A stretch of DNA of 38,025 nucleotides from Desulfovirgula sp. (GTDB taxonomy: Bacteria; Bacillota; Desulfotomaculia; Desulfotomaculales; Nap2-2B), in NCBI GenBank assembly GCA_020725585.1, contig DYES01000091.1, positions 1 through 38,025 on the forward strand, given 5' to 3'. This document shows positions 1-38,025 of this stretch, piece by piece; position 1 is the stretch's first letter, and each line of letters begins with the position of its first letter. Position numbers and translations under genes: made by a program. The notes beneath the pieces are model-generated. The model had not been told where the DNA came from. It worked only from the letters and a program-made list of their open reading frames with translations, and ran no database searches.

Positions 1-1007
1 GGCAGGGCGGCTTCCGCCCGCGCGGCAATCCGCGCCATTACTTCCACTGCCTCTACTGGATACCGGCCCACGGCGGTTTCCCCGGAGAGCATCACCGCGT
101 CCGTGCCGTCTAAAATGGCGTTGGCCACGTCGCTGGCCTCAGCCCTGCTGGGGCGCGGGTTATGAATCATTGACTCGAGCATCTGGGTGGCCGTGATTAC
201 CGGTTTTCCCGCCTGGTTACATTTTCTAATGATCGCTTTTTGCACCAGGGGAACTTCCTCTACCGGAATGCCGACGCCCAAATCCCCCCTGGCCACCATC
301 ACCCCGTCGGCCACGGCAATAATTTCTTCCAGGTTGGTGACACCTTCCCGGCTTTCTATTTTCGCGATGACGTCCAGATCGGCCCCCGCTTCTTCGAGAA
401 TTTGCCGGGCCGCCAGCACATCCGCCGCCCGGCGGACAAAAGAAAGGGCGACAAAATCAACGCCCTGCGCAACCCCAAATAAGATATCCTCCCTGTCTTT
501 TTCCGTCACCGCCGGGAGCTCAAAAGCCGCGTCCGGAATATTCACCCCTTTTTGGCTGGTCACCTCTCCGCCGTGGACAACCTCGCATTCTATTTCCCGG
601 CCACGAACGGAAACTACCTTCAGCTCAATCTGGCCGTCGGCGATTAAAATAGAGCTGCCGGGCAAAATCTGTCGGGGCAACACGGGAAAAAAAACGGGCA
701 ACCGGGAGGCGTCGCCTTTTGCCGGTTCAGCAGTTAAAATTACCTTTTGCCCCGCTTTTAAGTGGACCGGCTTTTCCAGAACCCCTAAACGCACTTCCGG
801 ACCTTTCGTATCCAGGAGGAGGGCGACGTTTTTCCCCGCTTTCCCGGCAGCTTCCCGGATCAAATCGATCCGCCTGGCATGCTCTTCTCGGGTGCCGTGA
901 GAAAAATTAAGCCGGGCTACGTTCATGCCCGCCTGCATCATTTTGACCAGGATATCCACGTTGTCGCTCGCCGGGCCGATGGTGCAAATTATTTTGGTGC
1001 GCTTCAA
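1..1007 (-). CDS. pyk: Pyruvate kinase, N-terminal part (cut by window edge)
   Basis: Pyruvate kinase transfers phosphate from phosphoenolpyruvate to ADP, the last step of glycolysis, in the cytosol. Reading leftwards, the protein opens with [15 protein letters not shown] and [11 protein letters not shown], the usual N-terminal PEP/K+ site. Further on come [10 protein letters not shown] and the family signature around MVARGDLGV, followed by ATQMLESM and [15 protein letters not shown]. About 335 residues are visible, so the C-terminal domain (and any PEP-utiliser extension) lies outside the window. The likely start is TTG at 1007-1005, because the homology begins immediately there and a purine-rich AAGGGGG lies about 10 nt upstream. 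It follows pfkA by about 40 nt on the same strand, so the two glycolytic genes are probably cotranscribed. Identity is secure from the motifs; only the start codon is uncertain. Confidence 0.95.
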
Positions 1008-1046
1008 AAAAAGCAACCCCCTTAACCTTAAACCTTTCCTAAACCT

Positions 1047-2009
1047 TTAAATCGACAAAATACCGGCTAAATCGTACAAAGCCATATTAATCCGTTTTTT
1101 CCTGTTAATCACCCGCTCCAGGTCCACGGCCACCACCTGCCCGGCCACATAGCCGACCATGATATTGCTTCCCCCCTCCATCAGCCACTCCACCGCCTTG
1201 GCGCCCAGCATGCTGGCGAGAATGCGGTCGAAGGCCGTAGGGTTCCCTCCGCGCTGCAAGTGGCCTAAAATAGTCACTTTTGTATCAAAGCCGGTGCGGT
1301 TTTTTATTTCCCGGCCGATTTCCATCCCGCTGGCTGCCCCCTCGGCTACGACGATAATACTATGGGAACTTCCCTTGCGATAGCTGCGCACGAGGCGGGC
1401 GCAAATTTCCTCGAGATTAAAGGGACGCTCCGGAATGATAATGGACTCCGCCCCTCCCGCCAATCCGGCGGAAAGGGCGATAAAGCCCGTGTCCCGGCCC
1501 ATCACTTCCAGTACAAACGTGCGCTCGTGCGAAGTAGCCGTGTCCCTGATCTTGTTAATCGCCTCCACTACCGTATTAACCGCCGTATCAAAGCCGATTG
1601 TATAATCGGTGCCGCTGATATCGTTATCAATGGTTCCCGGAACACCCACCACCGGCAGTCCGAATTCCCGGCTGAAAACATGCGCCCCCAGAAAAGAGCC
1701 GCCGCCGCCAATCACCACCAGGCCCTGCAGGCCGAAGCGGTCCACATTTTCTTTGGCCATCTTCCTGCCTTCAAAAGTTTTAAATTTTTCGGAGCGGGCC
1801 GTCCGTAAAATGGTCCCTCCGCGGTGAACAACATCCGCTACGCTGCGCAAATTTAAAGGCTCAATATCGGCCTCGATAAAACCGCTAAAACCCCTTTTGA
1901 TGCCCAGCACCTCCAGGCCGTGGTAAATAGCTTTGCGTACCACGGCCCGAATGGCGGCGTTCATTCCGGGAGCGTCCCCCCCGCTGGTTAAAACAGCAAT
2001 CCTCTGCAT
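1047..2009 (-). CDS. pfkA: ATP-dependent 6-phosphofructokinase
   Basis: This enzyme phosphorylates fructose 6-phosphate to fructose 1,6-bisphosphate, the committed step of glycolysis. The N-terminus has the ATP-binding GGDAPGMNAAIRAVVR, then GGTILRTARS, the catalytic loop PGTIDNDISGTDYTIGFDTA and the substrate-binding EVMGRDTGFIAL. A late HLQRGG motif completes the PfkA pattern. I place the start at ATG 2009-2007, giving 320 residues, the usual length for bacterial ATP-PfkA; an upstream in-frame start would add 12 residues with no homology. The SD is GGGGGT within a duplicated 15-nt unit. The gene lies between accA and pyk on the same strand, so carbon flow through glycolysis and malonyl-CoA supply may be expressed together. 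Confidence is high. Confidence 0.96.
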   Translation of the reverse strand: MQRIAVLTSGGDAPGMNAAIRAVVRKAIYHGLEVLGIKRGFSGFIEADIEPLNLRSVADVVHRGGTILRTARSEKFKTFEGRKMAKENVDRFGLQGLVVIGGGGSFLGAHVFSREFGLPVVGVPGTIDNDISGTDYTIGFDTAVNTVVEAINKIRDTATSHERTFVLEVMGRDTGFIALSAGLAGGAESIIIPERPFNLEEICARLVRSYRKGSSHSIIVVAEGAASGMEIGREIKNRTGFDTKVTILGHLQRGGNPTAFDRILASMLGAKAVEWLMEGGSNIMVGYVAGQVVAVDLERVINRKKRINMALYDLAGILSI

Positions 2010-2010
2010 G

Positions 2011-2048
2011 CGGCAACCCCCAACACAGCCTTCGGCAACCCCCAACAG
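2011..2048 (-). repeat. Duplicated 15-nt unit carrying the pfkA ribosome binding site
   Basis: On the minus strand the unit TGTTGGGGGTTGCCG occurs twice, 22 nt apart, immediately upstream of the pfkA ATG. Each copy carries the same G-rich SD-like core. The downstream copy is correctly placed to serve the ATG at 2009. It looks like a small slippage or duplication of the RBS region. Confidence 0.6.
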
Positions 2049-2138
2049 CTCCCAGCACCAGACGCCTCCTGCTGGCCTTTTGCCCCTGATGCCAAATATT
2101 TTTTACGCCTTGTGCCTTTAAACTTTTTGCCTGTAATT

Positions 2139-3107
2139 TTAATTTGCGTTTCCCTCTTTTAAATATTCATCATCGATTTTTCTAAATTTCTCAAACCGCC
2201 GCCGTAAAAGCTCTTCCTCCGGAATGCTGCGCAGTTCCTCCAGGTGTCTGGTGAGCGCCTCCTGAAGATATTGAGCAGCCAGGGCAGGATTGCGGTGGGC
2301 GCCCCCCGGCGGCTCGGGGATGACTTCTTCCACCACCCCTAAAAGAGACAACTCGGCGGCGGTTATTTTCATTTTTTGAGCCGCCTCCGAACAGCGGGCG
2401 GGATCATTCCAGAGAATGGTCGCGTACGCCTCCGGTGAAATCACCGAAAATACCGCATGCTCCTGAATTAAAAGGCGATCGCCGGCGCCCAGGGCAAGCG
2501 CTCCACCGCTTCCTCCTTCCCCGATAATTACCGAAACGACCGGCGTCCGCAAGCCAAGCATGGTTTGAATGCATTGGGCGATAGCGGCGGCTTGGCCCCT
2601 TTCTTCGGCGCCCATTCCGCAATAGGCTCCGGGCGTGTCAATAAAGGCAATCACCGGGCGTTTAAATTTCGCGGCTTGCAGCATTAAACGCAGCGCTTTC
2701 CGGTAGCCCTCGGGGTGCGCCATGCCGAAATTTCGCGCGATGTTTTCCTGCGTATCCTTGCCTTTTAAATGGCCTAGAACCGTTACCGGCCGGCTGTTTA
2801 AGCGCGCGATGCCGCCGATCAAGGCCGGGTCGTCGCCGTACAGCCTATCCCCTCGCAATTCAAGAAAATCAGTAAACAAATAGTTTATGTAATCCAGGGT
2901 ATTCGGCCGCCCCGGATGGCGGGCCACGAGCACCTTTTGCCAGGGAGTGAGGTTTTTATATATATTTTCCGTTAATTCCCTCAAGCGCTTCTCCAGATGG
3001 GCAATTTCGTTGGCCAGGTCCAGGCGTTTCTCCCTGGAAAAAGCACGCAACTCGTCAATTTTTGTTTGCAATTCGAGAATGGGGCGCTCAAATTCTAAAT
3101 TAACCAC
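2139..3107 (-). CDS. accA: Acetyl-CoA carboxylase carboxyltransferase subunit alpha
   Basis: AccA forms with AccD the carboxyltransferase that moves CO2 from biotin-BCCP to acetyl-CoA, making malonyl-CoA for fatty-acid synthesis. The 322-residue protein has the typical N-terminal coiled region (LEKRLRELTENIY), the RHPGRPNTLDYI segment, and the crotonase-type core with GDDPALIGGIAR, IDTPGAYCGMGAEERGQ, GEGGSGGALALGAGD and the ISPEA(Y/C)A segment that shapes the CoA/biotin site. The length matches the family. Its ATG (3107) overlaps the end of accD by 8 nt, so translation is probably coupled and subunits are made in equal amounts. It follows accD in the same operon as usual in Firmicutes. Confidence 0.97.
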   Translation of the reverse strand: MVNLEFERPILELQTKIDELRAFSREKRLDLANEIAHLEKRLRELTENIYKNLTPWQKVLVARHPGRPNTLDYINYLFTDFLELRGDRLYGDDPALIGGIARLNSRPVTVLGHLKGKDTQENIARNFGMAHPEGYRKALRLMLQAAKFKRPVIAFIDTPGAYCGMGAEERGQAAAIAQCIQTMLGLRTPVVSVIIGEGGSGGALALGAGDRLLIQEHAVFSVISPEAYATILWNDPARCSEAAQKMKITAAELSLLGVVEEVIPEPPGGAHRNPALAAQYLQEALTRHLEELRSIPEEELLRRRFEKFRKIDDEYLKEGNAN

Positions 3108-3903
3108 TTTTTTCCTCCTGGTGGAGAGTAAGAATTTGTCCCAGAGTAGCTTTTAAACGGGGGCGAGGCACCACCATGTCCACAAAGCCATGCCGGCATA
3201 AAAACTCCGCCCGCTGGAACCCTTCGGGCAGCTTTTGGCGGATGGTTTGTTCGATTACGCGCGGGCCGGCGAATCCGATGAGCGCCCCGGGTTCGGCCAG
3301 GATAATGTCCCCCAGGAAGGCAAAACTGGCGCTCACGCCCCCCGTGGTGGGGTCGGTAAGCACAGAAACGTACAAGAGGCCGGACCTGCTCAGGGCAATT
3401 AACGCCGCGCTGGTTTTGGCCATTTGCAGCAGCGACATTACCCCCTCCTGCATGCGGGCGCCGCCGGAGGCCGAAAAAATAACCAGGGGCAAGCGCTTGA
3501 CGCAGGCAGCTTCAATTGCCCGTACAATCTTTTCACCGACCACCATCCCCATGCTGGCCATCACAAACCTGATATCCAGCGCTGCAATAACCACCCGGCG
3601 GCCCATAATCGCCCCTTCACCGGTGATTACCGCTTCGTTCAAAGCCGTCGCCTGCCTGGCGGCAAGCAATTTTTCTTTATATTCAGGCGTATCAAAAGGA
3701 CTCACGCAGCCTAAGTCCCGGTCGTACTCTTGAAAAGTGCCTGCGTCTAAAACTAATTGGATTCTTTCCGGGGCTGTTAAGCGAAAGTGGTAGCCGCACT
3801 TTAAACAAACCTTCAGGCATCTCTTTAGTTCTCTGGCAAGCTGCAGCTCATTGCACTGCGGGCACTTTGTCCACAAACTTTCTGGAATAATCGGCCGCAC
3901 CAA
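3100..3903 (-). CDS. accD: Acetyl-CoA carboxylase carboxyltransferase subunit beta
   Basis: This is the zinc-bearing beta subunit of the acetyl-CoA carboxylase carboxyltransferase. The N-terminus shows the four-Cys zinc ribbon at Cys14, Cys17, Cys33 and Cys36. The carboxyltransferase core follows, with SPFDTPEYKEKL, GEGAIMGRRVVIAALD, FSASGGARMQEGVMSLLQMAKT, DPTTGGVSASFAFLGDI and EPGALIGFAGPRVIEQT. These are diagnostic for AccD. Length 267 aa is normal for a clostridial AccD. It sits directly upstream of accA with overlapping ends and 3 nt downstream of a small ORF, all on one strand. Confidence 0.97.
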   Translation of the reverse strand: MVRPIIPESLWTKCPQCNELQLARELKRCLKVCLKCGYHFRLTAPERIQLVLDAGTFQEYDRDLGCVSPFDTPEYKEKLLAARQATALNEAVITGEGAIMGRRVVIAALDIRFVMASMGMVVGEKIVRAIEAACVKRLPLVIFSASGGARMQEGVMSLLQMAKTSAALIALSRSGLLYVSVLTDPTTGGVSASFAFLGDIILAEPGALIGFAGPRVIEQTIRQKLPEGFQRAEFLCRHGFVDMVVPRPRLKATLGQILTLHQEEKSG

Positions 3904-3906
3904 CCT

Positions 3907-4098
3907 TTACAATCCGTTAATTATCTCCAGCGCCTCGTCTGCCTCTGCTTCCGGCACGAGAATTTCGATCGAACAATTCATACTCTGCTGAGGCTGGCCA
4001 ATTGCTTTTAATTTTACCAGGATTCCCTCTTTAGCCAGAGACTGCCTTATTTTTTCGGCTTCTTTTTTAGTGGGAGCAATATAGACGACCGTCCACAC
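3907..4098 (-). CDS. Small conserved protein leading the accD-accA operon
   Basis: This is a 63-residue protein beginning VWTVVYIAPTKKEAEKIRQ and ending with PEAEADEALEIIN. The pattern (beta strand, helix rich in Glu/Lys, then ILVPEAEADEALEII) resembles the small DUF2007-type 'signal transducing' domain, a ferredoxin-like fold of unknown role. I did not find a catalytic motif. An ATG exists 27 nt further upstream (4125), but GTG at 4098 has GAAGGGGG seven nt before it, and the predicted transcription start is too close to the ATG for an SD. It ends 3 nt before accD, so it is probably the first gene of the accD-accA-pfkA-pyk transcript. Function unknown. Confidence 0.7.
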   Translation of the reverse strand: MWTVVYIAPTKKEAEKIRQSLAKEGILVKLKAIGQPQQSMNCSIEILVPEAEADEALEIINGL

Positions 4099-4133
4099 AA
4101 AAGAGCCCCCTTCTTTACTTTCCATCTCTTATC

Positions 4134-4162
4134 ATTATAACCATTGTTCACCGGCAGTTAAA
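4134..4162 (-). promoter_or_regulatory. Candidate sigma-A promoter for the acc-pfk-pyk operon
   Basis: On the minus strand a perfect TATAAT (4139-4134) lies 17 nt downstream of TTTAAC (4162-4157), a weak -35. It sits between mtrB and the small ORF at 3907-4098. The expected start, about 4127, fits the downstream GTG with its SD better than the upstream ATG. Confidence 0.5.
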
Positions 4163-4163
4163 A

Positions 4164-4394
4164 CTATTCGTCGTTGCGGATCTTCCCGTGCCTGGTCAAT
4201 ACCTCAACCCGCCCGCGGATTTTGATGGCCGAAGTGTGTTCGGTAAACTGAGCAATCATGATCTCGCCCTTATCCAGTTTTTCTGAATGGTGAAACTTCG
4301 TGTCTTTGCCGCGGGTGAGGCCGATTACCGTGGCGCCGTTTTCCAGAGCTTTAATGACGATGTAATCATCATAATGTTTCCAGGCCTCAGACAT
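4164..4394 (-). CDS. mtrB: Trp RNA-binding attenuation protein TRAP
   Basis: TRAP is an 11-subunit ring that binds tryptophan and then wraps RNA carrying (G/U)AG repeats, causing attenuation or translation block of trp genes. The 76-residue sequence matches the Bacillus family closely, with [21 protein letters not shown] and [14 protein letters not shown]. The RNA-contacting residues known for the family are present as Glu38, Lys39, Lys58 and Arg60, and the tryptophan-binding Thr/Gly loop is intact. The ATG has AAAGGAG ten nt upstream. It lies 47 nt downstream of dnaE on the same strand. No trp biosynthesis gene or anti-TRAP gene is in the window, so its targets must be elsewhere or unconventional. 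Confidence 0.95.
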
Positions 4395-4441
4395 TTTCTC
4401 ACGCTCCTTTTAAGTACTTTTAATAAAAAAATAAATTTTGT

Positions 4442-7400
4442 TTATACCTCCTTCACCCTCACGTTTTCCGCACCCAGGATATTTTTCAGTTCAGACACCA
4501 CGGGCGTCGACAAATCAACCCAAAACTCCCGGGGGGCAAGGGCCAGTTTTTTATCCTTGGGAAAATACAGGTAAACAGAAGAAGGTCCCGGATAACTGCG
4601 CAAGACAAGCTGGACCCGCGTAATCAAGTCCAGCGAGGCGCTTTTAAACTGGAGATAAACATTGCCGGACAGTTTCTTTTTGACCGGAGAAATCTCCTCC
4701 GCCACCACTTTTGTTTCTTCGTCATTAACGCTTACCCGCCCGCGCAAGAGAAAAACCCTGTCCGGTCCGAGCAGGCTCTTATACTCTTGGTAGGTCCGGG
4801 AGAAGAAAATTACTTCGCAGGAACCGGTCAAGTCCTCAAACTGGCACCGGGCCATGAGCTCCCCTTTGCGGGTGTTGATTTTCCTGACGGCGGTAATCAT
4901 TCCGCCCAAAACCACCGGGCTGTTTGGTTCCATTTCCTTTATCTCGACCACGCTTGCCGTGGCCTGCTGGCCTAACACCTGGCGATACTCGGAAAGGGGG
5001 TGGCCGCTAATGTACAACCCTAAAGCCTCTTTTTCCATGGCCAGCAGCTGGCTCTGCGGATATTCATCAAGATCGGGCAGTTCAAGGGAAAACGCGTCTT
5101 CTGCATAGTCTCCCCAGAAATCCAGCAAAGAAAGCTGGCCGTTGGCCCGCTCCCTGGCCGCCTGCCCGGCCAGTTCCAGGGCGCTGTCAATCACGGCCAT
5201 CAACTGCGCGCGCCGGTGGCCCAAAGAATCAAAGGCGCCGCTTTTAATTAGACTTTCCAATACGCGCCTGTTTATTACGCGCGTGTCCAGCCGCCGGCAA
5301 AAATCAGTGTAACTGCGGAAAACTCCTTTTTGCTGCCTTTCCTGGATAATGACTTCGACCGCACCCACCCCGACGTTTTTAATCGCCGCCAGCCCGAAGC
5401 GTATTTTCCCACCCACGACTGTAAAATCCTTTTCGCTCTCGTTGATGTCGGGGGGAAGCACTTCGATGTGCAGCCGGCGGCATTCCTCCACGTAGGCGGC
5501 TATTTTATCCGTATTGTCCCGGACAGAAGTAAGCAGGGCCGCCATGTATTCCGCCGGGTAGTTAGCCTTTAAGTAGGCCGTCTGGTAGGCGACCATGGCG
5601 TAGGCCGCACTGTGGCTTTTATTAAAGCCATAACCCGCAAAATATTCCATTAAATCAAAGATCTGACCGGCAATTTCGGGATCGCAGCCGTTTTTTACGG
5701 CACCTTCCACAAACTGCGAACGCAGACCGGCGATAATTTCCGGTTTCTTTTTCCCCATGGCACGGCGCAGGAGATCAGCCTCGCCCAGTGAAAAGCCGGC
5801 CAGATCGCTGGCAATGCGCATCACCTGCTCCTGGTAAAGAATGACCCCGTAAGTATCTTTGAGAATTGGCTCCAGCTTCGGATGCAGGTAGGTTATTTTT
5901 TTCTGGCCGTGTTTTCTTTTTATAAAATCTTCCACCATCCCGCTCCCCAGCGGACCGGGACGGTACAGGGCAACCAACGCGACAATGTCTTCAAATACCT
6001 CCGGACGCAGATCTTTTAATATGGAGCGCATCCCGCTGCTTTCCAGCTGAAACACGCCGGCCGTTTCCCCCGCGCAAAGCAGCGCGAAGGTCCTGGGGTC
6101 GTCCAAAGGAATCTTATCGATGTCCAGCGCCGGGCCCCCGTTTTTTGAAATTAAGCGGACGGTCTCAGCGATTACCGTTAAAGTGCGCAGGCCCAGCAAA
6201 TCCATTTTGAGAAGCCCCAGTTCCTCAATCTGGTCCTTCGCAAACTGGGTGGTCAACGGCCCGTCAGCGGCTTTATACAAGGGCAGGTAATGGGTTAAAG
6301 GCTCGCGGGTGATCACCACGCCGGCCGCGTGAGTGGAGGCGTGCCTGGGCATGCCTTCCAAAAGAGCGGCCATGTCAATCAATTTTTTGATCTGCGGATT
6401 TTGTTCGTACATCTCCCTTAATTCCGGAGATTCGTTAAGCGCCCTCTCGATGGTAATGTGCAGTTCCGCCGGGACCAGCTTGGCCACCCGGTCTACTTCC
6501 GCGTAGGGCATGTTCAATACCCGCCCCACGTCCCGGATCGCCGCGCGCGCCATCATCGTTCCAAAGGTGGCTATTTGCGCCACCCGGTCGGCCCCGTATC
6601 TCTGGGTCACGTAATTGATCACTTCGCCGCGGCGCTCAAAGCAAAGGTCCACGTCCACGTCGGGCATGGAAACCCGGTCAGGATTCAAAAAGCGCTCAAA
6701 GAGCAGGCCGTATTTTAACGGATCGAGATTGGTAATCCCCAGCAGGTAGGCGACCAGGCTGCCGGCCGCCGAACCGCGCCCGGGCCCTACGGGAATGCCG
6801 TGCGAGCGCGCGTAATGAATAAAGTCCCAGACGATTAAAAAATAAGCGGAATAACCCATTTGTCTGATGACTTTCAGTTCGTACTCCAGCCGCCGGCGTA
6901 TCGGTTCGGTAAGTTCCCCGTAGCGCCACTGTACGCCCTGGCAGCACAACTCTTCCAGGTAGGAATCGGCGGTTTTCCCCTCCGGAATAGGGTAATCGGG
7001 AAGGTGCAGCTGGTTAAAGGTCAACGCTACGTTGCAGCGCTCGGCAATGGCCAGCGTGTTTTTAAGCGCAGCATCCAGTTCGCCAAATTTAAGCGCCATC
7101 TCCTGGGCGCTTTTCAAATAAAGCTCGTTGGAATTAAAGCGCAGCCGGTTGGGATCATCAACGGTTTTACCGGTCTGGATGCATAAGAGCACGTCCTGCA
7201 TTTCGGCATGCTCGCGCTTAACGTAATGCACGTCATTGGTTGCCACCAGGGGTATCTGCAAAGAGCGGCCCAGCTCTACCAGGCCGCGGTTGATGGTAAG
7301 CTGCTCGGGTAGGCCGTGATCCTGGAGTTCTAAATAAAAATTGCCGGGGCCGAAAATCTCGTTATATTCTTTGGCCGCCTCTTTCGCTTTTTCCACCTGG

Positions 7401-7843
7401 CCGCTTTGGACAAGCTCGGCCACTTCGCCCGCCACGCAGCCGCTCAAAGCAATTAAGCCCGCGCTCAAGCGGCCGAGCGTTTGTTTGTCCACGCGCGGCT
7501 TGTAGTAAAAACCGTCCGTATAGCCGAGAGAAACCAGTTTCAAAAGGTTTTGGTACCCTCTCTCGTTTTCCGCCAGCAAGGTCAGGTGATAAAGGTGATC
7601 GTCCACGTGGGGCACGCGGTCGCTCATGGTGCGGGGAGCTACGTATACCTCACAGCCCAAAATCGGTTTCACTCCCTGCTGCACACAGGCTTTGTAAAAA
7701 TCGACCACCCCAAACATGGAGCCGTGATCGGTAATTGCCAAAGCAGGCATCTCCATCCTCCGGGCGGCGGCGACCACTTCTTTAATCCGGGCGGCCCCAT
7801 CGAGCAGACTGTATTCAGTGTGAACATGCAGGTGTACAAACAT
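4442..7843 (-). CDS. dnaE: DNA polymerase III subunit alpha (DnaE type)
   Basis: This is the DnaE replicative polymerase subunit, which adds nucleotides on the lagging strand in Firmicutes. The N-terminal PHP domain starts HLHVHTEYSLLDG, with later PHP ligands in ITDHGSMFG and TNDVHYV. The palm carries GPGRGSAAGSLVAYLLGIT and the catalytic Asp motif PDVDVD at about residues 394-399. The finger region has FGTMMARAAIRDVGRV and GFNKSHSAAYA. A tandem helix-hairpin-helix (IKNVGVGAVE) and a C-terminal OB fold (LGGMITAVRKINTRKG) complete it. At about 1133 aa it is full length. GTG at 7852 is an alternative start; neither start has an ideal SD. No PolC appears here. mtrB follows on the same strand. 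Confidence 0.97.
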   Translation of the reverse strand: MFVHLHVHTEYSLLDGAARIKEVVAAARRMEMPALAITDHGSMFGVVDFYKACVQQGVKPILGCEVYVAPRTMSDRVPHVDDHLYHLTLLAENERGYQNLLKLVSLGYTDGFYYKPRVDKQTLGRLSAGLIALSGCVAGEVAELVQSGQVEKAKEAAKEYNEIFGPGNFYLELQDHGLPEQLTINRGLVELGRSLQIPLVATNDVHYVKREHAEMQDVLLCIQTGKTVDDPNRLRFNSNELYLKSAQEMALKFGELDAALKNTLAIAERCNVALTFNQLHLPDYPIPEGKTADSYLEELCCQGVQWRYGELTEPIRRRLEYELKVIRQMGYSAYFLIVWDFIHYARSHGIPVGPGRGSAAGSLVAYLLGITNLDPLKYGLLFERFLNPDRVSMPDVDVDLCFERRGEVINYVTQRYGADRVAQIATFGTMMARAAIRDVGRVLNMPYAEVDRVAKLVPAELHITIERALNESPELREMYEQNPQIKKLIDMAALLEGMPRHASTHAAGVVITREPLTHYLPLYKAADGPLTTQFAKDQIEELGLLKMDLLGLRTLTVIAETVRLISKNGGPALDIDKIPLDDPRTFALLCAGETAGVFQLESSGMRSILKDLRPEVFEDIVALVALYRPGPLGSGMVEDFIKRKHGQKKITYLHPKLEPILKDTYGVILYQEQVMRIASDLAGFSLGEADLLRRAMGKKKPEIIAGLRSQFVEGAVKNGCDPEIAGQIFDLMEYFAGYGFNKSHSAAYAMVAYQTAYLKANYPAEYMAALLTSVRDNTDKIAAYVEECRRLHIEVLPPDINESEKDFTVVGGKIRFGLAAIKNVGVGAVEVIIQERQQKGVFRSYTDFCRRLDTRVINRRVLESLIKSGAFDSLGHRRAQLMAVIDSALELAGQAARERANGQLSLLDFWGDYAEDAFSLELPDLDEYPQSQLLAMEKEALGLYISGHPLSEYRQVLGQQATASVVEIKEMEPNSPVVLGGMITAVRKINTRKGELMARCQFEDLTGSCEVIFFSRTYQEYKSLLGPDRVFLLRGRVSVNDEETKVVAEEISPVKKKLSGNVYLQFKSASLDLITRVQLVLRSYPGPSSVYLYFPKDKKLALAPREFWVDLSTPVVSELKNILGAENVRVKEV

Positions 7844-7917
7844 GCGCCTCACCCTGAATTCTTTCTCTCTATCTTCATTCTTTTTACCGTCGGAAAATCC
7901 TGCCTGGGTACAGACTA

Positions 7918-7953
7918 AAAAATAAAGGACCCTGAAGCCAGCCCTTCAAGGTC
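7918..7953 (-). terminator. Intrinsic terminator after perR
   Basis: The minus strand reads GACCTTGAAG, a 6-nt loop, then CTTCAGGGTC (10 base pairs with one G-T), followed by CTTTATTTTTT. It lies 34 nt past the perR stop and separates perR from the dnaE transcript. Confidence 0.85.
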
Positions 7954-7986
7954 TTTTGATAAAGAAACCAAATTTTTTGTTCGCTG

Positions 7987-8388
7987 CTAACTGTCCACCT
8001 CTACTCCCTGGCAACCGCGGCAAAGACCATAGAACTCCATCCTGTGCCCCGTCACCTGCGTGCCCATCCGGCGTTCTACTTCTTTTTCCAGGTTGGTTAG
8101 GACGGGCAGATCGATGTCGAAAACCCGCCCGCAGTTTTTGCAAACAAAGTGATAGTGGTTATCCGGATTTCCGTCGTAACGGCTAAAGGTGCTTCCGTAG
8201 TTCAGCTCCATGATCTCGCCCGTGGCTTTTAAATTGCCCAAATTGCGGTAAATCGTACCCAGGCTGATATCCGGGATAACCTTCCTGGCCTGTTCGTAAA
8301 CCCAGTCCGCCGTAGGGTGGATGTTTGTGCTGCGCAAAATTTCCAGGATAAGCTTTTTTTGCCTGGTCATGCGCGTAGTCTTGGCCAC
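7987..8388 (-). CDS. perR: Fur-family peroxide-sensing repressor, PerR type
   Basis: Fur-family dimers repress oxidative-stress or metal genes; the PerR branch senses peroxide by iron-catalysed oxidation of its metal ligands. With a start at GTG 8388 the protein has 133 residues. A winged-helix DNA-binding half (TRQKKLILEILRST, LGTIYRNLGNL) precedes the dimerisation half. All five PerR regulatory ligands align with Bacillus PerR: His24, Asp72, His78, His80 and Asp91 (the Asp that marks PerR rather than Fur). The structural zinc site is Cys83, Cys86, Cys123 and Cys126. The GTG at 8421 would sit almost at the transcription start, whereas 8388 has GGAG at a good distance. Regulon unknown from this window. 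Confidence 0.88.
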   Translation of the reverse strand: MAKTTRMTRQKKLILEILRSTNIHPTADWVYEQARKVIPDISLGTIYRNLGNLKATGEIMELNYGSTFSRYDGNPDNHYHFVCKNCGRVFDIDLPVLTNLEKEVERRMGTQVTGHRMEFYGLCRGCQGVEVDS

Positions 8389-8432
8389 GATTCCACGCTC
8401 CAAGTAATAACTACTACTCACTGCTTATTGAT

Positions 8433-8462
8433 AGAATAGCGTCTTCGGGCCTGCCTTGTCAA
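8433..8462 (-). promoter_or_regulatory. Promoter for perR
   Basis: The minus strand has a consensus -35 TTGACA (8462-8457) and, after 18 nt, a -10 TATTCT (8438-8433). It begins right after the thi4 stop codon, so perR has its own promoter. The AT-rich AGTA-n5-TACT palindrome just downstream (about 8401-8413) could be an autoregulatory site, but it is not a good Per box. Confidence 0.7.
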
Positions 8463-8468
8463 GAAAAA

Positions 8469-9251
8469 TTATTTTTTCTTTTCTTCGGCCAGAATCAACT
8501 CCGCGACTTTTTTGCCGGAAAGGAGCATTCCGCCAAAAATGGGCCCCATCCGGTGGCCCCCGCAGACGGCGTTGGCCGTCATCCCGGCAACGTAGAGGCC
8601 CGGGTACACCTCCCCCGTGTTTTCCAAAATGGCTTCTTCGCCGCGCTCGGCCCACATGGATTTTTCCCCCTCCAGGCTGCCGCTGGCGGTCCGGATAGCC
8701 GCCTTTAACTTGCGCACCACGATGCTGGTCACCTGGGCGTCGTGCCCCGTTGCGTCAATTACGTACCGGCTGCTTACAGCCAGGGGGTCCACATGCAGGT
8801 TGGCCATTTCCACGGCCTTCCAGTTCAAAACCAGGCCCGTGATCCTGCCCTCGCGCACCATCACATCCTCGGCGCAGATTAAATTAAAAATTTTAGCGCC
8901 GGAGCGCACCGCTCCTAAAATAAGGGCGGCCACCGCCTCCACCGAATGCGCCGTGTAATACCCCTCCTGGAAAACTTCGTAGCGAATCCCCAGATCGTCC
9001 AGGATCGGCCTTGCTTCTTCCTGCACGACAATCTGGTTGAACATCATGCCGCCGCCCCACATCCCGCCGCCGACGCTCAGCTTGCTTTCGAAAAGCACGG
9101 TGCGCAGACCCCCTCTGGCCAAATAACAGGCGGCGGTGAGGCCGGCTGGCCCTCCCCCCACAACGGCTACGTCGGACTCGAGCGCAGATAGCAAATCCTG
9201 TGTATAACGGGTGATTATCGCTCGAGAAACCACAATGTCGTCAATTTGCAC
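8469..9251 (-). CDS. thi4: Thiazole synthase, Thi4 family (sulfide-dependent type)
   Basis: Thi4 makes the adenylated thiazole carboxylate precursor of thiamine from NAD, glycine and a sulfur source. The 260-residue protein has an FAD/NAD-type Rossmann start, VAVVGGGPAGLTAACYLA, then FESKLSVGGGMWGGGMMFN and a C-terminal VAGMTANAVCGGHRMGPIFGGML, the Thi4 signature. The segment after DATGHD reads AQVTSIVVRKLK and has no Cys. Fungal and plant Thi4 use a Cys there as a one-shot sulfur donor, so this enzyme is expected to use free sulfide catalytically, as in methanogens and anaerobes. The GTG start has AAAGGAG 10 nt upstream. A TPP riboswitch and terminator lie in the leader, so thiamine should repress it. 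Confidence 0.94.
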   Translation of the reverse strand: MQIDDIVVSRAIITRYTQDLLSALESDVAVVGGGPAGLTAACYLARGGLRTVLFESKLSVGGGMWGGGMMFNQIVVQEEARPILDDLGIRYEVFQEGYYTAHSVEAVAALILGAVRSGAKIFNLICAEDVMVREGRITGLVLNWKAVEMANLHVDPLAVSSRYVIDATGHDAQVTSIVVRKLKAAIRTASGSLEGEKSMWAERGEEAILENTGEVYPGLYVAGMTANAVCGGHRMGPIFGGMLLSGKKVAELILAEEKKK

Positions 9252-9337
9252 CTTTAAACCGCTCCTTTCTGAAAATAAAGTGTTTAAACCCGCCCGCCAC
9301 CGGGTCTTTTTTTCGGCGTTTTAGGCCGGTGCCGGAC

Positions 9338-9375
9338 AAAAATTAAAAAGGTACACCCGTAAGAAGAAGTGTACC
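9338..9375 (-). terminator. Terminator of the TPP riboswitch expression platform
   Basis: On the minus strand GGTACAC, a 12-nt loop and GTGTACC (7 perfect base pairs) are followed by TTTTTAATTTTT. It lies just downstream of the TPP aptamer and about 90 nt before thi4, so ligand binding probably favours this hairpin and stops transcription. Confidence 0.85.
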
Positions 9376-9385
9376 CCAAAACATT

Positions 9386-9478
9386 TCTCCCTACGCGGGC
9401 ATTATCCCGATCAGGTTTCGCGGGTCAGGCGCTAGATTAGCCCTTTCTCAGCCCCTCACGCCAGGAGCTCCCCGTTGT
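9386..9478 (-). promoter_or_regulatory. TPP (thiamine pyrophosphate) riboswitch
   Basis: The minus strand contains all the conserved THI-box blocks in order: GGGG, a hairpin AGCTCCT/AGGGGCT, GGGGCTGAGA, then ACCTGATC, GGGATAATGCCCGCGTAGGGA. These are the pyrimidine- and pyrophosphate-sensing arms of the TPP aptamer. It is placed in the 5' leader of thi4 and followed by an intrinsic terminator, so control is likely by transcription termination when thiamine pyrophosphate is plentiful. The exact ends of P1 are uncertain. Confidence 0.95.
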
Positions 9479-9525
9479 CCACTTTTACATTTAGGCAATT
9501 CCACAAAACAATTGGAAATCCTTCT

Positions 9526-10887
9526 TTAAAAGGCTAATTTTTTGCGAAAAATTTTTTCTAAATGAAAGAGGCTGGAGCATTCGAACATCCGGGCGCTCTT
9601 CTGAAAAGCCGCTACCGCCGGCAGGCCGGACCATTCATCGGCAGGCACCGGGTTTAACCAGAGAACGTCCTTTACTTTCCCGGACAGATCAGCCAGCAGC
9701 CCGGCCGCCTGCACCCAGGAGACAGTTTTTGTATCGCTGAGGATAATAAAAGTGGCATCGGAATTAATTAGCTTTCTATAATTAAGCAAAAACGTCTGCA
9801 GGGAAGCATAAAAATTGGTGGTACGGCCCCACTGCCGGCTCTCGTTGATGACGGCGGCCATTGCTTCAGGAAAATCACGGCAGGATTCAAAATAAGGGGT
9901 AATTCTTTCCAGGTTCTCGGAAAAAATAAAACTTTCGATCTTTTGCGCCGCGCTGCTCAAACCGTAGATAAACTGGAGTACAAACCTGGCGTAACGGGCC
10001 ATGGAAGCGGAAACGTCGCAAATTAAAACAAGCCGGGGGCGCCTGGCGCGGCGGGCGTGATACCGCAGCTCCAGAAGCACTCCCCCGTGCCGGATGTTTT
10101 GCCGGATCGTGCGGCGGAGGTCGGTGGTTCCGGCGCGGCGGCTCCGCCGGTGGCGGCGGGACAACCGGAGCGCCAGGCGTGACGAGAGCAAGTGGATCAA
10201 AGCCGTCATGCGGGAAAGGTCCTCATCTTTTATATTTTGCAAATCAGCATAAAGCATTTGCTCTTTTGGATCGCGAAAGAAACATGCCTCGCCGGTCGGC
10301 GGCTGGTCCGGCGAGCGGACTTCCTCCTCCTCTTTTCTTCTTTTTAGCAAATAGTAACGCCAGTAATTTAAAGACGACTGAACCACCTGCGCGATTAACT
10401 CCCCCGGGTTATTTACCGGGTTCCCTTTCATCTGGGCAATAATTTTCTTGAGCCGTTTTTTTTCCAGGGCCGGCAGGCTGGCAAAAGTTTGAATGCTTTC
10501 CAGCGTTGGCTGATATTTGTCTGGTATATGGTTTTGCCACGGCAAAAGGAGCTGCTTCAGTTCCTGTTCGGCCGCCCTTAACTTTTGCTCCTCTTCTTTT
10601 TCCTGGCGCCGGTAAAAATCAAGGCGCCCCCGTTTCGTCTCCCCGGAAAGGAAAAACAACTCAAAAGCCCGTTCAAAGATTGCATAGTCTTGTGGGCTTT
10701 TGACCAAAAGAGCCCGCAACAATCCCTTGAACTGTCGCTGGTCAAGTAAATCCACATAGTTAAGTGCCTGCAACACGTCCGTCGTTTCCGCAATGCTCAC
10801 CCGCACGCCCAAATGGCGCAGGATATGCGCAAATTGAGCAATGGCCAAGGTCACCTCAACAGGATGAATATTTTGCCGCTCAGGCAT
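9526..10887 (-). CDS. VWA-domain protein, CoxE-like, paired with a MoxR ATPase
   Basis: This is a von Willebrand factor A protein of the CoxE/YeaP type, partner of MoxR AAA+ ATPases in metal-cofactor insertion or protein remodelling. About the last 170 residues form the VWA domain. The MIDAS metal motif is DVSAS near residue 291, with a conserved Thr (WGRTTN) and LSDTKT further on. The N-terminal half is helical and charged (RQEKEEEQKLRAAEQELKQ), with an Arg-rich RLSRRHRRSRR stretch. I start it at ATG 10887, which overlaps the moxR stop by 8 nt; longer in-frame starts run deep into moxR. No Cox/CO dehydrogenase gene is nearby, so the client is unknown. Length about 453 aa. Confidence 0.85.
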   Translation of the reverse strand: MPERQNIHPVEVTLAIAQFAHILRHLGVRVSIAETTDVLQALNYVDLLDQRQFKGLLRALLVKSPQDYAIFERAFELFFLSGETKRGRLDFYRRQEKEEEQKLRAAEQELKQLLLPWQNHIPDKYQPTLESIQTFASLPALEKKRLKKIIAQMKGNPVNNPGELIAQVVQSSLNYWRYYLLKRRKEEEEVRSPDQPPTGEACFFRDPKEQMLYADLQNIKDEDLSRMTALIHLLSSRLALRLSRRHRRSRRAGTTDLRRTIRQNIRHGGVLLELRYHARRARRPRLVLICDVSASMARYARFVLQFIYGLSSAAQKIESFIFSENLERITPYFESCRDFPEAMAAVINESRQWGRTTNFYASLQTFLLNYRKLINSDATFIILSDTKTVSWVQAAGLLADLSGKVKDVLWLNPVPADEWSGLPAVAAFQKSARMFECSSLFHLEKIFRKKLAF

Positions 10888-11833
10888 GCCGGTGCGCACA
10901 GGCAAGACAGTTTTCTCCTTTCTTGATGGCATTTGGAGCTGGCCCGCGCTCGCTCTTTTGAACATCCTTGAGGATATTGACAAGGCCTGCCTTATGCCGG
11001 AGAAAGTTCTGGTCTTCGCGGTTTTTGAGTAACAGGCTCAGCGTGCAATGCATGTTTTCTTCCGTTAAATTTTTCGCGTTTAAAGCCACCAGCGCCCTGG
11101 CCCAGTCCAGGGTTTCCGCGATGGAAGGCTGTTTTTTCAAATCCAGCTGGGAGCGCATGTAATTGACGGCCAGAGCAATTTCTCTGCTTAATTTTGCGCC
11201 CGTTTCCGGCACCTTGGCCTGCAAAATACGCACTTCTTTTTCCACGCTGGGGTAGTCCAGGTAAAGATAAACGCACCGTCGCTTTAAGCCGTCGGAGAGT
11301 TCACGTTCACCGTTGCTGGTCAGGACCACAATCGGTATGTGCCTGGCCGTTAGCGTGCCTAATTCCGGAATGGAAACCTGAAAGTCGGACAAAAGTTCAA
11401 ATAAAAAAGCCTCAAACGGTTCATCCACTTTATCGCACTCGTCGATGAGCAATACTACCCGGCGATCGGCACGAATGGCTTTTAAAAGGGGGCGCTCTAA
11501 TAAATAATCCGGGCCAAAGAGGTTTTTTTCGTCAATTTCCATGCCTCCCGCCTCTTTGAGAACCTGGATCTTAAGCAGCTGGCGCTGGTAATTCCATTCG
11601 TACAAGGCTTTATTTTCGTCCAGCCCCTCGTAGCACTGCAGCCGGATCAGTTCGGTTTGAAAAACCCTGCTTAATACCTTGCCCACTTCGGTTTTGCCGA
11701 CGCCCGGCGCCCCCTCCACTAAAAGAGGCTTGCCCAGCTTTAAGGCCAGGTAAATTGTTACCGCCTGTTCGTAATCGCAGATATACCCTTCCCGTTCCAG
11801 TGCTTTATGTAATTCCCCAATGGTAAAATCCAA
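10880..11833 (-). CDS. MoxR-family AAA+ ATPase
   Basis: MoxR ATPases act as chaperones that use ATP to activate or assemble client enzymes, typically with a VWA protein. The Walker A motif is GAPGVGKTE at residues 41-49. Walker B is VVLLIDECDKVD near residue 130. Sensor 1 is VLTSNGERELSDGLKRRCVYLYLDYP, a MoxR hallmark, and a lid domain follows. At 317 residues it has the usual family length. It overlaps the downstream VWA gene by 8 nt, which strongly suggests coupled translation and a joint complex. It is probably the first gene of a two-gene operon; the client is not identifiable here. Confidence 0.9.
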   Translation of the reverse strand: MDFTIGELHKALEREGYICDYEQAVTIYLALKLGKPLLVEGAPGVGKTEVGKVLSRVFQTELIRLQCYEGLDENKALYEWNYQRQLLKIQVLKEAGGMEIDEKNLFGPDYLLERPLLKAIRADRRVVLLIDECDKVDEPFEAFLFELLSDFQVSIPELGTLTARHIPIVVLTSNGERELSDGLKRRCVYLYLDYPSVEKEVRILQAKVPETGAKLSREIALAVNYMRSQLDLKKQPSIAETLDWARALVALNAKNLTEENMHCTLSLLLKNREDQNFLRHKAGLVNILKDVQKSERGPAPNAIKKGENCLACAHRHA

Positions 11834-11881
11834 CCTATTCTCCCTCCCCTCCTAACCGGCACGGCAAAAATACCTTACCTG

Positions 11882-12298
11882 CTAACTGCCTAACAAACGA
11901 CTGTGCTCTATTTTTATACAACGATCCATAATCACCTGCACGCCCTGGCTTTGAGCCAGGGAAGCGGCCTCTTCGTTGATTACGCCCAACTGCAGCCAGA
12001 TGGCCGCAGGCTTTTTCAAAAGCGCGTCCTTCACCACCCCGGGCACCTCTTCACTGCGCCGGAAAACGTTGACAATGTCCACCGGCTCTGGGATGGAAGC
12101 CAGGTCGGGGTAAGCTTTTTCGCCCAGCACCTCGCCGAGGCGGGGATTAACTGGAATGATCCGGTAGCCCTTTTCCTGCAAGTATCGGGCAACCCGGTAG
12201 CTGTCCCGCTCCGGCTTATCGGAGAGGCCCACCACGGCAATAGTTTTGCCCTTCGTCAATAATTCTTTCATCTTTTCGTCATCGGGATTCTGAAACAC
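11882..12298 (-). CDS. CoA-binding domain protein (YccU-like)
   Basis: This is a 138-residue Rossmann-fold protein of the stand-alone CoA-binding family. The nucleotide-binding loop is AVVGLSDKPERDSYRVARYL, followed by GYRIIPVNPRLGEVLGEKAYPDLASIPEPVDIVNVF and the late WLQLGVINEEAASLAQSQGVQVIMDRCIK, all characteristic. Structures in this family bind CoA, but the physiological role is unclear, and no ligase half is present. The GTG start has GGAGG nine nt upstream. It has its own promoter and is separated from moxR by about 50 nt on the same strand. Confidence 0.9.
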   Translation of the reverse strand: MFQNPDDEKMKELLTKGKTIAVVGLSDKPERDSYRVARYLQEKGYRIIPVNPRLGEVLGEKAYPDLASIPEPVDIVNVFRRSEEVPGVVKDALLKKPAAIWLQLGVINEEAASLAQSQGVQVIMDRCIKIEHSRLLGS

Positions 12299-12330
12299 CG
12301 GTTTTCACCTCCGCCTTTGCTTTTAAAGCC

Positions 12331-12360
12331 AATATACCATTGGGCTGCAATCCTCGACAA
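12331..12360 (-). promoter_or_regulatory. Promoter for the CoA-binding protein gene
   Basis: The minus strand has TTGTCG (12360-12355), an 18-nt spacer and TATATT (12336-12331). The expected start precedes a GGAGG SD and the GTG at 12298. Confidence 0.6.
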
Positions 12361-12375
12361 TCTGGTGCGGTCCGC

Positions 12376-13791
12376 TTATTTTGCGCGGGACAGCGCAGCC
12401 TCCAGCCCGGCCAGGTAAGCCTTTGGGTTGGCCGTTAACCTCGCTCCCGACCACAATCTTTTTAAATGCTCTAAAGAAACCTGTCCTTTCAAGATTCTTT
12501 TAATCATCCAACCGGTCGTTTGCCAGATGTGGTACGGGCGCAAATACGCCGAGCGGTACAGGCCGGCGAACTCCTTATAAAATTCTGCCAGGGAGAGCTT
12601 TGTGGGCAAAACGGCATGCAGTAAATCAAAAAATTCGTAATTTAAGGAGGTGATCCGCTCGCGCACGTTCTCAAAGAACACCGTTCCCGGCAGGGGGGTT
12701 AAAACGCTAAAATAAGGCTGGGCTATTTTCAGCCTTTTGATGTATTCCTTTAGCCGGGCAAACTCTCTTTTCGTAAATTCGGGATCGACAATAAAGGATG
12801 CATAAACGCCGATATTCAGCGAACGAAGGAAATTTAAAGCCTTTTCGTTGTTTTCCACAGTATTTTGCTTGTTTATCCTCTCCATGCCCTCCTGATCGAT
12901 TTTCTCAAAGCCGATAAAAACCTGGTCCAGGCCGACCTCCTTCCACTGCCTGATAATTTCCGGGTGCTTAATGATTGTATCGCTGCGCGCCTGGAAAATA
13001 TACCGGCGGGCCGGCAGGCGCCGGCGCCTGATCAAATTAGCAATCTGGCTGGCGCGGTCAATATGGGCTAGAAAATTATCGTCTGTAAAAAGAACGTCTC
13101 CTTCCGGGAGGCGGGCCAGCTCTTCCACTACCCGCTCCGCGCTCTGATAGCGAAACTTCTTCCGGTTAAACCGCCAGACGCTGCAAAAATTACAGCGGTG
13201 CGGGCACCCCCGGGACGTTTCCACGGTAATCACCGGCCGCCGAAAACCAAGGTAATAACGGCCCCTTAAATTTTCTGTGCGGGAACGATCCGGGAAGGGG
13301 ACGTGATCGAGCACGGGAACCAGCTCGCGCGCTCCGGTAAACAATTGGCCCTCCGGAAGGTTTAAAACTAAACCAGCCACCTTGGTCAGATCCCCTCCGC
13401 CTTCGAGGGCAGAAACCAACTCGGGGGTAGTCGTCTCTCCCTCGCCGATCACGACGGCGTCGATGGCCGGGTCGAAAAAGTCCGCATAGTTTAGTGAAGC
13501 GTGATGTCCGCCGGTAAAAATAAATACCTTTTTCAATGTCTGTTTAAGTACACGGGCGATCTCGATTACCGCGTAGGTGTCAACCGTAAAAGAACAACCG
13601 ATTCCCACTGCTTGCGGGGCAAACTCCTGGATCTCCGCCAGCGGCAGGGCGCCGTCCAGCAGGTCGACCAGTTTTACTTTGTGCTCCTTTAAAGACGCCG
13701 CAACAATCTCCAAACCCAGAGGCTCCGTGCAAATAACGTTTTTAAAGCCCAGCCCGTCCCTTGGCCGCGGTTGAATGAGTAACACCTTCAT
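12376..13791 (-). CDS. B12-binding-domain radical SAM protein
   Basis: This is a class B type radical SAM enzyme with an N-terminal cobalamin-binding-like domain, the group that includes BchE, HpnJ and HpnP. The first 140 residues (MKVLLIQPRPRDG, then AVGIGCSFTVDTYAVIEIA, GGHHASLNYADFF, GEGETTTPELV) fit the B12-binding fold, but the usual DxHxxG cobalamin loop is not evident. The [4Fe-4S]/SAM motif is CPHRCNFC at about Cys196, Cys200 and Cys203. The region after it carries VLFTDDNFLA, FIGFEKIDQEGM and a C-terminal DUF4070-like domain. ATG 13791 has GGAAGGAG eight nt upstream; an upstream in-frame start is less good. The substrate cannot be told from sequence. It stands alone between a nuclease and a CoA-binding gene. 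Confidence 0.88.
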   Translation of the reverse strand: MKVLLIQPRPRDGLGFKNVICTEPLGLEIVAASLKEHKVKLVDLLDGALPLAEIQEFAPQAVGIGCSFTVDTYAVIEIARVLKQTLKKVFIFTGGHHASLNYADFFDPAIDAVVIGEGETTTPELVSALEGGGDLTKVAGLVLNLPEGQLFTGARELVPVLDHVPFPDRSRTENLRGRYYLGFRRPVITVETSRGCPHRCNFCSVWRFNRKKFRYQSAERVVEELARLPEGDVLFTDDNFLAHIDRASQIANLIRRRRLPARRYIFQARSDTIIKHPEIIRQWKEVGLDQVFIGFEKIDQEGMERINKQNTVENNEKALNFLRSLNIGVYASFIVDPEFTKREFARLKEYIKRLKIAQPYFSVLTPLPGTVFFENVRERITSLNYEFFDLLHAVLPTKLSLAEFYKEFAGLYRSAYLRPYHIWQTTGWMIKRILKGQVSLEHLKRLWSGARLTANPKAYLAGLEAALSRAK

Positions 13792-13886
13792 CTTGATCAC
13801 TCCTTCCATAGGTTTTCCCCAAACTACTGAAAAAATATTCGCCGGCCCCTGGAAGAAAGAGCTTTCTTACATTTTTGCGGCACAAT

Positions 13887-14471
13887 TTACTTTTGCTTTC
13901 CTACGGAAATACCCCACAGACCTTTTTTCTTTTCCCGCGCTTCCCGCTGAAACTTGACAAAAAGCTCTGCGTACTTTAAGTTGGGCGGCACCGTGAACAC
14001 CTGCGCGTAGCCGTTTAAAAGAAGTTCAGCATTAAACATCTTGTCCCGGACTTCCTCCTCGCAACCGTCCTTGGGCCGGGTAAGCCAGATATAAGCCAAA
14101 AGCCTGCCGTACTTATCCCGCTCCTCTACATCCAGCTCCAGGTAAACGGTTTTTCCTTGCAGCCGTTTTCTGGTATAAGCAGATGCTTCCTCTCCGTACG
14201 GTTCCACTTCTCGTGTGCTTTCCGGGGCATCCAGCCCGATAAAACGGACCTTTTCCTCCCGTCCGTTTTTCAAGCGCACGTAAACCGTATCTCCGTCGAC
14301 AACCTTGGTGACTGAAGCCGGCAGCGTCTTTATTGGGGAAAGAGTCCCTGACGGGCTTGAAAGCCCCGGCTGCTCGCATTTAACTGCACATCCGTTAAAA
14401 TTGCTCAAGACGGCAGCAAGGAAAACGAAAAACACCAGACCGCTTACTTTTCGCCCGGCCTGCCGCTTCAT
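13887..14471 (-). CDS. Secreted thermonuclease (SNase-like)
   Basis: A Staphylococcus-nuclease-type enzyme cutting DNA and RNA with calcium. The N-terminus is basic, then has a hydrophobic stretch (GLVFFVFLAAVLSNFNG) ending in Cys, so it is exported and possibly a lipoprotein, though the lipobox is not canonical. The SNase domain begins VTKVVDGDTVYVRLKNG. Catalytic residues match the family: Arg76 and Glu84 in VRFIGLDAPE, and Arg123 in DKYGRLLAYIW. The C-terminal AREKKKGLWG is also typical. ATG 14471 is chosen; a TTG two codons earlier is possible, and GGAAGG could serve either. It is monocistronic behind its own promoter. Confidence 0.92.
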   Translation of the reverse strand: MKRQAGRKVSGLVFFVFLAAVLSNFNGCAVKCEQPGLSSPSGTLSPIKTLPASVTKVVDGDTVYVRLKNGREEKVRFIGLDAPESTREVEPYGEEASAYTRKRLQGKTVYLELDVEERDKYGRLLAYIWLTRPKDGCEEEVRDKMFNAELLLNGYAQVFTVPPNLKYAELFVKFQREAREKKKGLWGISVGKQK

Positions 14472-14584
14472 CTTCAACTCTGCCTTCCCAAGAAAAAACT
14501 ATTTAAACACAAGAACTCCTGGTAAAAAATTGCCGTTGCCTTAAACTAAAAAAGATATTCAAAACCAGACCTTTTTTAAATTTA

Positions 14585-14590
14585 ATTATA
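14585..14590 (-). promoter_or_regulatory. -10 element of a probable nuclease promoter
   Basis: The minus strand has a perfect TATAAT in an AT-rich stretch about 115 nt before the nuclease start; no good -35 is seen 16-18 nt upstream. This stretch of about 340 nt between the nuclease gene and ssrA otherwise holds only the ssrA terminator. Confidence 0.4.
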
Positions 14591-14703
14591 CAATATTTAC
14601 ATCCGGTTAAAAAGGAAATAATTCGAAAGAAATTTAAAAAAGTTCTCCTGGCCGGCACCTATCGCAATAACGAAGTATGTAACCCTCGGGAGGACCTGCG
14701 CCC

Positions 14704-14748
14704 ATTAAAAAATAAACACCTGGATACCTGACATGCAGATCATCCAGG
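14704..14748 (-). terminator. Intrinsic terminator after ssrA
   Basis: On the minus strand CCTGGAT pairs with ATCCAGG around a partly paired 16-nt loop, followed by TGTTTATTTTTT. It lies about 70 nt past the tmRNA 3' end. Confidence 0.75.
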
Positions 14749-14816
14749 AGTTTGCTAAAGGGTATTATTACCTTAATGAAATTGAAGTAATTTTCAAAAT
14801 AACTGTTGATTTTGAA

Positions 14817-15168
14817 TGGTGGAGGCGGGGGGAGTCGAACCCTCCGTCCGAAAGACAGACCACAGAAGCTTCTCCGAGCGCAGGCTGCGTTTTACTTTCG
14901 CCCTGCAGGCGCCCGCAGCCGGGCTCCCCCAGAGCTATCTCGATGGGTGTCCCACCGGACCTCCGAGAATTGGCCCGGCGGCTAGCCCGTTAAGGTGACA
15001 CCCTTACCTCACGCCACGGGCCGGCGTAAGGAGGATGGGCTGCTCAAATTATGCAGCCAGAGCGTATTCTTTGTTGGCAGTTATTGCCTTTCCACCGTTT
15101 TCCGGGCTGGTGGAACCCCGGCTCGCTTCTCCTGCCATCTTGTCCTCCGTCGAAACCATTTCGCCCCC
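14817..15168 (-). ncRNA. ssrA: Transfer-messenger RNA (tmRNA)
   Basis: tmRNA rescues stalled ribosomes together with SmpB. The 352-nt RNA starts GGGGGCG and ends CGCCTCCACCA, which pair as a 7-bp acceptor stem with encoded CCA. A T-arm-like GGTTCGACTCC and the conserved 5' segment GGTTTCGACGG are present. The tag reading frame (15078-15049) reads ANKEYALAA then TAA, a typical proteolysis tag ending ALAA; the resume codon is inferred as GCC after AATAACT. Promoter and terminator flank it. smpB lies about 230 nt upstream on the same strand. It is a one-piece tmRNA, not the permuted kind. Confidence 0.96.
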
Positions 15169-15208
15169 ACGAATGCCAGTTTATAACCTCTCTAAACCCT
15201 CTAATAAA

Positions 15209-15237
15209 AATATACCACATAGACAAAATAACGTCAA
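15209..15237 (-). promoter_or_regulatory. Promoter for ssrA
   Basis: The minus strand has TTGACG (15237-15232), a 17-nt spacer and TATATT (15214-15209), about 40 nt before the mature tmRNA 5' end. This is a strong sigma-A match and implies a short 5' precursor. Confidence 0.8.
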
Positions 15238-15316
15238 TTAGAGAAAACATTGAGGCCTTAAGCGCATTCACACACACTCAACATTATGGCTATAACCTTT
15301 GCTTTAGATCAGTGAA

Positions 15317-15370
15317 ACCTGGCGTTCATCCACAAGGAGCATTTTCAAGCGCGTTGGATGAACGCCGGGT
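15317..15370. repeat. Long inverted repeat between smpB and ssrA
   Basis: GGCGTTCATCCA (15321-15332) and TGGATGAACGCC (15355-15366) are perfect 12-nt inverted arms separated by 22 nt. Four flanking bases extend the stem to 16 bp as plus-strand RNA, with one U-G pair; the minus-strand RNA would have one mismatch there. No U-run follows on either strand, so it is not a standard terminator. It lies 31 nt past the smpB stop. Confidence 0.75.
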
Positions 15371-15400
15371 AGGGTTTGCTGAAATAAGGCAATAACCAGG

Positions 15401-15853
15401 TTAACGCCCCCGGGCAGCCCGCTCCATTTCCCTGCGGGCATCCCGCGCCGCGATGTCCTCGCGCTTGTCGTAAATCTTCTTGCCGCGGGCGAGCGCCAGC
15501 TCAACCTTGGCGCGCCCCCGCTCGTTAAAATATACCTTCAAAGGAATGAGGGCCAGGCCCTTTTCCCGCGTCCGGCCCAGCAGACGCAAAATTTCCCGCT
15601 TGTGCATTAAAAGCTTGCGCGTCCGCTTCGGATCGTGGTTAAAACGGTTGCCTTTTTCAAAAGGGCTGATATGCATGTTATATAAAAATAATTCTGCATT
15701 TTCAACACGCGCGTAACTGTCTTTCAAATTGGCCTGTCCGGCGCGCAAGGACTTAACCTCTGTTCCGGTAAGCGCAATGCCTGCTTCAAACGTTTCTAAA
15801 ATATGGTAATCATGCCGGGCCTTCCTGTTTACAGTAACAACCTTCTCTACCAT
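15401..15853 (-). CDS. smpB: SsrA-binding protein SmpB
   Basis: SmpB binds the tRNA-like part of tmRNA and takes it to stalled ribosomes. The protein shows the standard sequence from [31 protein letters not shown] through [32 protein letters not shown], then [25 protein letters not shown] and a basic C-tail ([23 protein letters not shown]). ATG 15853 is preferred; a TTG four codons earlier leaves no room for the GGAAGGG. About 150 residues is normal. It is followed by ssrA, the natural partner. Confidence 0.97.
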
Positions 15854-15891
15854 AAAATGGTTCAACCCTTCCGAACCAAATTTCCTTGCGT

Positions 15892-17094
15892 TTATGTAGA
15901 AATGCCCCGGGGCTTATTAACCAATTCCCGTAGACGGACAAAAAAATTATACAATGTTTTGGATCTTTTCATGAACAGCGGGCTGACCAGGGCAAGGATA
16001 AGCACGTAAAGGGCGGCAAAAGGTTGCAGCATACCCGCCATCCCGGCCGAAGCAGCCAAGCCGGCCACGATAATGGCAAATTCACCGCGCGCGATTAGAG
16101 AGCACGCGATATTTGCCGCCGCCGCCCCTTTGTAGCCGCAGGCCCAGGCGCCGAGCCACCCCGCGAGGAGATTTCCGCCAATAGTGAAAACAACCGCCCA
16201 GACGGTAATGTCGAACACGGAGAAAAACTGCTGGTAATCGATTTGCATGCCGAACGAGAGAAAGAAAATTGCTCCAAAGAGGTCGCGAAAGGGCGTAAAC
16301 ATCTGAATAAGCTTTTTGGCATGGGACGTTTCCGCCAGGATCAGTCCCAGCAACAGGGCCCCCACGGCTTCGGAAATGCGCGCGGCTTCGGCCAGGTTGG
16401 CGCTCAGCAACAGGAAAGTAAAAGCGATGACGACGAAGGCTTCGGCGCTGCGCATGCTCAACAAGCGGTCGAAAAAGGCGCCCAGGCGCCGGCCCAGGAA
16501 AAACACCAGCGCGAGAAAAACCAGGACAACCAGGCCCCCCGTCGCCGAAGCGAGCCAGGAACTGTTTTGGGCCAGCAAATATCCCGAGAGAAAAGAAAGA
16601 AAGAAGGCCATAAAAATATCTTCGTACACCATCATGCCGAGAATTAATTCTGTTTCCGGGTTGGCCGTCCGTTTCGCCTCAACCAATAGCTTGGTTACCA
16701 TCGCGCTGCTGGAAACGGTGGTTATCCCGGCTACCACCAGCGCGTACGGCCAGGAATGGAAAAATACCCACCCCAGAACCAGGCCGCGGAAAAAATTCAT
16801 ACCAGTAAAAATACTTCCGCCTTTTATGATCGTCTTGCTATTTTGGACCACCTGGCTGATGGAAAATTCCAGGCCCAGGTAAAAAAGTAGAAAAAGCACA
16901 CCCAGCTCGCTTAATAATTCAATTGACTCACTATTTTTAATTAGGCCCAGGTTTGCCCGGGAAAATTCCGGGGCATTGGGACCTAAGAATATTCCCAGCA
17001 AGATCAACAGGGGAATAGAACAATATTTGAACCTCTGCGCCACCAGGATAGCCAGGCTGGCCAGAACAAAAATAATGCTTAAATTAACAAGCAC
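15892..17094 (-). CDS. khtU: K+/H+ antiporter subunit KhtU (CPA2 family)
   Basis: This is a membrane transporter of the CPA2 (KefB/KhtU) family that extrudes potassium in exchange for protons. The 400-residue protein is almost entirely hydrophobic, with about 12 membrane segments. The early [11 protein letters not shown] and the core [16 protein letters not shown] are family hallmarks, as is [15 protein letters not shown] and the ion-path [16 protein letters not shown]. It lacks a C-terminal RCK domain; that role is supplied by khtT, 3 nt upstream on the same strand. The order khtT-khtU matches Bacillus yhaT-yhaU. Confidence 0.88.
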
Positions 17095-17097
17095 GAA

Positions 17098-17604
17098 TCA
17101 CTCTCCCTTCCCGGTCACCATTTCCTGGAATTGCTCAATGCTCCCCGCTTTTCCGGCCACCACCACGGTTTGCCCGGGGGAAAATACAAAGCCGGGGCCC
17201 GGGTTAATGGTCGTTCTTTTCTTTCCTTTTCTTTCTTCTTCGATAACCGCAATCACCGTCACGTTCAAATTTTTACGCAGGCCCAGCTCACCTATGCTTT
17301 TTCCGGCAATTGGCGCCCCGGGAGCTATTTTCAGCCATTCGATGCGCAATTCAGCAATGGCCGTCTCCAGCTTTTCCAGCATTTTGGGTTGATAAAAAGC
17401 CCCTCCGATAATGGAGCCAATCTGCCGCGCTTCCTGATCCGTAAGAGTAACCGAACAGGCCGGTTCGTTCTCTTCCGGGGGGAAGTAAAACAGCTCGCGG
17501 TGGCCTTCGTCGTAAATCACCACCACCATCCGCTCTCCGCTTTCCAGTTCCGCCTGGTACTTCTTACCCAGGCCGGGCAGTTCCGCTTCTTTAATGTTGC
17601 CCAT
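17098..17604 (-). CDS. khtT: K+/H+ antiporter regulatory subunit KhtT (TrkA-C)
   Basis: A cytosolic regulator that gates KhtU, sensing nucleotides and pH in Bacillus. The first 70 residues begin NIKEAELPGLGKKYQAELESGE and include GHRELFYFPPEE and LTDQEARQIGSIIGGAFYQPK, specific for the KhtT/YhaT family. The last 85 form a TrkA-C (RCK-C) domain: APIAGKSIGELGLRKNLNVTVIAV, PGFVFSPGQTVVVAGKAGSIEQF. Length 168 aa matches. ATG 17604 has a GAGGT about 8 nt upstream. Three nt from khtU, so cotranscribed. Confidence 0.9.
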   Translation of the reverse strand: MGNIKEAELPGLGKKYQAELESGERMVVVIYDEGHRELFYFPPEENEPACSVTLTDQEARQIGSIIGGAFYQPKMLEKLETAIAELRIEWLKIAPGAPIAGKSIGELGLRKNLNVTVIAVIEEERKGKKRTTINPGPGFVFSPGQTVVVAGKAGSIEQFQEMVTGKGE

Positions 17605-17671
17605 TTTTTTAACCTCACTAACCAGATTACTGAAGCGTAAATTTTAAATTTTTTCCCTTAACATTCCAATT

Positions 17672-18619
17672 TTATTTTTTCAATTCCCAGACTTTACGCA
17701 CCGCCGCAATTAAATGCTCCGCTTTTAAACCGTACTTTTCCATCAGCTGGTCGGGGGTGCCCGATTCGCCAAAAACGTCCGGTATGCCTACTCTATGCAC
17801 GGGTACGGGGCAATGTTCACACACCGTTTCCGCCACTGCGGAGCCCAAACCGCCGATGATGTTATGTTCTTCCGCCGTCACAATCGCTCTTGTTTCCTTT
17901 GCCGCGCGAACAATTTCCTCAACGTCTAGGGGCTTAATGGTATGCACATTGAGAACCCGGACGCTCACCCCTTCTTTCGCCAGCTCTTCTGCCGCTGTTA
18001 ACGCTTCGGCCACCATGATTCCCGTGGCGATGATGGTGGCGTCGTTCCCTTGCCGCATCACCAGGGCTTTGCCGGGTTCAAAAAGAAAATCCTCTGCGTG
18101 CAGCACGGGAACGGCGGCCCGACCCAGCCTGATGTACACCGGCCCTTTTATTTTGGCCGCCGCCTGCACCGCTTTTCTGGTCTCCACAGCATCGGCGGGG
18201 ACGAAAATCGTCATGTGGGGCACAGCGCGCACCAGGGCAATATCTTCCACCGACTGGTGGGAAGCCCCGTCTTCACCCACGGTAATGCCGGCGTGGCTGG
18301 CGCATATTTTTACGTTCAGGCGGGGGTAGGCAATGCTGTTCCGCAACTGGTCAAAAGCCCGGCCGGGCGCAAAAACGGCAAACGTGCTGCAAAAAGGAAT
18401 TTTTCCCGCCGCGGCCAGTCCTGCCGCCGTCCCCAGCATGTTTTGCTCGGCAACGCCCATATCAAAAAAGCGGTGCGGAAAGTGTTTTCCAAAGTCAATG
18501 GTTTTGGTGGATTTGGCCAGGTCGGCATCCAGCACGACCACGTCTGGATTTTCCCTACCCAGCTCCACCAGAGCTTCCCCGTACGCTTCCCGGGTGGCAA
18601 TTTTTTTCAATCCCCCCAC
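17672..18619 (-). CDS. Transketolase, C-terminal half
   Basis: This is the pyrimidine-binding plus C-terminal domain half of a split transketolase, which moves two-carbon ketol units in the non-oxidative pentose phosphate pathway. It shows ATREAYGEALVELGRENPDVVVLDADLAKSTKT, FDMGVAEQNMLGTAAGLAAAGKIPF (the Glu needed for TPP activation), SHAGITVGEDGASHQSVEDIALVR and a C-terminal transketolase domain (HTIKPLDVEEI, VTAEEHNIIGGLGSAVAE). 315 residues is usual for the split form. GTG 18619 has GGAG seven nt upstream. It starts 13 nt after the N-terminal half. A 1-deoxyxylulose synthase-like partner is unlikely given the split layout. Confidence 0.93.
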   Translation of the reverse strand: MGGLKKIATREAYGEALVELGRENPDVVVLDADLAKSTKTIDFGKHFPHRFFDMGVAEQNMLGTAAGLAAAGKIPFCSTFAVFAPGRAFDQLRNSIAYPRLNVKICASHAGITVGEDGASHQSVEDIALVRAVPHMTIFVPADAVETRKAVQAAAKIKGPVYIRLGRAAVPVLHAEDFLFEPGKALVMRQGNDATIIATGIMVAEALTAAEELAKEGVSVRVLNVHTIKPLDVEEIVRAAKETRAIVTAEEHNIIGGLGSAVAETVCEHCPVPVHRVGIPDVFGESGTPDQLMEKYGLKAEHLIAAVRKVWELKK

Positions 18620-18632
18620 GACTCCTCTCCGG

Positions 18633-19475
18633 TTAATTTGGCGCCAGGCCGGCCTGGGCAGCCAGTTCGGCCAGCGCCCGCTCGGCTTCCTCGGGCCTGG
18701 GCGCCGCCCCGTGCCAGTTCACCTGGTTTTCCATGAAAGACACGCCTTTGCCTTTTACAGTTCTCGCCACGATCATCTGGGGCCGCCCCCTTACCTGCCT
18801 GGCCACCTCGACAGCCTGGATGATCTGCACCATATCGTGGCCGTCGATTACCTGCACATCCCAGCCGAAAGCCACCCATTTCTCGGCTACCGGCTCGACA
18901 GACATCACCTCCGTTACCGGCCCGTCAATTTGCAGGCCGTTGTAATCCAAAAAGGCGGTTACGTTATCCAGCCGGTAGTGAGCCGCCGCCATGGCCGCTT
19001 CCCAAACCATTCCCTCTTGAATTTCGCCGTCGCCCAACAAAACAAAAACACGGTAATCACGGCCGTCAAGCCTGGCGGCCAGGGCCATGCCGTTGCCCGC
19101 GGACAACCCCTGGCCCAAAGAACCGGTAGATATTTCTACACCGGGCAGGCTCTTCATATCCGGATGGCCCTGCAGGCGGCTCCCCAGCTTGCGCAAGGTG
19201 AGCAGCTCTTCTACCGGAAAAAAGCCCCGTTCGGCCAGAGCGGCATAAAGCAACGGGGCGGCGTGCCCCTTGGAGAGAATAAACCTGTCCCGATCCGGCC
19301 AGGAGGGTCTTTGCGGATCGAGGCGCATCAGGTGAAAATAAAGGGCAGTAACAATGTCGGCGGCGGACAAGGAGCCCCCCGGGTGGCCGGAACCGGCCGC
19401 CGCGGTCATCCGGATAATGTGGGTACGAATCTCCCTGGCCTTATTCTGAAGCCAGGCAATTTTCTCCTGTTCCAT
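18633..19475 (-). CDS. Transketolase, N-terminal half
   Basis: This is the thiamine diphosphate (pyrophosphate-binding) half of a split transketolase. Family motifs are [74 protein letters not shown], and the TPP motif [33 protein letters not shown]. Length 280 aa is typical. The ATG has AGGAGG about 8 nt upstream. It is the first gene of the pair, and the C-terminal half follows 13 nt downstream. Confidence 0.94.
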
Positions 19476-19491
19476 CTTTTTACCTCCTGTT

Positions 19492-20391
19492 TTATTTCCT
19501 GTATTGTTTAAATCCTTCTCCTAAAACTTCGTGAACGTCGGCTAAAATCATAAAGGCCCGGGGGTCAATTTCATAAACCAGATCTTTTAACCTGGTTACC
19601 TCCGTCCGGTTCACCACCACCAGGAGTACTTCCCGGGGGGAGCCCGTGTACACACCGCGCGCCTTTAAAGCCGTCGCCCCGCGGTTTAAATCTTTAATCA
19701 CCGACTGCGCGATCTGGTCGCTCCTTGTGGAGATAATAAAAAAGGCCTTTGTGTAGCTGATCCCTTCCTGAACCAGGTCGACAAGCCAGGCCGTGACAAA
19801 AATAGTAATCAGGGCGTACATGGCCAACTCCCAGGAACGGAAAGTAAAGCCCGCGCTCAAAACCACCAGGCCGTCGACCAAAAACAAGAGCTGGCCAACG
19901 TTGGCGCCAGTATATGTCCGTAAAATGGCGGCGGCCAGGTCGGTGCCGCCCGTAGTGCCCCGGTAGCGAAAGACGATGCCCAACCCCAGGCCGACCAGCA
20001 CGCCGCCAAAGACACTGGCCAGCAAGGGGTCCCTGGTGGCCACGGGCAGGTAAGGAGCCAAAACATCGACCAAAAAAGACAGGCTGACGGTTCCGTACAG
20101 GGATCGAAAGCCGAACTTTAACCCCAGGCGGTAAATGCCCAGCAAAAACAAGGGAATGTTTAAAGCCAGCATGGTCATGCCCACAGGCACGCCGGTCAAG
20201 TAGTGCAATACCGTAGCTATGCCGCTTACCCCGCCGGCGGCAATTTTATTGGGCACCAAAAATAAATCCAGACCCAGGGCAATGAGCAGCACCCCGCTGG
20301 TTACACCCCAAAACTCCCCGAGCGCCCTGACCGCGCGCATCCGCCAGCTTTTCTCGGATGCCACACCAGTTTTGAAAAATTTTATTTCCAA
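19492..20391 (-). CDS. YitT-family membrane protein
   Basis: A member of the YitT/DUF161 family, inner-membrane proteins of unknown transport role in Firmicutes. The first 190 residues have about six hydrophobic segments ([54 protein letters not shown]), and the last 80 form a soluble DUF2179 domain ([58 protein letters not shown]). Length 299 aa matches. The start is TTG 20391, with GGGAG very close; a downstream start is possible. It lies 16 nt upstream of the transketolase N-half on the same strand, so may be cotranscribed; the functional link is unclear. Confidence 0.88.
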
Positions 20392-20455
20392 TCTCTCCCT
20401 GCGGAGAACATCTTCTTTATTACCCTCTTACCAGATAATAGTATATTTCATATGA

Positions 20456-20471
20456 GGGAACGAAAGTTCCC
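20456..20471. repeat. Perfect short hairpin between prfB and yitT
   Basis: GGGAAC and GTTCCC form a 6-bp stem around GAAA as read on the plus strand (a GNRA-type tetraloop there, TTTC on the minus strand). It lies about 55 nt past the prfB stop. No T-run follows in the minus direction, so it is not a convincing terminator. Confidence 0.45.
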
Positions 20472-20526
20472 GTGAGGTACTCCCAACAGCTTTATGGCAA
20501 CCGGTTATGTCCTTCCTTATGGCCTT

Positions 20527-21661
20527 CTATGCCTTTTGAGCCTGCCTGTTATTGTGTTGCTGCCCCTTTGCCTTCACCTTCAGATAAGCAGAAATAAAGA
20601 TGTCTATTTCGCCATCCATAACGGCATCCACGTTGCCCGTTTCCACGCCGGTGCGATGATCCTTGACCAGGCTATACGGGTGGAAAACGTAGGAGCGAAT
20701 CTGGCTTCCCCAGGCGATTTCCATTTGCTCCCCCCTTAAGGCGGCCAGCTCCGCTTCTTTCTTTTTTAATTCCAGGTCGAGAAGTTTTGCCTTTAATATT
20801 TTCATGGCGGTATTGCGATTGGCAATTTGCGACCGTTCGCTCTGGCACTGGACCACGATCCCGGTAGGCAGGTGGGTAATCCGGACGGCGGATTCGGTCT
20901 TATTCACGTGCTGGCCGCCCGCTCCGCTGGAGCGAAAGGTATCTATTCTTAAATCCTCGGGATCAATTTCTATTTCCAGGTTTTCTTCCACCTGGGGCAA
21001 GACATCCACCGAAGCAAAGGAGGTATGCCGCCGGCCGCTGGCGTCAAAAGGAGAAATCCGTACCAGCCGGTGCACCCCTTTTTCCGCCTGCAGGTAGCCG
21101 TAGGCCCACTTTCCAAGCACCATCAGGGTGGCGCTCTTGATTCCCGCTTCGTCGCCCGGCAATAAATCAACCACGTCCACTTTGTAGCCTTTATCTTCCG
21201 CCCAGCGATTATACATGCGCAGCAACATTTGCACCCAATCTTGCGCCTCGGTTCCGCCGGCCCCGGCGTGCAGGGACAAAATTGCCGACTCCTGGTCGTA
21301 AGGCCCGCTTAAAAACACCTGCAGTTCCGCCTGCGCTACGCGGCCGCGCAGGCTGGCGAGCTCCCGGACAACCTCCCCGGCTATCTCCTCGTCGTCTTCC
21401 TCCATCCCTAAGGCCAGCAAGATGGAAAGATCTTCGTAGCTACGGAACAGTTTTTGAAAGGAAGCGACGGTTTCTTTTAACCTGGACAATTCCTGAGTTG
21501 CCCGCTGGGCTTTTTCCTGGTCGCTCCAGAAACCCGGCTGGAGCATCTGCTCCTCCAGCCGGGTTATTTCTTTCTCCTTTTCTGCTATGTCAAAGAGAAA
21601 CCCTCAATTCATCCAGGCGTTTGCCAATTCCCTCTAACTCGCGGTGAAGCTCTGAAAACAC
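20527..21661 (-). CDS. prfB: Peptide chain release factor 2 (programmed +1 frameshift)
   Basis: RF2 ends translation at UGA and UAA codons. The gene is in two frames: GTG 21661 starts a 23-codon ORF ending CTT TGA (stop at 21592-21590), and a +1 shift continues into the 354-residue main frame that reads [16 protein letters not shown]. Total about 377 aa. Anticodon-mimic motif [15 protein letters not shown] and the peptidyl-transferase motif [22 protein letters not shown] are clear RF2 signatures. GGAGGG lies about 10 nt before the GTG. The frame is regulated by its own product: when RF2 is low, UGA is read slowly and the shift occurs. secA precedes it on the same strand. Confidence 0.95.
21589..21607 (-). 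promoter_or_regulatory. prfB: RF2 programmed +1 frameshift site
   Basis: The minus strand reads TTGAGGGTTTCTCTTTGAC: an SD-like GAGGG, a short spacer, then CTT TGA C. The same arrangement (AGGGG, then CUU UGA C) is known from E. coli prfB, where ribosomes slip +1 at CUU. Confidence 0.92.
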
Positions 21662-21705
21662 CTTCTGATGCCCTCCTTAATTTTGCCAAAATAAATTTTT
21701 TTAGA

Positions 21706-24342
21706 TTAGCTGACCGCCCGGCCGCAGCACTTTTTATATTTCCTGCCGCTGCCGCAGGGGCAGGGATCGTTGCGGCCTACCCTGTTTTCCCTTTTGACCG
21801 GCTGCCGAGGACCCTCCTCCTGGTAGCGATTTTCCACCACCTGGCGCCTCTGCGGTTGAGGCGTCTGGACAATGTTCACCCGGTAAATGTACCGCACCAC
21901 GTCATCCTGAATGTTGGCGATCATATTCTGGAACATTTGGTAGCTTTCAAACTTATATTCAATGAGCGGGTCTTTCTGGCCGTAGGCCCGCAGGCCAATG
22001 CCTTCCCGGAGCTGATCCATGGCGTCTAAGTGATCCATCCACTTATCGTCCACAATCTTTAAGAGCAGCACACGCTCAATCTCGCGCATGGTTTCCGCAC
22101 CCAGCGCCTGCTCCCTTTCTTCATAAGCTGTAAGGGCACGCGCTAGCAACTCTTCTTTAATTCTTTGCCTTCCCGTCTCGGCAAAATCTTCGGGCCTGAA
22201 GTCGTGCGCGGGCAAAAACAGCTGCCCGGCTGTTTTCAGCAGCCCGGCCAGGTCCCATTCTTCTTCGTGCACCCCTTCGGGGCAATAAGTGTCCACCGTT
22301 CTTTCCACAACTTCTTTAATCATCTGCTGGATGATTTCTTTCAGGTTCTCACCCATCAGTACCTGGCGGCGCTGGCGGTAGATCAGTTCCCGCTGCTGGT
22401 TAATCACGTCGTCGTACTGGAGCACGTGCTTGCGAATATCAAAGTTGCGGTTCTCCACCCGCTTCTGGGCCGTTTCAATGGAACGGGTGATCAGGCTGTG
22501 CTCGATGGGCACATCCTCGTCAATCCCCAGGCGGTCCATAATCCCGGCGATGTTATCCGAACCAAAGAGGCGCATCAAGTCATCTTCTAAGGAACTGAAG
22601 AACTGCGTGGAACCCGGGTCTCCCTGCCGGCCGGCGCGGCCGCGCAGCTGGTTATCGATGCGCCTGCTCTCGTGCCGCTCCGTACCGATAATATGCAGAC
22701 CGCCCAGAGCGACTACCTTTTTATGCTCCTCGCCGGTTATTTTCTTGTATTTCTCCAGCAGCTCGCGGTAAAGCGAGTTTACTTGGGGGTCCCCCAGGTT
22801 TAGATCGTAACCCTGGCTTTTAAGCTCCGCCTGCGCCAGAAACTCCGGGTTGCCCCCCAGCAAAATGTCCGTACCGCGCCCCGCCATGTTGGTGGCAATG
22901 GTCACCGCACCCAGGCGCCCGGCCTGGGCCACAATTTCAGCCTCTTTTTCGTGGTACTTGGCGTTTAACACCTGGTGGGGGACACCCTTTTTCTTCAGCA
23001 TCTGGCTTAAAATCTCGGACTTTTCAATGGAAATGGTCCCCACCAGCACCGGCTGGCCGGTGGCGTGGCGCCGAGCAATTTCCTCCACCACGGCCTTAAA
23101 CTTGGCCCTTTCCGTTTTATAAATTACATCCGGCAGGTCCCGGCGAATCATCGGCATGTTGGTGGGAATCACCACCACGTCCAGCTTATAAATTTTCCGA
23201 AACTCTTCCTCTTCGGTCGCGGCCGTACCGGTCATGCCGGCCAGCTTTTCATACATCCGGAAGTAATTTTGAAAAGTGATCGTGGCCAGCGTCTGGGACT
23301 CCCGCTCAATGCGCACTCCTTCCTTGGCCTCGATTGCCTGGTGGAGGCCCTCGCTGTAGCGGCGGCCAAACATCAGCCGGCCGGTAAACTCGTCCACGAT
23401 GATTACCTGCCCGTCCTTGACTACGTAATCCCGGTCGCGCTTCATCAGGGCGTGAGCCTTTAAAGCCTGGTACAAGTGGTGGGTCAGTTCCACGTGGCGG
23501 TCGTCGTAAAGGTTTTCTATCTTCAGCATTTTTTCCACTTTGGCCACGCCTTCTTCGGTAAGCGCCACCGTATGCGCCTTCTCGTCCACGGTGTAGTCTT
23601 GATCGCGCACCAGGCGCGGCACCAGCCGGGCAAAAGTATAATACAAATCGGTGGCCTTTTCGGCCTGGCCGGAAATAATCAGGGGAGTCCGCGCTTCGTC
23701 AATCAGGATGCTGTCCACTTCGTCCACAATGGCGTAGTAGAGCTCCCGCTGCACCAGCTGGTCCGGGTGAAGGGCCATGTTATCCCTTAAATAGTCAAAA
23801 CCAAACTCGTTGTTGGTGCCGTAGGTTACGTCTGCGGCATAAGCGTGCCTGCGCTCCGCGGTATCCAGCCCGTGCACAATCAGGCCGACGGAAAGCCCCA
23901 AAAATTTATAAATCCTGCCCATCCATTCGCTGTCCCGGCGGGCCAGGTAATCGTTTACGGTCACCACGTGCACCCCGCGGCCCGTCAAGGCATTTAAATA
24001 AACGGGCAGCGTGGCCACCAGTGTTTTTCCTTCACCCGTCTTCATCTCGGCGATGCGCCCCTGGTGCAGGACGATGCCGCCCATCAGCTGCACATCAAAA
24101 TGGCGCATATCCAAAACCCGCCGGCTAACCTCCCGCACCACCGCAAAAGCTTCCGTCAGCAGGTCATCCAGCGTTTCCCCACGCGCCAGGCGCTCTTTAA
24201 ATTCCACCGTTTTCGCCCGCAGCTGATCGTCGCTGAGCGCGCCAATTTCCGGCTCCAGGGCATTTATCTGCTGCACTATACGCTCCAGGCGTTTGATCTC
24301 CCGCGCATTATCATCCAGTAAGTTACGCAACACTTTCAGCAT
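21706..24342 (-). CDS. secA: Protein translocase ATPase SecA
   Basis: SecA drives secretory proteins through SecYEG using ATP. The Walker A motif is MKTGEGKT at residues 100-107. The DEAD-like [23 protein letters not shown] and the second RecA domain ([47 protein letters not shown]) are intact. The C-terminus carries the zinc-binding SEC-C motif [13 protein letters not shown] that contacts SecB or ribosomes. About 878 residues is full length. ATG 24342 has GGAAGG about 9 nt upstream; an in-frame start eleven codons earlier is unlikely. It has its own promoter with an overlapping inverted repeat and leads into prfB. Confidence 0.97.
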
Positions 24343-24459
24343 AAAAAAATCACCTTCCACCACGGGAAAAAACAATTGCTTCCCTATAAACCCAAGGGGA
24401 AAAGCCCCAAAAAAGTTATTAAGCGCAAAAAATCGACTTGCTAACCTCTTGCAAACTTA

Positions 24460-24488
24460 ATTGTAACATTTGTTTTTTAAAGTTACAA
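24460..24488 (-). promoter_or_regulatory. secA promoter overlapped by an inverted repeat
   Basis: The minus strand has TTGTAA (24488-24483), a 17-nt spacer and TACAAT (24465-24460). The same bases form a perfect 7-nt inverted repeat, TTGTAAC-N14-GTTACAA (24488-24461), so a dimeric regulator bound there would cover both promoter elements. The rest of the stretch 24343-24684 holds the terminator of the next upstream gene and no coding sequence I can support. Confidence 0.6.
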
Positions 24489-24572
24489 GTCTTGGGGGGA
24501 GAACGAGCGGGCAATCTCGCCATTTCCAGGCGACAAGCCTTAAAATTATTTAAAAAGTGCCTGCCTCATAAT

Positions 24573-24606
24573 GAAAAAGACCCCGGCCGGGCTTGCCGGC
24601 GGGGCC
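24573..24606 (-). terminator. Intrinsic terminator after the Cys-rich/ferredoxin cassette
   Basis: The minus strand reads GGCCCCGCCGG, loop CAAGC, CCGGCCGGGGTC, then TTTTTC. The stem is GC-rich and sits about 80 nt past the end of the gene at 24685-25239. Confidence 0.85.
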
Positions 24607-24684
24607 TGGATAATTCTTTTTTTCTCCGGGTACAGGCAGGGAATTAACCCCTATTTTTGCCCGGCGCCTTTAAGCGAAAAGAAG

Positions 24685-25239
24685 CTAACAAGAAGTAAAT
24701 TCGCTGCAAAAACAACAGTTGCCATCCTGTTCCATATTGCGCAAAAGACTGACTTTAACGGGGAACCCCAGCCCATGGTAAATTCCCTTCAAAACCGCCA
24801 GGCAGCCCTGCTGGCAGGGCAGGGAACTGCCGACTGGCAATTCATCTTTGAGCAGCTGGTAAACAGAACACTCGCCGACGGAAAAAATAAAGCGCCTGGT
24901 GGTGCTCTCCAGGATCCGCCATTTATCCTGCGGCCTGGTGGCCAGAAGCCAGATTTCTATGTAGCGCTGAGGGATGGCAGGAAAGACCAGGCCGGTTTTT
25001 TGGGCCGCTTCCTCGGCCACCTGCGCGGTACGGTCCTTGTATTTTTGCCCGGCGGCCAGGACCCCTTCGGCCACGCGCCGGCCGTACTCAGCAAAGAAAT
25101 CGGCCAGCTCCGGGGCGCCCGGGCAAGCGCTTAATTTTTCCGCCACTTCTTGTGCCACCCCGGAAACGGCCAGGCTGCTTAATTCGGCAAGCAAGCCTTC
25201 TGCCAGGTCGTAGTCGTATTCAGGATAGGTTCTGGCCAA
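24685..25239 (-). CDS. Cys-rich protein of unknown function, last gene of an Fe-S cassette
   Basis: I do not recognise this 184-residue protein with certainty. The N-terminal 100 residues are helical and acidic. The C-terminal part carries a cluster of cysteines: GECSVYQLL, then PCQQGCLAVLKGIYHGLGFPVK, and finally NMEQDGNCCFCSEFTSC. The pattern Cys...Gly-Phe-x-Val...Gly-x-Cys-Cys-x-Cys/Phe resembles the C-terminal region of the L-2-amino-thiazoline-4-carboxylate hydrolase-like/V4R group, some of which bind metal or Fe-S; this is a motif-level resemblance only. TTG 25239 has GGAGG 8 nt upstream, better than the GTG inside the SD. It overlaps the ferredoxin gene by 20 nt, so the two are translationally linked. 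Confidence 0.75.
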   Translation of the reverse strand: MARTYPEYDYDLAEGLLAELSSLAVSGVAQEVAEKLSACPGAPELADFFAEYGRRVAEGVLAAGQKYKDRTAQVAEEAAQKTGLVFPAIPQRYIEIWLLATRPQDKWRILESTTRRFIFSVGECSVYQLLKDELPVGSSLPCQQGCLAVLKGIYHGLGFPVKVSLLRNMEQDGNCCFCSEFTSC

Positions 25240-25501
25240 CGACGACACCTCCCCGGGAAGATAAGTTGACTTTTAAGGTAATGGCTTTTTTCGGGCAGAC
25301 CTCCACGCACTTTCCGCACCCCACGCAGGCCATCCAGTAGTAGGGCTTTAAAACGTATTCCTCTTCCGGAGTTTCTCGAAACTTGTAGACTCTGGCGGGG
25401 GCTGCTTTAAAAACGGCCTGGGGGCAAACCTGCAGGCAGAGCCCGCATTCCAACGGGCTTTTGCAGAGATTCTGGTCAATGGTAAGCTGGTCTTTGGTCA
25501 C
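25220..25501 (-). CDS. Small 2x[4Fe-4S] ferredoxin-like protein
   Basis: A 93-residue electron carrier with two iron-sulfur motifs: the first is a variant Cys-x6-Cys-x2-Cys-x3-CysPro in LCKSPLECGLCLQVCP; the second is a regular CVGCGKCVEVCPKKAI. Between them lies a longer segment rich in Tyr/Lys/Glu (VYKFRETPEEEYVLKPYYW), unlike a minimal clostridial ferredoxin. GTG 25501 is preferred over earlier starts, which lie in the preceding gene's frame shadow; GAGGGGG precedes it by about 9 nt. It starts 14 nt after the 274-aa Fe-S protein and overlaps the next gene by 20 nt. Probably shuttles electrons for the cassette. Confidence 0.85.
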   Translation of the reverse strand: MTKDQLTIDQNLCKSPLECGLCLQVCPQAVFKAAPARVYKFRETPEEEYVLKPYYWMACVGCGKCVEVCPKKAITLKVNLSSRGGVVVGQNLS

Positions 25502-25515
25502 CTCTGGGCACCCCC

Positions 25516-26340
25516 TCACCATTCGTCGGCCAGAAGGGGGAGCTGTTCTCGCTCCACCATGGTGATCGCCCCATTGGAGCAGGCCGTTTCGCAAAGCCCG
25601 CACCCAAAGCACTTTTGCAGGTTTACGGTGGCCCGGTCCAGAGAAACTTCGAGGCGCACGGCGCCGAACTGGCAGCGCTCCACGCACGTCCCGCAGCCCG
25701 TGCACCTGGCGTAATCTACCACAGCCACGTAATGGCCTTTAAACAGGATTTTTATGTCGTAATCCAGGCGGTTTCTGATCCCCAGGCAGACCGGGTACTC
25801 GCAGTTGCAGATGCCACCGATGTAGGGAGTGCCGAAAGTCCAGAAAGTGTGCACGGCGCCTTTTTTGTTGACCTCCGCCAGCCATTCCTTGGCCACCTGG
25901 GGGCTTAAGAATTCCACGCCCCCCCGGTAGGTTTCCGGCCACCTTTCCCACTTGAACATCCCTACACCCAGGCCCACGCAAAAGAAGTTATCCGAATCCT
26001 TTAAGGCTCTCACCTGCCTCCGGCAGACGCAGGTCATCCGGGCAATGGGGTAGGCAAGATCCATAATGGCCTGAACCTCCTGGAGGGTAACTACCTGGCC
26101 GAAGTGGACAGCGTGGCTTAACTGTTCGGCCCGTTCTTTGAGCATGGGGAAGCTTGCCGGGTCGAGGCTGCGTGCTTCGATGGCTTCTTTAAGCAGATCT
26201 TCCGCCATGGTCTGAATGTTTGCTTCCGCACCTTTTCGTTTAACTTCCTTTTGGCGCAGCTTATACATTTTTTGCGCGTAGTTTTGCGTGTTCAAATACC
26301 ACTTGCCGCCGTCGCCGTGTTTGACGCACCACTGGCACAT
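25516..26340 (-). CDS. Fe-S protein with C-terminal 2x[4Fe-4S] domain and extra Cys sites
   Basis: A 274-residue protein that begins MCQWCVKHGDGGKWYLN, with a CxxC at the very N-terminus. A helical stretch follows (AEDLLKEAIEARSL, LKERAEQLSHAVHFGQVV). The centre has MTCVCRRQVRAL and GICNCEYPVCLGIRNRL, further Cys pairs that look metal-binding. The C-terminus is a bacterial ferredoxin domain with CTGCGTCVERC and CFGCGLCETACSNGAI. Such proteins occur in anaerobes near redox enzymes; no specific function is known to me. ATG 26340 has AAAGGAG 9 nt upstream. It is the first gene of the cassette, with the small ferredoxin and the Cys-rich protein downstream. Confidence 0.85.
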   Translation of the reverse strand: MCQWCVKHGDGGKWYLNTQNYAQKMYKLRQKEVKRKGAEANIQTMAEDLLKEAIEARSLDPASFPMLKERAEQLSHAVHFGQVVTLQEVQAIMDLAYPIARMTCVCRRQVRALKDSDNFFCVGLGVGMFKWERWPETYRGGVEFLSPQVAKEWLAEVNKKGAVHTFWTFGTPYIGGICNCEYPVCLGIRNRLDYDIKILFKGHYVAVVDYARCTGCGTCVERCQFGAVRLEVSLDRATVNLQKCFGCGLCETACSNGAITMVEREQLPLLADEW

Positions 26341-26401
26341 GGGATCAGCTCCTTTTCAATTTATACTTTCAAATTATATAGTTAAGAATTTATTTAAAAC
26401 C

Positions 26402-27013
26402 TCATACCCATTTTAATAAAATATCTTCTCTTTTTAGCCTGGGGCGGGGCGGCGGGCTTTGATCGGGAAAACCCACCGACAACAAGGCAACCACGATGAG
26501 GTTGTCGCTTAAACCAAGCAGCTCTTTGACCTCCTGCGGCCTGAACATCATCACCCAGCAGCTTCCCAGCCCCAGGTCGACAGCCCTTAAAACCATGTGC
26601 TCGACAGCAATGGCGGTATTTAAACTCACATAAGCCCTGGCTGTTTTCTCATCCATCGTCCTATGTTGGGCAAAATCTGCGGGATTTAAGTTCTCCAAAT
26701 CGGTGCCTGCAAAAGCGCCTGCTTCCCATAATTCCGCCATCCTCTGGGGGCGCGTTTCTACAGCCGTCATATCCGCACAGCAAACAATGGTGACGGGGGC
26801 CTGGGCGACAAATTTCAAGCCAAAGGTGCACTCGCTGAGTTTTTGCCTCATTTCCCGACTTTTTACCACCACAAACCGCCAGGGCTGAATGTTGCTTCCG
26901 GAGGGGGCCAGCCGGGCGGCTTCCAGCAAAGCCCATATATACTCGTCCGGAACGGGGTCCGCTTTAAATCTCCTGACGCTCCTTCTTTGCTCAATGGCTT
27001 GCCGCAGCTCCAT
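26402..27013 (-). CDS. Nitroreductase-family FMN protein
   Basis: FMN-dependent NAD(P)H oxidoreductase family, reducing nitroaromatics, quinones or related substrates. The N-terminal IEQRRSVRRFKADPVPDEYIWALLEAARLAPSGSNIQPWRFVVV carries the Arg and Ser/Asn FMN contacts. The C-terminal LGSCWVMMFRPQEVKELLGL and VALLSVGFPDQSPPPRPRL are family typical. Length 203 aa. The true electron acceptor is unknown. Its ATG shares one base with the stop codon of the upstream gamma-carbonic anhydrase gene (TAATG), a tight coupling. The Fe-S cassette follows 60 nt downstream. Confidence 0.9.
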   Translation of the reverse strand: MELRQAIEQRRSVRRFKADPVPDEYIWALLEAARLAPSGSNIQPWRFVVVKSREMRQKLSECTFGLKFVAQAPVTIVCCADMTAVETRPQRMAELWEAGAFAGTDLENLNPADFAQHRTMDEKTARAYVSLNTAIAVEHMVLRAVDLGLGSCWVMMFRPQEVKELLGLSDNLIVVALLSVGFPDQSPPPRPRLKREDILLKWV

Positions 27014-27582
27014 TAAAATTCAACTCCTTGATCATTAATCAAAAATTTTGATTTTCTCCCTTCAGCTCTGCCAATCCCCTGCTGCAAATAACTTTTCGCC
27101 AACTCCACATAAGCTTTCGCGCTCAATTCTACCCACATCAATGAATTACCGCTGAGTTCCTTTTTGACCTGTGCCGGCGCGCCGGCCGCCAGGTGGCGGG
27201 GAGGTATTTGCGTTCCCTCGCTAACCACGCTGCCCGCCGCCACGATCGCCTGTTCGCCGACCACCGCATTGTCCAAAATGACCGCATTCATGCCGATTAC
27301 AGCCCCTTTTTCCACGGTGCAGTTGTGCAAGACGGCGCCGTGAGCGACGGTTACATCTTCGGCAATCGTTGTTTTTCCCCCGGGGAACACGTGGACAACG
27401 ACATTGTCTTGAATGCTGGTCCGCGGGCCCACCGTTATTTTGCCAAAATCGCCTCTTAACTGAGCGCCAAACCAGATACTCGCCTCTTCCCCCACCTCTA
27501 CATCGCCAACCAAAGCGGCATTTGGAGCCACAAAAGCTGTTTCCGAAACCTGTGGTTTTTTACCGTTGTATTCGATAAGCAC
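27013..27582 (-). CDS. Gamma-carbonic anhydrase-like hexapeptide protein
   Basis: A left-handed beta-helix protein of the gamma-carbonic anhydrase/YrdA family. Hexapeptide repeats run from AFVAPNAALVGDVEVGEEASIWFGAQLRGDFGKITVGPRTSIQDN to VIGMNAVILDNAVVGEQAIVAAGSVV. The three metal-ligand histidines are present in VVVHVFPGG and VAHGAVLHNC. GTG 27582 is the start because homologues begin M-L-I-x-Y-x-G-K-x-P and GGGAGG lies just upstream; the upstream ATG (27621) lacks a well-placed SD. About 189 aa, normal length. Whether it is an active carbonic anhydrase cannot be told. The nitroreductase gene overlaps it by 1 nt. Confidence 0.88.
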   Translation of the reverse strand: MLIEYNGKKPQVSETAFVAPNAALVGDVEVGEEASIWFGAQLRGDFGKITVGPRTSIQDNVVVHVFPGGKTTIAEDVTVAHGAVLHNCTVEKGAVIGMNAVILDNAVVGEQAIVAAGSVVSEGTQIPPRHLAAGAPAQVKKELSGNSLMWVELSAKAYVELAKSYLQQGIGRAEGRKSKFLINDQGVEF

Positions 27583-27850
27583 AAGCCTCCCTGGCTGCAG
27601 GCTGCGGGGAAACAAATTCATGCAGCCAACGTCAGGCCACCCTCCTTTCTGGCTGAAAATCATAATATAATATACCAATAAAGTAGCACGGCCTTTCTTT
27701 TTAAGCAAGCCTTTGCAACAGAGGGCGAAACTGCTCCTCCCTTTTTGCTTATCTAAGGTAACTAACATATTTCTTAACACTTAAAAATGTCATATAGGTG
27801 GGTTACCTTGCAATCGTAAACATGAACCTGCCGAGCGCCTTCCCAGGCAA

Positions 27851-27893
27851 AATAAAAAACCCGCAACACCCTGACTTAACCAGGTTACGGGCT
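27851..27893 (-). terminator. Intrinsic terminator after tRNA-Arg
   Basis: The minus strand reads CCCGTAACCTGG, a short loop and CAGGGTGTTGCGGG, then TTTTTTATTTT. It starts only 7 nt past the tRNA 3' end. Confidence 0.8.
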
Positions 27894-27899
27894 TTACAC

Positions 27900-27974
27900 T
27901 GGTGCGCCTGGCAGGAATCGAACCTGCGCACCCGGCTCCGGAGGCCGGTGCTCTATCCACTGAGCTACAGGCGC
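27900..27974 (-). tRNA. tRNA-Arg (anticodon CCG)
   Basis: The minus strand folds as a standard cloverleaf: acceptor GCGCCTG/CAGGCGC, D-arm GCTCAGTGGATAGAGC, anticodon stem CCGGC/GCCGG with loop CTCCGGA (anticodon CCG, reading CGG Arg), T-arm GCAGG TTCGATT CCTGC. CCA is encoded. Single gene with its own promoter and terminator. Confidence 0.97.
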
Positions 27975-28000
27975 ACGCAAAAAGTACAATTACATCAACA

Positions 28001-28030
28001 ATTATAATCCAAAAGTGCGGGAAAAGTCAA
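28001..28030 (-). promoter_or_regulatory. Promoter for tRNA-Arg
   Basis: The minus strand has TTGACT (28030-28025), an 18-nt spacer and a perfect TATAAT (28006-28001), about 27 nt before the mature tRNA 5' end. Confidence 0.85.
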
Positions 28031-28052
28031 GGAAATAAAAGTTGCTCTCCCT

Positions 28053-29075
28053 TTAATGGTAACCGGTGAATTCCCGGTACTCGCGATCCTCGGGAGCGAA
28101 AAATGGGCGGTCTTCACGCCAGGTCAAAGGGGCGAGATCGAGCTGCTGTTGAATGGATTTCAGCGTTTCGGCCGAACGGCGGAAGGCTTCTTCTTCCTCG
28201 GGGGCCATGGGCACCGCCAAAACCCGGACTCTTCCCTTACGGTTAACAATGGAGGGAAGACTTAGGCAGACGTCGGTGACCCCGTATTGCCCCTCAACCA
28301 GGCCGGACACCGTCAAAATGGAGTTCTCGTCCCTTAATATGCTCTCGCAAATCCTCTTTACAGCCAGGCCAACCGCGTAGTAGGTGGCTCCCTTGCGGGC
28401 AATCACCTCGTAGGCCGCCTCCCGCACCCGCCGGCTGATCGACTCCCTATCCGGGCAGGGAATACCCTGCTGGCAGCAAAAATCCTGCACGGGAAAACCC
28501 GCGATATTCGCCAGGCTCCAGAGAGGCACTTCCGTGTCGCCGTGTTCGCCCACCACATAAGCGTGGATGTTCCTCGCTTCCACCTGGCAGTGTTCGCTGA
28601 TCAGGTAACGAAAACGGGAGCTGTCCAGGACGGTTCCCGAGCCGATCACCCTGCTGGGAGGAAGACCGGTCAGACGCAAGGCTGCATAAGTCAACACATC
28701 GACGGGATTGGTGACCATTAATAAAATGGAGTCGCCTTTCTTACTTATGCAGCGCGGCAGCGCCTGTTTCAAAACTACCAGATTCCTGGCAACCAGATTC
28801 AGCCTGCTCTCCCCCGGTTTTTGCGGCACTCCGGCGCTGAAGATGACGATATCCGCATCCCGGCAATCCTCGTATTCACCCACGTAAATTTTTATGGGCT
28901 GGATAAAGGAAGCCCCGTGGGCCAGGTCCATGACCTCCCCTTCCGCTTTCTCGCGGTTAACGTCCACCAGCACCATTTCGTTTACCAGACCGCTGATCAT
29001 CATGGCATAGGCAGTGGAGGCGCCTACCGCGCCGACACCGACGACGGCAATTTTTCTTTGGTCGTGAAAGGGCAT
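28053..29075 (-). CDS. ldh: L-lactate dehydrogenase
   Basis: Reduces pyruvate to L-lactate with NADH, a fermentative route to regenerate NAD. The N-terminus carries the nucleotide-binding GVGAVGAS and the NAD-specific Asp in LVDVNREKAEGEVMDLAHG. The substrate-specificity loop has Gln85 in VPQKPGESR, the LDH (not malate dehydrogenase) residue. Catalytic residues are Arg91, Asp151, Arg154 and His178 (GEHGDTE). 340 residues: a C-terminal tail of about 20 charged residues (TWREDRPFFAPEDREYREF) goes beyond the usual ~315 aa. ATG 29075 has TGGAGG about 9 nt upstream. tRNA-Arg lies downstream. Confidence 0.94.
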   Translation of the reverse strand: MPFHDQRKIAVVGVGAVGASTAYAMMISGLVNEMVLVDVNREKAEGEVMDLAHGASFIQPIKIYVGEYEDCRDADIVIFSAGVPQKPGESRLNLVARNLVVLKQALPRCISKKGDSILLMVTNPVDVLTYAALRLTGLPPSRVIGSGTVLDSSRFRYLISEHCQVEARNIHAYVVGEHGDTEVPLWSLANIAGFPVQDFCCQQGIPCPDRESISRRVREAAYEVIARKGATYYAVGLAVKRICESILRDENSILTVSGLVEGQYGVTDVCLSLPSIVNRKGRVRVLAVPMAPEEEEAFRRSAETLKSIQQQLDLAPLTWREDRPFFAPEDREYREFTGYH

Positions 29076-29131
29076 GTGGAAATCCTCCAGTTTTATGTTT
29101 TTCCTTTAGTCTTTCCAGCCTTCCCCGGAAA

Positions 29132-29166
29132 TATAACGGCGGGAAAAAAACTATAACGGCGGAAAA
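29132..29166. repeat. Direct repeat upstream of ldh, 20-bp period
   Basis: TATAACGGCGG followed by AAAA occurs at 29132-29147 and 29152-29166 (plus strand), offset by 20 bp, that is, two helical turns, 57-91 nt before the ldh start. The copies differ by one base (an extra G in the first). This could be a regulator binding site. Confidence 0.5.
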
Positions 29167-29217
29167 GTGATCGAAAAATGCCCCGCTGACAAAATACCCG
29201 CATCCTTGGGAATATCC

Positions 29218-30102
29218 CTAAAAAATTACTTGCCCTAATTTTTGCGTGACCGCTCCCGGACGACCGTCGCCGATCATCCGCCCGTCCACTTCCACCAGCG
29301 GCATTACCCCCATCAGCGCATTGGTCAGGAAACATTCCCGGGCCTGCCAGATTTCCTGCGGGGAAACAACCCTCTCTTCCGCCTCAATACCCAGTGCAGC
29401 GCACTTTTCCAGAACCGCCTGACGGGTAATTCCCGGCAAAAGCCCCTGGTCTAAAGCAGGGGTAATCACCCTGTCTTCCCTGACCAGGAAAATATTGCTC
29501 ACCGAACCTTCCGCCAGGTTTCCTGCCGTATTTAAAAAAAGGGCTTCGTCCCAGCCGCGGGCCCTGGCTTCCTTTTTGGCCAGCAGGTTTTCCAGGTAGT
29601 TTAAGGTTTTCAAGCCGACCAAAGGGGAGCGCTCGTTTTTTCTGGCACTGACAAAACCGGCACGCAGGCCGCGCCGGTACTGATCCGGCGTGTAGGGCAA
29701 GCCCCGGCGGGCAAAAATTACCAGGGTGGCTTGAACGGCCGCGGATTTTTCGCCCTGGGCGCCGGGGAAATGTCCGGCCATCGCTTGCGCCCCCACTCCC
29801 GCCGACAGGGTGAGGCGCAGCGAGCCGTTTTTGACTTTGTTTTTCCGAATTGTTTCTTCAATCATCCGGGCCAGCCCGGCGGCCGAGAAAAAACAAGGGA
29901 TTTCCAGGGTGTGCGCAGAGCGAAACAAGCGCTCCAGGTGCCGCTCTAAAAAAACGGGACGGCCGCCTTTTACGAAAATTGTTTCAAAAAGGCCGAAACC
30001 GTAGAGAAAACCCTGGTCCAGCGCAGAAACGAACGCCTTCTCCGCAGGCAGAAAATCACCGTTTAAACAAATGATCTCCATACTAAAACGAACACCTCTC
30101 AT
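29218..30102 (-). CDS. pabC: Aminodeoxychorismate lyase (class IV aminotransferase fold)
   Basis: PabC removes pyruvate from 4-amino-4-deoxychorismate to give p-aminobenzoate for folate. It has the fold-type IV PLP pattern: LNGDFLPAEKAFVSALDQGFLYGFGLFETI, Lys165 in LVGLKTLNYLENLLAKKEAR as the PLP lysine, DEALFLNTAGNLAEGSVSNIFLV and TPALDQGLLPGITRQAVLE. Branched-chain or D-amino-acid aminotransferase is the alternative on sequence alone; the position 67 nt after pabB favours PabC. ATG 30102 has GAAGGGG 7 nt upstream; ATG 30081 matches homologue starts and is possible. 294 aa. Confidence 0.85.
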   Translation of the reverse strand: MRGVRFSMEIICLNGDFLPAEKAFVSALDQGFLYGFGLFETIFVKGGRPVFLERHLERLFRSAHTLEIPCFFSAAGLARMIEETIRKNKVKNGSLRLTLSAGVGAQAMAGHFPGAQGEKSAAVQATLVIFARRGLPYTPDQYRRGLRAGFVSARKNERSPLVGLKTLNYLENLLAKKEARARGWDEALFLNTAGNLAEGSVSNIFLVREDRVITPALDQGLLPGITRQAVLEKCAALGIEAEERVVSPQEIWQARECFLTNALMGVMPLVEVDGRMIGDGRPGAVTQKLGQVIF

Positions 30103-30169
30103 CCAGACACCCCTTCAAAAAACACCGCCCAAGTCGAAACTAATTGGAATATAAAAACTGAGGTCGGTT

Positions 30170-31678
30170 TTATTTCCTTAAGCCTGATTCCCACGATTTA
30201 CTGGCGCCGCTTTTTGCCTCTTTGCCCAGGGCAATCATTAAGGCCAGGGCCTTGTCCAGCGTCTCCCGGTACTCGGCCAAGGGATCGGAGTCCGCCGTAA
30301 TCCCCCCGCCCACCTGAAAGTGCGCCCAACCGTCTTTAACGACAATTGTCCGGATCGCAATATTGAGGTCGGCATCGCCGTGAAAGCTGAGGTAACCGAT
30401 GGAGCCGGTATAAATTCCCCGCCGCACCGGTTCTAATTCTTCAATGATTTCCATCGCCCTGATTTTGGGGGCGCCGGTGATCGAACCGCCGGGAAAGGCG
30501 ACTCCCAAAAGGTCCACGGCATCTTTTTCCGGCGGCAGCTCCCCGGTAACCGTGGAAACCAGGTGAAAAACCGTAGCGTACTCTTCCAACCGGAACAACT
30601 CGGGCACCTGCACCGAACCCATCTGGCAGATCCGGCCCAGGTCATTGCGCTCCAGATCGACAATCATCACCAGCTCGGCTCTGTCCTTTTCGCTGTTCCA
30701 CAACTCGTTGCGCAGGCGGAGATCTTCCCCGGGGCTTTTCCCTCGCGGGCGGGTGCCCTTGATCGGCCTCGTTTCCACCTTTTTGCCGGTGACCTTGAGG
30801 AAGCGTTCGGGAGAAGCACTGACCACCCGGACATCCCCGAAATCCAGGTACGCCGCCATGGGCGCCGGGTTTATGACGCGCAGGCGCCGGTACAACTCCC
30901 AGGGTTCGGTCGGCAAAGGAAGGGAAAAGCGCTGGGAAAGGTTTACCTGGTAAATATCGCCGGCCCGGATGTACTCCTTGGCCCGCCGGACGATCCCGCA
31001 GTAGCTTTCTTCGTCAAAATGGCAAAACAATCCCCTGCCTGGGGCGCTTTTTTCGCGTCCCGCAGAAAAAGCTTTCCCCGGAAGTTCCCGGCAAGCATGT
31101 CCCGGCCCCCTTTTTTCCTGCGAACGGCCAAAATTCCGAAAAAGGGTGTTGCGCACCTCTTCCAGCCGCCTGCGGGCCCGGCGCCGGGCTTTTATCGGGT
31201 CCGTTTCCGGCAGCCCTGTAGAAATAATGTACACCTCCTTGCTCACCTGATCAATCAGGATCCCCACATCGAAAAACCCGAGGCAGAGATCCGGCAAAAA
31301 CAAATCATCCGCAGCCCGGGCGGGTAATCTTTCCAGCATGCGCCCCAAATCGTAACTAAAGTAACCTACCGCCCCGCCGCAGAAAGGAAAAGGGAAATCG
31401 CCCAAGGCAAGTTTGTAGGCGTTTAGCACTTCTTTTAATTTTGCCAGGGGGTGGCCGGTAACAAGCTTTCTGCCTTGCCTGCCGATCAGTTCTAAAAAAT
31501 ACTCCCGGGAGCGAAAAACCAAGAAAGGGTCCGTCCCAAGAAAAGAATAGCGCCCCAGCCCTTCCATAACCAGGCTGCTGTCCAAAAGAAAAGAATGTGT
31601 TCGGCCGGCCAGGGCCTCATAACAGGCCAAAGCGTCGGCGGGCAATTCAATCCGCTCAATCAAGGGCAGCCCGGACAT
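30170..31678 (-). CDS. pabB: Aminodeoxychorismate synthase component I
   Basis: PabB converts chorismate and ammonia to 4-amino-4-deoxychorismate in folate synthesis. The N-terminus has the FLLDSS(x)6GRYSFLGTDP region and the C-terminal half the chorismate-binding fold, with PIKGTRPRG, RAELVMIVDLERNDLGRI, GGSITGAPKIRAMEIIEELEPVRRGIYTGSIGY and a closing GGGITADSDPLAEYRETLDKA. Lys307 in PIKGT is the PabB-type catalytic lysine; TrpE has alanine there, so this is not anthranilate synthase. ATG 31678 has GGGAGGA about 8 nt upstream; the start ten codons earlier lies in the leader. No glutaminase subunit (PabA/TrpG) is in the window. The leader has a promoter, a Trp-codon ORF and a terminator. 502 aa. 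Confidence 0.92.
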   Translation of the reverse strand: MSGLPLIERIELPADALACYEALAGRTHSFLLDSSLVMEGLGRYSFLGTDPFLVFRSREYFLELIGRQGRKLVTGHPLAKLKEVLNAYKLALGDFPFPFCGGAVGYFSYDLGRMLERLPARAADDLFLPDLCLGFFDVGILIDQVSKEVYIISTGLPETDPIKARRRARRRLEEVRNTLFRNFGRSQEKRGPGHACRELPGKAFSAGREKSAPGRGLFCHFDEESYCGIVRRAKEYIRAGDIYQVNLSQRFSLPLPTEPWELYRRLRVINPAPMAAYLDFGDVRVVSASPERFLKVTGKKVETRPIKGTRPRGKSPGEDLRLRNELWNSEKDRAELVMIVDLERNDLGRICQMGSVQVPELFRLEEYATVFHLVSTVTGELPPEKDAVDLLGVAFPGGSITGAPKIRAMEIIEELEPVRRGIYTGSIGYLSFHGDADLNIAIRTIVVKDGWAHFQVGGGITADSDPLAEYRETLDKALALMIALGKEAKSGASKSWESGLRK

Positions 31679-31761
31679 AAAACAATTCCTCCCGTTCCTA
31701 AAAAACAAAAAGACCAGCCTTGCTGGTCCTCACCCCAAATCTCCGAGTCGTCTTCGCTCAT
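31660..31761 (-). CDS. Putative leader peptide with two Trp codons upstream of pabB
   Basis: A 33-codon ORF (ATG 31761, TGA 31662-31660) begins MSEDDSEIWGEDQQGWSFCF. Trp codons are at positions 9 (31737-31735) and 16 (31716-31714). The ORF crosses the terminator hairpin of the pabB leader, and its second Trp codon is inside the 3' arm; it stops after overlapping the pabB start in another frame. A ribosome held at Trp9 would cover the 5' arm of the hairpin (begins 9 nt further) and allow read-through. There is no clear SD before this ATG; a 7-codon TTG ORF (31780) preceded by GAGAAGAAAG ends at an overlapping ATGA and could supply ribosomes. The idea is inference. Confidence 0.45.
   Translation of the reverse strand: MSEDDSEIWGEDQQGWSFCFLGTGGIVLCPGCP
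31700..31728 (-). terminator. Attenuator-type terminator in the pabB leader
   Basis: The minus strand reads GACCAGC, loop AAG, GCTGGTC (7 perfect base pairs), then TTTTTGTTTTTT. It lies only about 22 nt before the pabB start codon and well after the promoter, so it is a leader terminator, not the end of the gene upstream. Confidence 0.85.
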
Positions 31762-31824
31762 TGAAAAGCTTTTTTGCTCAACTTTCTTCTCAGCTCAGCT
31801 TTAAATTTTCAAGATTCTGCAAAA

Positions 31825-31853
31825 ATATTACCATGATTTCAAAACCAAGTAAA
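31825..31853 (-). promoter_or_regulatory. Promoter for pabB-pabC
   Basis: The minus strand has TTTACT (31853-31848), a 17-nt spacer and TAATAT (31830-31825), each 4 of 6 to consensus. It begins just past the stop codon at 31862 and gives a leader of about 140 nt before pabB. Confidence 0.55.
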
Positions 31854-31861
31854 GAGGTATC

Positions 31862-33118
31862 CTAGACCATTTCCAGAAAGCTTTCCACGCGGGTGACGGT
31901 CTGGCCCTCCATAAAATTGCGGGGATCGATGCAATCGCCATCCAGGTCGAGAAAGGGAATTCCTTCTTTATTTAAGGCGGCCCGTAAAAGGGCTGCGGCC
32001 CCGGTGCTTTGGCGGCAGCCCCAGTGAGAAAAGTGAATCACGCCCTGGGCATGGTAGTCGCGGACCAGCCTTAAAACCAGGTTTACCCGCTTTTCCCCGG
32101 GCCCCCAGAGAGGATTGGCCAGCATTTTAGCGGCAATTCCTTCTGCATATGCGTCCGGGGGAATCTCCTCCCAAAACACATAGCTTACCTCTTCAAAGGC
32201 AATGACGCTTTGGTGCCCAATCTCGAGCAAATCCAGTAGCGGATTGGCGTAAAAGGGCTTGAAATGCAACCAGAGCAGCCGCCTCTTTTGCTCCGGCACA
32301 ACGGGCGTTTTTTTCCTTACCCGGCGGCTTAAAACCCGCTCCAGCTCCCGGTAAAAACTTAGCGCTTCCGCCGTTCCTAACCCGTTTAAAAAGAGAATTA
32401 CCAGGGTGAGCGCCTCGCTCCCCCGCCATGGAGCGGGAACATTTTTGCGCAACTCGTTTACCGCTACCATGTGCCGGCGCGTCGCGTTTACGTTGGCGAA
32501 CACCCGTGCCGCTTCCTTTGGCCGGGCGGGCAAGAGAGTTTTCAGCTCCCTTTGGAGGGCCCTGATTTCCCCCGCCAGCCATGACCTCGCCTGGGGGGTG
32601 TCCCGATAGGGGACCGGCAGCAAAAAGTAGGGGCAACCGTAAAGCCTGCCGGCCGCCTCCAAAAATTTAACCGCTCCGTCGCACAAGTGGCTGCTGGCGA
32701 GAATCAAATCCGGCCGGGGCAGAAGCCTTTCCATGGCCATCCCCAGGGCGCAGCGGTGAAAGCTGCATAAATCCGTGGAATACCAGGCGCCTTCGGCAAC
32801 TTTGAGAAAATAGGTGCTCCAGCCGAGGTTGGCGGCCACCGCGGCGGCCGCTTCCGGCATGAAGGGAATCCCGCCCCAGGCCCAGATCAGCTCCGGCGGC
32901 GTGTAAACATTGGTCCACACCACCGGCCGGGCACCCTGGTAGGCTTGCCGCAGCAACCTGGTCCCGAACAGCAGGGAAGCCTTGCTGTGGCGGTTCAGCT
33001 TCCCGAGACACCACAGGCCGCTCAGCAATTCTAAAAATAAATAAGTCCGCGGCGATGTTACGTACCTGTGCCACTCGCCATTTTGGGTTTTCCGGTAAAT
33101 GTATTCTTTAATGTTCAC
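31862..33118 (-). CDS. 2-hydroxyacyl-CoA dehydratase-like subunit (HgdB/BCR family), larger
   Basis: A 418-residue member of the 2-hydroxyacyl-CoA dehydratase D-component family, [4Fe-4S] proteins that in known enzymes remove water from hydroxyacyl-CoAs after ATP-driven electron injection. The start of the fold is RPVVWTNVYTPPELIWAWGGIPFMPE; Cys residues occur in DLCSFHRCALGM, SSHLCDGAVKFLE and HFSHWGCRQSTGAAALLRAAL, at the family's cluster-ligand positions. GTG 33118 has AAGGAG about 10 nt upstream; earlier in-frame starts lie in the preceding gene. It starts 38 nt after its partner subunit. No CoA-transferase or activator ATPase is in the window, so the substrate, or even a CoA ester, is not certain. 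A double-cubane-type reductase is an alternative. Confidence 0.82.
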   Translation of the reverse strand: MNIKEYIYRKTQNGEWHRYVTSPRTYLFLELLSGLWCLGKLNRHSKASLLFGTRLLRQAYQGARPVVWTNVYTPPELIWAWGGIPFMPEAAAAVAANLGWSTYFLKVAEGAWYSTDLCSFHRCALGMAMERLLPRPDLILASSHLCDGAVKFLEAAGRLYGCPYFLLPVPYRDTPQARSWLAGEIRALQRELKTLLPARPKEAARVFANVNATRRHMVAVNELRKNVPAPWRGSEALTLVILFLNGLGTAEALSFYRELERVLSRRVRKKTPVVPEQKRRLLWLHFKPFYANPLLDLLEIGHQSVIAFEEVSYVFWEEIPPDAYAEGIAAKMLANPLWGPGEKRVNLVLRLVRDYHAQGVIHFSHWGCRQSTGAAALLRAALNKEGIPFLDLDGDCIDPRNFMEGQTVTRVESFLEMV

Positions 33119-33156
33119 GGCTGAAAATCTCCTTGGCAAGAGAAAGATCAAAATGC

Positions 33157-34143
33157 TCAAATCGTCTCCAGAAAAGCCTGGATGCGGGTGCGCAGCTGAC
33201 CGGAAATGCCTCCTGAATACTCGCCTTCCAGGTGCAGGAAGGGAATTTGCCGCTGACTGCACAAAAAACGCCACAAGGGCACCTCGTAGAGCCCATGATC
33301 GCAGAATTTCATCCCGTAGTAAATCACTCCGGCGGGAAGGGTACGCTCAAGAATAGTTTGGATATAAAGGGAGCGTTCGTTTTTCCCCGTCATCCGGGGA
33401 CAAGGGGGCTTGCCCAGGTAGGCCCTCGCCAGGACCAGCCAGGGATCGCCGCCGCAAGGATAATCTCTTGCTCCGTATTGGACATGAAAACGTTCTCCAC
33501 AACAAAAATCGGCAAAAACTGCTGCCGCATCGCTTTCTTCCAGCAGGGCAAGGATGCCCCGTTCAGGCAAAAAAGTGCCGGCGAGCAAGACGCGGCGGTC
33601 TTTTTGCCCCGACCCGCTTAAGACAGAACCGGCCTGAAAAGAATCAAGCAATTGCCGGGTTTCTTCCGGGGCGCAGGTTAAAACGGCAAAGAGGAGATCG
33701 AAAAACTTTCTGCTCATCCCGGTTGCGCCGGCGACCGCTTTTAATTTTGCCCGGATGCCCCCGTAGATTTTGATCGCCTCCCGCAGGGCTCCCTCCGGGA
33801 TGGGGCGGCCTCCTGCCGCCTCCAGCCATTCGGCCAGCCGTAACAATTCTTCCCGATAATAGCCGACGCCGGACTCGTCATCCTGGCGGGGGAGGTCCAG
33901 AATGAACACCCGGCCCCCCTGCGCCTTGCGGACGTCGTAACAACGACGCAACCCGTCGCAGCAGGCGGTGAAGATGACCGGCGCGGTCAATTTGGCTGCC
34001 GCACAGGCTCGGGCATAAGAGCAGTAGCTGCGGGGAAGCAACCCCGTTTCCTCCCCTGCCGGAGGAATCAGTCGGGAGGGGATCAAACCCGCAGCGTAAA
34101 TTATTTCTACCGGTACGTAAGAACAAGTGGTATAAACAAACAT
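33157..34143 (-). CDS. 2-hydroxyacyl-CoA dehydratase-like subunit (HgdB/BCR family), smaller
   Basis: A 328-residue partner of the same family. It begins FVYTTCSYVPVEIIYAAGLIPSRLIPP, the usual opening, with SYCSYARACAAAKL, FTACCDGLRRCYDV and late YYGMKFCDHGLYEVPLWRFLC, FLHLEGEYSGGISGQLRTRIQAFLETI. These Cys positions match iron-sulfur ligands in the D-component family, and the GxxSGQLxTRxxAF tail is a hallmark. ATG 34143 has CAGGGTG about 8 nt upstream. The larger subunit follows 38 nt downstream, so the two probably form a heterodimer. The MazG-like gene precedes it by about 20 nt. Confidence 0.84.
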   Translation of the reverse strand: MFVYTTCSYVPVEIIYAAGLIPSRLIPPAGEETGLLPRSYCSYARACAAAKLTAPVIFTACCDGLRRCYDVRKAQGGRVFILDLPRQDDESGVGYYREELLRLAEWLEAAGGRPIPEGALREAIKIYGGIRAKLKAVAGATGMSRKFFDLLFAVLTCAPEETRQLLDSFQAGSVLSGSGQKDRRVLLAGTFLPERGILALLEESDAAAVFADFCCGERFHVQYGARDYPCGGDPWLVLARAYLGKPPCPRMTGKNERSLYIQTILERTLPAGVIYYGMKFCDHGLYEVPLWRFLCSQRQIPFLHLEGEYSGGISGQLRTRIQAFLETI

Positions 34144-34166
34144 AAAAGACACCCTGTTCACCTACA

Positions 34167-34502
34167 CTACCTGTATCGACCGCGGTATTTTTCCTTTGGG
34201 TATTTTTTGCTGTTCTTTTCCACTTTTTTCCTTACCGCCAGCGACAAATCAGTACCTGTTCTGTTCGCCATGGCCAGACAGTAGATCACAACGTCGGCCA
34301 GCTCTTCTTCAAGGACGGGTAAAGTAACGGGTTCAAGAACGTTTTCCGGCGACCATTGAAAAATCTCCATCAGTTCTGCCGCTTCGATGGCAATGGACAT
34401 GGCTAGGTTCTTGGGGGTGTGAAACTGCTCCCATTCCCTGTCCCGGACAAATTCAGCAACCAGGTCTTTTAATTCCTGCACAGATGTGTTGGCGTCGCTC
34501 AA
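34167..34502 (-). CDS. MazG-like nucleotide pyrophosphohydrolase
   Basis: A short all-alpha NTP pyrophosphohydrolase of the MazG/RS21-C6 type, which cleans up non-canonical or excess dNTPs (dCTP in studied cases). Motifs are EQFHTPKNLAMSIAIEAAELMEIFQW (metal-binding EAAEL) and the second EEELADVVIYCLAMAN (ExxxD). Length 111 aa fits the single-domain type. TTG 34502 overlaps the mscS stop as TTGA, with GGGAGG about 10 nt upstream, so translation is coupled to mscS. Confidence 0.88.
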   Translation of the reverse strand: MSDANTSVQELKDLVAEFVRDREWEQFHTPKNLAMSIAIEAAELMEIFQWSPENVLEPVTLPVLEEELADVVIYCLAMANRTGTDLSLAVRKKVEKNSKKYPKEKYRGRYR

Positions 34503-35443
34503 CTTTCCAAAGCCTCCCCCTTTTTCCCCGGCGACTTCTTTTCCTTTTTATTCGCTTGTTCATCCTTTTGCGCAAAACGGACGGAAAAAGGCCTGCTGGC
34601 CTCGCCCCAGTAGATGGTGGTGTGCGGAAAGGGAATTTCAATACCCAGTTCGTCAAAGGTCTTCTTAATCCGGCGTCGCAATTCCCGGCCCACGAACCAC
34701 TGCTTTAGGGGAACGGTGGTAATCATTACCTTAATTACTACTTCCGAAGGGCCGAAGTTGTCAACGCCCAAAACCTCCAGAGGTTTTAAAATATACTGGC
34801 TGAACTCCGGATCACCGGACAATTCGGCACCGATCTTCCTTAACACTTCCATTACGTAATCAACATCTTCCTTGTAGGCAACCCCCACGTCGATCACGTA
34901 CCGCGACCAGTCTTTGGTCATGTTGGAAACCGAGTTGATGTTCCCGTTCGGAAAAATGTGCACGACGCCGCTTAAATCCCGCAGCACCGTGGTGCGCAAG
35001 TTCATATCCACCACTTCTCCCGCCGTGCCGTTTAAAACGACCACGTCGCCCACCCTGATCTGGTCCTCCAGGAGCATAAAAAAACCGCTGATCAAGTCCC
35101 GCACCAGGCTTTGGGCACCGAAGCCTAGGGCCAGCCCCCCGATTCCGGCGGCGGTGATGATGGGCTTTATATCCACCCCTAACTCGCTCAGGATAATCAC
35201 GATGGCCACGACAATTGAGCCGATCCAGGCGATCTTCCGGATTAAACCCACCAGCGTGCGCACCCTTTTTTCCTGTTCGAGAGAGCCTCCTGTCTTCCCG
35301 GTCAAAACCAGCTCCAGTTTCTTCAGAGCGGCAGCCAGCAGGCGGACAAGAATAAACGCCGCAATGACGACAACCAGAATGCGCAGGCCCGAGGTCATCA
35401 ACCAGCTCAGAAAAACACTCATGAGATCTTCCCACGAAAACAT
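34499..35443 (-). CDS. mscS: MscS-family mechanosensitive channel
   Basis: A small-conductance mechanosensitive channel that opens under membrane tension to release solutes. Three membrane segments are seen: near residues 10-35, 60-85, and the pore helix GGLALGFGAQSLVRDLISGFFMLLEDQIRVGDVV, the MscS TM3-beta junction. The beta domain (VVDMNLRTTVLRDLSGVVHIFPNGNI) and alpha/beta domain ending IPFPHTTIYW follow. A charged Lys-rich tail (KDEQANKKEKKSPGKKGE) is extra. ATG 35443 has GGAGG 7 nt upstream. It has its own promoter and overlaps mazG by 4 nt. Confidence 0.93.
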   Translation of the reverse strand: MFSWEDLMSVFLSWLMTSGLRILVVVIAAFILVRLLAAALKKLELVLTGKTGGSLEQEKRVRTLVGLIRKIAWIGSIVVAIVIILSELGVDIKPIITAAGIGGLALGFGAQSLVRDLISGFFMLLEDQIRVGDVVVLNGTAGEVVDMNLRTTVLRDLSGVVHIFPNGNINSVSNMTKDWSRYVIDVGVAYKEDVDYVMEVLRKIGAELSGDPEFSQYILKPLEVLGVDNFGPSEVVIKVMITTVPLKQWFVGRELRRRIKKTFDELGIEIPFPHTTIYWGEASRPFSVRFAQKDEQANKKEKKSPGKKGEALES

Positions 35444-35478
35444 CACTCTTCCTCCCCCAACCATAGAAGCTGAAAAAA

Positions 35479-35507
35479 ATTATACCAGGAAACGACAATA
35501 ATGAAAA
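35479..35507 (-). promoter_or_regulatory. Promoter for mscS operon
   Basis: The minus strand has TTTTCA (35507-35502), a 17-nt spacer and a perfect TATAAT (35484-35479), about 35 nt before the mscS start. Confidence 0.7.
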
Positions 35508-35604
35508 CAGGGCGGCCCCTTTCCTTTTCCGCCGTGCCGCCGCAGCCGCCCCACTGCAGCCGTCGTATCGTCACATTCTGAGCGCTTCGAGCATAACCTA
35601 CCAT

Positions 35605-35684
35605 TGTAGCAAGATATGGCTACACGGGTTAAATTTAGAAGCGCGGCATCCCAGAATTACCAGGATGTCCAAAGCGGGCGCTTC
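35605..35684 (+). other. Structured leader RNA upstream of the TylF-like gene
   Basis: In the plus-strand leader, TGTAGC/GCTACA (35605-35610 with 35619-35624) forms a 6-bp hairpin. Then GAAGCGC (35638-35644) pairs with GCGCTTC (35678-35684), closing an inner GGCATCC/GGATGTC stem (35645-35651 with 35663-35669) with a bulge on one side. The last hairpin ends 12 nt before the SD. No U-run follows. It could be a translational control element or a promoter/operator palindrome; no known riboswitch is recognised. Confidence 0.5.
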
Positions 35685-35707
35685 CGGCCCAAAACGGAGG
35701 AATGCAA

Positions 35708-36376
35708 ATGTGTCTTCACAATGGTGCACAAAGTATGTGGCGCAACGACCTTTATTTCCAGGAAGCAATCGTTGGTCTAAACACGCTCATCGATCCTGAA
35801 AGGTTATACATTCTCTACCAGTACGTCCGGCACACCGTTGACGTTTCCGGCGACCTGGCCGAATGCGGGGTCTACCGCGGCGGCTCGGCCCTGCTCCTGG
35901 CCAGGACCCTGGTTAAGTACGGCAGAGGGGACAAAAAATTGCATCTGTTTGACACTTTCGCGGGGATGCCCCCGGCGAACCCTTTGCTGGATCTTCACCA
36001 GGAAGGAGACTTTGGGGATACTTCCTTGGCGGAGGTGCAAAAATACCTGGCCGAGCATGGATCGTCTTTGTTGTTCTACCCCGGCCTTTTTCAGGTAACC
36101 TTCGCCAAAGTCCCGGAAACGAAATTTTCGTTCGTGCACGTCGACTGCGATCTTTACGAATCGGTCAGGTTGTGCTGTGCGTTTTTTTACGACCGGTTGA
36201 CACCCGGGGGAGTTTTCATCTTCGACGATTACGGTTTTCCCTCCTGTCCCGGAGCAAGGCTGGCGGTCGACGAGTTTTTCCGCACCCGGCCCGAACACCC
36301 GGTATACCTGCCCACAGGCCAGGCTGTCGTCAGCAAGCTACCGGAAGAATTTGTTTTTCTCCAAACTGGCACCTGA
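35708..36376 (+). CDS. TylF/MycF-type SAM-dependent methyltransferase
   Basis: A class I methyltransferase of the macrocin O-methyltransferase (TylF) family, common in surface-sugar and natural-product clusters. The SAM-binding motif I is VSGDLAECGVYRGGSALLLAR; the acidic loop HLFDTFAGMPP and the metal-binding VHVDCDLYESVRLC and FIFDDYGFPSCPGAR follow. Length about 222 aa. ATG 35708 has GGAGG seven nt upstream; ATG 35702 would be too close. It is the first plus-strand gene after the minus-strand block and begins a probable glycan cluster with the next two genes. The acceptor is unknown. Confidence 0.85.
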   Translation: MCLHNGAQSMWRNDLYFQEAIVGLNTLIDPERLYILYQYVRHTVDVSGDLAECGVYRGGSALLLARTLVKYGRGDKKLHLFDTFAGMPPANPLLDLHQEGDFGDTSLAEVQKYLAEHGSSLLFYPGLFQVTFAKVPETKFSFVHVDCDLYESVRLCCAFFYDRLTPGGVFIFDDYGFPSCPGARLAVDEFFRTRPEHPVYLPTGQAVVSKLPEEFVFLQTGT

Positions 36377-36384
36377 CCGCCGAC

Positions 36385-36404
36385 GAACGTCAACGAACGC
36401 CAAC
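36385..36404. repeat. Two tandem 10-bp repeats between methyltransferase and glycosyltransferase
   Basis: GAACGTCAAC and GAACGCCAAC follow one another directly, with a further GACGAAC/CAACGAT on each side, in the 68-nt gap after the TylF-like gene. Probably replication slippage. Confidence 0.5.
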
Positions 36405-36444
36405 GATCACCTGCTCATTAAAGCCAGCCGGAGGATGTTTTTTT

Positions 36445-37146
36445 ATGAAGTACAGCATTTCCATTGCCTTATTCAATAACCTTGCTCTCACCAGGCAGTG
36501 CCTGGAGTTAATCTTCCAAAACTGCGGGGAGGATTTTGAACTTTTGCTTACCGACAACTGTTCCACAGACGGCACCCGCGAATACATCCGCTGGCTCCCC
36601 GCCCACAACAAGCAGGTCATTCTCAATGAACAAAACGCGGGTTTTGGGCGCGCCCACAACCGCGCGCTGAAAATGGCCCGCGGAGAATATTTCATCGTCC
36701 TGAATAACGACCTTTTTATTGACGAGCAAAACTGGCTCACCAAACTAGCCGCTCCCTTTGCGGCCAACCCCCGCCTGGCCATCACGGGCCTGAAGGGAAA
36801 CCCCTGCATGATCGTTACCGACCCGGAAATACGCGGGGTCTGTCACCCCACAATTGTAGAATATGTTGAAGCCTCCTGCCTGATGATGCCCACCGCCCTG
36901 GCCAGAACTCACGGCCTGTTCAGCGACGAGCTGGAATTTGCCTACTTTGAAGATGCGGATCTGTCCCTTCGCTACAGGCAAATGGGTTACGAAATCCTGC
37001 TCGTGGAGATGAACTTCCGGCACCTGCGCGCGCAGTCTACCCAATTGCTGGACCCCGCCTTTCTGAACGCGATCTTTAAAAAAAATGAAGCTGTCTTTAC
37101 GAAAAAATGGCAAAATTATTTGCTCACCAGAACTTTTGACAAATAA
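36445..37146 (+). CDS. Glycosyltransferase family 2 (GT-A fold)
   Basis: A GT-A sugar transferase: ISIALFNNLALTRQCLELIF, LLTDNCSTDGTREYIRW, LNEQNAGFGRAHNRALKMARGEYFIVLNNDLFID (the DXD-type Asn-Asp site), then EFAYFEDADLSLRYRQMGYEILLVEM, the acidic catalytic ED motif of rhamnosyl-/GlcNAc-transferase-like enzymes. 233 residues. ATG 36445 has GGAGG about 9 nt upstream; longer in-frame readings overlap the previous gene and are not supported. It lies between two methyltransferases, so likely builds a methylated glycan on the cell surface. Confidence 0.9.
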   Translation: MKYSISIALFNNLALTRQCLELIFQNCGEDFELLLTDNCSTDGTREYIRWLPAHNKQVILNEQNAGFGRAHNRALKMARGEYFIVLNNDLFIDEQNWLTKLAAPFAANPRLAITGLKGNPCMIVTDPEIRGVCHPTIVEYVEASCLMMPTALARTHGLFSDELEFAYFEDADLSLRYRQMGYEILLVEMNFRHLRAQSTQLLDPAFLNAIFKKNEAVFTKKWQNYLLTRTFDK

Positions 37147-37191
37147 GCCATCCCGGTTCCCTCATTCCTTTTTCCAGGGGAGGTAAAGACA

Positions 37192-37884
37192 TTGAATTTT
37201 ACCGGTGAAAGGGTTGTTCCCGGCAAAACTCCGGAGAATGTTTACCAGGAACATGTGGCCAGATATAATTTCGCTCTTTCTTACGCAGCAGGAAAAAGTG
37301 TGCTGGACGTAGCGTGTGGTACAGGCTACGGAACGCAGATCCTCGCCCGGGTAGCCGCCAGCGTATTGGGCATTGACATTGATGAGGAGACGGTCCTTTA
37401 CGCCCGCCGAAACTTCCCCCACGTCAAAGTCACCTACCGGGTGGGAGATATCTGCAAATTGCCTTTGCCGGACGAATCGGTAGAGGCTGTTACCTGCTAT
37501 GAAACTGTTGAGCACGTGGCGGACGACCGGGGTTGTCTGAGAGAAATCTACCGCGTCTTAAAACCGGGCGGGCTTTGCCTGATTTCCACGCCCAACCGGG
37601 CGGTCTTTTCTCCTGGGAAATCGTTCGGGGAGAAGCCGCACAACGTTTTCCACTACCGGGAGTACACCCTTGCCGAATTCATGAATTTACTGGCGGGATA
37701 TTTTCAGAAGGTGGGCGTCTTTGCGCAATACGCCGACCAAATCTGGCCCCTGAAAGGATTGTCGACAGAGGAAAGGAAAAAATATTCCCCTGCTCCCCCG
37801 GTAACGCCCCACTTCTTTATTGCCGTCTGCCGAAAAGAACAGCCGCCAGAGAAGGTTGATAAGGTTATCGAGGATAGAACATGA
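37192..37884 (+). CDS. Class I SAM-dependent methyltransferase
   Basis: A class I methyltransferase (Methyltransf_11/UbiE-like) with FTGERVVPGKTPENVYQEHVARYNFA, the SAM motif SVLDVACGTGYGTQILA, acidic VLGIDIDEETVLYARR, and VTCYETVEHVADDRGCLREIYRVLKPGGLCLISTPN. The ending TPHFFIAVCRK is typical of glycan-cluster members. 230 residues, TTG start with GGGGAGG eight nt upstream. Its stop overlaps the next ATG as ATGA. The substrate is unknown, perhaps a sugar or lipid carrier product of the preceding genes. Confidence 0.88.
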   Translation: MNFTGERVVPGKTPENVYQEHVARYNFALSYAAGKSVLDVACGTGYGTQILARVAASVLGIDIDEETVLYARRNFPHVKVTYRVGDICKLPLPDESVEAVTCYETVEHVADDRGCLREIYRVLKPGGLCLISTPNRAVFSPGKSFGEKPHNVFHYREYTLAEFMNLLAGYFQKVGVFAQYADQIWPLKGLSTEERKKYSPAPPVTPHFFIAVCRKEQPPEKVDKVIEDRT

Positions 37885-37910
37885 ACAAAGAAGACCTTCT
37901 ATGTCAATAG
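37881..37910 (+). pseudogene. Truncated gene start (nine codons, MNKEDLLCQ)
   Basis: ATG 37881 overlaps the methyltransferase stop as ATGA and has GAGG 7 nt upstream, as a coupled gene would. The frame ends at TAG (37908-37910) after nine codons, next to AT-rich and GC-rich hairpin DNA. It looks like the start of a next operon gene that has been interrupted or lost, though a real short ORF cannot be excluded. Confidence 0.4.
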
Positions 37911-37962
37911 GCAACTTAAAATTTTTTCGTGACGGTACAAATGTTCGGAGCCTTTAAAGGAC

Positions 37963-38008
37963 GGGCTTCGCCCCTTCCGCCCGGCTCCGGCTGGATTAAA
38001 ATCCAGCC
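37963..38008. repeat. GC-rich hairpins at the window edge
   Basis: GGGC-TTC-GCCC (37963-37973) is followed by GGCTGGAT-TAAA-ATCCAGCC (37989-38008), an 8-bp perfect stem, in sequence that has no ORF. The surrounding GCCGGCGGC continues to the window end. It could be part of a mobile element end, a repeat or a structured RNA. Confidence 0.5.
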
Positions 38009-38025
38009 CTCGCCGGCGGCTTAAA

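Follow-up and report, generated by a model that had tools for sequence, protein, structure and literature searches.

The locus raises the question of what governs the expression of pabB, a gene preceded on the minus strand by an intrinsic terminator and by a short ORF with two Trp codons that runs through it. The window, i.e., the whole stretch of 38,025 nucleotides from Desulfovirgula sp. that was analyzed, had earlier been interpreted from its letters only, and in this sequence-only reading a ribosome stalled at the Trp codons of a leader peptide would prevent terminator formation, with pabB sensing charged tRNA-Trp. Our analysis supports the outline of that proposal, a Trp-responsive attenuation of pabB via the terminator, and does not support ribosome stalling as its mechanism. 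The pabB leader is probably a transcription attenuator that would bind TRAP (trp RNA-binding attenuation protein), with TRAP and tryptophan promoting termination. The genes and leader elements concerned are as follows.

30170..31678, minus strand: pabB, aminodeoxychorismate synthase component I, the gene under the proposed control (TIGR00553, 366.9 bits, cut-off 328.4)
29218..30102, minus strand: pabC/ilvE-like fold-type IV aminotransferase gene, downstream of pabB in the same direction
31814..31842, minus strand: putative promoter TTGAAA-17-CAGAAT (9/12 match), with an expected transcription start at ~31807
31729..31747, minus strand: hairpin P1', CUCG (31747-31744) / UGAG (31732-31729) with loop GAGAUUUGGGG, from RNAalifold on 52 sequences
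31700..31728, minus strand: intrinsic terminator GACCAGC-AAG-GCTGGTC (31728-31712) and T-run TTTTTGTTTTTT (31711-31700), flush against P1'
31660..31761, minus strand: 33-codon ORF MSEDDSEIWGEDQQGWSFCFLGTGGIVLCPGCP, present and judged not functional (frame not conserved, chance-level length)

The NCBIfam model trpE_most scores under its cut-off on the protein of the pabB locus, and a separate TrpE homologue is encoded in the trp operon on contig C72 of the same genome. For the product of 29218..30102, several NCBIfam family members matched, none of them over its cut-off, and from its sequence the gene is probably that of aminodeoxychorismate lyase. The leader lies in a gap of ~180 nt on the minus strand between the gene at 31862-33274 and pabB, and this gap contains, in order, a weak promoter, GAG/AAG triplets, a strongly conserved core, the terminator with its T-run and the Shine-Dalgarno sequence of pabB, which is held in the 22 nt separating the T-run from the pabB ATG at 31678. 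Within the window, a promoter match of this quality is no more frequent than expected by chance (1 found vs 1.1 expected), and many relatives have clearer TTGACA/TATAAT-like promoters at the same place. The genes at 31862-33274 and 33157-34161 (minus strand) overlap each other and belong to the double-cubane/2-hydroxyacyl-CoA dehydratase family, with scores below curated cut-offs.

Homologous leaders were searched with a covariance model of the core and terminator, in an order scan of 113 genomes (a class scan gave the same 113) and in a phylum sample of 399 genomes. The leader was found in 40 of the 113 genomes of the order (E <= 2.8e-8) and in about two dozen more of the phylum sample, and in nearly all readable cases it stands directly before pabA(-pabB) or pabB; outside the order, two leaders have no downstream gene assignment (G186, at a contig edge, and G235). 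RNAalifold on 52 sequences gave two abutting hairpins, P1' and the terminator. The terminator is more than a chance match in the sequence, because it covaries across the 52 relatives: 98.6% of cells are paired, two pairs are changed on both sides, and the lowest pair is seen as A-U, G-C, G-U, C-G and U-A. P1' is paired in 52/52 sequences, with a compensatory change from U-A to G-C in seven sequences of two lineages (family f46 and G088), which read CGCG/UGCG. The 5' strand of P1' overlaps the last triplet positions, and its predicted stability is small (-2.0 kcal/mol). Other pairings were tried and rejected: the hairpin ACUC/GGGU is broken at two pairs in 7/52 sequences and shows no changes on both sides, neither GGU/ACC nor GAG/CUC shows such changes, and a sequestering of the core CUC by upstream GAG triplets is not maintained in family f46, whose core has CGC in place of CUC. 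A T-box, riboswitch or other known RNA was rejected on the absence of an Rfam match to the leader at the gathering threshold, the best permissive match reaching 20 bits where the cut-off is 60.

Two accounts of the terminator do without TRAP. In the leader-peptide account, a ribosome stalled at the Trp codons would cover the 5' arm of the terminator, so that uncharged tRNA-Trp would lead to transcription of pabB. The elements named for it are in place, namely the 33-codon ORF, the Trp codons (the first TGG at 31737-31735, immediately before the terminator, and the second at 31716-31714, within its 3' arm), the 7-bp terminator, its T-run and, 22 nt further on, pabB, and G001 of the same genus resembles the window in having an in-frame ATG and one Trp codon; however, the ORF is of chance-level length, an ATG staying open as long as this in ~26% of cases at the local base composition. 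No Shine-Dalgarno sequence precedes it (AAGCTTTTCA-ATG), where a weak one had been supposed, an in-frame ATG is found in only 4/63 homologous leaders and a TGG in the same frame in 16/63, and in G004, G006 and G010 of the same family a TGA stands in the ORF frame just before the core. The spacing from core to terminator shifts by non-multiples of three among homologues and, since the loop between CGGAG and GGGGUGAG is of variable length, selection cannot be acting on a peptide frame. Conservation of the frame and Trp codons in relatives, by which the sequence-only reading had proposed to be judged, is thus absent, and both ribosome stalling and the sensing of charged tRNA-Trp are highly improbable here. 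It is just as improbable that the hairpin merely terminates the upstream gene and has no regulatory role for pabB. That gene is indeed on the same strand, with its stop codon 134 nt 5' of the terminator, but the whole leader accompanies pabA/pabB across ~12 families with different upstream sequence, and the short interval from the T-run to the pabB start is mostly Shine-Dalgarno region, leaving no room for another promoter.

The sequence-only reading had overlooked two features of the same window, an array of NAG triplets upstream of the terminator and the gene for a protein that would bind it.

31741..31801, minus strand: putative TRAP-binding array of ~11 positions (sequence and 5-nt periodicity in homologues)
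4164..4394, minus strand: mtrB, encoding TRAP (76 aa), the likely regulator (PF02081, 135.6 bits at 4173-4370)

The 5' part of the array consists of AAG (31801-31799), GAG (31796-31794), GAG (31791-31789), AAG (31784-31782) and GAG (31779-31777), and the 3' part of AAG (31771-31769), GAG (31759-31757), AAG (31754-31752), GAC (31749-31747) and GAG (31743-31741). This array is degenerate compared with those of relatives (4 GAG plus AAGs), and taken by itself it gives weak chain statistics; the TRAP assignment therefore rests on homology to regular arrays. The homologous leader family as a whole has (G/U)AG arrays with 2-3 nt spacers and ~11 positions. When 63 homologous leaders were pooled, 182 GAG/UAG pairs were spaced 5 nt apart, whereas 300 dinucleotide shuffles gave 28.7 on average (sd 5.1, maximum 43), and the spacing upstream of the core peaks at 5, 10, 15, 20 and 25 nt. 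The array spans ~53-58 nt where the first triplet can be placed, which is room for eleven positions. Of the core triplets, the first varies as G/A/U/C-AG and the next is G/U-AG in most leaders, so that the AG needed by TRAP is kept. On this comparison of sequences, the pabB leader RNA very probably contains a TRAP-type binding site. A strict five-triplet KAGNN pattern had no match in the own genome and is too strict for mapping the regulon.

The mtrB product matches solved TRAP structures in phmmer searches (E 1.4e-29 to chain 1c9s, and in the 1e-53 class to MtrB 9bds). In the phylum sample, mtrB is present in 28/28 leader-bearing genomes, from ~12 families, vs 200/399 overall (p 1.5e-9, ignoring relatedness). 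Within the order it is present in 39/40 leader genomes, but also in 105/113 overall, so that the comparison there says little. Control of pabB by Trp is thus likely, with free tryptophan, sensed by TRAP, as the signal instead of tRNA-Trp.

Terminators that respond to tryptophan and precede biosynthetic genes include E. coli-type Trp leader-peptide attenuators and Trp T-boxes, from which the pab leader differs in having no conserved leader peptide and no T-box match in Rfam. In B. subtilis, TRAP also represses translation of trpG (pabA), which lies inside the folate operon. There, the target of TRAP is translation within an operon, whereas in the pab leader a promoter-proximal site and a terminator precede pabA-pabB or pabB. 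That tryptophan and TRAP control p-aminobenzoate genes in B. subtilis is attributed to Yang et al. (1995), as cited in PMC3913778, and the TRAP attenuator of the trp operon of that species has been described (PMC3913778). In the leader of B. subtilis trpEDCFBA, as in the pab leader, an 11-position (G/U)AG-type array precedes an intrinsic terminator and the structural genes, and the genome has a TRAP gene. The own trp operon of Desulfovirgula (L004, contig C72 9000-24000, ~4510-4660) has a regular array of 10-11 TRAP triplets and a terminator; its leader is predicted to fold into an antiterminator when free and into the terminator when the triplets are held open, and is of the B. subtilis trp attenuator type.

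The pab leader departs from this type. The trp attenuator sets a stable antiterminator against a weak terminator, whereas the pab leader has a stronger terminator, the extra hairpin P1' and no conserved antiterminator. Swap tests of the upstream repeats against the core, or of the core loop against the 5' arm of the terminator, gave z values from -0.66 to +1.9, while the two arms of the terminator, as a positive control, gave z = -6.1. In predicted folds the terminator forms in TRAP-free RNA with a mean probability of 0.95, and with triplets 1-11 held single-stranded it still forms, with a probability of 1.0. As far as sequence allows, the pab leader is thus like a TRAP-controlled leader in its array and in the intrinsic terminator downstream, and unlike a trp-type attenuator in lacking the antiterminator.

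From these features, we infer that TRAP binds the leader and promotes termination. When tryptophan is plentiful, the TRAP ring would bind ~9-11 NAG triplets in the nascent leader. The array ends a few nt before the terminator, where transcription would stop, and expression of pabB (in relatives, of pabA also) would fall along with that of the trp operon; under tryptophan limitation, the leader would be free of TRAP and more polymerases would read through. Since the leader has no antiterminator, direct action of TRAP on polymerase is the best available model, and our guess is that TRAP would act on the paused enzyme, with P1' modulating the TRAP-terminator junction. In B. subtilis, TRAP is able to cause termination even when the attenuator hairpin is missing, the sole requirement being an A+U-rich stretch 3' of the TRAP site, and direct action of TRAP on polymerase has been proposed on experimental grounds (PMC3913778). 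There is one reservation: Glu60 of B. subtilis TRAP has been suggested to contact polymerase (PMC3913778), and in our own comparison this position appears to be Arg in Desulfovirgula TRAP. For a TRAP attenuator we count the presence of mtrB, triplet periodicity, the conserved hairpin and terminator, gene context and mtrB co-occurrence, and against it the degenerate array of the window, the missing antiterminator, the invariant core and the strong-looking terminator. Because there is no antiterminator and the terminator is predicted in TRAP-free RNA, the leader might terminate transcription constitutively, or the role of TRAP might be a different one.

Such a role might be of opposite sign, TRAP on triplets 10-11 melting P1' or hindering the terminator, so that tryptophan would raise pab expression and direct chorismate to folate. 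An activator would make sense where the terminator is the default, and the sharing of the P1' 5' strand with the last triplets, together with its position flush on the terminator, also speaks for it; however, P1' has little predicted stability to lose, the predicted terminator persists when the triplets are held open, and all effects of TRAP on trp genes that we know of are negative, and we regard activation as unlikely. A further rival concerns the core. Across families, there is almost no variation in GACGACUCG and GGxxUGAG; TRAP requires only NAG, which does not account for this, and the invariance may mark a further input. A second factor, either a protein or a small ligand such as a folate-pathway signal, might then read the invariant core and P1', TRAP being only a co-regulator, and the trp leader of the same genome is without an invariant core. 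As a ligand-binding RNA, however, the core would be very short, there is no Rfam match and no candidate factor, and every leader-bearing genome of the phylum sample has mtrB; we consider a principal role of such a factor slightly less probable still than activation. Returning to TRAP-promoted termination, we suggest tentatively that it works here as an antiterminator-free switch, in which TRAP and a covarying hairpin flush with the terminator would together render the folate genes of many clostridia-like families responsive to tryptophan in a way that differs from the trp attenuator, and the core may supply a second input.

TRAP is a textbook regulator that has been studied mainly in Bacillus and has few known targets. 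If our assignment is true, a TRAP leader conserved in ~12 families would extend this regulator to the chorismate branch point towards folate, via transcription attenuation, and would tie folate synthesis to tryptophan supply in many related bacteria. It would also allow termination by TRAP in the absence of an antiterminator to be tested in a natural setting, an activity that has been proposed for B. subtilis TRAP and is not settled. In the open literature on TRAP with pabB, trpG or folate, or in these clostridia, we found no earlier description; most subscription journals are outside this coverage, so that an earlier description is possible.

The gene content of the genome and its relatives adds to the picture of the pathway. 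Only one TrpG/PabA over cut-off is found in the assembly (83% complete), and it is located in the trp operon; folate and tryptophan synthesis therefore probably share a single TrpG/PabA. In G001 of the same genus (L048/L011), a frameshifted relic of a pabA start lies between the leader and pabB, reading MVVVID.. and then, in another frame, NNDSFIY. This relic suggests an ancestral order leader-pabA-pabB, with pabA lost from the operon in the G001 lineage. In G319 (L129), the leader core is fused to pabB at about codon 13, and the terminator, Shine-Dalgarno sequence and start codon are missing; this junction is either a deletion or a misassembly. Contig C244 of G087, an assembly with 7% contamination, carries two strong leader copies (16458 and 27654), each followed by a pabA start. 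Elsewhere in the window, Rfam matches were found for a TPP riboswitch (9368-9484), a tmRNA (14817-15168) and a tRNA (27903-27974), all on the minus strand.
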